Shown here: piece after piece, positions 1 through 46,634 of the stretch
Numbering within the stretch: the first letter of the stretch is position 1
Layout: each line of letters begins with the position of its first letter
From: Herpetosiphonaceae bacterium
GTDB lineage: Bacteria > Chloroflexota > Chloroflexia > Chloroflexales > Kallotenuaceae
DNA: 46,634 nucleotides
Direction: 5' to 3'
Assembly (NCBI GenBank): GCA_013821605.1
Contig: JACDGP010000002.1
Coordinates: 1 to 46,634, forward strand
Program-made: the position numbers and the translations under genes
Notes under the pieces: model-generated
What the model was told of the DNA's origin: nothing
Database searches by the model: none
What the model saw: only the letters and a program-made list of their open reading frames with translations

Positions 1-1388
1 AAGTTGAAGCTCCCTTTGCTCACGTTATACAGGGCCGTCGTACCATTGTTGACCCATGTCCATTGCTTCATGTTGAGTTTGTTGCCATTGAAGCTATCTG
101 AGAGTGCAGGGATCAGCGCGCCCGGTTGGTCTGGCTTGAAGTAGGTTGGGTTATAGTCGCTTTTTTCACCAGGTTGTGCTGCTGGTCCGGAAATTGGCGT
201 ATCAGAGACCCACTTCCCGGCGCGTACTGCCGGAAAGCCATTGACATAGTCAATCGGATCCATCAAGGCCGGCCGCTTGGTAAAGCCAGGGGAACCGGTG
301 AAGTATGGGTCATTGCGATTAACCGCGTGATAGATCGTCCAATCCTTACCTGCGAAGTCGGTGAAGACCGTATTATGACCTGGACCAACCCACTGATCGC
401 CGTTCATGCTCAGCACAGGCGTACCGCCAACACGTCCGGTGGTGAGCCCAACACCTTCGCGGTCGACAAACGGCCCCATGGGGCTGGTCGACCGACCGGC
501 AAAAACTGTATAACCCGTGAGCGGACCATTGCAGCAATTAGTTGCCGACGCATACAAATAATAATAGCCGTTATGATGCGTTACTTCGGCCCCTTCATAG
601 CGGTTGGGGATCGTGATTTGGACGGCGGTCGCGGGATCGGTCGCGAAGCCATCACTCGATAGCGGTCGGAGTTGGATACCCCCGTAGTAGCTGCCATAGT
701 AGATATAGGTCTGGCCTTCAGCGGTGATGACATCCGGATCGAAATCATTGAAGAAGTTGCAGTCACGCTGACCGAACGGCTTCGAGGGGTCACCATTATA
801 ACGCGGCTCGATGACCGGTGCGGTGTTGACAGTCCACGGCCCGATGGGGCTGGCGCTAGTTGCACCCAAGATTGCGCTATCACTATTACAGTTCGGGTCT
901 GCCGTACCGCTGACACTCGCCGCCACGTCTGTGACCGTAAAATACAGATAATACTGATTGTTACGATAGATTACCTCTGGCGCAAAAAGACCTGCTGTTG
1001 ATGTTGCAGGTGCGGGCACGGTCGCAAACGCGTCGCCTACATACTCCCAATTGACTAGGTCCAGCGAGCGATGCGTTGAAATGTTGTGAAAAATGAAGTT
1101 CCCACTGCTGTCACGGTCGTCCCCATTCAATGGGTCCTTCGTACAGTACATGTACCAGTAGGTGTCACCGGGCGTTTGGCTGTGCAAGACCGTTGGATCG
1201 GCACAGCTTTCGACGATCCCATTTCCGTGTCCTGGGGCAACCATATGAAGCGGATTAGTAAAGGTCGTGGTCCCTGCTTGTAACGTCTTGGCCTGGCTTC
1301 CATTGACTGGTGCCACTGCCAGAACTGCTGCTACCACCAGTGCAATGATAACGCTCCACTGCCGACGAATACTTGAAACGTTCAACAT
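1..1388 (-). CDS. Secreted GH43-family glycosidase, 3' end beyond window
   Basis: The reverse strand is open from the ATG at 1388 to the left edge, about 462 codons, so the C-terminus is missing. A GGAGG box lies just upstream of the ATG. The first 33 or so residues form a signal peptide with a hydrophobic run and an Ala-rich end, so the enzyme is exported. The five-bladed GH43 fold is suggested by the catalytic triad: Asp64 in ADPTVL (base), Asp217 in DFDPDV (pKa modulator) and Glu265 in YEGAEV (acid). After the catalytic part (about residue 430) the protein continues into a DSFNG...W stretch typical of a C-terminal concanavalin-like domain. GH43 enzymes cut arabinans, arabinoxylans or xylosides; the exact substrate cannot be read. 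It lies 76 bp downstream of a second GH43 gene on the same strand, so the two are probably co-transcribed. Confidence 0.88.
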   Translation of the reverse strand, partial: MLNVSSIRRQWSVIIALVVAAVLAVAPVNGSQAKTLQAGTTTFTNPLHMVAPGHGNGIVESCADPTVLHSQTPGDTYWYMYCTKDPLNGDDRDSSGNFIFHNISTHRSLDLVNWEYVGDAFATVPAPATSTAGLFAPEVIYRNNQYYLYFTVTDVAASVSGTADPNCNSDSAILGATSASPIGPWTVNTAPVIEPRYNGDPSKPFGQRDCNFFNDFDPDVITAEGQTYIYYGSYYGGIQLRPLSSDGFATDPATAVQITIPNRYEGAEVTHHNGYYYLYASATNCCNGPLTGYTVFAGRSTSPMGPFVDREGVGLTTGRVGGTPVLSMNGDQWVGPGHNTVFTDFAGKDWTIYHAVNRNDPYFTGSPGFTKRPALMDPIDYVNGFPAVRAGKWVSDTPISGPAAQPGEKSDYNPTYFKPDQPGALIPALSDSFNGNKLNMKQWTWVNNGTTALYNVSKGSFN

Positions 1389-1464
1389 CCTTGCCTCCGT
1401 CCCGTGGCATCCTTGCCACGCTTGTGCTACTTGTTCGCGAGTAGACTGGTTTGCATGTCTGGTC

Positions 1465-2625
1465 TTAGGGCTGGGGAAGCGGTACGGGCTCGGGACTACG
1501 ATACGGGCCCTTAACCACCGGTGTGTCCCCCTGCCAATCCAACTCATCGATGTTCATTTGGCGCACCGAAATCGTTGGATCCCAGGAGTGATACACGATC
1601 CAGTTCTTCCCATCCGGTGTGGTCAGAATATCCTCACCGCCCGGTCCAATCACCGGTCCATGCTCGGTGGTAGTTTTGAGCAACGGATCATTTGGCTTAT
1701 GGTATGGTCCTAGCAAGCTGTCGGCCACAGCATACCCCACTGCATAAGCCGCACCGGCATAATTATTGGCCGAGTAGAACAAGTAGTACTTGTTGCCGTG
1801 CTTCCACAAGAACGGTGCCTCTACAAGATTACCTTCCCACCCTTGATCTTCATGAATAAGTTTCGTCGGTGTACCTTCAAGGGTCAGGCCATCTCTTGAT
1901 GCCTTCTGCACATATAGATAGGTATCCATACCACAACAGTTGCCATCGTTTTTCCACACGACGTACCGTGAACCATCGTTATCTGTAAACGACTCAGGGT
2001 CGATCGAACCTCCTTGCTCAAGTTGGCAAATAAGTGGCTTCGGATTGGATGACGTGAACGGCCCCTCCGGTGTATCTGCGGTGGCTGCACCAATACACTG
2101 CTTATTACTAGCCGTATCACGCGCTACGAAATACATCACAAAATGATGGTCATCGGCACCAGTGCTTACTTCAGGTGCCCAGGTGAAACCTCTCTGGGAC
2201 CACGCGGGTAACGTTGGCAAGGGATCATTCAGCATCGTCCAGTGTACGAGATCCGTCGATTTACCTGCCTGAATATTCTTGCCACCACCATTGGTCGCAT
2301 AGGCATAGTACGTCGTACCGACTTTGAGCGTATCGGGATCGGGGAAATCCTGTGCTATCACGGGATTTTCAAACTCGCCCGGCCCAGGGGTGATCGTCAT
2401 GTCAGCTGTGGCTGTCATCGATACACTGGTCGTGGTGGTAGCCAGCATCGTAGGATGTATGCTCGGCGTAATCCCCGGCACTGCAACACCTGTACCGGCT
2501 ATGGTAACTCCTGTGCTTGGCGAGGTTATACCGCCACTCGACTGTGTTGCTTGTTGCGTATTACCACATGCTATGGCCGTGAGCAACAGCAGTAAACCGC
2601 CGCAGATGTGCCTAGAAAGTTTCAT
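1465..2625 (-). CDS. GH43-family glycosidase lipoprotein
   Basis: A 386-residue protein with a lipoprotein signal peptide (lipobox ending at Cys20), then a Thr/Ser/Pro-rich linker to about residue 84, so it is probably anchored on the cell surface. The GH43 triad is visible: Asp96 in DFPDPD, Asp209 in GSIDPES and Glu269 in LVEAPF. The domain ends close to the C-terminus with no accessory module, unlike its downstream neighbour. Arabinofuranosidase, endo-arabinanase or xylosidase activity are all possible; the family is clear but the substrate is not. No good ribosome-binding site precedes the ATG. The gene is the upstream member of a probable two-gene GH43 unit. Confidence 0.87.
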   Translation of the reverse strand: MKLSRHICGGLLLLLTAIACGNTQQATQSSGGITSPSTGVTIAGTGVAVPGITPSIHPTMLATTTTSVSMTATADMTITPGPGEFENPVIAQDFPDPDTLKVGTTYYAYATNGGGKNIQAGKSTDLVHWTMLNDPLPTLPAWSQRGFTWAPEVSTGADDHHFVMYFVARDTASNKQCIGAATADTPEGPFTSSNPKPLICQLEQGGSIDPESFTDNDGSRYVVWKNDGNCCGMDTYLYVQKASRDGLTLEGTPTKLIHEDQGWEGNLVEAPFLWKHGNKYYLFYSANNYAGAAYAVGYAVADSLLGPYHKPNDPLLKTTTEHGPVIGPGGEDILTTPDGKNWIVYHSWDPTISVRQMNIDELDWQGDTPVVKGPYRSPEPVPLPQP

Positions 2626-2759
2626 AGTTCAGCCAGACAGTTCATCGCGACATGCTGCATGATGCTATCCTCTTTCTCCTGAACCATACGCCTACACAAA
2701 CACTGTGCCTTCCATCGCTGGCGTTTCATCCTTGTCTTGGCCGATCAAGATATACCCAA

Positions 2760-3863
2760 TCAGGTGACTGGCAAGTTATTATACTTCTTCATCAGGTGAT
2801 CGATGTACCGGCTATATTGATCAGCGAGTGCGGGGCTTTGAATCAGCAAAATATTCTCAGCATTCAGCTCTGCGCTGTGCGAAAAGTTGTAGGAGCCCGT
2901 GATCACGGCGTCGTCAACAACTAACACTTTGTTATGCATGAAGTCGTGCGGACTGGTCGGGCTATAGGGTGTCGACAGTTTCCCAATGAGACCTGCCGCC
3001 TGTACGATGTCGTGCACCGCACTGATTTTCCAGTGATTATGTGGCACATCCTGCCACTGTTGGAGCACACTTGCCATCTGGGTTTGGTCATAAACACCAC
3101 TGACTGATACCCGTCCAATCCGTAACAAGTCGTTCAGGGCTGACAGCAAGGCCCCTGAGTTAAGGAGCATACTACAAATGCGTACCCTGTGCTGGGCACC
3201 GGCAACGAGTTGGGCGACGTCATAGTCAATAGCAGGCCCTCTCCCAGGCGAAAAAAGAACCTGAACAGCTGCAGGGGCTGCTGCGTACCGCAAGGTGACC
3301 GGTTGCGTATTGAAGTCACCGGTATTTTCGATCTGACCACCCGTCCATAGATCCTCAAAGTCTTGTCGATAATAAGCTGCCAGTTGCGCGGATGCGATCT
3401 GCACTACGTTATTTTCCTGCAACGTCCATGCATCGTCTGTGAGGTTGGTAGAGCCAGTCCATACCTGTGCATAGGGCTGGTCCCCGTCACGCACAAGATA
3501 CTTGTTATGCATCAGCTTCATGCCACCAATACGCCGCCACGGATAGCCCAGGGACTGTACGAAGCTGCCACTACCACCAGGTGCCGGGTCCATGCCTACT
3601 TCCCAATTGGGGGCAGCTGGTTTATCTGCATCATAAGCGATGCGAATCGCAACACCTGCCGTGGCGCGCCGTGCCAGCGCATCGCTAATTATCGTCTTAA
3701 GCTCTGGCCTCAGCCGAAAGTCATAGGTTGCAATATCAAGGGTATCCTGTGCCGCGTCGATAAAACTGGCGAGCTGTTTGGCTACATCAACGGCTTGTTG
3801 CTCGCCCTGTGCTAGGAACAAGACATTGAGATCATCAACCGTCGCTCCGTTCGTCATGGACAT
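2760..3863 (-). CDS. Phospholipase D-like protein with two HKD motifs
   Basis: A 367-residue protein with two complete HxK(x4)D motifs, His119/Lys121/Asp126 followed by GSTN, and His310/Lys312/Asp317 followed by GSYNFS. The two lobes of the PLD fold should therefore form one active site in a monomer. The family covers phospholipases, cardiolipin synthases, nucleases and phosphotransferases; nothing here fixes the substrate. There is no signal peptide or membrane segment, which argues against a cardiolipin synthase. The start has an AGGAGA box upstream. The gene is downstream of nothing obvious and 134 bp upstream of the GH43 genes on the same strand. A shorter, degenerate PLD-like protein lies at 43873-44601. 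Confidence 0.85.
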   Translation of the reverse strand: MSMTNGATVDDLNVLFLAQGEQQAVDVAKQLASFIDAAQDTLDIATYDFRLRPELKTIISDALARRATAGVAIRIAYDADKPAAPNWEVGMDPAPGGSGSFVQSLGYPWRRIGGMKLMHNKYLVRDGDQPYAQVWTGSTNLTDDAWTLQENNVVQIASAQLAAYYRQDFEDLWTGGQIENTGDFNTQPVTLRYAAAPAAVQVLFSPGRGPAIDYDVAQLVAGAQHRVRICSMLLNSGALLSALNDLLRIGRVSVSGVYDQTQMASVLQQWQDVPHNHWKISAVHDIVQAAGLIGKLSTPYSPTSPHDFMHNKVLVVDDAVITGSYNFSHSAELNAENILLIQSPALADQYSRYIDHLMKKYNNLPVT

Positions 3864-4115
3864 ACACTTCTCCTGCTTGCTCGCAGCAGCCTCTAGTCGC
3901 CGCTGACCTCGTGTCTAACCTTGGTTATAAACGATTCCATCTAGTAGCAGCATGAAGCTTGCCGTTGCCAGCATATAGGTCAGGTGCTCCGCACGCAACC
4001 TGGATTACCGTTATACTATGGGTGTTGTAACCCTATCATCTCTACGTCCTTCGAAGAGTATGAACGATGTGATTGCTCCACTCTAATCAACGAGACGAAA
4101 ACAGGATCGATAGCA

Positions 4116-5168
4116 ATGCGGGATGAGATTATTAAGCAAGCACGTATTCTGCTTGTCGATGATAAGGAGGCTAACGTTCGGCTCCTAGAGCGTTTGCTGA
4201 AACAAGAAGGTTACACGAACACTGTGCCCATAACGGACTCACGTACGGTCTTGGCACAGTATAACGAGTGTCAGCCCGACCTCATTTTGCTCGACTTACT
4301 GATGCCATATCTTGACGGCTTCGGTGTCATGGAACAGTTGCGTCGTCGAACATCCGGTACCTATGTGCCGATCCTCGTCCTAACCGCCGATATTAACGCC
4401 GACACGAAGCGCCGTGCCTTAACTCTCGGTGCAAAGGACTTTTTAACCAAACCGTTCGATCCCGTTGAAGTGCTGCTACGTATTTGGAATTTGCTCGAAA
4501 CGCGTTTTCTTAATCTGGAGCTCCAGCAGCAAAACTACATGTTGGACGTCAGAGTCCGTGAGCGTACCCAAGAGTTGCAAGACGCGCAGATCGAAATCAT
4601 AGAACGCCTAGCGTGTGCCGCTGAGTACCGTGATGATATAACAGGCCTGCATACCTACCGTGTTAGTCAGATCGCTGTTCAACTTGCTGAAGCCTTACAC
4701 ATTGCACCTGACAAAAGGGAATTGCTACAACTCGCCGCCTCGCTTCATGATCTAGGGAAGATCGGCATTCCGGATGCGATCTTGCTTAAGCCCGCTAAAC
4801 TAACGCCGGAGGAGTTCGAACAGATCAAGGCCCACACAACGATCGGTGGCCGCATCCTATCCGGCAGTCACTTTAAGTTATTGCAGCTGGCCGAGGAAAT
4901 TGCCTTGAGCCATCACGAGCGGTGGGACGGCCTTGGCTATCCATCTGGTCTTAAAGGCGAAGCTATTCCGCTAGTCGGACGCATCGTTGCCGTTGCCGAT
5001 GTCTTCGATGCCCTAACCCACAAGCGACCATACAAGGAGGCGTGGCCGGTAGCAGACGCCTTAGCCGAAATCGAGCGTGAAAGTGGTGATCAGTTCGACC
5101 CGAGTGTTGTGGCTGCCTTGCTCCAACTGCACAAGCATTCCCACAGAGCAATAATTCCGGTATCTTAG
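4116..5168 (+). CDS. REC-HD-GYP response regulator, probable c-di-GMP phosphodiesterase
   Basis: A 350-residue two-domain protein. Residues 10-125 form a receiver domain with phospho-acceptor Asp60, Thr90 and Lys112. A short coiled linker (about 130-165) leads to an HD-GYP domain with His211/Asp212 in LHDLGKIG, His240, His266/His267 and the GYP triplet at 274-276. HD-GYP proteins hydrolyse cyclic di-GMP, so phosphorylation by a sensor kinase probably controls second-messenger turnover. No kinase gene is adjacent. The frame is open upstream to 3984, but those residues do not resemble a receiver domain, and the ATG at 4116 has an AGGA box before it, so I chose it. A TATACT hexamer at 4012-4017 could be a -10 box with a long leader. 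Confidence 0.88.
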
Positions 5169-5288
5169 TCCGCATCTACCCTGCCTCGAGTGCGAAGATT
5201 GCCACCTGCCGAACCGGTTGGAGAAACATCCCTCATCATGTACAAAATAGTCCAAGCGCCAAGTGTCTGCAACTATACTCTGCGACTG

Positions 5289-6077
5289 CTAAGGGTGGGC
5301 GTTGAGAAAAGCGACGAGTTGTTGGGTCCACTCCTCGGGTCGTTCCACATGTGGCGAGTGCCCGATGCCCTCTAAGATGTTAAGTTGTGCGCCCTTGATC
5401 GTGTGGGCAGCATACTCTGCAGTGCTAGGCAGGGCAACTGCATCAGCTGCTCCATGCACGATTTGTGTCGGCACGTTGAACGTCATGACCTGCCGCTCAA
5501 CGTTCCATGTCCCGAGCGTTCTGCCTGCATCGATCCAGGCCTGCTGGTCGGTCAGCAGCCCGTCATCGACCAACCGCTCCCATGCCTCACCAAAGGGTCC
5601 GGTGGGAGACGAACGTCGTAATGCCTGTATGAACATTGCTCGATTGCCGAGCAGGGTGGGGATAGCAGCTTCCAAAGAGCGTGGTGCTACCATCCCGTCG
5701 ATGGGTGCTGAAGCGAGCAGTGTGAGCGAGCGTACGAGCGTGGGATAGTCGATCGTAAACTGTAAGGCAACTGCACCACCCAGCGAGTGACCAACCAGAT
5801 GCACCCGTCCTAGATTGAGCTGCGTGATGAAATCGTGGAGGTCCAGGGAACGCTGTGTGATGGTATAGCCCGTCCCCGGTTTATCACTCAAACCATAGCC
5901 GCGCATATCAAGTGCAACGGCCCGAAAACCGGTCGGCAGGCGCTCGATCGTCGGCAGCCACCAACGCGACGAAGCAATATTGCCATGCACAAACAGAACA
6001 GCGGCTCCATTGCCCGTGTCAAGATAATGGAATTGGAGCCCGTCTATGCCGATCCTAGCCATAACTCCCTGGTCCAT
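5289..6077 (-). CDS. Alpha/beta hydrolase in PHA operon
   Basis: A 262-residue alpha/beta hydrolase with FVHGN for the oxyanion hole, nucleophile Ser98 in GHSLGG, Asp212 and His240 in GIGHSPH. No signal peptide is present, so it is cytoplasmic. The frame is open to 6140, but the ATG at 6077 has AGGAG eight bases upstream. This start overlaps the end of the PHA synthase gene by 23 bp, which suggests translational coupling. A second in-frame ATG at 6062 also follows an AGGGAG box. By context it might be a thioesterase, an intracellular PHA depolymerase or an oligomer hydrolase, but the sequence shows only the fold; it lacks the lipase-box Cys of the PhaC family. Confidence 0.85.
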   Translation of the reverse strand: MDQGVMARIGIDGLQFHYLDTGNGAAVLFVHGNIASSRWWLPTIERLPTGFRAVALDMRGYGLSDKPGTGYTITQRSLDLHDFITQLNLGRVHLVGHSLGGAVALQFTIDYPTLVRSLTLLASAPIDGMVAPRSLEAAIPTLLGNRAMFIQALRRSSPTGPFGEAWERLVDDGLLTDQQAWIDAGRTLGTWNVERQVMTFNVPTQIVHGAADAVALPSTAEYAAHTIKGAQLNILEGIGHSPHVERPEEWTQQLVAFLNAHP

Positions 6078-7176
6078 CTGGCGAACTCCTGTGCTCCCGC
6101 AACCACGTGCTAAGCTGTGTCCACATTTGCGTTCTAGCACCGTGGCCCGCTACAGTCCCGACATGGCCGCCTATTACTTGGAGCACACGCTTATCGGCGC
6201 TCGACACAAGATCGTTAAGTACAGCCGCTGAGTCCGGTGGGCAGATATGATCTCGAGATGCAGTAATCGTCAGGAGTGGGCACTGGATCTGTCCCAAATC
6301 CACCTGCTGTGTACCAATAATCAGCTTGCCCTGGACCAGATGGTTCTGTTGGTAGCACTCTTTAATATACTTGCGAAAGGCCTCGCCCGGAAACGGGACG
6401 TTATCATTGACCCAGGTGTGCATCGCTAGGAAATCCTGTACTCCTTGTGTATCGCCCAGCCGGTCAGCCAGTGCCATTTGCTGCCTAATCTGTGCTCCGG
6501 GCTTAAGCATGTTGAAACTTGCTTGCATCAGCGCCGCCGGCATATTCCCCAGCGTATCAACGATCAGATCAACATTAAAGTGCTCCGGACTGGCCCATTG
6601 CGAAAGTAAACCGCTATCATGAAAGTTGATGGGTGCCGCCAACTCAACCAGGCTATGCACATATTGTGGGTACAAGGCCGTAAAAATGGCGCTGAAGGTC
6701 CCGCCGATACAATAGCCCATCAGCCCGATGTGCTCTTGGCCCGCATGCGCTCGCACCCGTTGCACAACCCGCCTCAAGTAGCCCGTTATATAGTGGTCCA
6801 GCGACACAAATCGATCGTCCGACCCCGGCGTCCCCCAATCCAGCATGTAGACGTCGAGCCCTTGGCTAACCAAGTATTCGACCAAACTCCTACCAGCCAT
6901 TAAGTCGAGGATGTAATACCGGTTTATAATCGACGGCACGATCAAGAGCGGGACCGGCGCAGGCTGTGCAACGACCGGACGATAATGGAGCAGGCGCAGC
7001 TTGTTTTCGGTGTAAACCACCTCAGCCGGCGTTTGCCCTACCTCCACTGGATCGGCGGTCAGCATCATCCTAAGGCTAGCGTCAAAGCGGTTGCCCATCT
7101 CGTCTAGCTCGCGCCATAGCTGTTCCAGCAGAGCATTTGTTGCAGGGAGATTACCCCATAAAGGAGGAAACATCAT
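6055..7176 (-). CDS. phaC: Poly(3-hydroxyalkanoate) synthase, class III/IV PhaC type
   Basis: A 373-residue PHA synthase that polymerises hydroxyacyl-CoA into storage polyester. The lipase-like box GYCIGG carries the catalytic Cys156, with Asp309 in SRDHICP and His338 in GGHVG. Length and residue spacing fit the short class III/IV enzymes (the Allochromatium triad is near 149/302/331), not the long class I/II enzymes of about 560-600 residues. Class III needs PhaE and class IV needs PhaR as partner subunit; neither is adjacent, though a small phasin-like gene lies just upstream on the same strand. A hairpin at 7274-7302 separates the two, so phaC may have its own promoter in 7177-7273. The alpha/beta hydrolase overlaps its 3' end. 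Confidence 0.93.
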   Translation of the reverse strand: MMFPPLWGNLPATNALLEQLWRELDEMGNRFDASLRMMLTADPVEVGQTPAEVVYTENKLRLLHYRPVVAQPAPVPLLIVPSIINRYYILDLMAGRSLVEYLVSQGLDVYMLDWGTPGSDDRFVSLDHYITGYLRRVVQRVRAHAGQEHIGLMGYCIGGTFSAIFTALYPQYVHSLVELAAPINFHDSGLLSQWASPEHFNVDLIVDTLGNMPAALMQASFNMLKPGAQIRQQMALADRLGDTQGVQDFLAMHTWVNDNVPFPGEAFRKYIKECYQQNHLVQGKLIIGTQQVDLGQIQCPLLTITASRDHICPPDSAAVLNDLVSSADKRVLQVIGGHVGTVAGHGARTQMWTQLSTWLREHRSSPDGPGSYG

Positions 7177-7273
7177 TCCATTCTAACACTTGCCGTTTAG
7201 TTGCTTCGCACAATAAATATATGCTATGGCGCAACTGCATTACTCTGATACATAGCACTGCCCAAACTCAAAA

Positions 7274-7302
7274 CCCCTTTCTCATGAACCATGAGAAAGG
7301 GG
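7274..7302 (-). terminator. Rho-independent terminator after phasin gene
   Basis: A perfect 13-bp stem with a 3-nt loop (arms 7274-7286 and 7290-7302). On the minus strand it is followed by TTTTGAGTTT. It lies 27 bp beyond the phasin stop codon and 98 bp before phaC, so it could end or attenuate phasin transcripts before phaC. Confidence 0.8.
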
Positions 7303-7328
7303 TCAGGATCAACCGCAGCTGGTACGCC

Positions 7329-7616
7329 TTAAATCTTGCGCGTCATGATTTCCGTGACGCCCTGCAGGTACCCTTGCCATGTGCGGAGGCCATCCTCGTA
7401 CACCCGGCGGTACGTTTGGAAGGTCTCATGTGCTAGCCGCTCGCTCTGCCCGCGCACGTCAGTGGTATAGCGCATGCCCTGCTCCATTGCTTGGAAGCCG
7501 TAGGTGGCTGTCGTCACCGTCAAATCGGCCGCAGCCTGGATCAAGTTCTGCGTCATCTGCCCACCTATCTGAAACTGTGCCCGCATTTGTTCCGTTGTGT
7601 TTTGCTGGTCAGCCAT
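7329..7616 (-). CDS. Small phasin-like PHA granule protein
   Basis: A 95-residue protein, predicted almost entirely helical, rich in Gln, Met and Thr, with amphipathic stretches and no cysteine, signal peptide or membrane span. This matches phasins, which coat PHA granules, and the position next to phaC supports it. The frame is open to 7655, but ATG 7616 is preceded by AAGGGAG at good spacing, and a closer in-frame ATG at 7622 is only two bases from that box. Being short, it could instead act as a PhaE/PhaR-like activator of the class III/IV synthase; sequence alone does not separate these roles. Confidence 0.7.
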   Translation of the reverse strand: MADQQNTTEQMRAQFQIGGQMTQNLIQAAADLTVTTATYGFQAMEQGMRYTTDVRGQSERLAHETFQTYRRVYEDGLRTWQGYLQGVTEIMTRKI

Positions 7617-7777
7617 AATCATTGCTCCCTTATCATCAGCATGGCTATCCACCACGCCTTACTGTCTTGATGGTCATAGCTTACAACGTCATAGTTACAA
7701 AGTAGTTCAGTCATTCAATCACGTTGCACGTCTACACGGAACGCGAGTCGGAATCGGTGTTATGGTAAACTGCAATT

Positions 7778-10700
7778 ATGTTTGGTGACGATATTGTGGT
7801 TCGCGCTCGGTTGGTGCCTCCGCGTCTACCTCGACGCTCATTGCGTCGTCGGCGGCTCGACCAGCATATTGCGAATGCTGCCGAATGTCCCGTAACGGTT
7901 GTACACAGCAGCGCTGGCTATGGAAAAACCAATGCTCTCGCGTCCTTTGCTGCAACCGGCGGTTGGCCCACAATCTGGGCTAGCCTCTCCACCGACGATG
8001 CCGATCCTGTGGTATTTCTGGTGCAACTCATCGCAGCTTGCCGCGCGGTTGCTCCCGCCGCTGGCACCAGTGCGCTTGAACGACTTGAACGAATGCGCCA
8101 TAAGACCGAGGACTGGAACCGGGCACTCGATTCACTGCTCAACGATTTGGTCGTTGCCCTCGTCGATGACACGATCCTGGTACTCGACGATTATCATCTG
8201 GTCGATGATGCTCCGGTAATCCGTGCGCTCGTGCAGCACCTTATCGCGCAGCGGCCACCCCGCTTGCACTTGTTGCTTGGTACTCGTCAATGGCCGCAAC
8301 TAACCATCCTGCCACTCCTACAAGTCCGGCAGGAACTGTGTGAAATTAGTGAGGCCGATCTCCGCTTTACGTCCGAGGAAATTGTTCTGTTGTTCCGTGA
8401 TGCCTATCGCCATGCCCTCACGCCGGTGGAAGCACACCGGCTGGCAGCGCAAACCGGTGGCTGGATCATTGCCCTGCAACTCTGGTGGCAAAGCGCGCTC
8501 GCCTCGTCTCGATCGGGGCCAATTTCGCTCAGCACACGTCTCGACCAACCTGAGACCGACCAGCCGAACTGGCCGGCAGAGGTCCGCGATCTTTTGTTCA
8601 TTTATCTCGCACAAGATGTCTTGGACCGACAGCCAGCTGACGTGCAAACCTTTTTGCTACGCTCATCGGTGTTGCTTGAGTTAGACGCCGCAGCCTGTGA
8701 TGCTGTCCTGGCGACGGCTGACTCAAGTGCTATGTTGCACATGCTGAATCGACGCGGTCTCTTTTTGACACCGCTCGGTACCGATGTGTATCGCTATCAT
8801 CCGCTCTTTCATGCCTTTTTAGCGCAGCTCGCGGCTACGACCTGCCCTGACTGGCTTGATCTCCACCGTCGGGCCGTTGCCTACCACCGCACGGCTGGCG
8901 CGGGCGAAAAAGTGCTTTATCATCTGTTGCAGCTTGCCGACCTCCCAGCCGTGGCGGCAGAACTTGAACATTGGGCACCTGACTGGCTCCGCAGTGGTCG
9001 TTTTACCACCGTGCTTGATTGGCTCAACCGGCTTCCGGCAGCCAACCTCGCGGCTCATCCACAGTTGCTGCTGGCGCAGGGCGATGCCGCCCGCCTGCTC
9101 GCTCGCTTTGATCGAGCCCTCCAAGCATACCAAACCCTGGAGCAGATAGCTGAGACCCAGGGTGATGTGCGTGGGCAAGTGCGTGCGCTCGAAGGCAAAG
9201 CGCTGATCTATCTGGATACGGTCGAGCCCTCTGTTGCGGATCATTTGTTACGCCGTGCTTATAAGCTGGTGCCGGTCACTGACCGCTCGGCTCGTGCCGA
9301 TCTGGTTCACCTGATTGCTGAGAATCGCCTCAACCGTGGGCGTGCCGACCAGTCCATCCGCCTCCATCGTCTCGCCGACCGCCTCGATCCCGTCGCCCAC
9401 GCGTATACACCGGAGCCACGCATCTACCTCCGGTTGGGACAATTCGCTCTTGCGCGTCAATCCCTAAGCGAACTAGCCAACGACCAGGCGACGAACCTGG
9501 AGCGGCAGCCGGAAGCGCATCGTGAGGTTACGGTGCTACTCGCCCTGCTATCTGCCTTAGAAGGTGATGGCACCGCTGCACTTACCTATGCCCAACAAGC
9601 CTTGACAACAGCGCAACAGCTTGGCTCGAGTCTGTTTGAAGCTGTCGCGCGCATCCGTCTGGGCCACGCCCTGCAGCTTGTGCCTGTTCCTGATCTCAAC
9701 GCTGCGAATCGTCAGTATGTTGAGGCGATGGCTTTGGCGGATGGTTTCGGTATCCAACGCACCAAAGCCGAGGCCTATATCGGGCTTACGTTGTTGCATG
9801 GCTTCTCTGGCAACCTCCCTGCTGCACGCGTGGCGGCTCAAACGGGTTTGGAGCTTGCGGACAAGAGTGGTGATGCATGGACTGCTTCTTTGCTCTGGAC
9901 AGCACTTGGCGCAGTTGGGGTTGCTGGTGCTGCTCCCGAATCCGCCAACTGGCTTGACACAGCCCGAGCGCACTATTGCCGCTGTCACGATACCTATGGC
10001 CAAACAATCGTGCAGCTATGGCTGTCGATCTGGCATCAGCGTGCTGGTCGTCTTGCAGAAGCTGCGGACCATGCGTATCAAATGCTGGACTTAGTAGGTA
10101 CGCATCGCTACGCTGGCTTATTCGCTGCGCCATCTCTCTTTGGTCCGCGTGATCGGCTCATGCTAGTGCCGCTCTTATTAGCAGGTCGCTCCGACCAGCG
10201 CCATGCTGTTCAATCACAGGCCTTGCTCCTTCAGCACTTCCCCGCGATTGCTGTTGATGCGTCGATTGAGCATTATCATCCGGGTGTGACCTTGCGTGTC
10301 CAAGCACTCGGTCGCTTGCAAATCACGCGTGGCAACCAGGACGTCCCGGCACATCTCTGGCAGCGCAAAAAAGCGCCCCAACTGCTCGCGTTGTTGCTAA
10401 CTGAACGTAACCACTGGCTACAGCGTGAACAAATTTGTGATCGTCTATGGCCAGCTTCCGATGCAGACGATGCAGAAGCTCAATTTAAAGTCACGCTCAA
10501 CACCCTTCAGTCTGTACTCGAACCAACTCGTCCGCCACGGACCACCCCCTGTTACGTCCGGCGCGAGGGGGCTGCATATCGTTTCCTGCCCTCCGACGGT
10601 GTATGGCTAGATGTGGTCGAATTTGAGGCACGGATCGATACTGGCCTCCACTTGTTGGCTACGGCCGCACCAGCCGATCATGTGCAAGCACAGCAGGAAC

Positions 10701-11059
10701 TGAGTACGGCTATTGGCCTGTATAGCGGCGACTACCTGAGCGAGTACCTGTACGATGAGTGGCTGCAGACCGAACGTGAACGGCTAGCGACGCGTTATTT
10801 ACAAGCGGGCACAGCCCTGGCCGAGCTATGGCTTAATGATAACCGGCTTCCTGATGCAGCGCAGCTGTGTGAGCTCATGCTGGCCCATGATCCCGGCTGG
10901 GAAGATGCCTATCAGCTTCTGATGCGTATTCATGAACGTGAAGGCAACCGCCGCCAGGCCCTTGCCACCTATGACCGCTGTGTACGCAATTTACGGACCC
11001 ATCTGGATGTTGCGCCTTTGCCAGAAACGATGCGCCTCTATGAACGCATCAAGCGGTGA
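7778..11059 (+). CDS. Large MalT-like/SARP-type transcriptional regulator (NTPase-TPR-wHTH-BTAD)
   Basis: A 1093-residue regulator. An N-terminal STAND NTPase has the P-loop motif SAGYGKT at about residues 46-52 and a Walker B-like ILVLDDYHL at about 131-139, as in MalT and LuxR-type ATPases. Residues from about 400 to 800 form helical TPR-like repeats. The C-terminus carries an OmpR-type winged helix (from about 836) followed by a BTAD domain to the end, the pair that defines SARP regulators. So the MalT-style signalling body carries a SARP DNA-binding end instead of a LuxR helix-turn-helix. The ligand is unknown. It is divergent from the phasin gene and upstream of a PhaB-like reductase, so it may control PHA metabolism (inference). 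No ribosome-binding site is seen; TAAACT at 7766-7771 could be a -10 box of a nearly leaderless transcript. Confidence 0.88.
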   Translation: MFGDDIVVRARLVPPRLPRRSLRRRRLDQHIANAAECPVTVVHSSAGYGKTNALASFAATGGWPTIWASLSTDDADPVVFLVQLIAACRAVAPAAGTSALERLERMRHKTEDWNRALDSLLNDLVVALVDDTILVLDDYHLVDDAPVIRALVQHLIAQRPPRLHLLLGTRQWPQLTILPLLQVRQELCEISEADLRFTSEEIVLLFRDAYRHALTPVEAHRLAAQTGGWIIALQLWWQSALASSRSGPISLSTRLDQPETDQPNWPAEVRDLLFIYLAQDVLDRQPADVQTFLLRSSVLLELDAAACDAVLATADSSAMLHMLNRRGLFLTPLGTDVYRYHPLFHAFLAQLAATTCPDWLDLHRRAVAYHRTAGAGEKVLYHLLQLADLPAVAAELEHWAPDWLRSGRFTTVLDWLNRLPAANLAAHPQLLLAQGDAARLLARFDRALQAYQTLEQIAETQGDVRGQVRALEGKALIYLDTVEPSVADHLLRRAYKLVPVTDRSARADLVHLIAENRLNRGRADQSIRLHRLADRLDPVAHAYTPEPRIYLRLGQFALARQSLSELANDQATNLERQPEAHREVTVLLALLSALEGDGTAALTYAQQALTTAQQLGSSLFEAVARIRLGHALQLVPVPDLNAANRQYVEAMALADGFGIQRTKAEAYIGLTLLHGFSGNLPAARVAAQTGLELADKSGDAWTASLLWTALGAVGVAGAAPESANWLDTARAHYCRCHDTYGQTIVQLWLSIWHQRAGRLAEAADHAYQMLDLVGTHRYAGLFAAPSLFGPRDRLMLVPLLLAGRSDQRHAVQSQALLLQHFPAIAVDASIEHYHPGVTLRVQALGRLQITRGNQDVPAHLWQRKKAPQLLALLLTERNHWLQREQICDRLWPASDADDAEAQFKVTLNTLQSVLEPTRPPRTTPCYVRREGAAYRFLPSDGVWLDVVEFEARIDTGLHLLATAAPADHVQAQQELSTAIGLYSGDYLSEYLYDEWLQTERERLATRYLQAGTALAELWLNDNRLPDAAQLCELMLAHDPGWEDAYQLLMRIHEREGNRRQALATYDRCVRNLRTHLDVAPLPETMRLYERIKR

Positions 11060-11125
11060 ACTCCACTGTAACCATTTGGTGCTATCTTTCGTTCTAGGGC
11101 GTTCAAGCAGGCGGAGCAAAGCAAT

Positions 11126-11905
11126 ATGGGTATTGAACTATCGAATCGTGTCGCAGTTATCACGGGCGGAGCGAATGGGATCGGTTTGGCAACTGCCTTA
11201 CGCTTTGCACAAGCCGGGGCAGCGGTAGCGGTATGGGATGTCGTTGAGCAGGTTGGCCAAGCTGCGGTTCATGATATCGTGGAAGTGGGTGGTCGCGCGG
11301 CCTTTTGGCAAGTCAATGTAGGAGACCAGGCTGCAGTCATGGCAGCGACTGCGGCTACAGTCCATCATTTCGGGCGCATTGATATTTTGATCAACAATGC
11401 CGGCATTACCCGCGACGCGCAACTGATCAAAGTTAAGGATGGCGATGTCGTAGGCAAGCTGAGCGAGCCCGATTGGGATGCGGTTATTGCCGTCAACCTC
11501 AAAGGGGTCTTCAACTGTACGCAAGCAGTCGCTCCTGTTATGATTCGCCAGGGCTACGGACGCATCGTCAGCGCCGCATCGGTCGTTGGCCTGTACGGCA
11601 ACTTTGGCCAGACCAACTATGTTGCCTCAAAGTCTGGCGTGATTGGTATGACCAAAGTCTGGGCCCGCGAGCTTGGCAAGCGTGGCATTACCGTCAATGC
11701 TGTCGCCCCCGGCTTTATTATGACCGATATGACGCGCGCCATGCCCGAAAAGGTTTTGCAAGGCATGGTTGAGCACACACCCGTCGGTCGTATGGGCCAG
11801 GCTAGCGATGTGGCCACTGCCTACTTGTTCCTTGCTTCCGAAGAAGCTGACTTCATTAATGGCGCGGTGCTGAATGTCGACGGTGGTTTAGTGATAGGCA
11901 CTTAA
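11126..11905 (+). CDS. SDR-family 3-oxoacyl/acetoacetyl-CoA reductase
   Basis: A 259-residue classical short-chain dehydrogenase. The cofactor motif GGANGIG is at residues 15-21, NNAG in the middle, and the catalytic residues are Ser152, Tyr165 and Lys169. It resembles FabG/PhaB enzymes, which reduce 3-oxoacyl-ACP or acetoacetyl-CoA with NAD(P)H. Placement 3.5 kb from phaC, behind a probable regulator, makes an acetoacetyl-CoA reductase role (3-hydroxybutyryl-CoA supply) reasonable, but FabG and other SDRs cannot be excluded. No thiolase gene is in the window. The ATG has a GGAG box upstream and lies 66 bp after the regulator gene, so read-through is possible. Confidence 0.87.
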   Translation: MGIELSNRVAVITGGANGIGLATALRFAQAGAAVAVWDVVEQVGQAAVHDIVEVGGRAAFWQVNVGDQAAVMAATAATVHHFGRIDILINNAGITRDAQLIKVKDGDVVGKLSEPDWDAVIAVNLKGVFNCTQAVAPVMIRQGYGRIVSAASVVGLYGNFGQTNYVASKSGVIGMTKVWARELGKRGITVNAVAPGFIMTDMTRAMPEKVLQGMVEHTPVGRMGQASDVATAYLFLASEEADFINGAVLNVDGGLVIGT

Positions 11906-12079
11906 CGCACTCCCACCGGCGCAGCCACAGCCTCCGTTTCGAGCGTCAGGCCTTGTCCTGTCACTCGTCGCATATAGGTGCTGGTAAAAAGCCTTGCTAG
12001 GCCAGCAGTTCCCGGGGCGTAAAGAGCAAACGAACGACAGACCTGCTATTGTACTCGTCAAACGAGGGAGGAGCCGATT

Positions 12080-12286
12080 ATGAACGAAGATCAATTTAAT
12101 GCTGACCTACGCGCATTTTTGAAGCGCTTTGGCGTGACTGCCCAACGTGAGATCGAGCGAGCAGTCCATCAGGGCATCGAAGCAGGAACGCTGACCGGCA
12201 GCGAAACGCTCAAGGCACGCGCTTCATTGGAACTTGAGGGCGTGACCCTGAACCTAGTTATCGAGGAGCCAATCAGGCTAGCTTAA
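12080..12286 (+). CDS. DUF6494-type small protein
   Basis: A 68-residue acidic protein with a strong AGGGAGGAG ribosome-binding site. The pattern of an N-terminal FLKRFGVTAQREIERAV helix, a GTLTGSETLKARA middle and a strand-rich end matches my recollection of the DUF6494 family, whose function is unknown. There is no signal peptide. It lies between the PhaB-like gene and an SRPBCC gene on the same strand, with 174 bp before it and 76 bp after it. Confidence 0.72.
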   Translation: MNEDQFNADLRAFLKRFGVTAQREIERAVHQGIEAGTLTGSETLKARASLELEGVTLNLVIEEPIRLA

Positions 12287-12362
12287 GCGTCGCCTGACCA
12301 GCTGGGGCGAAGCACTGGTGGAACATCCATTGCTCATCGTCACCTCAAGAAGGAGGATGTCC

Positions 12363-12818
12363 ATGAGCGAATACGAAGAATCGGTGTCGGTCCATGCCTC
12401 ATCGGAGGATGTGTTTAAGTTTGTGTCCGATATCCACAACCTGCCCAAATACCTGCCTACTATTAAAGGTGCTGAACCTGAAGGTGGTGAGCGTGTTCAG
12501 GTGCACGGCGAAGCCCGCGGCCACAAATATGACAACGATGGCAAATTCCGGGTAGATCATGCACAGCACAGAATAGAGTGGAGTTCCGATGGCGAGAACG
12601 ACTACTCCGGCTGGCTTGAAGTAAAAGGGCAGGGCGCGTCCTCACAGGTAACGGTGCATCTTCATTTTAATCCAAAGCCACAGCAGGACCGGCGGCTAGC
12701 GGAGCCGACCGGTAGCCGCGACGAAACGATGCAAGAGGGCTTGGAAGCTGCCCTCAAGTCGATCCAAAATATATTGGAAGGACATGGTGGTAAAGAAGAG
12801 CCACCCGCCGCTTCATAG
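12363..12818 (+). CDS. SRPBCC (START/polyketide-cyclase-like) protein
   Basis: A 151-residue protein beginning with the beta strand and helix pattern of the SRPBCC fold (YEESVSVHASSEDVFKFVSD, then NLPKYLPTI), as in CoxG, polyketide cyclase and hydrophobic-ligand-binding families. It probably holds a hydrophobic ligand in a deep cavity, but no catalytic residue can be named. AAGGAGG precedes two close ATGs; the one at 12363 has the better spacing. The tail from about residue 105 is charged and Glu/Gly-rich. It is convergent with the quinone oxidoreductase gene, whose stop is only 4 bp away. Confidence 0.78.
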   Translation: MSEYEESVSVHASSEDVFKFVSDIHNLPKYLPTIKGAEPEGGERVQVHGEARGHKYDNDGKFRVDHAQHRIEWSSDGENDYSGWLEVKGQGASSQVTVHLHFNPKPQQDRRLAEPTGSRDETMQEGLEAALKSIQNILEGHGGKEEPPAAS

Positions 12819-12821
12819 CCA

Positions 12822-13817
12822 CTAATGGCTTACAGGGACGCCCACCGCTAACACAATCTTGCCAAAATTAGCATTACTTTCCATATAGCGGTGGGCGCCT
12901 GCAATCTGATCGAAAAGAAAGACGCGGTCGATAATTGGCTTAACTTCGCCGCTGGCAAGCAGCGGTACGACATCGCGGGCAAAGTCGCCAGTCAAACGTG
13001 CTTTTTCGGCAGGAGGACGGATACGCAGCATTGTGCCGATAATGCATGCACGTTTGCGCATCAAAAGGCCCAGATTCAGTTCACCGCGCGCTCCACCCAT
13101 CGTCCCGATCACAATGATGCGTCCGCGCGACGCGAGAACGTCGAGATTCGCTTGTAAGAGTGGCGCCCCGACAAAATCCAGCACAAGGTCGACACCTTGC
13201 CCGCCTGTCGCCGCCATAAGCTCTGAAACCCAGCTGTCGCCGTCCTGTACAAAGCCCTGTTCCAGGCCCAATTCGGTCGCCTGTTTGAGCTTCGCTGCTG
13301 TGCGGGCTGTGCCGTAGACCATCGCTCCGGCCGCCTTCGCCAACTGTAAGGCAGCCGTGCCGACGCCGGACCCAACCGCATGCACCAGTACGCGCTTGTC
13401 TGCGGCTAACCCGCCTTGTTGGAGCGCGTCGTAGGCTGTCATAAAGACTTCCGGCACCGCAGCTGCAGCTATGGGGTCAAGGTTTGATGGAATGGCTGCG
13501 ATCTGATCGGCTGCCGTCACTACATACTCAGCCTGACCAGCTCCGCCAACGATACCAAAGACGCGGTCGTCCACTTTCCATTGGTCTACGGCTGACCCAA
13601 CGTCCGCCACGATGCCGGCAAACTCCAAGCCGGGAATATCGGCGCGAATACCGGCTGGGGCTGGATAGCCGCCTTTGCGTTGCAGCAAATCTGCCCGGTT
13701 CAGCCCGGCCGCATCCACTCGTACCAGCACTTGGTCAGCCTGTGGTATCGGTTGTGGAATCTCGCCAATTTTTAAAACGTCGGGGCCACCTGGCTCGCTA
13801 ATCATAACAGCACGCAT
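12822..13817 (-). CDS. NAD(P)H:quinone oxidoreductase, MDR family
   Basis: A 331-residue medium-chain dehydrogenase/reductase. The N-terminal catalytic domain has the quinone oxidoreductase signature AGLNRADLLQRKGGYP and no zinc-ligand cysteines. The Rossmann half shows a GSGVGTAALQLA nucleotide-binding turn. The overall pattern is that of the PIG3/Qor branch, which reduces quinones or enals with NADPH. A TGAGGA box precedes the ATG. It is divergent from the acyl-CoA dehydrogenase and convergent with the SRPBCC gene. Substrate is not determinable from sequence. Confidence 0.9.
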   Translation of the reverse strand: MRAVMISEPGGPDVLKIGEIPQPIPQADQVLVRVDAAGLNRADLLQRKGGYPAPAGIRADIPGLEFAGIVADVGSAVDQWKVDDRVFGIVGGAGQAEYVVTAADQIAAIPSNLDPIAAAAVPEVFMTAYDALQQGGLAADKRVLVHAVGSGVGTAALQLAKAAGAMVYGTARTAAKLKQATELGLEQGFVQDGDSWVSELMAATGGQGVDLVLDFVGAPLLQANLDVLASRGRIIVIGTMGGARGELNLGLLMRKRACIIGTMLRIRPPAEKARLTGDFARDVVPLLASGEVKPIIDRVFLFDQIAGAHRYMESNANFGKIVLAVGVPVSH

Positions 13818-13986
13818 AGCGTATTTTCCTCATGGTGATTGTAGCCCAGCCCATGTGCAGCAATCAACAGAAGATGTGCTACAGTTAGGTTAGCTTACGA
13901 CAGGCCCTACCTTCCCGCTGGCACTGTCTGCTCCCTGTGTGCAATGGGGCCGCAGGTGCTTTACCCTTGCTAAGGTGGTACGAACC

Positions 13987-15231
13987 ATGATCGATTGGAC
14001 TGCAAATTACGGTTTCTTCCTCAATGAACAGCACGACATGCTCCGCCAGGCCGTGCGCGACTTTGCCGAACGCGAGGTTGCCCCCTTTATTCGCGATTGG
14101 GATCGCGCTGGTGCGACCGAGGGTGGCACAGCTCCACATATGATCCCGGTCATCAAGCGCATGGGCGAACTTGGCTTTCTCGGTGTCTGTCTACCACAAA
14201 AGTACGGGGGTGCTGGCTTTGATTATCTGGGTCTGGCAGTCGTTTGCGAGGAGCTAGAGCGGGTCGATACCGCCCTACGCGTCGTCCTTAGCGTCCATAC
14301 TGGCTTGAATTCGCTCGCTGTGTTTCAATGGGGTAGCGAAGATCAAAAGCAGCGTTTTCTGGTGCCCCAAGCGACCGGGGAGAAGATTGCTGCCTACTGC
14401 TTGACGGAGCCCAACGCAGGTACTGATGTCGCCGGCATGCAAGCCACGGCTGTGCTAGAGGGTGATCACTATGTGCTGAATGGCGAAAAGACCTGGATCT
14501 CGCTGGCCGACATCGCCGATCATTTTCTGGTCGTGGCCTATACCGACAAAGGGCAACGCCAACGAGGCATGACGGCCTTTATCGTCGAGCGCACCATGGA
14601 AGGCGTCCAAACGCAACCCATCCATGGCAAGCTGGGCGTCCGCGCCGGTAACACCGGCAGTGTTGTTTTCGACAATGTGCGTGTGCCCGTCGCCAACCGG
14701 CTGGGCGAAGAGGGCGAAGGCTTCAAAATCGCGATGACTGCGCTAGATAATGGGCGTTATACCGTTGCGACAGGGGCCACCGGCTTGATCCAGGCCTCCC
14801 TCGAAGCCTCCCTGCGCTATGCCAAAGAACGCGAAACGTTCGGTGTGCCCATCGCTGACCACCAGTTGGTCAAGCGCATGATCAGCCACATGATCTTGAA
14901 CTTGGAAACCGCCCGCTTGCTCTGCTACCGTGCGGGCTGGATGAAGAATCAAGGCATCCGCAATAGTCGTGAGACGACATTGGCTAAGTGGCACGCCACG
15001 GTTGAGAGCTTCGAGGCCGCCAATAATGCGATCCAGATCCATGGGGCCTATGGCTATAGTGACGAATACCCGGTCGAGCGCTACCTACGTAACAGCCGGG
15101 GTGCCATCATCTACGAAGGCACGCGTGAACTGCAAGAGTTGCTCCAGGCCGAGTTCGCCTTTTCCGAGCGTGAAAACAAGCCGTTGCGCTGTGAACTCCC
15201 CGCCTATGATGAAGCCGTGTGGAATGCGTAG
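13987..15231 (+). CDS. Acyl-CoA dehydrogenase
   Basis: A 414-residue flavoprotein that introduces the alpha-beta double bond into acyl-CoA, passing electrons to ETF. The family signatures CLTEPNAGTDVAG and GVRAGNTGSV are clear, and the catalytic base is Glu377 in YEGTRE, the position used by medium- and short-chain enzymes. It is about 30 residues longer than usual, with a charged C-terminal tail after the catalytic region. The ATG at 13987 follows AAGGTGG at ideal spacing; the frame is open to 13939 but that part does not look like the family. With the PhaB-like reductase it suggests traffic between acyl-CoA and PHA monomers (inference). A strong hairpin follows the stop codon. Confidence 0.93.
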   Translation: MIDWTANYGFFLNEQHDMLRQAVRDFAEREVAPFIRDWDRAGATEGGTAPHMIPVIKRMGELGFLGVCLPQKYGGAGFDYLGLAVVCEELERVDTALRVVLSVHTGLNSLAVFQWGSEDQKQRFLVPQATGEKIAAYCLTEPNAGTDVAGMQATAVLEGDHYVLNGEKTWISLADIADHFLVVAYTDKGQRQRGMTAFIVERTMEGVQTQPIHGKLGVRAGNTGSVVFDNVRVPVANRLGEEGEGFKIAMTALDNGRYTVATGATGLIQASLEASLRYAKERETFGVPIADHQLVKRMISHMILNLETARLLCYRAGWMKNQGIRNSRETTLAKWHATVESFEAANNAIQIHGAYGYSDEYPVERYLRNSRGAIIYEGTRELQELLQAEFAFSERENKPLRCELPAYDEAVWNA

Positions 15232-15236
15232 AATGG

Positions 15237-15268
15237 AACAGGCCCCGCTGAAACCAGCGGGGCCTGTT
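15237..15268. terminator. Bidirectional terminator
   Basis: A perfect 14-bp GC-rich stem with an AAAC loop (arms 15237-15250 and 15255-15268), starting 6 bp after the acyl-CoA dehydrogenase stop and ending 14 bp before the convergent TPR gene stop. The arms begin AACA and end TGTT, so each strand has only a short T run. Confidence 0.8.
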
Positions 15269-15282
15269 CGTGCCAAGACTAG

Positions 15283-16170
15283 CTAAGCAACGTCGTCCAG
15301 CGTCGTATTGCCAATCGCGTTACGCCAAGCCTGCCGAGCGTAACGCCCCTGGGGGTCAAGTGCGACACTCTGGCGGAAATGGCCACGCGCATCGCGGCCC
15401 ATCGCACTTTCCAACCGTCCTAGGTGGAAGTGCAACTCGGCCTGTTGGGGCGACGAGCACAGGGGCAACCGTTGGTTAATTTCGCCAAGCGTGCGAGCTA
15501 GCCCCGTAGTGTTGTGCAGGGCCAGCTCGCTTTCGGCCAGCGTTACCAGTAAAGCCACCGCTACAGGCTCAGCCAGCTGTTCGGGGTAAGCCCCTTCCAC
15601 CAAAAGTTGCGCGCCTCGCGGGTTACCTTCCACATGCAATGTATACCAAGCCAGTTGCTGCACGGCTGCCGGCGAAAGCTCCTCGCCTTGGCGCGACTTC
15701 TCAAGCAGCACCTGCGCCTGTTCAATCTCACCTTGCTCCAACAGCATGGCCGTCATCGTCGCATGCACAACATGCCGCTGTGGTGCGAGTGCGACTGCCC
15801 GTCGCAAGAACGGTTCCGCCTGGATATCATCGCCGCGCATCACAAAGCTTTCAGCACGTACATGGAGCGTATCGACCGACCAGGGATTCATGCGCAAAGC
15901 CATTCCCGACAACCGGTCAGCCTGGCTATATGCACCTCGTTGCAAGCGCTGAGTGGCCGTCGATAACAAAAGCAGCCGAACGACAAAAGCGCCGATAATT
16001 AATACAATAAGCAAGCTAATGAACACTGGGAAGTTGAAGGCCCAGCCGATAATCAACAATGCCAGCAGCAGGGTTGCCTCGGGGATGACGAGTAATTGGT
16101 GCCAGAACGGGCGCGCCACAGGTGCTTTGGTCTCAATGTCGTTGCCTTCAAGCTTGCCAAACAGTGCCAT
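15283..16170 (-). CDS. Membrane-anchored TPR-repeat protein
   Basis: A 295-residue protein. Two hydrophobic segments at about residues 28-75 form a membrane hairpin. From about residue 80 there are tetratricopeptide-like helix pairs with alternating Ala/Leu/Gly positions, ending in a HFRQSVALDPQGRYARQAW repeat. This resembles anchored scaffolding or assembly proteins; no enzyme motif is present. The ATG at 16170 has AAGGAG upstream; the frame is open to 16233 but lacks such a site. It is convergent with the acyl-CoA dehydrogenase gene across a shared terminator. Confidence 0.75.
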   Translation of the reverse strand: MALFGKLEGNDIETKAPVARPFWHQLLVIPEATLLLALLIIGWAFNFPVFISLLIVLIIGAFVVRLLLLSTATQRLQRGAYSQADRLSGMALRMNPWSVDTLHVRAESFVMRGDDIQAEPFLRRAVALAPQRHVVHATMTAMLLEQGEIEQAQVLLEKSRQGEELSPAAVQQLAWYTLHVEGNPRGAQLLVEGAYPEQLAEPVAVALLVTLAESELALHNTTGLARTLGEINQRLPLCSSPQQAELHFHLGRLESAMGRDARGHFRQSVALDPQGRYARQAWRNAIGNTTLDDVA

Positions 16171-16261
16171 AACGTGCTCCTTGCTACGCAGTAACCTCAA
16201 CATCACTACTATAGCAGGAGGTTGTGACAGCAATGGTCACAAATAAACGCCGCTTTCCACA

Positions 16262-16435
16262 TTAGCACCAGCCCAATGCTTCTGGCGTCGTTGTCATGTT
16301 GATCACCGCTTCGACATCGCCTCCGTCGCTGATCGGTATCTTGTGGTACCGCAGGCGCAGATGTCGCGTTGGCTCGTCGCGAAGTTGGTGTGCCAGTAGT
16401 GGTTGGCGGGCATCGAAGCCAGCAAGCCGTTCCAT
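16262..16435 (-). CDS. Possible small ORF or PAS-domain remnant
   Basis: A 57-codon reverse-strand frame lies in the 413-bp space between the TPR and PhyH genes. AGGAG sits directly against its ATG. The product contains an HLRLRYHKIPISDGGDVEAV stretch that vaguely resembles the last strands of a PAS domain, so this may be the tail of a decayed sensor gene rather than a functional gene. No other coding signal was seen in 16171-16488. Confidence 0.25.
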   Translation of the reverse strand: MERLAGFDARQPLLAHQLRDEPTRHLRLRYHKIPISDGGDVEAVINMTTTPEALGWC

Positions 16436-16488
16436 CTCCTAGCGGTTACGCTTGAGCTATGACATCAACAGACACATCGGCTAAAACC

Positions 16489-16548
16489 CCGGGAAAACCC
16501 ACCTATCTGCTGGCACTTAAGCGCCAGCAGATAGGTGGGTTTTCCCGG
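16489..16548 (-). terminator. 26-bp perfect inverted repeat, probable terminator
   Basis: Arms 16489-16514 and 16523-16548 are perfect complements over 26 bp with an 8-nt loop. It starts 35 bp beyond the PhyH stop codon on the minus strand and is followed there by GGTTTTAG. It is unusually long for a simple terminator, and the stem contains A and T runs as well as GC blocks. Confidence 0.7.
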
Positions 16549-16583
16549 TCATCGGGAGAGCCTTTCACGTACAAAACATGGTG

Positions 16584-17363
16584 TTAGTCGGCGAAGGGCG
16601 GCCGGTCGTAGCCGACGCCGAATGGCTCTTCGGGACGCTTCCATTCGCCCATCAGCGCCCGCCGTACCGGTGTCGTCCGCTCCAAGAAGGCTGGATCGTT
16701 ATGGCTCCGGTCCGAGGGGATCAGCCATGGCGGAGCGTAGACGATGTGCATCGTGTAGCGGTCAAAATCTTGGGCATTGCGACCGGTGCGGTGAAAAACG
16801 CCCTGGTGAAACAGCAGCGCGTCGCCAGGTTTACCACACACCACATCGTGGATCGGTAGATCTGCGTCGTCTGCCACCACGCTCTTCGGGATCTTCACGC
16901 TGCTGCTGTGGCTGCCCGGAATCATGACCATGTTGCCCATGTCCGGTTGTGACTGGTCAGTGAGATAATATCCTACACGGAGCTGGAGCAGTGGTGTGGG
17001 GATCGACAAACGCCGAAACTCATAAACGCCCGAGCCGTCTTGATGGTAGCCACCGGCTTTGCCATGTGCCGGCTGGGCTGTACACCAGGTACTCTGTACA
17101 ATGAAGTAATCACCCAGCAGTGCGCGTATTTTGGGCAACACGGAAGGGTGATCGAGCAATTTTTCGATGGCAGGCTCGGTCTCGTGCAAGTGGCCGATTT
17201 GCCGCCAAGCTCCGGGCTCTGCGCCGTGCGCCCGCTGTGAGGCCTCAAGGCAGGCAGCCGTCTCCTCCGTTGTGAGCGCACCCGGGATCACCAGATAGCC
17301 CATCGACTCAAACATGAAACGCTCGGTGTCCGTCAACGGTCCGGGTTGTGCAATGGGAACCAT
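16584..17363 (-). CDS. Phytanoyl-CoA dioxygenase (PhyH) family protein
   Basis: A 259-residue Fe(II)/2-oxoglutarate-dependent dioxygenase. The metal triad is visible as His107-x-Asp109 in YHQDGSG and His191 in GVFHRTGRN, with Arg202 a likely 2-oxoglutarate ligand. The family hydroxylates varied substrates, so the phytanoyl-CoA name is structural only. It lies 76 bp after the second permease gene on the same strand, with AGGAGAT before its ATG, so it is the last gene of the sugar ABC operon. It may therefore act on the imported compound (inference). The 26-bp hairpin follows it. Confidence 0.87.
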   Translation of the reverse strand: MVPIAQPGPLTDTERFMFESMGYLVIPGALTTEETAACLEASQRAHGAEPGAWRQIGHLHETEPAIEKLLDHPSVLPKIRALLGDYFIVQSTWCTAQPAHGKAGGYHQDGSGVYEFRRLSIPTPLLQLRVGYYLTDQSQPDMGNMVMIPGSHSSSVKIPKSVVADDADLPIHDVVCGKPGDALLFHQGVFHRTGRNAQDFDRYTMHIVYAPPWLIPSDRSHNDPAFLERTTPVRRALMGEWKRPEEPFGVGYDRPPFAD

Positions 17364-17439
17364 GTTCTATCTCCTGATTCGTACTACGAAAACATACGTT
17401 GGTTAAAAGGGCTGTCCGTGTCTCATTCTATCGCGGGCC

Positions 17440-18336
17440 TCAGCCCTTGACCCCGAAGCCCTGAACTCCCTCTAAGAAGTAGCGCTGGAAGAACAGAAAG
17501 AGCAGGATCGTCGGTACCATCGAGACTGTGGCGACCGTAAAGATGAACGGCTGGTTGAAACCCTGGAGGCCTGGCACCGGCACGGCACCGGCCATAACAC
17601 GTTGGAGACCAAGGCCGATTGGCCACACTTGTGGGTTAGCGCTAACCGAGATCAACGGCCATACGTAATCGTTCCACAGGTTAACAGACTGGAAGATGAC
17701 CAGCACCATGAGTACGGGCACGAGCATCGGCAGATACACTCGAGTAAGGATCTGGAAGGTATTGGCCCCATCCAGCCGTGCCGCTTCTTCGTAATCGCTA
17801 GGAATGGTGGTGAATGTCTGGCGCAGCAGAAAAATGTAGTAGACGTTAACGATACCGGGCAGGAGCAACGCTGGCCAATGATTAATAAAGCCACTGCCGC
17901 CTTGCCCCAGCAGGTTATTACCGCCCGCTAGCGGCCAGCGAGCCAGCATCACAAAGAGTGGTACCTGATACACGATCCCCGGCACCAACATGGAGCCGAG
18001 CAAGATGCCGAACGCCAAACTACGACCGCGGAAGCGCAATCGCGCGAAGACGTAGCCACACAGCACTGCCACCGTTGCTGGCAGGACAATGAACCATACA
18101 ATGCGCACCAGCGTGTTGAAGACCCAGCGGGGAAACTTATCCGCGCTGAACAACAGTACGCGATAATTAAGCAGAGTGGGCGTCGGCTTCGGGAACCAGG
18201 GACTGCGAATGAAATCGGCCTGGGTGGTCAACGATGCTGCCGCCGCAAAAACAAGTGGAAAAGCCATCACGATACTGCCCAGGATCAGAATCGTATGGAG
18301 GGTCACACGCTGCGAGAGTGGCTTTCTGACGTTCAT
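17440..18336 (-). CDS. Carbohydrate ABC transporter permease, MalG type
   Basis: A 298-residue inner-membrane permease with about six hydrophobic segments. The cytoplasmic EAA loop reads EEAARLDGANTFQILTRVYLP, the contact site for the ATPase. It belongs to the CUT1 family that imports di- and oligosaccharides. It overlaps the preceding MalF-type gene by 4 bp, so the two are translated together. A GAGGAG box within the upstream gene serves its ATG. No ATPase gene is in the operon; CUT1 systems often share a distant MsmX-type ATPase. Confidence 0.92.
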   Translation of the reverse strand: MNVRKPLSQRVTLHTILILGSIVMAFPLVFAAAASLTTQADFIRSPWFPKPTPTLLNYRVLLFSADKFPRWVFNTLVRIVWFIVLPATVAVLCGYVFARLRFRGRSLAFGILLGSMLVPGIVYQVPLFVMLARWPLAGGNNLLGQGGSGFINHWPALLLPGIVNVYYIFLLRQTFTTIPSDYEEAARLDGANTFQILTRVYLPMLVPVLMVLVIFQSVNLWNDYVWPLISVSANPQVWPIGLGLQRVMAGAVPVPGLQGFNQPFIFTVATVSMVPTILLFLFFQRYFLEGVQGFGVKG

Positions 18337-19271
18337 CCTTGCTCCTCGCGCATGGAGCGCAGCACTACATAGCTCGCCGCCAGCAGGATCAGCCCCATGA
18401 TCGTCGCTCCTGCCGTGGCTACACCGAAGTTCGAGTTCACGAAGGCATCGTTATAGATCTGATTGAGCATAACGTTGGTCTGGTTAAACGGTCCGCCTTT
18501 GCTGATCAATTGCACCGCCTCGAAGATCTGGAAGGCGCCAATCACCCCGGTGACCAGCACAAACACCATCATCGGTCGCAGGAGCGGCAATGTGATGGAA
18601 CGAATACGTGCCCACCCACCTGCGCCATCTACCATGGCTGCCTCCTGGATCTCTGGATTAATGCCTTGCAGTGCGGCCAGGAACAGCACCACCGGCCCAC
18701 CTACGCCACGCCAGATCGAGAACACAATGATCACGCTGCGCATCCAGAAGCCACTGATCGTGAAGATGACCAGCGGACGTCCCATGCTCTGTAGGATGTT
18801 GTTGATCACACCGCCGTAGGGTGCGGTAAAGACGTTCACCAGTTGTGCCATGATCGCCGCCGAGGTCAGCGTCGGGATATACCACAGCGCGCGGTAGGCC
18901 CCGCGACCAGCCAGCTTCTCGTTGAGCAGCAGCGCGATGAAAAAGGCAATCAGAGTCTGGACGAGCAGGATCGTTACAGCGAAGAAGGTGGTGTTGAGCA
19001 CGATCAGCGGATACGGCGGCTTGAGGTAACGGGCATAGTTGCTCAACCCAATCCAGACCGGTGCGGCACTGATCCCGTTCCAGCGCGTGAAACTGATCGC
19101 GACATTGGCGATCACAGGTATGATCGCGAAAATAAGGTAGTAGAGCAAAATCGGCGTCAAGATGATCCACGCCTCAAACGCATGACGATGCCGGTAGCGC
19201 ATTTGCGCCCACCGGATCGGCGCAGGTAGACTGGTGGGACGAACAACAGGGGGTGCCGACACGGTCTTCAT
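18333..19271 (-). CDS. Carbohydrate ABC transporter permease, MalF type
   Basis: A 312-residue permease with a charged N-terminus and about six membrane segments. The EAA loop is present as EIQEAAMVDGAGGWARIRSI followed by TLPLLRP. It partners the MalG-type permease, whose start codon overlaps its end by 4 bp. A GAGGAGGA box precedes the ATG. It is 59 bp downstream of the binding-protein gene, with an intervening hairpin that may set the relative amounts of binding protein and permease. Confidence 0.92.
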   Translation of the reverse strand: MKTVSAPPVVRPTSLPAPIRWAQMRYRHRHAFEAWIILTPILLYYLIFAIIPVIANVAISFTRWNGISAAPVWIGLSNYARYLKPPYPLIVLNTTFFAVTILLVQTLIAFFIALLLNEKLAGRGAYRALWYIPTLTSAAIMAQLVNVFTAPYGGVINNILQSMGRPLVIFTISGFWMRSVIIVFSIWRGVGGPVVLFLAALQGINPEIQEAAMVDGAGGWARIRSITLPLLRPMMVFVLVTGVIGAFQIFEAVQLISKGGPFNQTNVMLNQIYNDAFVNSNFGVATAGATIMGLILLAASYVVLRSMREEQG

Positions 19272-19289
19272 CGCGTCCTCCTCGCGCGC

Positions 19290-19320
19290 TGGCGGTGCGT
19301 CTTTGGAGGACGCACCGCCA
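19290..19320 (-). terminator. Intercistronic hairpin between binding protein and permease
   Basis: A perfect 12-bp GC-rich stem with a 7-nt loop (arms 19290-19301 and 19309-19320). It lies 11 bp after the binding-protein stop. There is no T run after it on the minus strand, so partial termination or mRNA protection is more likely than full termination, comparable to the gap between malE and malF. Confidence 0.6.
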
Positions 19321-19330
19321 ACTATTCAGC

Positions 19331-20797
19331 CTACTTCAGGGCGGCTTCAGCCGCCTTTTGCGCCTCGTCCACCAGCTGCTGCACCGGTGTATCGGTAGTC
19401 AACAGCTTGGTCAACATGTCGTTGTAGGCTGTCCACAACAGTTGCGGATTCTTTTGCCACTGCGGTAGCACCTGGAGGTCTTTACTGTTCAGCAAGACGT
19501 CGATAAAAGCTTGATCGGCTGTGGAAACCGACGGCCTTAGCTTGGTAAGCGCACTACGCGTTGCAGGCAACCGGCCAAGGGCAGGGTACACGAGGTCCTG
19601 TACACCGTCTCGTGCCAGGAACTTGACCCACTCTGCAGCCATCGCGGGATGTTTGCTTTGTTTGAGCACGGTATAAATCACGTTCCCGACGATCACACTG
19701 GCATCATGCCCACCTGCCGGAATTGGAATCGGCGAATACCGGCAATCTGGGCACTTATTCTCTTTGGCCCACGCAGTATGCCAGCTTCCGGCAATTTGGT
19801 AGGCCGATTTGTTCTGGAACAGCTGCGTATAAACCTGTCCTTCGTCCGCGTTAAAGGTGAGACCGGGTGGTGTAAATTTGTTGATCTTGCGGAGGAACTC
19901 GAGCACCGGGATAGCTTTCGGATTATTGAAGAAGGGCGTAGTACAGTTGTCTTTGCACATTGGAGCGTCGGACTGAGCCATATATACTGCCACGCGGAAG
20001 ATGCCGCCGACTGAAAAGCCGACCGGGCCCTGCAGCGTATAGCCGTAATAGTTGCCAGCTCCTTTATCGGTGAGCGTTTTCGCCTGTGACAGCAACTCGT
20101 CCCACGTCTTCGGTGGGTTGTCACAGTTGAGCCCCGCATCCGTAACGACCTTGCAGTTGCGCTCGAAGCCGAACACACCCGTCATGGCGGAGATACCATA
20201 GGTCTTACCGTTGTACGTTGCGGCCTGGATCGTGCCGGGGATCAAGTTCGGCTTAATGTCGCCGATGACGTCATCCAGTGGGACCAACGCTCCTTGCGCC
20301 GCGAACTGCTGGAAAAAGTTTTCGCCGACAATGACATCGGGGGCTGTGCCAGCCAGCAGGGCATTGGTCAGGTTCTGGCGCAACACTTCGTCCCAGCCCT
20401 GATCCTGTAGCACCACGGTCACACCGGGATGTTCCTTCTCGAACTGTTGAATCAAGAATTTCCCGAGCTTCCCTTTGGTGTCTGGGGCACTATCCATGGT
20501 CGTTACGGTATTCCCTTCGGCCCAGACGGTAAGAGTAATAGGTTCCTGTGTCGTTGCAGCGGCGGCCGGTGCTGTTGTGACAGCGGCTGGTGCTGCTGTC
20601 GTGATGGCGGCAGCTGGAGCGGATGTTGTGGCGATGGCGGCAGCTGGTGCCGCTGTTGCGGCGATTGCTGCCGGAGCTGATGTGGTTGTTGCGTTAGAAG
20701 TGACGGCGGGCGTGGCCGTGGAGCCACAGGCAGCAAACAGGACGGAAAGCAGGACACTGGCGGCGACGAATTTGAACCAACGTCTAGGAGCAGACAT
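19331..20797 (-). CDS. Extracellular solute-binding lipoprotein of sugar ABC transporter
   Basis: A 488-residue binding protein with a lipoprotein signal ending at Cys24 (LFAAC), so it is tethered outside the membrane. Residues 25-84 are a linker made almost only of Ala, Thr, Pro and Ser with repeated SAPAA and TTAPAA units. The family-1 solute-binding domain starts at about residue 85 (ITLTVWAEGN). It should capture an oligosaccharide and hand it to the two permeases downstream. AAAGGAGA precedes the ATG. It is the first gene of the operon and is divergent from the GntR/LacI-type regulator. Confidence 0.92.
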   Translation of the reverse strand: MSAPRRWFKFVAASVLLSVLFAACGSTATPAVTSNATTTSAPAAIAATAAPAAAIATTSAPAAAITTAAPAAVTTAPAAAATTQEPITLTVWAEGNTVTTMDSAPDTKGKLGKFLIQQFEKEHPGVTVVLQDQGWDEVLRQNLTNALLAGTAPDVIVGENFFQQFAAQGALVPLDDVIGDIKPNLIPGTIQAATYNGKTYGISAMTGVFGFERNCKVVTDAGLNCDNPPKTWDELLSQAKTLTDKGAGNYYGYTLQGPVGFSVGGIFRVAVYMAQSDAPMCKDNCTTPFFNNPKAIPVLEFLRKINKFTPPGLTFNADEGQVYTQLFQNKSAYQIAGSWHTAWAKENKCPDCRYSPIPIPAGGHDASVIVGNVIYTVLKQSKHPAMAAEWVKFLARDGVQDLVYPALGRLPATRSALTKLRPSVSTADQAFIDVLLNSKDLQVLPQWQKNPQLLWTAYNDMLTKLLTTDTPVQQLVDEAQKAAEAALK

Positions 20798-21084
20798 CTG
20801 CGTCTCCTTTGGTCAATGATTACGTCTTCGTAAGCAGGAGCCGGCGGTGAGCGGAAACCTCTGGTCTTAGCTCTCTCCTTTCACTGAGTGGAGCAGCTGG
20901 CCTGGCCACTTCCAACGTTGAAAGCACAACAGCCCTGCCTAACAGCCTGATGTGGGGGGTTACCATCTGGATCGTTGTGATAGTGGACGTTTGAATAAAC
21001 TACCATAGTAGCTCGGTAATTGTCAATACCTTTTATCTTATTTGTACCAACCAATTGTTCGTTGCATGAGGTTATAGCCAAAAG
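20798..21084. promoter_or_regulatory. Divergent control region of ABC operon and its regulator
   Basis: This AT-richer intergenic region holds no gene. On the minus strand a TTGACA -35 box lies at 21021-21026; the best -10 at 18-bp spacing is a poor TAGTTT at 20997-21002, so the promoter may be weak or activator dependent. An imperfect inverted repeat with GGTA/TACC arms (21015-21030) overlaps the -35 box. The AraR-like site is listed separately. The promoter for the regulator was not identified with confidence. Confidence 0.5.
21040..21055. promoter_or_regulatory. Putative AraR-like operator
   Basis: The 16-nt site ATTTGTACCAACCAAT agrees at 13 of 16 positions with the Bacillus AraR operator consensus as I remember it (ATTTGTACGTACAAAT), including the complete left half-site. 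It lies 14 bp upstream of the TTGACA -35 box of the ABC operon and just before the gene of a regulator with AraR-type domain order. Confidence 0.5.
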
Positions 21085-22326
21085 GTGTATCATGGGTATA
21101 GGGCTATTCCGCGTTGTCTCATTATCATCAAAGGCTTGACGTTGCAAGTAAACCAGGATAAACCTAGCATCCCGCTCCATGCTCAGCTCGTCACATACTT
21201 TCGCGAGCGTATCCTTGATGGGACGCTGCCACCTGACTCGCAACTGCCAACCGAGATCGAGATCGCCCGGACCCATCACATAAGCCGCAACACGGTACGC
21301 CAAGCTATGTCGACACTGGTGCATGAAGGCTTGTTAAACCGGGTTCAGGGGAGCGGCACGTTTGTCCGCCACATCTCTGCCTCCCGGCCGAAGCTACAGC
21401 ACGTCGAGAAGCGCATTGGAGTGGTCCTGATGTACGCCAGTGACCAGTTGAGCATGGAACTGCTTATCGGCATTGATCAGGCGGCAAAGTCGCGCGGCTA
21501 CCAAGTGAGTTTCACCTGCTCCATGGAGAGTTCAACGCAACAGCTCCGTGATATCGAGCGTATGCAGGCCGAACGCGTGAGCGGCTTAATCGTCTTTCCC
21601 GTCAGCAATGAGACAGATAATCCTGCCATCGCTCGACTGCAAGGTGGTGGCCTCCCTGTCGTGCTGATCGACCGTTACTTGCCTGACTGCATAACTGATT
21701 ACGTCGTAGCCGACAATTTCGCGGGAGCGTACCGTGCCACGGAACATCTGCTGATCCTCGGCCATACCCGGATTGGCTTTACCTATTCGCATGATCGTCT
21801 GGCCACAACCTCGATCCGTGATCGCCGCGACGGCTATCGGGCAGCCCTGCGTGACCACGGCGTACCATATGACGAGCGGCTCGTCTTTGGATATCCAACG
21901 GCCGGTGAGTTCTCCGACGACGAGCCTTACATCGCATTCCTGTCGCAACCAGATCGGCCGAGTGCTCTGCATGTGTCGACTGATCTTGAAGTGCCAATCT
22001 TGTTTACGGCAGCCAGCCGGTGCGGCCTGCGTATACCTGAGGATCTCGCGGTCGTCGGTTTTGACGATCTCAGCTTCGCTCCCTACCTCAGTCCGCCTCT
22101 TACGACCGTCGCCCAACCTCGGATGGAGATCGGGCTGCGAGCTGCGCACCTCCTGATCAACCGGATCGAGGGCAATCCCGAGCCGCCAAAGCATATTGTG
22201 GTGCCTACCAATCTCGTGGTGCGCGATTCATGTGGTGCCCGCCAGCACATCCGTCAATCCGTTTTGCAAGGAACTACCTCACTACGTGACGATGCATCAA
22301 CGCATCCTGCGCATGTGATAATCTAG
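21085..22326 (+). CDS. GntR-type HTH/LacI-type sensor regulator (AraR-like)
   Basis: Up to 413 residues. The N-terminal GntR winged helix has the typical PLHAQLVTYFRERILDG start, LPTEIEIA and SRNTVRQAMSTLVHEGLL. It is followed by a periplasmic-binding-protein-like sensor domain ending in VVGFDDLSFAPYLSPPLTTV, as in LacI proteins. This fusion is the AraR architecture of sugar repressors. The start is uncertain: GTG at 21085 opens the frame, but TTG at 21142 has AAAGG at good spacing and would begin right before the conserved region. It is divergent from the sugar ABC operon and probably controls it and itself. The ligand may be arabinose or an arabino-oligosaccharide (inference from the operator-like site and GH43 genes). 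Confidence 0.87.
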   Translation: MYHGYRAIPRCLIIIKGLTLQVNQDKPSIPLHAQLVTYFRERILDGTLPPDSQLPTEIEIARTHHISRNTVRQAMSTLVHEGLLNRVQGSGTFVRHISASRPKLQHVEKRIGVVLMYASDQLSMELLIGIDQAAKSRGYQVSFTCSMESSTQQLRDIERMQAERVSGLIVFPVSNETDNPAIARLQGGGLPVVLIDRYLPDCITDYVVADNFAGAYRATEHLLILGHTRIGFTYSHDRLATTSIRDRRDGYRAALRDHGVPYDERLVFGYPTAGEFSDDEPYIAFLSQPDRPSALHVSTDLEVPILFTAASRCGLRIPEDLAVVGFDDLSFAPYLSPPLTTVAQPRMEIGLRAAHLLINRIEGNPEPPKHIVVPTNLVVRDSCGARQHIRQSVLQGTTSLRDDASTHPAHVII

Positions 22327-22491
22327 GAGTTGACTGGGCTCAAAAGATACTGCTGAACACCCCGTCATCGACGCATACACGAAGTTGCCTCATGGTGCCA
22401 CATTTCCGGAACAATTTGATCATCTTCCACGTCATTCTTCTAAGGACTGTACAGTGTGGCTGCGGTCTGTACTCACAAAGAGGTGATCCTG

Positions 22492-23789
22492 ATGAGATCA
22501 GTTGGACGTTTGGTAAGCATGCTCATGATAGTGATGGTGGCTGTCGCTCTGGTGGGTTGTAGTGGGGTACCGACGGTTGGAGGAGCTGCTGCTCAGGAGG
22601 TACAGTCTAGCCATACACGTCAAACCACGCCAGCGATCTCGGAGCATGACCGGGCTCAACTCGTCGCTGACAACACCGCTTTCGCTTGGCACTTGTATGA
22701 TCACCTCCGTGTCAGGGATGGTAATATGTTTTTCTCGCCCTACAGCATCTCACAAGCGTTGGCGATGACCTACGTGGGAGCGCAAGGTGTGACGGCCCAG
22801 CAGATTGCGAAGGCCTTACACTTCAACTTGTCGCCGGACCATTTGCATCCAGCCTTTAATGCACTTGACCAGGGGTTGATGGCGAATGCTGCTCTGCCGG
22901 TAGGCAAGGACGAGGGCGTCCCTTTTGTGCTGAAGAATGCCAACGCCATTTGGGGCCAACACGGGTATCCCTGGAAACCGGCCTTTCTTGATCTGCTGGC
23001 CGAGCAGTATGGTGCTGGGTTACGTGTCGTTGATTTCCAAGCTGCGCCCGAGCCAGCCCGTACCACAATTAATGATTGGGTCAAAGGAGCGACTGCGGGC
23101 AAAATCGTTGATCTGCTGCCGGCCAGTGCGGTCACAAACATGACCCGCATGGTACTCACGAATGCGATCTATTTCAAAGCTGATTGGCTGAACCACTTTC
23201 AAAAGGAGTTGACGCGTCCTGCCGACTGGACGTCGGCAAGCAATTGCAGGTGCCGACGATATCGCAGCAAGCACACTGGCTGTATGCTGCGGGCCGTGGC
23301 TACCAAGCCATCGAATTGCGGTATTATGGCGGCTCTGCCATGGACATTGTGCTACCGGACCGAGGCAGCAGCGTTGATACAATGCTTGAGGCGACCAAGG
23401 CCAGTCAGATCATAACGGCTCTGCATGATCAAGAGGTCATTCTGTCGATGCCGAAGTTCAATATCTCTACATCAAGCTTTAGCATGATGGATGTGTTGGA
23501 AGGCTTGGGCATGACAGATGCGTTCAAGCCACAAATTGCCGACTTCGACGGTATAGCCGATACTCACGAACTGTATATCGGTGACGTGATCCACAAAGCA
23601 ACCATCACAGTCGATGAGCAGGGCACGGAGGCAGCAGCGGCTAGTGCGGTGAGTATGATGGCAGGGGCGGCACCACCTTCAGTAAAGCCGGTGGAGATGC
23701 ACATCGACCATCCTTTCGTTTTCCTGATCCGTGATCTACATACGGGCACCATTTTGTTTATGGGCCGCGTTGCTAATCCCCAGCCTTAG
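22492..23789 (+). pseudogene. Serpin lipoprotein, interrupted by a frameshift
   Basis: Serpins trap serine proteases. The first frame (ATG 22492, AGAGGTGAT box) has a lipobox ending LVGC and serpin blocks such as NMFFSPYSISQALAMTYVGA and MVLTNAIYFKADW. After about 23210 homology continues in another frame (VGKQLQVPTISQ onward) through MPKFNIS, the hinge GTEAAAASAV, and HPFVFLIRD to the stop at 23789. A small indel near 23205-23240 therefore breaks the gene; the Phe expected around the junction is missing, so more than one base may be lost. Both halves keep good family sequence, so the damage is recent, or is a sequencing error. If intact it would be a surface-anchored inhibitor of about 430 residues. 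Confidence 0.85.
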
Positions 23790-23932
23790 CTGGGCATAAC
23801 TGCCCTGTTCGATGGTGGTCATACCAGCAGAGCAAGCACCAGCGAGCTAACACAGTGCAGCGTCAATCAGGCATCATCTCAATGCTCAGCTTTCGATGTG
23901 TTGAACAGATTCTACCAAAGAGCTGCGAGCCA

Positions 23933-24883
23933 TTAACTCTCCGCTGCCTTTGGCACCATGATGGTCACCGCGCCTGGAACGATTTCGACGGTGAATGAGC
24001 GTGTTTCGCCGGCCGCCTCGCCATCGTATTCCACCGCCTGCGTCTTGCTTAAATCGACTTTGATCTTGTGCGCTTTGTAAAACTCTATCGTGTTGGTCTC
24101 GTGCAAGCTGTGGGTAACGGCGCTAACGATCAGCCTGAACCACTCGCTCAGGCGCTCGGTTTTAAGCAGGGCAACGTCGAGCACGCCATCATCCGGTTGA
24201 GCGCCGGGAATAAGCTCAACACCCCCCTGCAGGTGTGCCATGTTCGCCACCATCACGGACTTCACACGCCGGCGAATAGGGCGCTGAGCATCATCAAGCA
24301 GAATAGCGACACGGATAGGGCCATTTCCGAGGTTCTTGAGTGCCGCCCACACATACGCCAGCAGACCAAGTTTATCCTTGGCCTCGCGCCCAGCACCTGC
24401 AATCATCTCTGCATCAAAGCCGGCCCCGGCGATAATGGCGAAGTATTTGGGTTCATCGCCATCAACCGTGATGCGCGCCAGATCCAACGTTCGGCGTCGC
24501 CCAAAGAGCGCTGCATCGGCGGCCTTGACCGGATCCCTGGAAATGCCGAGGTTAACGGAGAGCAAATTACCCGTGCCCGCCGGAAAGACGGCCACGGCTA
24601 CATCGGTGCCCATGACGGCGGCCAGAGCCTCAACGACCGTGCCATCGCCACCGGAGACGGCCAGGAGGTCAACTCCTTGCTTCAATGCAGTCGCCGCTGC
24701 TTCTCGTGCACCTTCCTCCGGCGTCGTTGCTATATACTGGCAGGTGTAGCCGTGGGCAGCCAGGGCGTTTGAGATAGCTGCTTTACGCTCCTCCGGATCG
24801 CCTTGTCCTGAGTGGGGGTTGAAGATGATCGTGACGCACTTGCCATTGTCTTGTTGATCGTTGTCTGGCACTAAAAGCTCCAT
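23933..24883 (-). CDS. Diacylglycerol-kinase-like lipid kinase
   Basis: A 316-residue protein of the DAGK/YegS family. The nucleotide-binding loop GGDGTVVEAL and the following FPAGTGNLLSVNLGI are diagnostic, and the start IIFNPHSGQG is typical. These enzymes phosphorylate diacylglycerol, sphingoid or other lipid hydroxyls with ATP at the membrane surface. The lipid substrate here is unknown. No clear ribosome-binding site precedes the ATG at 24883. It is convergent with the serpin and divergent from the SH3 protein. Confidence 0.9.
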   Translation of the reverse strand: MELLVPDNDQQDNGKCVTIIFNPHSGQGDPEERKAAISNALAAHGYTCQYIATTPEEGAREAAATALKQGVDLLAVSGGDGTVVEALAAVMGTDVAVAVFPAGTGNLLSVNLGISRDPVKAADAALFGRRRTLDLARITVDGDEPKYFAIIAGAGFDAEMIAGAGREAKDKLGLLAYVWAALKNLGNGPIRVAILLDDAQRPIRRRVKSVMVANMAHLQGGVELIPGAQPDDGVLDVALLKTERLSEWFRLIVSAVTHSLHETNTIEFYKAHKIKVDLSKTQAVEYDGEAAGETRSFTVEIVPGAVTIMVPKAAES

Positions 24884-25033
24884 CTATTGCATGCTGAGCA
24901 AACCATTCGCATCGCCTTCGGAAGCTAGCGCTGGGCGTACCCCTGGTTTATAGTTGCTCGCTCGGCTAGATACTAAGCACGTAGGTTGCCACGGGTCCTG
25001 GTGTGAAATGATGGTGCGAGTAGTCCGTTGCCT

Positions 25034-25039
25034 TATAAT
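25034..25039 (+). promoter_or_regulatory. Candidate -10 box of SH3 protein gene
   Basis: A perfect TATAAT 18 bp before the ATG at 25058. No good -35 box is seen, and the resulting leader would barely include the GGAGGAGG ribosome-binding site. Confidence 0.35.
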
Positions 25040-25057
25040 GCGGAGGAGGTTAAACAC

Positions 25058-25528
25058 ATGGCGCGTTTGAATGGACGACGTACATTGCCACCCGGGCCGG
25101 TGCTCGTCACGCTACTGATCCTCACCGTTGTCCTGGTCGGCGTCGTGATTCGCCAGGTCCGCCAGAATGCGGCGCGGAGCAAGCAGACCGTGCAGACCAA
25201 GCTTGCTCCGCTGACTAGTGCAGTCCCACCAACGGCTATGCCTGCCCCCCGCTTGTTGGGCAAGGTGTCGGACACCGCCAACTTTCGAGCGGGTCCCAGT
25301 ACGGCGGCAGCCATCCTTAAGCAACTCCCGCCTGGAACCGAGGCACGTCTACTTGCACGAGAGCAGACTGCGAACGGCGGCTGGTATTTTGTGGAGGTTG
25401 CGGGGCAGGAAGGCTGGCTCAGCGACCAGGTACTAATGATCGATCCGGCCGTGGCTGCCTTCGTACCGGTACGAACGGCGACCGTACCCGGATCGCAACC
25501 TTCTACTGTCAATACTTCATCACCATAG
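25058..25528 (+). CDS. Membrane-anchored bacterial SH3-domain protein
   Basis: A 155-residue protein with one membrane segment at about residues 14-33, then a linker and a bacterial SH3 domain (VSDTANFRAGPSTAAAILKQ onward, through GWYFVEVAGQEGWLSDQ). Such domains usually bind cell-wall components, so it is probably anchored with the SH3 domain outside. The tail is rich in Thr, Ser and Pro. GGAGGAGG gives a strong start at 25058. No enzymatic domain is present, and the partner is unknown. Confidence 0.82.
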   Translation: MARLNGRRTLPPGPVLVTLLILTVVLVGVVIRQVRQNAARSKQTVQTKLAPLTSAVPPTAMPAPRLLGKVSDTANFRAGPSTAAAILKQLPPGTEARLLAREQTANGGWYFVEVAGQEGWLSDQVLMIDPAVAAFVPVRTATVPGSQPSTVNTSSP

Positions 25529-25592
25529 CCTGTCCTGCCCTAAGCTCCTCATCGGCCAAGCAAGTAAGCTAAGCCGTGCAGCTGCCCACGCT

Positions 25593-26045
25593 TTAGCCCT
25601 GAGTTCGGCCTTCTCGCAGCATGCTGACCGCTTCGGCAATGCGCCGCTGCCGCGTCTCGGCTTTCTTGGTTCCCTCAATCCACAGCACGTACCTCAACTT
25701 ATGACTATAGGCCAACTTGTCAAAGAACTGTCTGGCCTCCGCGTTTTGGTCGAGTGCCTCCGTGAAGTCGGGGGGCACGCTCACCTCGCGGGGCTCGGTG
25801 TCGAGTTCGATATCAACATCCACTTCGTCGCCCGCCGCAACCTCGGCGCTCGCGCGATTCTCTGCGCTGATCCCGAGCATGAAGACCCCGTCCATCGACG
25901 CCACGCTGCTACGGTAGGTATGACCTTTAATCGTAACGCGGACCGGCGGTCGCTTGCTCGGGCCGAGGCTTGCAACGATCTCTGGCGGAACTTCGACACC
26001 TGTGGCGGTCTTGCCGTGGAGCTGGATTACGGCACGAAATCTCAT
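25593..26045 (-). CDS. DUF1905/YdeI (OmpD-associated) family protein
   Basis: A 150-residue protein. The first part (about 1-90) is a DUF1905 beta barrel with VEVPPEIVASLGPSKRPPV and an acidic strand-rich region. The C-terminal part (VPPDFTEALDQNAEARQFFD, then YVLWIEGTKKAETRQRRI) matches the YdeI/OmpD-associated family linked to bacteriocin protection. The biochemical role is not known. The ATG at 26045 has GAAGG at good spacing; the frame is open upstream to 26126. It is divergent from the F420-dependent oxidoreductase gene and has a clear promoter of its own. Confidence 0.85.
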   Translation of the reverse strand: MRFRAVIQLHGKTATGVEVPPEIVASLGPSKRPPVRVTIKGHTYRSSVASMDGVFMLGISAENRASAEVAAGDEVDVDIELDTEPREVSVPPDFTEALDQNAEARQFFDKLAYSHKLRYVLWIEGTKKAETRQRRIAEAVSMLREGRTQG

Positions 26046-26093
26046 CGTCATGCCCTTCTTGCCATATTGACATAATACCGATTTACGATACGC

Positions 26094-26122
26094 AGTATAA
26101 TTTACACACTTCAAACGGTCAA
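26094..26122 (-). promoter_or_regulatory. Sigma-70-type promoter of YdeI-like gene
   Basis: On the minus strand TTGACC (26117-26122) and TATACT (26094-26099) are separated by exactly 17 bp, about 50 bp before the ATG. This is the best-formed -35/-10 pair I found in the window. Confidence 0.7.
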
Positions 26123-26147
26123 GCATGTAATTTGATCACCCCGTCGC

Positions 26148-26156
26148 TGCTATACT
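26148..26156 (+). promoter_or_regulatory. Extended -10 promoter of F420 oxidoreductase gene
   Basis: TGC followed by TATACT (26151-26156), 42 bp upstream of the ATG at 26199. No clear -35 box is visible. Confidence 0.5.
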
Positions 26157-26198
26157 GTTGGCATGCCCCTCGCGCGGGCCGCAATCAAGGAGTCCTGT

Positions 26199-27197
26199 AT
26201 GCCAATCGGTTATGCAGCTATGTTCGAACAATTTACGCCCACCGATCTGCTCACCTTCTGCCAGCAGGCCGAAGGAGCGGGCTTTACGTCGGTAATGGCA
26301 TCCGACCATTTTCATCCGTGGACGCCTGAGCAGGGTCAGAGCGGCTTTGTGTGGGCCTGGCTAGGCGCACTTGGAGCAACGACCAAGCTCAAGATGGGGA
26401 CCGGTGTGACACCGCCTGGCTATCGCTACCATCCTGCGATCATTGCTCAGGCTGCTGCCACATTGGAGGCCATGTTCCCGGGTCGCTTTTGGCTGGGCCT
26501 CGGTGCCGGCGAAGCCTTGAACGAGCACATCGTTGGACAATACTGGCCCGAGGCACCCGTTCGCCTGGAGGTACTGGCTGAGTCCATCGAGGTCATTCAA
26601 AAGCTATGGACCGGCAAGGTCACGAAGCACCGGGGCGCGCATATCACGCTCGAAAGTGCCAAGCTCTATACGCGCCCCCAAACGCCGCCGCCGATCTATG
26701 TCGCCACTTCGGGACCGATTCAAAGCGAACGAACGGGCCGTACCTGTGATGGCATCATTACCGTCGGTGCCGCCGATGATAAGATCGGCATGCTACTTGA
26801 CCGCTTCGCCAAAGGCGCCCGTGAGTCCGGCAAGGATCCCGCTAAGATGCCGAAGTTGCTACAGCTTCACGTCTCCTGGGCTGCTACCCAGGCCGAAGCC
26901 GAAGCTCAGGCGGTCCGTGAATGGCCGAACGGCGGTATGAGCTTTCCGAAACAAGATATCCGCAATCCCGAAGACTTCGCTGCGATGGCTAAGATCGTTC
27001 GTATCGACAACTTCAAGGGCCGCGTGATGATGTCGGCGGACCTCGCTGAACATACAGCGCATCTACAACGCTACATTGAGATGGGCTTTACCGAAATTTA
27101 CGTCCATAATGTCGGCCGCAATCAGCAGGCCTTCATCGAAGGGTACGGTCGTGAGGTCTTGCCCAACCTGCACTGGCCTGAGGCGAAGTCGGTTTGA
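26199..27197 (+). CDS. F420-dependent LLM-class oxidoreductase, G6P-dehydrogenase-like
   Basis: A 332-residue luciferase-like TIM-barrel protein. The motif SDHFHPWTPEQG places His37 and Trp41 where F420-dependent glucose-6-phosphate dehydrogenase (Fgd) has His40 and Trp44, and GAGEALNE gives Glu105 for Fgd Glu109. It should transfer hydride to cofactor F420. The substrate may be glucose 6-phosphate, but the phosphate-binding residues could not be aligned with certainty and related enzymes use other alcohols. AAGGAG gives a good start at 26199. Its stop overlaps the start of an FbiB-like nitroreductase, which strengthens the F420 link. Confidence 0.88.
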   Translation: MPIGYAAMFEQFTPTDLLTFCQQAEGAGFTSVMASDHFHPWTPEQGQSGFVWAWLGALGATTKLKMGTGVTPPGYRYHPAIIAQAAATLEAMFPGRFWLGLGAGEALNEHIVGQYWPEAPVRLEVLAESIEVIQKLWTGKVTKHRGAHITLESAKLYTRPQTPPPIYVATSGPIQSERTGRTCDGIITVGAADDKIGMLLDRFAKGARESGKDPAKMPKLLQLHVSWAATQAEAEAQAVREWPNGGMSFPKQDIRNPEDFAAMAKIVRIDNFKGRVMMSADLAEHTAHLQRYIEMGFTEIYVHNVGRNQQAFIEGYGREVLPNLHWPEAKSV

Positions 27198-27847
27198 GCC
27201 GGCAAGACGTAGCTCCGGAACTATTCAACCGAAGCCGCCACGAGTTGAGCTTCGAAGCACTCGTACAAGGGCGCGCATCCGTGCGGCAGTTGCAGTCCCG
27301 CGTGGTGCCTCCGGAACTCGTGCGCCAGTGTATTGCGGCGGCGAGCTGGGCACCGTCGCCGCACGGTTGCCAGCCCTGGCGCTTCGCTGTTTTGACGCAG
27401 GCCGCTGCCAAAGAACGTCTCGCCGATGCCATGGGAGCGACCTGGCAGTCCCAGCTTGCACTGGATGGTCAGCCGGCAACGGTTGTGGCAACTCGTAAAG
27501 AAAAATCAGAAGCGCGGATTACGAGTGCGCCTGTCGTCATCATTCCGTGTTTGTACCTCGCCGATCTCGATCACTACACGGATGTGGAGCGCCAAGCCGC
27601 TGAAACCACGATGGCCGTCCAAAGCCTCGGTGCAGCCGTGCAAAACTTATTACTGCAAGCATATGCGCTAGGTCTTGATACAGGTTGGATGTGTGCCCCT
27701 TTGTTTTGTCCTGAGATCGTCGGCGCTGCCCTCGCTCTTGATCCGGCTTTAACTCCCCATGCGCTCATTACGCTTGGCTACCGCGCCGGCGAGCCAAAAC
27801 GCCGCCCGCACCGGCCGGTTGATGAGTTAATCGTGCATTGGGAGTGA
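27194..27847 (+). CDS. FbiB C-terminal-like nitroreductase
   Basis: A 217-residue flavin nitroreductase-fold protein with RASVRQLQSRVVPPELV, ASWAPSPHGCQPWRF and a conserved C-terminal ITLGYRAGEPKRRP. It resembles the reductase domain of FbiB, which reduces dehydro-F420 during cofactor maturation in actinobacteria and related phyla; the gamma-glutamyl ligase domain is absent here. A general nitroreductase is the alternative. The TTG start at 27194 overlaps the TGA of the F420 oxidoreductase gene by 4 bp, so the two genes are translationally coupled. Confidence 0.82.
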   Translation: MSRQDVAPELFNRSRHELSFEALVQGRASVRQLQSRVVPPELVRQCIAAASWAPSPHGCQPWRFAVLTQAAAKERLADAMGATWQSQLALDGQPATVVATRKEKSEARITSAPVVIIPCLYLADLDHYTDVERQAAETTMAVQSLGAAVQNLLLQAYALGLDTGWMCAPLFCPEIVGAALALDPALTPHALITLGYRAGEPKRRPHRPVDELIVHWE

Positions 27848-27891
27848 AGAATCTTGACGTACGATCCGGTCACCCTGGTCATCGGCACCCC

Positions 27892-27900
27892 TGCTATAAT
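27892..27900 (+). promoter_or_regulatory. Extended -10 promoter of glycogen gene cluster
   Basis: TGC followed by a perfect TATAAT (27895-27900), 36 bp upstream of the ATG at 27936. A recognisable -35 box is missing, which fits extended -10 promoters. Confidence 0.55.
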
Positions 27901-27935
27901 AGGCTGCCTTGGGCTCGACTGAGAGGAGTTTGTCG

Positions 27936-29156
27936 ATGAATGATCCGGGTAAAGTCGCCCTGTTCACGAATGAATATCCGCCCAATGTGTACGGCGGGGC
28001 CGGTGTACATGTGGAATATCTCAGCCGCGAATTATCCCGCTTGCTGCCCGTAGAGGTGCGCTGTTTCGGCAATCAGGATCTAACCGAAGGCCAGCTCAAG
28101 GTCAAGGGCTACGAGCCGTGGGCCGAGGCCAAGCAGAACACCGATCTCCGCTTCGCGGGTGCTCTTGATGCCTTGTATCGTAGCCTTTGTATGGCGAAAG
28201 ATACCTTGGATGCTGATGTCGTCCACTGCCACACCTGGTATACCCAAATAGCCGGCTTCTTGGCGAAAAAGCTCTGGAATGTTCCGCTCGTCCTTACGAT
28301 TCACTCGTTAGAACCGCTCCGTCCCTGGAAAGTCGAGCAGCTAGGCGCTGGCTATCATCTGAGCAGTTGGATTGAAAAGACCGGCATCGAAGATGCTGAC
28401 GCGGTGATAGCCGTATCGCAGGAGACGCGTGCCGACGTGCTCAAGTTTTTCCCGGTGCCACCCGAGAAAATACATGTCATTCATAACGGCATCGACCTGG
28501 ATGAATACCGTGCGACCCCCGCTAGCGACGCATTGGTGAAGCGCGGTGTCGATCCAACCAAGCCGTTTGTGTTGTTCGTCGGGCGTATTACCCGTCAGAA
28601 GGGCATTATCCACTTGGTCAACGCCATCCCCTCCATCGATCCTTCGCTTCAAGTCGTCCTGTGCGCTGGAGCGCCAGATACGCCGGAGATCGGTCGCGAG
28701 ATGACCGAGCGGGCCGCAGAGGTCACTGCAGGCCGTTCGAACGTTATCTGGATTCAGGAAATGCTGCCACGAGCGGACGTGATCCAATTTTATTCGCACG
28801 CGGCGGTCTTTTGTTGCCCATCCGTCTACGAGCCCTTCGGCATTATTAATCTTGAAGCGATGGCCTGTGAGACGGCTGTCGTCGCGTCGGCGGTTGGTGG
28901 CATCCCGGAGGTCGTTGTTCCCGGCGAGACTGGGCTTTTAGTTCCATTGCAACTAAAAGCAGGTACCTTTGACCCGGTTGACCCGCAGCAGTTCTCCCAA
29001 GACTTGGCGGCGGCCATCAACCAAGTTGCTCTCAACCCCGAACTGCGGGCCACCTTTGGGCGCAACGGGCGTAAGCGGGTTGAAGATCACTTTAGCTGGA
29101 CGGCCATCGCCCACAAGACACTCGAATTGTATCGCTCCCTTAAGCAATCGTCCTAA
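27936..29156 (+). CDS. glgM: GT4 glycogen synthase / maltose-1-phosphate synthase (GlgM type)
   Basis: A 406-residue GT4 glycosyltransferase. The N-terminal TNEYPPNVYGGAGVHVEYL loop and the C-terminal EPFGIINLEAMACETAVVAS motif are those of the actinobacterial-type glycogen synthase. In mycobacteria this enzyme (GlgM, formerly GlgA) joins ADP-glucose to glucose 1-phosphate, giving maltose 1-phosphate. The next two genes encode the enzyme that uses maltose 1-phosphate and the kinase that makes it from maltose, which supports the GlgM role over a plain glycogen synthase. GAGAGGAG precedes the ATG at 27936; the frame is open to 27909. It has its own extended -10 promoter. Confidence 0.9.
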   Translation: MNDPGKVALFTNEYPPNVYGGAGVHVEYLSRELSRLLPVEVRCFGNQDLTEGQLKVKGYEPWAEAKQNTDLRFAGALDALYRSLCMAKDTLDADVVHCHTWYTQIAGFLAKKLWNVPLVLTIHSLEPLRPWKVEQLGAGYHLSSWIEKTGIEDADAVIAVSQETRADVLKFFPVPPEKIHVIHNGIDLDEYRATPASDALVKRGVDPTKPFVLFVGRITRQKGIIHLVNAIPSIDPSLQVVLCAGAPDTPEIGREMTERAAEVTAGRSNVIWIQEMLPRADVIQFYSHAAVFCCPSVYEPFGIINLEAMACETAVVASAVGGIPEVVVPGETGLLVPLQLKAGTFDPVDPQQFSQDLAAAINQVALNPELRATFGRNGRKRVEDHFSWTAIAHKTLELYRSLKQSS

Positions 29157-29246
29157 TCGGGGTAAGACTCTTGATGACGAGCTATAGAAATTGCGGCTCA
29201 CGTTCTTTGCGTATGCTCAACACGACGCGCTAACGAGGAGATCCCA

Positions 29247-31232
29247 GTGCTGACCGAAGAAGGCCGAAAGCGAGTAGTTATTGAAGGTGTGGAGCCGGAG
29301 ATCGATTGTGGCCGGTTCCCAATCAAGCGGCGGGTCGGCGAGCAGGTTGTCGTTGAGGCCGACGCTTTCACCGATGGCCATGACGCCGTCTCCTGTGTTT
29401 TGTTGTATCGCCAGGGCTCTGAGTCAGAATGGGCCGAAGTGCCCATGGAGCAACTGGTTAATGATCGCTGGCGCGGTAGTTTCGTCGTCTCACTGGTCGG
29501 TCCGGCCCAATATACCGTACAAGCGTGGGTTGATCGCTTTAAGTCCTGGCACCGTGACTTCGTCAAGCGCGTTGAGGCCAACCAGGATCTCACCGTCGAT
29601 CTGCAGATCGGTGCAGGTTTTGTAGAAGATGCGGCGCAACGTGCTCCCGCTCCGGACCGTAACACGCTCCAGGCTGCCGCCACGACATTGCGCGGTGGCG
29701 GCGCCGAGGCAATCCGCCAAGCCCTATCGCCCGAACTGACATTGTTAATGTACCGGCATGCTGAGCGTTACTTTGCTCGCACCTACCACCGCGAACTAGG
29801 GATCGTGGTTGATCGCGTCAAGGCACGCTTTAGTGCTTGGTACGAACTGTTTCCGCGCTCATGGTCGCCTGAACCGGGCCGCCACGGGACCTTTAAAGAT
29901 GTTGAGCAGCAACTCCCCTATGTGGCCTCCATGGGCTTCGACGTGCTCTACTTCCCGCCGCTATCGCCCATTGGCCAGAGCTTCCGTAAGGGGCCCAACA
30001 ATACCACTGTTGCCGGTCCGGCTGATCCGGGCAGTCCCTGGGCCATCGGTTCCGCTGAGGGCGGCCACACGGCGATCCATCCCGAACTGGGCACACTAGC
30101 TGACTTCCACCATTTGCTGGCGACGGCCGGCCAATATGGCCTTGAGCTTGCCGGTGACATCGCGTTTCAATGTGCTCCCGATCATCCGTATGTCACCGAA
30201 CATCCAGAGTGGTTTCGGCATCGCCCTGATGGAACCATTCAGTACGCCGAGAATCCCCCCAAAAAATACCAGGACATCTACCCCTTCGACTTCGAAACCG
30301 AGGACTGGCAAGCACTCTGGCAGGAACTCAAGAGCATTATCCTTTTCTGGATCGAGCAGGGCGTGCGCATCTTTCGGGTCGACAATCCGCACACCAAGCC
30401 CTTTGCTTTCTGGGAATGGCTGATCGGCGAAATCCGCCGTGACTATCCCGAGACGATCTTCCTTGCTGAGGCCTTTACCCGTCCCAAGCTCATGTACCGG
30501 CTGGCGAAGCTCGGCTTTAGCCAGTCGTACAACTATTTTCCATGGCGCAATACCAAAGCGGAGCTGATCGAATACTTCACGGAGCTCACCCAGACCGAGG
30601 TGCGCGAATTTTTTGGGGCCAATTTGTGGCCGAACACACCCGACATTCTGCCCGAATCTGTTCAGTTCGGCGGTCGCCCGAATTTCGTGGCCCGTCTGAT
30701 CCTGGCTGCTACCCTCGGTGCCAGCTACGGCATTTACGGCCCGGCCTACGAGTTGTGTGATAACACGCCGCTCGCATCTGGTAAAGAGGAATATCTCCAC
30801 TCCGAGAAGTTCGAGATCAAACGCTGGGATCGTGACCACCCCGACAGTCTAAAAAACCTGATCGCTCGCGTGAACACCATCCGCCGCGAGAACGCCGCTC
30901 TCCAGAGCTACCAGAACCTGCATTTTCACCATATTGATAACGATCAACTGATCGCCTACACCAAGACCACTGATGACCTAGCGAATATCATCCTCACTGT
31001 TGTCAATCTCGACCCGCACTACACGCAAGCGGCCATGTTGGATCTGCCACTCGACGCTTTCGGCCTCGACCCACGGCAGCCCTACCAAGCGCATGATCTG
31101 CTAACCGACACGCGCTACCTGTGGCACGGCACACGTAACTATGTTGAACTCAATCCGCATACTGTGCCTGCGCATATCTTCGCCATCCGCCGCCGGGTCC
31201 ACACCGAGCAGGACTTCGATTACTACCTCTGA
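29247..31232 (+). CDS. glgE: Alpha-1,4-glucan:maltose-1-phosphate maltosyltransferase GlgE
   Basis: A 661-residue GH13 enzyme that extends alpha-1,4-glucan with maltosyl units from maltose 1-phosphate. The N-terminal domain starts KRVVIEGVEPEIDCGRFPIK, as in GlgE. The barrel shows the nucleophile Asp379 in FRVDNPHTKPF and acid/base Glu408 in FLAEAFTRP. Length is usual for GlgE (about 660-700). It begins at GTG 29247 with a GAGGAG box and lies 90 bp after glgM and 24 bp before the maltokinase gene. Branching enzyme GlgB and trehalose synthase TreS, the other parts of the pathway, are not in the window. Confidence 0.95.
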   Translation: MLTEEGRKRVVIEGVEPEIDCGRFPIKRRVGEQVVVEADAFTDGHDAVSCVLLYRQGSESEWAEVPMEQLVNDRWRGSFVVSLVGPAQYTVQAWVDRFKSWHRDFVKRVEANQDLTVDLQIGAGFVEDAAQRAPAPDRNTLQAAATTLRGGGAEAIRQALSPELTLLMYRHAERYFARTYHRELGIVVDRVKARFSAWYELFPRSWSPEPGRHGTFKDVEQQLPYVASMGFDVLYFPPLSPIGQSFRKGPNNTTVAGPADPGSPWAIGSAEGGHTAIHPELGTLADFHHLLATAGQYGLELAGDIAFQCAPDHPYVTEHPEWFRHRPDGTIQYAENPPKKYQDIYPFDFETEDWQALWQELKSIILFWIEQGVRIFRVDNPHTKPFAFWEWLIGEIRRDYPETIFLAEAFTRPKLMYRLAKLGFSQSYNYFPWRNTKAELIEYFTELTQTEVREFFGANLWPNTPDILPESVQFGGRPNFVARLILAATLGASYGIYGPAYELCDNTPLASGKEEYLHSEKFEIKRWDRDHPDSLKNLIARVNTIRRENAALQSYQNLHFHHIDNDQLIAYTKTTDDLANIILTVVNLDPHYTQAAMLDLPLDAFGLDPRQPYQAHDLLTDTRYLWHGTRNYVELNPHTVPAHIFAIRRRVHTEQDFDYYL

Positions 31233-31256
31233 TTCTTAGCAGGAGACCCGAGGTTT

Positions 31257-32957
31257 ATGACTGGAACAAACGAGCACCAATCCGGCGGCACCGAAGCTCC
31301 CGACCTCCCCACCATAACAATCAACGGCGAGTGGGTTACCCTGCTGCAGGGCCAGGAAACGCACACCCTAGCCCGCTACTTCCCGGCCTATTTACAGGGA
31401 CGGCGCTGGTTTGGGGGTAAAGCCCGCACGATCAACGCAGTCCATATCGCCGGCACACTGCCTCTTGCGTTTATGGATGAGCAGGCGTACCTGTCGTGGC
31501 TCGAAGTTGATTATACCGACGGGGATACAGAAATCTATGTCTTGCCGCTGGCCTTCGCTACCGGAGAGCGGGCACGCCGGCTTGTAGCTGAGCAATACCG
31601 TACAATCCTTGCACGCGTGAAAATGAGCGGTAATGGGATCGAGGGCATCCTGTACGACGCCCTCGTGGAGCCGGCCTTTTGTTCTGCACTCCTGACTACC
31701 ATCGGAGATGGCCAGCTGCTTCAGTCCGCCGAAGGGCAACTGCTGCCTTCTACAACGGGCGCATTTAAGCAACTTCTCGGTTCCTCCAGCCCCGTGCTCG
31801 ATCCCAGGATTGTCAATGCCGAGCAAAGCAATACGTCGGTAATCTACGGTGATCGCTTCATCATGAAGCTCTTTCGCAGGCTTGAAAGCGGCATCAATCC
31901 CGATCTCGAAATCGGTCGCTTCCTCACGGAGCATACAGCATTTGCGCATGTCCCGCCCGTAGCCGGTGCCTTGGAGTACCGACCGCAGGATGGCGTACCC
32001 ATGACTCTTGCCATTCTCCAGGGCTTTGTGCCCAATCAAGGTGATGCTTGGAGCTACACCCTGGAAGAATTAGAGGCGTACTTTAAGCACACGGCAACCG
32101 AGCAAGCCGCGCCCCAAGCCGCTGCATTATCAACTGGCCAATTATTGGCCCTTGCCGCACAGCCACTGTCCCCTGAAGCGCAGGCGTCACTCGGGAGGTA
32201 TGCCGAATCGGCCCGCCTCCTTGGCCAACGTACCGGTGAACTCCACGTCGCCCTAGCCTCCAATTCCACTGAGACGAGCTTTGCGCCTGAGCTTTTCACA
32301 GAGGAGTTTCAGCGCGCCTTTCATGCATCCTCAACGGCAGCGGCACGCCGTGCCTTCAGCACATTGCGCAATGCCCTGGCGCATCTGCCGCAAGCGACGC
32401 AGCCATCCGCACAGGCCCTGCTTGACCGTGAAGAGGCGATCCTGGATCGTTTCGAGCCGCTCCTGGCCCATCCGTTGACGGCTTTGCGGATCCGGTGCCA
32501 TGGTGACTACCACCTTGGGCAGGTGCTCTTTACCGGGCAAGACTTCTTCATCATCGACTTTGAAGGAGAGCCTGCCCGACCATTGAACGAGCGCCAGCGT
32601 AAAAGCTCCGCACTCCAGGACGTGGCCGGTATGCTTCGCTCGTTGCATTATGCTCCCTATGCCGCCTTACGCAGCCGCTCGTCCGGACCGTTCGGCCACC
32701 CGGCCGAAGCTGTACCGCAGGATGGCTGGGCCCGTGCGTGGCACCGCTGGGCCAGCACCGCCTTCTTGAACGGCTATCTAGCAGCGACCAGACAAGCCAC
32801 CTTCTTACCGCAAACCCGTGCGGAGCTCCAACGACTCCTTGACATCTATCTACTTGATAAAGCCATCTACGAAATGGTGTACGAGCTCAATAACCGTCCC
32901 GACTGGATCACGATACCTTTAGAAGGAATCTTGCAGTTGCTGGAAACTGCTGCTTGA
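31257..32957 (+). CDS. mak: Maltokinase (Pep2/Mak family)
   Basis: A 566-residue kinase that phosphorylates maltose to maltose 1-phosphate with ATP, feeding GlgE. The N-terminal cap has QGRRWFGGKARTI, and the kinase core has His415-Gly-Asp417 in CHGDYHLGQ and Asp434 in IIDFEGEPARPL, the catalytic and metal-binding motifs of the family. It is about 100 residues longer than mycobacterial Mak, with an Ala/Gln-rich insertion around residues 280-300. There is no fused trehalose synthase domain. It is the last gene of the glgM-glgE-mak unit and ends 37 bp from the convergent Doc gene. Confidence 0.93.
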   Translation: MTGTNEHQSGGTEAPDLPTITINGEWVTLLQGQETHTLARYFPAYLQGRRWFGGKARTINAVHIAGTLPLAFMDEQAYLSWLEVDYTDGDTEIYVLPLAFATGERARRLVAEQYRTILARVKMSGNGIEGILYDALVEPAFCSALLTTIGDGQLLQSAEGQLLPSTTGAFKQLLGSSSPVLDPRIVNAEQSNTSVIYGDRFIMKLFRRLESGINPDLEIGRFLTEHTAFAHVPPVAGALEYRPQDGVPMTLAILQGFVPNQGDAWSYTLEELEAYFKHTATEQAAPQAAALSTGQLLALAAQPLSPEAQASLGRYAESARLLGQRTGELHVALASNSTETSFAPELFTEEFQRAFHASSTAAARRAFSTLRNALAHLPQATQPSAQALLDREEAILDRFEPLLAHPLTALRIRCHGDYHLGQVLFTGQDFFIIDFEGEPARPLNERQRKSSALQDVAGMLRSLHYAPYAALRSRSSGPFGHPAEAVPQDGWARAWHRWASTAFLNGYLAATRQATFLPQTRAELQRLLDIYLLDKAIYEMVYELNNRPDWITIPLEGILQLLETAA

Positions 32958-32994
32958 TGCTGGGCTGACTGCATCCGCCCGTTCGCAACCTCGA

Positions 32995-33396
32995 CTAGCG
33001 CCGGGTGCTCGGTTGCTCTTCAACAACGTGCTGGAGCCAGCTATAAATGGCGGTCGTGTCGTTAGCAGTGGCGGCGATGCGCTTGGCGAACGGAAGTGCT
33101 TCCTCATCTGGTGCACGTAGCACCCAGCCGTTCTGCGCAAGGAATGTACGGAGGGCGATCAGCGCAATGCGCTTATTGCCGTCATAGAAAGGATGATTCT
33201 TAATCAGCAGGAAAAACAGCGTGGCCGCCTTGTCAATAAGCGTTGGATGCAACTCTTCACCGAACATCGTCTGCTTAGGCGCGGCCAAGGCCGACAACAG
33301 CCCGTCGTGGTTGAGCAGGTCGAAGCGTTCACCTGTCGCCTGTGCGAGTTCGCGTCGCACTCTACGCACATCGAACTCTGAAAGATAGTTGATCAT
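32995..33396 (-). CDS. Fic/Doc-family protein (first of two)
   Basis: A 133-residue Fic-fold protein. The Fic motif is HPFYDGNKR with His68, Asp72, Lys75 and Arg76, the Lys-Arg form found in Doc toxins, which phosphorylate EF-Tu rather than AMPylate. The flap region MFGEELHPTLIDKAATL is typical. The frame is open to 33426, but the ATG at 33396 overlaps the upstream Doc stop in an ATGA, so I chose it. It is the last gene of a four-gene overlapping unit. No inhibitory alpha-helix motif (S/T)xxxE(G/N) is evident, so an outside antitoxin would be needed. Confidence 0.88.
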   Translation of the reverse strand: MINYLSEFDVRRVRRELAQATGERFDLLNHDGLLSALAAPKQTMFGEELHPTLIDKAATLFFLLIKNHPFYDGNKRIALIALRTFLAQNGWVLRAPDEEALPFAKRIAATANDTTAIYSWLQHVVEEQPSTRR

Positions 33397-33785
33397 GCAG
33401 CTTTGACCAAATAGGATCTGATCCATTCCTCGGCTGTAGCGCGCGTGCCGCTGTCAGCGCTGTTCATAACACCCTGATACAAGGTATCGTCATCACATGC
33501 GAGCTGGTAGCCATTGCGCGACAGCATGTCGATCAAGGCCACCAGTGCAACACGCTTGTTGCCATCCGAAAAACCATGCGCCCGCGCCAGGCCAAAGAAC
33601 AAGGCTGTCGCTTTTGCCGGGAGATCGGGATACAAATCCTCGCCAAAGATCGACTGGTGAGGTGCGGCTATCGCCGCTTCGATCTTACCAAAACCTTGCT
33701 CTGTGATGCCACGCATGCCGCCGAAGGTTTCGAGCAGCAGCTCATGCATCACCAGGATCTCGGCGAGGTTGGGAATGTCGATCAT
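33393..33785 (-). CDS. Fic/Doc-family protein (second of two)
   Basis: A 130-residue protein closer to canonical Doc. It has an N-terminal helix LVMHELLLETFGGMRGITEQ, the flap SIFGEDLYPDL and a Fic motif HGFSDGNKR with His70, Asp74, Lys77 and Arg78. It overlaps the upstream small gene by 4 bp (ATGA) and the downstream Doc gene by 4 bp. It shares only the Fic core with its neighbour, so the pair looks like an old duplication or two independently acquired members. Toxin activity is expected from the family, not shown here. Confidence 0.89.
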   Translation of the reverse strand: MIDIPNLAEILVMHELLLETFGGMRGITEQGFGKIEAAIAAPHQSIFGEDLYPDLPAKATALFFGLARAHGFSDGNKRVALVALIDMLSRNGYQLACDDDTLYQGVMNSADSGTRATAEEWIRSYLVKAA

Positions 33786-34009
33786 GTGAGTCGTCGGAGT
33801 ACGTCAGCATGCTGCGCCAAAATCCGCCGCAAGCGCGCCACCATAGTCGGGTCGACATCCGGCAAGGCTTGCAGTGCCCAATCGCCGTTCGGCAGCCGGT
33901 CAAACGCGACTAAAAGCGGCCCTTCGGACTGTGCCTCTAGCCATGCCACGAGTGCTGCAGGCAGCCCACCCGCTGGCAAGAGCAAAAAAGCCTCAGGTTG
34001 TTGCTGCAT
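33782..34009 (-). CDS. 75-residue unknown protein, candidate antitoxin or adaptor
   Basis: I do not recognise the family. The protein begins with a hydrophobic, Pro/Gly-containing segment, has an acidic central part (FDRLPNGDWALQALPDVD), and ends in a basic amphipathic helix (about residues 54-75). No cysteine or membrane span is present, and it does not look like Phd, AbrB or ribbon-helix-helix antitoxins. Its position directly before two Doc genes, with 17-bp and 4-bp overlaps to its neighbours, is where an antitoxin would be expected. It could also be a cofactor of the upstream nuclease. Confidence 0.7.
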   Translation of the reverse strand: MQQQPEAFLLLPAGGLPAALVAWLEAQSEGPLLVAFDRLPNGDWALQALPDVDPTMVARLRRILAQHADVLRRLT

Positions 34010-35612
34010 CGGTCCTCATCACTCGCTCAAGTATGGCCTGTAAAGCGTTTGTATGATCGGGCAGCGTCGGCAGCGCGCCAACGTCGCCCGCCAGCACCGG
34101 CGTGGTGCCTGGAAACAGCAGCCACACTCCGCTCGTGGCCGGCAGGCCGTTATAGCCCACGGCACCCCGATAGGTGTAGGCCGTATCGAGCGCGTTTTGC
34201 GGCAAACTGCCGTCGGGCATAACCCGGTATTTGGCGTCCAACAGCAGACTCATAGGCCTATGCCCTTCCTGTTCCAGCTCGATCACAATATCTGGAATAC
34301 GCAGAAACGGATCGAGTGAGCCCCACCCTTCGTGGTGGCCCGCCAGCGGCAGGTAACGGCGTTGATAATACAGCTTCGCCCGGCCTCCATTGGGCTGGCG
34401 TAGGACCAGCAGCGGACAATTTTCGGCGAGCGTCAGCGTCCAGGTCAGCCCATGGGCTGCGCCGATCCGGAATAAACTCTGCTGCTCGACTTCACCGAAC
34501 TCCAGCAGGCTCGCAGCCGTCCACAACAAGCACCACTGCTCATACAGTGTTGGGAGATCGGCCAGCGGTAAGCTCCATAACGGGCTATCGATGGCCAGTT
34601 GGGGCATCTCCCGTAACGAGCGCCAGAGCGCATACAGCGCGCGATAGCGCCGGTCGTGGCGCATCAAGTGGGTCGGTGTAATGCAATGTGTTGCAGCGGG
34701 CAGACCGTCGAGCAGTGGAAGCGCTTGTGCGCGCCGCAGTTCACGTGCCGCCCGTTGCTGCCCCAACTGCAGTTCGCGGATCAGCCCGGCCCCCAGCCCT
34801 GAGCGTGTGCGCCGCTCTTGTTCACGCTGCATGATCGCGCCACTCTCGGTGACACGTTGTGCCAAACGGTCAATCACACCCCGCAATAAGCGATGTTCCA
34901 AACAATCATGCGAAGAAGCGGTGCTTGATACGGTGATGCTGTGCGGCAAGGAACCGACCCCTGTATGACCAAGCGGCTGCAACATTGTTTGCAGTGTAGG
35001 CAGTGTAGCGGCCCCAACTTCATCAAGCGGTTGGCTGGCGAGATTGGCCAAGGCCGCACCATCAATGGTATCGAGCTCGTAGAGTGGCCGGGATGTGATC
35101 GTCCGTTTTGGTAGCTCCTGTGGACTGCGTGCGATCGCCTTCGCCAAGTCGACTGCGTGCATAACCTGCTGCTCAAGCTGTGGCCATGTGAGCAGCAGTG
35201 AACGCTCTGTTACACGCGGTCCTCCTTCGCTCCCAACTTTGCCCCCGCCCAGCGCGAGCATGAGTGCCAGTGCTGTGGCTTGGACCTCCTGTAACAGCCG
35301 CTCATACTGCTCCAGGCGCAGTTTGCTCGGCACAACCGTCAGCGACCACGTCTCGCTGTCTGCACCTACCGTCAGCACCACCGGGAAGCTCCCGGTCCGA
35401 TTCTCTGGATTCCACGTCCAGCGCCATCTAGCATCGCCAAGCTTGAGCGTCGGTGCTCCCAGATCCTCCGTACCAATGCGCAGACGAACAGTATCACCCT
35501 GTCCATGCGGGTTGCAGGTAAGTGTAATCGGCTGCCACTCCTTAACGGGCTGGGCGGCGGTAAGGAGTTGACCATTGATCAACATTGAGGATTGCTGCTG
35601 CGTATCGTCCAT
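33993..35612 (-). CDS. DUF2357/PD-(D/E)XK nuclease-domain protein, McrC-like
   Basis: A 539-residue protein. The N-terminal 100 or so residues are beta-rich, the middle is helical (about 100-340, with an Arg/Glu-rich stretch near 255-290), and the C-terminal domain has a PD-(D/E)XK nuclease signature: Pro440-Asp441 in RIPDIVIE and Asp459-Ala-Lys461 in LLLDAKYR. This order recalls DUF2357 proteins, relatives of the McrC nuclease subunit that normally pair with an McrB-like AAA GTPase. No such partner is present on either side. The family call is from memory. No ribosome-binding site is seen at ATG 35612; ATG 35585 is an alternative. Confidence 0.75.
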   Translation of the reverse strand: MDDTQQQSSMLINGQLLTAAQPVKEWQPITLTCNPHGQGDTVRLRIGTEDLGAPTLKLGDARWRWTWNPENRTGSFPVVLTVGADSETWSLTVVPSKLRLEQYERLLQEVQATALALMLALGGGKVGSEGGPRVTERSLLLTWPQLEQQVMHAVDLAKAIARSPQELPKRTITSRPLYELDTIDGAALANLASQPLDEVGAATLPTLQTMLQPLGHTGVGSLPHSITVSSTASSHDCLEHRLLRGVIDRLAQRVTESGAIMQREQERRTRSGLGAGLIRELQLGQQRAARELRRAQALPLLDGLPAATHCITPTHLMRHDRRYRALYALWRSLREMPQLAIDSPLWSLPLADLPTLYEQWCLLWTAASLLEFGEVEQQSLFRIGAAHGLTWTLTLAENCPLLVLRQPNGGRAKLYYQRRYLPLAGHHEGWGSLDPFLRIPDIVIELEQEGHRPMSLLLDAKYRVMPDGSLPQNALDTAYTYRGAVGYNGLPATSGVWLLFPGTTPVLAGDVGALPTLPDHTNALQAILERVMRTDAATT

Positions 35613-35685
35613 CGGTCACATCGCTAGTGCGAGGCAGCACGCTTCCGTGCAAGCCACCCCAGCCATTTGGCTCAACTAAGTGCCC

Positions 35686-35691
35686 ATTATA
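35686..35691 (-). promoter_or_regulatory. Candidate -10 box of nuclease/Doc operon
   Basis: A perfect TATAAT on the minus strand, 74 bp upstream of the ATG at 35612. No convincing -35 box is seen. Together with the terminator at 35734-35761 it marks the start of a separate transcription unit. Confidence 0.45.
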
Positions 35692-35733
35692 CCTTAGTCG
35701 TTATTGTCCATTACTTGTGAAACGGGCAAGCAA

Positions 35734-35761
35734 AGCGGCGGACGAGTCTTCGTCCGCCGCT
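35734..35761 (-). terminator. Terminator after secreted repeat protein gene
   Basis: A perfect 12-bp GC-rich stem with a 4-nt loop (arms 35734-35745 and 35750-35761), 33 bp past the stop codon at 35795 and followed on the minus strand by TTTGCTTG. Confidence 0.75.
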
Positions 35762-35794
35762 CCGTGTGTTAGTTGTTTAGACGGTTACGTGCCG

Positions 35795-36517
35795 TTAAAC
35801 TCCCGGTGTTGTGCTCGGTGCCTGCGGCGTCGCAGGTGTGCCAGGCGCTGACCGGTTGGGCCGGCCGAAGCCACGTCCCTGGTGGTTCAACAGGTTCGTG
35901 CCGGCCTGCTGAAGCTTCGCGTAGAAGGCGTCAGCTTGGGCCTGCGTCAGCGTTTTATTGGCGACCGCCGTGTCCAGCTGCGTTTTTGCCGCCGCCAGTG
36001 CCGCGTTTGTAACCGCCTGCTCAGTCGTGTTATGCGCCTGAGCTAGCTGTGCTAAAGTCTGACCACTACGCAACTGTTGCATAAACGCCTGCGGAGTTAG
36101 GTTCAACGTCTTGGCTGCCGCATTCAGCATGGCCTGCTCTACGCCGAACATCGCTTGACCACCGGCCATTCCGCCGCGCATGCCACCGCGCCCGCCCCAG
36201 AAACCGTTGAAGTTGCCGCTTTGGATGGCAGCCTTCATTTTGTCAGCCTGGGCTTGCGTCAGCTTGCCTTGCTTGACCGCCTCGTCTACCGTACCCGAGC
36301 TGGCATCCTTGACTGCGCTATCGAGCGCAGGTCGCTGAATATGCAGGGCTGCAGCCAGTTTATCCAGGAAGATACTCCTGAAATCAGTCTTGGTACCGGT
36401 AGTTTGCGTTGTGGTCTGGGCATTAGCGATGGTGGTGCGCACCGTCGGGCTCAGAACCAAGCCAACAGCTAGCCCAACCAAGACGGCTGCCGTCGTGACA
36501 ATTGTTCTCCGTTGCAT
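35795..36517 (-). CDS. Secreted helical-repeat protein, function unknown
   Basis: A 240-residue protein with a signal peptide (cleavage expected near residue 33, ANAQ). The mature part is Ala/Gln-rich and helical. It holds two related units, each with a helix pair ending in KLTQAQADKMKAAI or TLTQAQADAFYAKLQ, separated by a Gly/Arg/Met-rich spacer (GGRGGMRGGMAGG). The C-terminus is Pro/Thr-rich. No enzyme motif is present. It is probably exported and may bind metal or cell-wall material (speculation). AAGGAGA supports the ATG at 36517; the frame is open to 36571. Confidence 0.75.
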   Translation of the reverse strand: MQRRTIVTTAAVLVGLAVGLVLSPTVRTTIANAQTTTQTTGTKTDFRSIFLDKLAAALHIQRPALDSAVKDASSGTVDEAVKQGKLTQAQADKMKAAIQSGNFNGFWGGRGGMRGGMAGGQAMFGVEQAMLNAAAKTLNLTPQAFMQQLRSGQTLAQLAQAHNTTEQAVTNAALAAAKTQLDTAVANKTLTQAQADAFYAKLQQAGTNLLNHQGRGFGRPNRSAPGTPATPQAPSTTPGV

Positions 36518-36677
36518 TCCGAGTTCTCCTTGCGTGAAATTCTGGAGCTGTTTACCGCTACGCTTGGGCAATCCTTTGCGCCGGGTTGCTCCGTTACAAC
36601 CGTAAGCATAGCGCTAAATCCCACACCTTAGCTTAGAGCTTGCTGAGAATACGCTGTGAATGTGGCTCGTCTGCTGC

Positions 36678-38951
36678 TTACTGTGCCGCATTACACTGTG
36701 CTTGCCAAACTAACTGTCCCAAATTGCCCGCCTCGATCACTCCCGTTTTTGGATTCACCTGAAGCCGGCCGTTCTGAAAATACTGAACCGGCGTTGATGT
36801 CCCGTCGAGGCTCTCGGTGAGTGCTGCTGTTATCGGCGCGCCGAGTCGCCAGCTACCCTGCGCGCCTTTATAAAAGGAATTAAAGATGTCGGCAACCGCA
36901 TGCCCGCCTTCCGTACGTACATGCCCTGCCGCATATGTCGTCCCGATGTTCAGTGGCACGACCTGGCGCATGATCTGATCGGGTAGTGTTAACGTGAAAA
37001 AGTCTGGCATCGCCGAGGCTTCAGGATGCAGCTCGAGTGCTCCCGCCGCGAAGTATTGCACGACCCGGTCATGCTGGGGCACATCACCTGGCAGCACAAA
37101 GGCTTCAGTAATCGGTGGGCCAAAGCTTGCGGCGCCGCCGAAGAGATCCCAGGCCTCACGGAAGAGACCTTTAACATAGTGCCCCGTTCCCGGAATGAGC
37201 TTCGGAGCCTGCGGCCCATCGATCGGGTTCGGCCCGGTTGCGGTCAGTGGTAGATGTGTATGGAACAGGCTCGGCAATGGCCTCGCGGCGTAGGCCTGGA
37301 AAGGCTCTGCAGCGGCCTTGAGGCTATCATCAGCCCGGTACAGGCCATAGTGCTCTTCGCGGGTATCCCAACGTCCCGACGGCCCCGAGTCGAAATCGCG
37401 GAGCGTCCAAGCGAATACTCCCGCCATCCGCCCGCTTGCCGCCGCAAGCGCGTCGTGGTAATTCTGCGCTTGCGCAGCTTCGTTGTAGCTGCGGTTCAGA
37501 CAGGTGATACCGGTTGGCCAGCCAAACTCTTCCAGGACGAGCGGCTTGCTCGTGCTTGTGCGCAGTTCATCAAGCTCGCGGGCCAGGTCTTGGCTGTTGT
37601 AACTATGTACGCTGACCATATCGCTATAGTCGATGGGGCGACGACCATCCGGAGCGGCCCGTAACAGGTCCTCATAATAGCCCATGCCGACGGTGACGAG
37701 ATGATTGGGAGCATCGTGGTGCACTTCATCAGCGATCCGTCCCAGCCAGTCCAGCATCTGAGGTGCTTGTCCCTGCTTCCAAGCATCATATTGATCTGGC
37801 TCGTTGTGGATATCCCAGGCCATGATTCGATCATCGCCCACGAAGTTGCCCAGCAACGTGCGCAGATAGTGCAAACGCTGCTGCTCCTCGCGACCACCGC
37901 GGGCTGGCACAATTTGGTCAAAATCGAACAATGTGACGATCACACGCAGGTCAAGGCTCCCGGCGATCTGCACCATCTCGCGCAGCCGTCCAAGTTGCTC
38001 GGGGCTGATCTGCCCGTCGTGCGTGCTCGCGAAGTCGGTATCGTAGGGTAGCAGTACCCGCACAGCGTTGATGCCGAGTTGATCGCGTGCCTGGACCAAC
38101 TCGTGTGCAACCTGCGGTCCATTCCAGGCGTTCCACATATCCAGCCAGGGCCGGCCCTGCGGATAGTAGTTGACGCCCTTGACCTGCACGGCTTGTCCAA
38201 GGCGCGTCAACTGCGAGCCGGAGGCTTGGATAAAGCCACCTGGTTGTAGTACGACCGTAGCTGGCGCGGAACTAGATTGAGTGGCTGGTCCGTTATCAGC
38301 ACTGTTAAGCTCGCGCCCTAACAGGCCCAGTTCCACCTCGTAAGGTGTACCGGCATGCTCAGGATGGTATTCGAAGCGCGCTCGCTCGAACCACTGTGTT
38401 AGGTAGCTCTGCCCATCAGTGCTGTTCACCTCCATACGTGGCTCGGACAAAGGCAAACCGAACAGGGCTACGGACTCGGCTAAGCTCGTTCCAGGCTGCC
38501 CATCGAACTCCAGCCCATGACTTGACCAGTAGCCCCAAAACTGTGGAGCGATAGCGTGAGCGGTCTCCTGAAAGAAATGGTCTGTGGACGGGTCACCCTT
38601 AGGAAAAGCTGTCCAATCCTGGTGGTGCTGCGCCAATACCTCGGCTCCGGCTCGACTAAGTTGCACGTCATAGGGAGCCTGATGTTCCGGGTGCAACTCT
38701 AACCAGGTACGCTCGAAGCGTTGTGTCAGGGGCGCGCCAGGCTGCGCGTGATCTGGTGCCGCGGCGCCTAGTGGGTAGCCAAACACGGCCAAACCTCCCT
38801 GCCGCTCCCAGAAGCCCTGGAACCGGCCGTCGATGCACGCGGTGATCGCGGGCGCTGCTTCAGGAAAGCAGCGCGGCGCGGCTTGGAGGCGGGCGGTCGG
38901 AACTAGGAATATAAGCAACAGGCAGGGGATGGCAAGGATGTGTAGCTTCAT
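36678..38951 (-). CDS. Secreted GH5-like glycoside hydrolase with four LGFP-like modules
   Basis: A 757-residue exported enzyme with a signal peptide (about 1-24). Two modules at about 30-125 and 130-215 carry a VFGYPLG or LFGLPLS turn followed by an F-E-x-HPEH strand. A linker leads to a GH5-type TIM barrel (about 245-570) with WDIHNEP (acid/base Glu) and LVLEEFGWP (nucleophile Glu). Two more modules follow, with SFGPPITEAF...LELHPE and RLGAPITAAL...LQVNPK. The modules resemble LGFP-type wall-binding repeats common in Chloroflexota. The substrate is probably a beta-glucan or beta-mannan, but cannot be fixed. AAAGGA precedes the ATG. Confidence 0.88.
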   Translation of the reverse strand: MKLHILAIPCLLLIFLVPTARLQAAPRCFPEAAPAITACIDGRFQGFWERQGGLAVFGYPLGAAAPDHAQPGAPLTQRFERTWLELHPEHQAPYDVQLSRAGAEVLAQHHQDWTAFPKGDPSTDHFFQETAHAIAPQFWGYWSSHGLEFDGQPGTSLAESVALFGLPLSEPRMEVNSTDGQSYLTQWFERARFEYHPEHAGTPYEVELGLLGRELNSADNGPATQSSSAPATVVLQPGGFIQASGSQLTRLGQAVQVKGVNYYPQGRPWLDMWNAWNGPQVAHELVQARDQLGINAVRVLLPYDTDFASTHDGQISPEQLGRLREMVQIAGSLDLRVIVTLFDFDQIVPARGGREEQQRLHYLRTLLGNFVGDDRIMAWDIHNEPDQYDAWKQGQAPQMLDWLGRIADEVHHDAPNHLVTVGMGYYEDLLRAAPDGRRPIDYSDMVSVHSYNSQDLARELDELRTSTSKPLVLEEFGWPTGITCLNRSYNEAAQAQNYHDALAAASGRMAGVFAWTLRDFDSGPSGRWDTREEHYGLYRADDSLKAAAEPFQAYAARPLPSLFHTHLPLTATGPNPIDGPQAPKLIPGTGHYVKGLFREAWDLFGGAASFGPPITEAFVLPGDVPQHDRVVQYFAAGALELHPEASAMPDFFTLTLPDQIMRQVVPLNIGTTYAAGHVRTEGGHAVADIFNSFYKGAQGSWRLGAPITAALTESLDGTSTPVQYFQNGRLQVNPKTGVIEAGNLGQLVWQAQCNAAQ

Positions 38952-38988
38952 TGTAATCCTTTGGTGTATCTTCGCTTGCGGGAATCGT

Positions 38989-38997
38989 ATTATACCA
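38989..38997 (-). promoter_or_regulatory. Extended -10 promoter of GH5 gene
   Basis: On the minus strand TGG (38995-38997) precedes a perfect TATAAT (38989-38994), 38 bp before the ATG at 38951. No -35 box is obvious. Confidence 0.6.
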
Positions 38998-39131
38998 TTT
39001 TAGCTAGCACAGCCGTACGTAACGTGTACCATGGAGTATGCGTGACATAACGTCTCCTGCATAGTCATGATGGACCAAGCGCGTATGTTAGTCTACCAAA
39101 CATGACAATGTGTAAAGCAAGGACGTTCCGC

Positions 39132-39617
39132 ATGACCAATGTACATCTCCGACCTATGACAACTGCCAACTACCAGGAAAGCTTGAACCTCCAAGTTGCC
39201 GAATCACAAGACAGCCTGGTCGCGTCAAATGCCAAATCGCTGGCAGAAGCATCTGTAAATCCTGCGCTGGTACCTCTGGCGATCTATGACGTTACGGCGC
39301 GTGGCTACGCTCAGCCGCTTGTACCGATGATAGGGTTCACGATGTATGAGGTAACGGCGGGTGTGGGATTTATTGAACGACTCATGATTGATCGGGCACA
39401 TCAACGTCAGGGCTATGGGCGAGCAGCTATGCTTGAAGTCATTCGCCGACTCAAGTTGTATCCAGAAGTCGAGGTGATCGCTACCAGTCATCGCCGTGAG
39501 AACCAGAACGCAGCCGCCCTCTACCACAGTCTCGGCTTCGCTGATTGGGATATTGGCTGGGCACAGGAAAACCCGATGGAGGTTTTCCTGCTGCTTATGC
39601 ACGGAAGTGTGGAATAA
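39132..39617 (+). CDS. GNAT-family N-acetyltransferase
   Basis: A 161-residue acetyltransferase. The acetyl-CoA-binding motif A is RAHQRQGYGRAAMLEVI, and the later NQNAAALYHSLGF completes the fold. The pattern resembles spermine/spermidine acetyltransferases of the PaiA/SpeG type, but acceptor specificity cannot be read. The ATG at 39132 has AAGGA nine bases upstream; the frame is open to 39102. It lies in the same direction as the next gene but 101 bp before its start codon. Confidence 0.85.
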   Translation: MTNVHLRPMTTANYQESLNLQVAESQDSLVASNAKSLAEASVNPALVPLAIYDVTARGYAQPLVPMIGFTMYEVTAGVGFIERLMIDRAHQRQGYGRAAMLEVIRRLKLYPEVEVIATSHRRENQNAAALYHSLGFADWDIGWAQENPMEVFLLLMHGSVE

Positions 39618-39718
39618 GCGATGGTGGATAGCAATCTCACCCACGTAGCTCGCAGTTGCGCAGCATGCGTGCCACCTTCTATGATGTGGTACATGCATAC
39701 GAAAGGAAGATTGACAGT

Positions 39719-40102
39719 ATGAGTAGTGAGGAGAGCCGGTACGTTGTCGAGCAATTTTGGGCTGCGATGAATGCAAATGACTTTCGCGCGGCGGGCGATT
39801 TGCTGCATGATGAGTTTATGCTCGAGTGGCCCCAATCAGGCGAGCGTATTCGCGGACGAGAAAACTTTGTGTCGATCAATGAGCACTATCCGGCGACGGG
39901 CCGCTGGCAGATCACGCTCATGCGGATCGTTGCCGACCCCGGTGGAGTCGCGACGGAAGTGATGGTCACCGATGGCGTGCGCAGCGACCGTGCCATTACC
40001 TTTTCAACCGTACGTGATAGCAAAATCGTGCATCAGACCGAATACTGGCCCGACCGCTTCGAGGCCTCACCGTGGCGAGTACAGTGGGTTGAGCACGGCT
40101 AA
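39719..40102 (+). CDS. SnoaL/NTF2-like protein
   Basis: A 127-residue protein with the NTF2-like fold pattern: an N-terminal helix (VEQFWAAMNANDFRAAGDLL), the DEFMLEWPQSGERIRGRENF segment and a C-terminal sheet with QTEYWPDRFEA. Members include ketosteroid-isomerase-like enzymes and stress proteins, and no specific activity can be assigned. AAAGGAAG precedes the ATG at 39719; the frame is open to 39656. No signal peptide is present. Confidence 0.8.
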   Translation: MSSEESRYVVEQFWAAMNANDFRAAGDLLHDEFMLEWPQSGERIRGRENFVSINEHYPATGRWQITLMRIVADPGGVATEVMVTDGVRSDRAITFSTVRDSKIVHQTEYWPDRFEASPWRVQWVEHG

Positions 40103-40253
40103 TCAAAATTGATTGCAATTCTGAAGCTGCCTCCACTCCATCATGTGCTTGCGAAGATATGTCAATGTTCTGTTCAACGTATAAGGTAATCATCGATTTC
40201 ACAGCACACGGTCCCTGCCACGTCGACGTTGCTGATCCGGTCGCGCCATGCTC

Positions 40254-40289
40254 AGCAAGAGGCTGACCTCTTGCTAAACCGTCTATACT
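40254..40289 (+). promoter_or_regulatory. Promoter with operator-like inverted repeat before ligase fusion gene
   Basis: A perfect 9-bp inverted repeat with a CTGA loop (arms 40254-40262 and 40267-40275) lies 8 bp upstream of a TATACT -10 box (40284-40289), covering the place of the -35 box. The ATG is 70 bp further on at 40359. The position suits a repressor site, though a hairpin role is possible. Confidence 0.45.
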
Positions 40290-40358
40290 AAGCGAGACAA
40301 GCACTAGCACCAATTTCGGCCTACGGACCTCCGTTTGCAACCGATAAAGGACGATGCG

Positions 40359-42911
40359 ATGAAGCAAAAGCTGCGAGGCATGAAGCGGCAGGATATCCAG
40401 CTTGATTTCGATCTCTATCGGGTGGAAGTTCCGATCCGCGGGCTCGCCAATGCCTCGCTCAGCGTCCTAGACTTGTGGCCAGAAGGTGCCAAGCAAACGG
40501 TCATGTTTGTGCATGGCTACGCCGGGAGCTTGGAAAGCTGGGAGTTTCAGATCAACTACTTCGCGCGCAAGGACCGTGTCGTCGCGCCCGATCTCCGTGG
40601 TCACGGCCAGAGTGACGCGCCATACACCCAATACACCATGGCCGAGCTGGTTGCTGATCTCGAAACTATCGTTGAGACGCTCCACCTACCGCCAACGTTT
40701 ATTCTAGTTGGTCACTCGTTTGGCGGCGCGATCTGCATCGAGTATGCAGCTGCTCACCCCGCCCGGCTAGCCAAGCTTGTTCTGATCGCGACTGCCGGTG
40801 AATATCCTTTGCCACAGTCTGCCGACTTGTTATTGCGTGTTCCGAATATGCTTATCCGGCCTTTTTGGAAATATCGCCCCCGCTGGAACGCCGAGCTCCA
40901 TGTCTTGAAGCGCATGATGGCCAACAACCTGCGTACCTGGCGCGGCTGGCCGCTTTTGCGTAACCTGAAGGTCCCTTGCTTGATCGTGACCGGCGAGCGC
41001 GATAGTTATTTTCCGCGGTATGTCTTCGACGATGTGGGCAAGATGGTGCCTCATGCTGAGCTCTATGATGTTGGCTCGGCCAAGCATAAGGTGCAGCTTG
41101 AGCGTCATGAAGCAGTTAACCGGGCAATTGAACGCTTCATCGGTAATGATCCGCAGAGTTCATGGCGTCAGGCTGTGGGTACACCCTACCCATTACGTGA
41201 TCGCCCTTGGATCAAAAGCTACAGTCCGGAAACACCGCCTACTGTGCCCATTCCCGGTCGACCCCTCACCTCCTTTTTAGAAAGTGCGGCTAAGTGGGTT
41301 CCCAAGCGTACTGCCACCATTTTCTATGGTACCGAGCTCTCGTACCAAGAACTCAACCAACAGGTCAATCGTTTTGCTCATGTTCTACATGGGCTCGGCA
41401 TCCGTCCTGGTGAGCGCGTGATGGTGGTGTTGCCGAACATGCCGCAGTTGGTGATCGCCTATTATGCGATTTTGAAGATCGGCGGTGTGGTCGTACTGTC
41501 CAACCCTGATGCTGATGCTGCCTCGGTGATTCATCAAGTGCAGCAGACGGATGCGCAGATCATTATTACCCTAGACAGCTTCGGGCGTTTAGCTAAAACA
41601 GTGCTCGACGGAAGTGCTGTCCACCATGTCGTGTGGGCCAGCTTCCAACGCGCGGTTGCGCCCCACGTCTACAAGCAACTCGTGGCACGCTGGAGCATGG
41701 ACGCAGACGCGGCGGAGGACACCGTCTTGGCTCAGGCCGTCGGCAGTTCAATGGCAGTGCTGATGCACGATGCCCCTACCCACGCCCCACAGGTCAACGT
41801 CACACCCGCTAACCTCGCCGCGATCATCTTTACCAGCGGTACGACGGAAGAACCGAAAGGTGTGGCGCTCACGCATGCCAACCTTGTAGCCAACACCGTC
41901 CAGATCCGCCACTGGATTCCAGATCTTGTGTATGGCCAAGAAATCTGCTTGGCCGCTATCCCGCTCGTGCACAGCTATGGTATGACCAACGCCATGAACT
42001 TGCCGGTGGCGCTGGGAGCGACTATCGTGCTGCTACCGGTCTTCGAGGTCGACCAGGTGCTTGAGCAGGTCAAAACCTATAAGCCCACGCTCTTCCCGGG
42101 CGTTCCATCCATGTATGCCACGATCAATCAGGCTCCCAATGTCCGCTCCTTTGGCCTTGCCTCGATCAAAGCCTGCTTATGTGGGGCGGCCCCTTTGCCC
42201 GTTGAAGTGCAGGAAGCGTTCGAAAAGCTAACGCGTGGTCGCTTGGTCGAAGGCTATGGCTTGACCGAAGCCTCACCCGTGACCCATGCCAATCCACTCT
42301 ACGGTGTACGCAAGCCGGGCTCGATCGGCGTTCCGATTCCCAATACCGACGCGAAGATTGTGGATCTGCTGACCGGTGCAGATCTGCCTGCCGGTGAAGT
42401 CGGCGAATTAGTGGTCAGGGGACCACAGGTGATGCAAGGCTACTGGGGTGATGATGCGCTAACCGATACGGCAACCGTCCTCAAAGCCGGCTGGCTGTAT
42501 ACCGGCGACGTTGCCGTCTGCGATGGCGATGGCTATTTTCAGATCATCAGTCGCAAGCGCGACGCCATCATGTCCGGCGACTACAGTGTCTACCCACGCG
42601 ATGTCGAAGAGGTCATCTACGAAAATAACAAGGTGCGGGAAGTTGCGGTGGTTGGGGTCGGTACCGCAGCGACCGGCCAGCATGTGAAGGCTTTTGTGGT
42701 ACCTCGCCCAGGCACCAATCTCACCGCCGCAGAGCTACTTGATCTTTGTCGGCGGCGCCTCGCACCGTATGCCGTGCCGTGGGAGGTTGAGTTTCGTCAA
42801 GAGTTGCCGAAATCATTTATCGGCAAGGTCCTCCGGCGTTTGCTTGTTGAGGAGCCCAGCGCGCAAACAAATGGCAAGCCGGTACCCGAGCGTGAAGGAG
42901 ATAGCCTTTGA
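40359..42911 (+). CDS. Alpha/beta hydrolase-acyl-CoA synthetase fusion protein
   Basis: An 850-residue fusion. Residues 1-270 form an alpha/beta hydrolase with VHGYAG, nucleophile Ser120 in GHSFGG, Asp215 in GERDSYF and His243 or His250. From about 306 to the end is an AMP-forming acyl-CoA ligase with the P-loop FTSGTTEEPKGVALTH, YGLTEASP, YTGDVAV and the catalytic lysine in KSFIGKVLRR. One chain could release a fatty acid and activate it. It differs from OleBC fusions, where the hydrolase nucleophile is Asp. AAAGGA supports the ATG at 40359. The patatin gene overlaps its stop by 4 bp. Confidence 0.9.
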   Translation: MKQKLRGMKRQDIQLDFDLYRVEVPIRGLANASLSVLDLWPEGAKQTVMFVHGYAGSLESWEFQINYFARKDRVVAPDLRGHGQSDAPYTQYTMAELVADLETIVETLHLPPTFILVGHSFGGAICIEYAAAHPARLAKLVLIATAGEYPLPQSADLLLRVPNMLIRPFWKYRPRWNAELHVLKRMMANNLRTWRGWPLLRNLKVPCLIVTGERDSYFPRYVFDDVGKMVPHAELYDVGSAKHKVQLERHEAVNRAIERFIGNDPQSSWRQAVGTPYPLRDRPWIKSYSPETPPTVPIPGRPLTSFLESAAKWVPKRTATIFYGTELSYQELNQQVNRFAHVLHGLGIRPGERVMVVLPNMPQLVIAYYAILKIGGVVVLSNPDADAASVIHQVQQTDAQIIITLDSFGRLAKTVLDGSAVHHVVWASFQRAVAPHVYKQLVARWSMDADAAEDTVLAQAVGSSMAVLMHDAPTHAPQVNVTPANLAAIIFTSGTTEEPKGVALTHANLVANTVQIRHWIPDLVYGQEICLAAIPLVHSYGMTNAMNLPVALGATIVLLPVFEVDQVLEQVKTYKPTLFPGVPSMYATINQAPNVRSFGLASIKACLCGAAPLPVEVQEAFEKLTRGRLVEGYGLTEASPVTHANPLYGVRKPGSIGVPIPNTDAKIVDLLTGADLPAGEVGELVVRGPQVMQGYWGDDALTDTATVLKAGWLYTGDVAVCDGDGYFQIISRKRDAIMSGDYSVYPRDVEEVIYENNKVREVAVVGVGTAATGQHVKAFVVPRPGTNLTAAELLDLCRRRLAPYAVPWEVEFRQELPKSFIGKVLRRLLVEEPSAQTNGKPVPEREGDSL

Positions 42912-43780
42912 CACGTCCAACGCTTGCCCTGGTGCTAGGCGGTGGCGGCAGTCGTGGCTTGGCGCATATTGGCGTGTTAGAGGTGCTCCAACGTGAGCAT
43001 ATTCCCATTGACCGTATCGTGGCAACCAGCATGGGCGGTATTGTCGGCGTGCTCTTTGCTCTGGGCCTGCCCCCCGATCAGATTGCTCAATGGACCAGAC
43101 GGGCGATGGTGATGGTCGAACCCCAGCCGTATGCACTTCGCAACGTCCGGCTTCTGTCCTCGCGTGCCCGCCAGCAATGGCTACGCAAGCAGTTCACTCA
43201 CCTGCTTGAGGAACAAACCTTTGCCGATCTCCGTATCCCTGTCACCCTGATGACGGTCAACATGCTCGACGGCACCGAAGTGCCACTCACGACGGGTCCG
43301 CTTGTGCCCGCCTTGCTGGCCACGACTGCGGTCCCAGGCCTTTTCCCGCCGGTGCCTTTCGGTGACATGCAACTGGCCGATGGTGGCGTCATCGATAGCC
43401 TGGCGACCCACGTCGCCGTTGAGCAAGGGGCCGACAAAATCATTGCAGTCGATGTCTACCCCGCGCTCACAACCGACCGGCCCTGGAGTAACCCGGTCAG
43501 CGCGATTATGGGCTTCCAGCTGCCGCTCGCGTTGTTTAGCGGAGCTGATGCCCTACAGGGCCCCAATATGTTCTCGTCGATGTGGCGCTCCGTGCGGGTC
43601 ATGACCTGGCATTTGCACCAAAAGCGGCTGGCCGATGACCCGCCGGACATCTTGCTGCGCCCGCGCGTTGATACCTATGGCTCACTAGATTTCAAAGATA
43701 TGGATGGTCCCCTGCAGGCGGGCGTTGAGGCAGCCGAGGAGCGCCTGGCAGACATTAAAGCCTTATGCGGCGAGCGCTGA
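42908..43780 (+). CDS. Patatin-like phospholipase (RssA type)
   Basis: A 290-residue patatin with the oxyanion motif GGGGSRG at 11-17, nucleophile Ser41 in ATSMGG, and Asp158 in LADGGVIDS, which forms the Ser-Asp dyad. It should hydrolyse acyl esters of membrane lipids; it has no signal peptide. The TTG start at 42908 overlaps the upstream TGA and has AAGGAG at good spacing. Coupled translation with the hydrolase-ligase fusion suggests one lipid-remodelling step: patatin frees fatty acid, the ligase re-activates it (inference). Confidence 0.9.
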   Translation: MTRPTLALVLGGGGSRGLAHIGVLEVLQREHIPIDRIVATSMGGIVGVLFALGLPPDQIAQWTRRAMVMVEPQPYALRNVRLLSSRARQQWLRKQFTHLLEEQTFADLRIPVTLMTVNMLDGTEVPLTTGPLVPALLATTAVPGLFPPVPFGDMQLADGGVIDSLATHVAVEQGADKIIAVDVYPALTTDRPWSNPVSAIMGFQLPLALFSGADALQGPNMFSSMWRSVRVMTWHLHQKRLADDPPDILLRPRVDTYGSLDFKDMDGPLQAGVEAAEERLADIKALCGER

Positions 43781-43872
43781 CTGTTTGAAAGGAAGCTCAC
43801 CAATCCCCGGATCGAGCGGCCTAGGCAAGGCACCGGCATCTACGTGCAACGCAGGGGCTTAGCATCCTACCA

Positions 43873-44601
43873 TCAGCCCTCGATCTGCCATTCCGGCGCG
43901 GCCCATTCACGCGCCCAATCAAGCCGCTCCGACAGTGCGGCAATCTGTCCATACTCGCGATAGTACGCACGCACCGTATTTTTCTCATTGATCACGAGAG
44001 CGTTTTCCAGGGAGAGCGTGGCTGTGGTCGTGAAGTTGAACGATCCGGTCCAAACGGCATATGGCACGATATATGTATAGCCGTCTGGCTTGGACACTAA
44101 CAGCTCAGCATGCGAACGCTCGCGGCAGAAGACGAGAAACTTATTGTGCATACGCGGAAAGGCCTTCGGGCGATCACGATTATGATTGCCCACGCACCGG
44201 ACCGGATCCATCCCATGCACAGTGCTGATCGAGACGCTGCTAAGCAAGTTGTCACCGAACATGTGATGCTCAAGTTCGCAACTGAGGCTATCATACAAAC
44301 CCCGCAGCCGCGTCTTCCATTGCTCGTGACCTGGCACGTCGTGTCGCAGAAAATCTTCTTTTTGTACGATGATCGACACATTGCGCTTCACCGTCAGCGC
44401 CTCAAGGATCGGGAAATTGGTCAGCCACGCCACGCAGCCTAGAACAATATCAGCCTCTGCGATCTCCTGGATCACATGCTGATCGAGGTTGCGAAAATAG
44501 ACCGCAATACGACCATCTTGACTTTGAATGCTGCAATCTTCAAGTAGTTGGCCCTGCGCTCCTTCACCTGTGGGATGGAGTCTGTTCAGATCGTCAATCA
44601 T
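43873..44601 (-). CDS. PLD-like protein with degenerate HKD motif
   Basis: A 242-residue protein with a single PLD-like half site. His152 and Lys154 are present in MHNKFLVF, but the usual Asp is Cys159, and the GSFN motif (186-189) is separated by an insertion of about 25 residues. A conserved ENALVINE follows. The N-terminal half lacks an HKD motif, so activity would need dimerisation, or it may be non-catalytic. TGAGGAG precedes the ATG. It is divergent from the M20 dipeptidase. Confidence 0.78.
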   Translation of the reverse strand: MIDDLNRLHPTGEGAQGQLLEDCSIQSQDGRIAVYFRNLDQHVIQEIAEADIVLGCVAWLTNFPILEALTVKRNVSIIVQKEDFLRHDVPGHEQWKTRLRGLYDSLSCELEHHMFGDNLLSSVSISTVHGMDPVRCVGNHNRDRPKAFPRMHNKFLVFCRERSHAELLVSKPDGYTYIVPYAVWTGSFNFTTTATLSLENALVINEKNTVRAYYREYGQIAALSERLDWAREWAAPEWQIEG

Positions 44602-44666
44602 GGTAGCTCCTCATGAGACGCCGCTCTATACAATAAGTATGGCAACAGCACAGGTCTGTTCCAGCC

Positions 44667-44697
44667 TTGCTTGCATATGTCAGCGGTATCATATAAT
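44667..44697 (+). promoter_or_regulatory. Candidate promoter of M20 dipeptidase gene
   Basis: TTGCTT (44667-44672) and a perfect TATAAT (44692-44697) at a rather long 19-bp spacing, about 100 bp before the start codon. The leader is long enough to carry a regulatory structure but none was recognised. Confidence 0.45.
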
Positions 44698-44794
44698 AAT
44701 CCTTGTCCAACAGACCCCGAGGTGGGTCCTACCTGGGACAAGCCAAATGATGCACCCGCGAACTGGAGGAGTAAGCTCGATGAAAGGAGGCGCT

Positions 44795-46171
44795 ATGCCG
44801 ACCTGGCAAAGCTATTTAGATCAACATCAGGATCAGTACCTCAAGGAGTTGCTCGACTTCTTGCGCATTCCCAGCATGTCGGCCTTGCCCGAGCACTCAA
44901 CTGATGTGCAACATGCCGCCAAGTGGGTCGTGCAGCGACTGCAACAGGCCGGCCTCGAAGCAGTGCAGATCCTGCCACATACTGGGCCGCCCGTCGTCTA
45001 TGGTCAGTGGCTCCATGCGCCCGACCGCCCAACCGTACTGATCTATGGCCACTTCGATACCCAGCCCGCCGATCCCCTGGCCTTGTGGTCGCATCCGCCT
45101 TTCGAACCAACTGTTCAGGATGGTCGGGTCTATGCCCGGGGTGCAAGCGACGACAAAGGCAATATGTTGGTCCCGATCCTCGCGGTGGAAGCTATGCTCA
45201 AATCTACCGGTAGCCTGCCGGTTAATCTCAAAGTTCTGTTCGAGGGTGAAGAGGAGGTTGGTAGCCCGCATCTAGCGGCCTGTATTGCGGCCCATCAGCA
45301 ATTGCTTGCCTGCGACCTGGCTCTAAGTGCCGATGGTGGCCAAGCGGGCGAAGATCAGCCGTCCTTAGGGATCGGCTTGCGTGGGATGTGCGCACTTCAG
45401 ATCGACGTCAGCGGTGCTAATAGCGATCTGCACTCCGGTTTATACGGTGGGGTGCTTCAAAATCCGATCACGGCGCTTGTGCATATCCTCGACTCAATGC
45501 GTAAGGCAGATGGCAGCATTGCCGTTGCTGGCTTTTATGATGATGTTGAGCAATTGTCTGCTGCAGACCGTGCGCTGCTCTCTGCCGTGCCATTTGATGC
45601 GGCCAGCTATATGGCGACCTTGGGCGTGCCTGCCCTCGTCGGTGAGCCGGGCTACACTCCCCTTGAGCGGCTCTGGGCGCGTCCGACATTAGAGATCAAT
45701 GGCATCTGGGGTGGCTTTCAGGGCGAAGGCATCAAAACGGTTATTCCCAATCATGCGCACGCGAAGCTCTCATTCCGGCTTGTCGCCAATCAAGATCCGG
45801 ATCACATCATACAAGCCGTGACCGATCACATCCACGCCCATACACCTCCTGGCATCAACGTTCAACTCCAGCCCGAGCTAGCACGTGGGCGACCGTATCT
45901 GATGCCCGCCGACCATTGGGGCAACCAGTCAGCAGCTAAGGTCCTACACCGGATCTATGGTAAACAGCCGTTGTATACCAGAAGTGGTGGGAGTATTCCG
46001 GCCTGCACGATCCTACATAGTGCGCTGGGCGTGTACACCGTTGGCTTCGCCTTTGGCCTAGATGATGAGCAGTTTCACGCGCCGAATGAATTCTTCCGGC
46101 TCAGCAGCTTCCGGCGCGGTCAAGTCGCCTACTGTGAGTTGCTTCAAGAGCTAGCCGGACGCAGCGCCTGA
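44795..46171 (+). CDS. M20-family dipeptidase
   Basis: A 458-residue metallopeptidase of the M20 dipeptidase group. Zinc ligands are visible as His86 in YGHFDTQP, Asp119 in GASDDKG and the Glu pair in FEGEEEVGS, with a C-terminal His in QFHAPNEFF. The dimerisation domain lies in the middle (about 195-350). It probably splits dipeptides in the cytoplasm; amidohydrolase activity on related amides cannot be excluded. AAAGGAGG lies four bases before ATG 44795; an in-frame ATG at 44780 with GGAGGAG is also plausible. Its 3' end overlaps the convergent yjbQ gene by 21 bp. Confidence 0.93.
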   Translation: MPTWQSYLDQHQDQYLKELLDFLRIPSMSALPEHSTDVQHAAKWVVQRLQQAGLEAVQILPHTGPPVVYGQWLHAPDRPTVLIYGHFDTQPADPLALWSHPPFEPTVQDGRVYARGASDDKGNMLVPILAVEAMLKSTGSLPVNLKVLFEGEEEVGSPHLAACIAAHQQLLACDLALSADGGQAGEDQPSLGIGLRGMCALQIDVSGANSDLHSGLYGGVLQNPITALVHILDSMRKADGSIAVAGFYDDVEQLSAADRALLSAVPFDAASYMATLGVPALVGEPGYTPLERLWARPTLEINGIWGGFQGEGIKTVIPNHAHAKLSFRLVANQDPDHIIQAVTDHIHAHTPPGINVQLQPELARGRPYLMPADHWGNQSAAKVLHRIYGKQPLYTRSGGSIPACTILHSALGVYTVGFAFGLDDEQFHAPNEFFRLSSFRRGQVAYCELLQELAGRSA

Positions 46172-46573
46172 CTCCTCTGGCACAAGCTTGACCATCAGTG
46201 TGCGCTGGCGTGGTCCATCGAACTCGCAAAGGTAGATGGCTTGCCAGCGCCCAAGCACCAGTTGACCTGCTTCCACAAAGAGCCACAAGTTGAAGCCCAT
46301 CATGCTGGCCTGCAGATGTGAAGCTGAGTTGTCTTCGATATGCTGGTAGCGGCGGTCATTGCGTGGTGCGAGATGGTGCAGGTTCAATAGCATATCATGT
46401 TGTACACCGGGATCGGCGTTTTCCTGAATGGTTAAGCCGCAGGTCGTATGCGGGCAATACAAGAACAAGGTGGCGTTAGCGACCTGTGCTGCACTAACTA
46501 GCCCCTGGACCTCGTCTGTGATGTCGACAAATTCAGTCTGCGCGTGTGTTGGAATGAGTAGCCGCTGGAGCAT
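46151..46573 (-). CDS. YjbQ/UPF0047 family protein
   Basis: A 140-residue protein with the UPF0047 signature: CPHTTCGLTIQENADP, HIEDNSASHLQAS and LGRWQAIYLCEFDGPRQR. Three conserved histidines could bind metal. Family members show weak thiamine-phosphate synthase activity, but the physiological role is unsettled. GGGAGG lies before the ATG. The 60 bp upstream, to the window edge, show no other gene. Confidence 0.93.
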   Translation of the reverse strand: MLQRLLIPTHAQTEFVDITDEVQGLVSAAQVANATLFLYCPHTTCGLTIQENADPGVQHDMLLNLHHLAPRNDRRYQHIEDNSASHLQASMMGFNLWLFVEAGQLVLGRWQAIYLCEFDGPRQRTLMVKLVPEESGAASG

Positions 46574-46634
46574 GCGTGCCTCCCATGGGGGGTTGTGCTT
46601 GGTTAACCGGTTGTCCGCGCAGTCGTGCGACCAG

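Follow-up and report, generated by a model that had tools for sequence, protein, structure and literature searches.

An 850-aa open reading frame in the stretch of DNA analysed here (46,634 nucleotides of contig JACDGP010000002.1 from a Herpetosiphonaceae bacterium, hereafter the window) joins an alpha/beta hydrolase to a FadD-type AMP-forming acyl-CoA ligase. Both domains are of known kinds and, judging from sequence comparison, they form a conserved fusion that is centred on Chloroflexota and apparently undescribed in the open-access literature, in which our search found no account of it. As the best reading we propose a lipid module in which one protein with two functions, acyl-ester hydrolysis and acyl-CoA ligation, would deacylate lipids and then reactivate the fatty acid during lipid turnover, a proposal that we hold with about even confidence. 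Seen directly in its support are the fusion itself, the conserved catalytic triad and ligase motifs, a recurring theme of two hydrolases plus a ligase, and an unfused form in which the hydrolase and ligase genes adjoin each other. To our knowledge, lipid turnover in Chloroflexota has been little studied.

The fusion gene and its two domains

The fusion gene and the patatin gene that follows it are laid out in Table 1. The fusion opens with ATG, and a TTG at 40335 opens the longest version of the frame. Pfam places Abhydrolase_1 at aa 47-149 (7e-30) and Abhydrolase_6 at aa 48-256, followed by AMP-binding at aa 308-696 (7.4e-95) and AMP-binding_C at aa 749-823 (1.8e-17). Full-length relatives of 60-68% identity keep both domains in a single frame, and the fusion is therefore beyond chance. 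Taken together, the reading frame, the Pfam domains and these relatives bear out the first-pass annotation of the DNA, which had described a serine hydrolase fused to an acyl-CoA ligase. The predicted structure of the whole protein has a mean pLDDT of 79.4. The fusion has no match in PADLOC; in PHROGs the hydrolase domain matches esterase/lipase families and the ligase domain matches unnamed families.

Table 1. Features of the fusion and patatin genes (positions in the window)
Feature	Position	Strand	Basis or remark
Ribosome-binding-like AAAGGA	40346..40351	+	7 nt 5' of fusion ATG; read by eye
Fusion open reading frame	40359..42911	+	
Alpha/beta hydrolase domain, aa 1-271	40359..41171	+	Pfam Abhydrolase_1; triad; predicted fold
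Linker, aa 272-300	41172..41258	+	Alignment
AMP-forming acyl-CoA ligase domain, about aa 301-850	41259..42908	+	Pfam AMP-binding, AMP-binding_C; NCBIfam; structure match
Ribosome-binding-like AAGGAG	42895..42900	+	7 nt 5' of patatin TTG; read by eye
Patatin-like phospholipase, 290 aa, TTG start	42908..43780	+	Pfam Patatin 7.1e-31

The hydrolase triad of the window consists of Ser120 (GHSFGG), Asp215 (GERD) and His243 (AKHKV). Among the fusions with letters at the respective column, the nucleophile is always Ser (49/49), the acid always Asp (49/49) and the base always His (50/50), as counted in an alignment of 51 rows that includes L091, a repeat of L051, and from which L071 and L072 (hydrolase columns absent) and L117 (another repeat of L051) had been dropped. 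The earlier statement that the nucleophile is Ser, not Asp, thus holds throughout. With the model of the whole protein as query, Foldseek and VIA reported hardly anything but ligases, and a separate model was therefore made of the hydrolase domain. It has an esterase fold (pLDDT 87.4) that superposes on 5h3h_A with a Z score of 30.0 over 233 residues at 2.0 A; esterases and other hydrolases make up most of its nearest structural matches. Pfam, the alignment and the predicted structure therefore agree on a Ser-Asp-His triad on a hydrolase fold, as expected of a serine alpha/beta hydrolase. No NCBIfam model, lipid-specific families included, reaches its cut-off on this domain, and its 25 best matches are to lactonase, esterase, dehalogenase and similar models.

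The ligase domain carries the P-loop TSGTTEEPKG, with Glu497, together with Glu637, Asp717, Arg732 and Lys823. Its best NCBIfam models are the long-chain fatty-acid--CoA ligases PRK05605 and PRK06710 (508.9 and 493 bits, short of the cut-offs of 766 and 1116), and the ligase part of the whole model matches the solved ligase 8wev_A with a Z score of 44.0 over 478 residues at 3.8 A. AMP-binding and C-terminal domains and the catalytic A10 lysine are all present, as in AMP-forming ligases, and the lysine (Lys823) recurs in 49 of 50 fusion rows with letters there. The first-pass annotation had called the ligase complete, which is right for its fold and motifs but not for the P-loop glycine ([ST]SG[ST]TG), which is absent from the window ligase and replaced by Glu497. 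Among 35 unfused ligases at least 97% have this glycine, and so do all 11 of the closest ones. In the fusion lineage that we call clade A, 24 of 25 ligases have Asp, Glu or Ser in its place, and in a second one, clade B, the position is other than Gly in 14 of 20.

The changed glycine does not reflect general decay. Using as a yardstick the 76 columns that are at least 97% invariant among the 35 unfused ligases (a duplicate row for L004 was removed before counting), we found 65 of 76 retained in the window, 61-68 in clade A and 62-67 of 75 in clade B, compared with 65-66 in the 11 closest unfused ligases. Clades A and B thus retain as many invariant columns as their closest unfused counterparts, and a generally degenerate ligase was rejected for both. 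On the other hand, some divergent fusions retain fewer (L030, 52/73; L116, 57/76; L160, 47/73). L030 has lost the P-loop Lys and the A10 Lys, and L160 is degenerate in the P-loop and at the C-terminal end; both retain the Ser triad. From these residues the ligase looks inactive in L030 and L160 and eroded in L116, so ligase activity seems to be dispensable in some lineages. As for the glycine itself, the consulted passages of two reports describe a Gly166Ile mutant of 4-chlorobenzoate:CoA ligase, with the overall rate down 14-fold and adenylation down 60-fold, and a Gly219Ala mutant of E. coli acyl-CoA synthetase, with Vmax down 42% and much activity left (PMC6122825; PMC8388817). Going by these mutants, the P-loop glycine is helpful but not essential.

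Neighbouring genes, unfused pairs and distribution

The fusion stop and the patatin start share TTGA, which gives the 4-nt overlap already pointed out in the first-pass annotation. The patatin shows a G-rich oxyanion loop (GGGGSRG, position 11), a GxSxG-type nucleophile motif (ATSMG, position 39, with Ala replacing the first Gly) and the DG[GA] motif (DGG, position 158). Its PADLOC matches, to models of phospholipase effectors, score at most 52.2 bits, which we take as general patatin likeness, and no PHROGs family is matched. In a sample of the phylum, 4 genomes out of 151 have a match at E 1e-45, namely the window genome and three others of its order.

The patatin is not a fixed companion of the fusion. 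The downstream genes were counted with L054, L067 and L069 omitted, because fewer than 300 bases were left there. Among 25 distinct clade A loci, the downstream gene is a patatin in 6 (the window included), an alpha/beta hydrolase in 1 and neither in 18; some other clade A loci that were examined have unrelated downstream genes, e.g., a polysaccharide deacetylase or a LON-domain gene. We therefore rejected the notion that a patatin always accompanies the fusion. In clade B-type loci, of which L171-L176 were assigned by identity (46-48%) and not by trees, a separate alpha/beta hydrolase lies within 200 bases downstream of the fusion in 16 of 20, and it overlaps the fusion in 12 of these 16 when the longest ORF is taken. 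The other divergent fusions (L123, L134, L135, L136, L167) have neither a patatin nor a second hydrolase downstream. The recurring pattern is thus a fusion accompanied by another acyl hydrolase, in some cases a patatin; it is marked in clade B but limited to a minority of loci in clade A. The coupling to a patatin that had been proposed for the window is real there but not general.

The same two proteins also occur unfused. In the window's order, hydrolase and ligase are adjoining separate genes in 5 of 7 loci inspected for the unfused ligase. At L143 only about 400 bases precede the ligase, so that the absence of a hydrolase there says little. The hydrolase lies upstream of the ligase, with a second hydrolase just before in 5 of 5 pair loci and an ACT-domain ORF between hydrolase and ligase in two of the five. 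Four generic FadD loci, used as a comparison set, have neither an adjoining nor a second hydrolase (0/4). In a ligase tree of 81 rows, one group of 61 (support 96) contains 50 fusions together with 11 unfused ligases from the window's order, and 17 generic FadD rows fall outside it; in a hydrolase tree of 75 rows, the fusion domains, four unfused hydrolases and one further hydrolase of the window's own genome form a group of 55 (support 95). Both trees are quick searches without bootstrap, in which several deep forks are unsettled and the long branches L030 and L116 are unsure. This Rosetta-stone pattern of fused and unfused forms suggests that the two domains act on one path.

Relatives are encoded at 40 contig loci, of which 21 (L050-L070) span both domains, 2 (L071, L072) are cut or broken and 17 are ligase only; all 23 fusion-type loci (L050-L072) are labelled as belonging to Chloroflexota groups. 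In a Chloroflexota sample, 27 of 400 genomes (the window's own included) match at E <=1e-170, 27 of 27 across both domains, and within one family (f13) the fusion is present in 57 of 100 genomes, or 44 of 65 good ones. A fusion unique to this locus, or domains that are separate genes in all relatives, is thus contradicted by the full-length relatives and by these counts. Among 60 relatives from the window's family and order, only G004 has the full fusion (39% identity), the rest being ligase-only or without a match at the threshold. This patchy distribution suggests, rather than shows, that the window genome gained the fusion from another class. The first-pass annotation had also proposed a search in other phyla. 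With up to three candidates per genome scored, so that a divergent fusion could escape, both domains were matched in 0 of 296 genomes (75 ligase-only) from the phylum of an Acidimicrobiales locus and in 1 of 299 (G963, L160) from that of an Ottowia locus.

Proposed function and competing explanations

In the lipid-turnover reading, the N-terminal Ser-Asp-His domain would release a fatty acid by cleaving an ester, with a lysolipid or monoacylglycerol as the likeliest substrate, and the C-terminal domain would adenylate the freed acid with ATP and hand it to CoA, so that free acid need not accumulate. The coupled second acyl hydrolase, the patatin in the window, would carry out the first deacylation, so that each of two acyl bonds would have its own hydrolase and the released chain its ligase. 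In this scheme the two activities and the substrate are inferred, as are the passage of the acid from one domain to the other and what becomes of the acyl-CoA. The product could plausibly be oxidised or reused, since the window genome has 7 acyl-CoA dehydrogenase matches; a search for PF03007 (wax-ester/DGAT) was silent in this genome, but equally so in 14 of 14 controls. A need for general fatty-acid activation does not account for the fusion, because 29 of 30 f13 genomes with the fusion also have a stand-alone FadD; in that family the fusion is thus a specialised copy. In the window genome, identity to the next ligase that covers the greater part of the domain is no higher than 35%. Counted against lipid turnover are the lack of a lipid-specific model at cut-off for the hydrolase, the 18 of 25 clade A loci with neither neighbour type, the changed P-loop glycine, the apparent ligase decay in L030, L160 and L116, and the stand-alone FadD just mentioned. 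If active, the fusion would place release and re-activation, two steps that bracket the free fatty acid, in one chain, and its unfused, fused and ligase-dead forms are natural controls on whether fusion channels the fatty acid.

The main rival to lipid deacylation is acyl transfer, which we consider unlikely. Here the ligase would form acyl-CoA or acyl-AMP, from which the Ser domain, as an acyltransferase, would acylate a hydroxyl of a lipid, as in OlsH plus OlsI or E. coli Aas. The consulted passages of PMC12493201 identify OlsI as an O-acyltransferase that has an alpha/beta hydrolase fold and is encoded together with an adenylating enzyme, and the NCBIfam model AB_fold_OlsI does match the window protein at aa 42-263. 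The match is weak, however (56.7 bits, with the cut-off at 385), and is outranked by many hydrolase models; the nearest folds are mostly hydrolytic enzymes, and OlsH is a GH3-type enzyme, not a FadD (PMC12493201, same passages). A broader speculation, to which we attach a low probability, combines both directions in a Chloroflexota-centred acyl-exchange machine. Acyl chains would be taken off lipids, or put on by a hydrolase-fold acyltransferase, to or from the fused ligase, with a patatin or hydrolase as partner, in membrane repair like that of Aas plus LplT in E. coli, and the dead ligase of a few lineages would be a sensor or scaffold.

Thioester exchange is quite unlikely. In this case the hydrolase would act as a thioesterase on acyl-ACP or acyl-CoA, and chains would move out of synthesis into the CoA pool once the ligase had rebuilt the thioester on CoA. 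Thioesterases are found among the Ser-Asp-His alpha/beta hydrolases, PhaG plus AlkK perform a comparable exchange toward the CoA pool, and a fusion would account for immediate re-activation. Nevertheless, thioesterase models are absent from the best 25 NCBIfam matches to the hydrolase domain, and the coupling to a patatin or second hydrolase points to ester lipids.

We regard it as improbable that the ligase domain is a former ligase that now senses a fatty acid or nucleotide and controls the hydrolase. The P-loop glycine is gone in most fusions, L030 and L160 have damaged ligases beside an intact triad, and adenylation by the Gly166Ile mutant is severely impaired (PMC6122825, in part); against this, clades A and B keep invariant columns like the closest unfused ligases, and the Gly219Ala enzyme stays largely active (PMC6122825; PMC8388817, both in part).

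Membership of the OleBC-type enzymes of olefin or beta-lactone synthesis is hardly credible. OleBC has an N-terminal alpha/beta hydrolase and a C-terminal AMP-ligase fold, and its hydrolase nucleophile is Asp. The window fusion has the same two folds in one chain, and the likeness of order noted in the first-pass annotation stands but ends there; the consulted part of PMC7158056 reports ole genes in some Chloroflexi. By name, the 25 best NCBIfam models for the ligase domain stand for ligases other than OleC. We rejected membership because the nucleophile is Ser in all 49 fusions, because the ligase is FadD-like, being best matched by long-chain acyl-CoA ligase models, and because a search for OleA, also suggested earlier, found none: the sole PF08545 match in the genome (99.57% complete) is a DpgA-like type III polyketide synthase without the OleA pattern EPxx[AS]..DxxNACL. 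Domain order alone is therefore poor ground for an OleBC annotation.

Comparison with known systems

The fusion and its patatin neighbour resemble several known systems in part. The FadD-type ligases PRK05605 and PRK06710 are the best models of its ligase domain, to which the window adds a fused hydrolase and a P-loop change from Gly to Glu, with scores under the cut-offs. RssA-like patatin phospholipases provide the best NCBIfam model for the window patatin (104.5 bits, below the cut-off of 272), which differs from them in being coupled to the fusion.

Another is Aas of E. coli, which, in the consulted passages of PMC4666226, unites an acyltransferase and an acyl-ACP synthetase in one polypeptide for phospholipid turnover. 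In both cases a lipid acyl-handling activity is joined to an acyl-activating ligase in one chain, but the window fusion has an alpha/beta hydrolase where Aas has an acyltransferase, and no acyltransferase Pfam family is found in it at 0.001. The planctomycete ornithine lipid pathway, as far as described in the same part of PMC12493201, encodes OlsH and OlsI, an adenylating enzyme and an alpha/beta hydrolase-fold protein acting on fatty acids, in one operon. The pairing is that of the window fusion; in contrast, OlsH and OlsI are separate genes, the ligase is of the GH3 type, and OlsI is a demonstrated acyltransferase (PMC12493201).

The PF08545 search of the genome

In the genome that carries the window, rated 99.57% complete, the PF08545 search by which OleA was sought returned a single match, a DpgA-like type III polyketide synthase, and no FabH was seen.

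The fusion and its unfused counterpart in other genomes

Among the genomes sampled from the phylum of the Ottowia locus, the sole full-length fusion of hydrolase and acyl-CoA ligase is that of genome G963 (L160 / L167), in which the ligase is degenerate and the Ser triad of the hydrolase is intact. Within clade B of the fusion, in the L124-L133 region of family f13, genes for a ribonucleotide reductase and NrdR often lie downstream of the fusion and the second hydrolase. At two loci where hydrolase and ligase are separate genes, L138 and L142, an ORF of 151-160 aa with an ACT_7 domain sits between the two.

Coordinates of the features discussed
Feature	Location	Strand
ACT_7-domain ORF	L138:6624-7079	
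ACT_7-domain ORF	L142:8174-8656	
DpgA-like type III polyketide synthase	L090:1087-2139	-
Acyl-CoA dehydrogenase	window 13939-15231	
Maltokinase-like gene and GlgE-type maltosyltransferase	window 29247-32957	
DUF2357 and PD-(D/E)XK nuclease protein	window 33993-35612	-

Other genes in the window

The protein combining DUF2357 with a PD-(D/E)XK nuclease had no match among the PADLOC models. The fusion shares its contig with an acyl-CoA dehydrogenase, and a maltokinase-like gene adjoins a GlgE-type maltosyltransferase, the two forming an alpha-glucan pathway pair.
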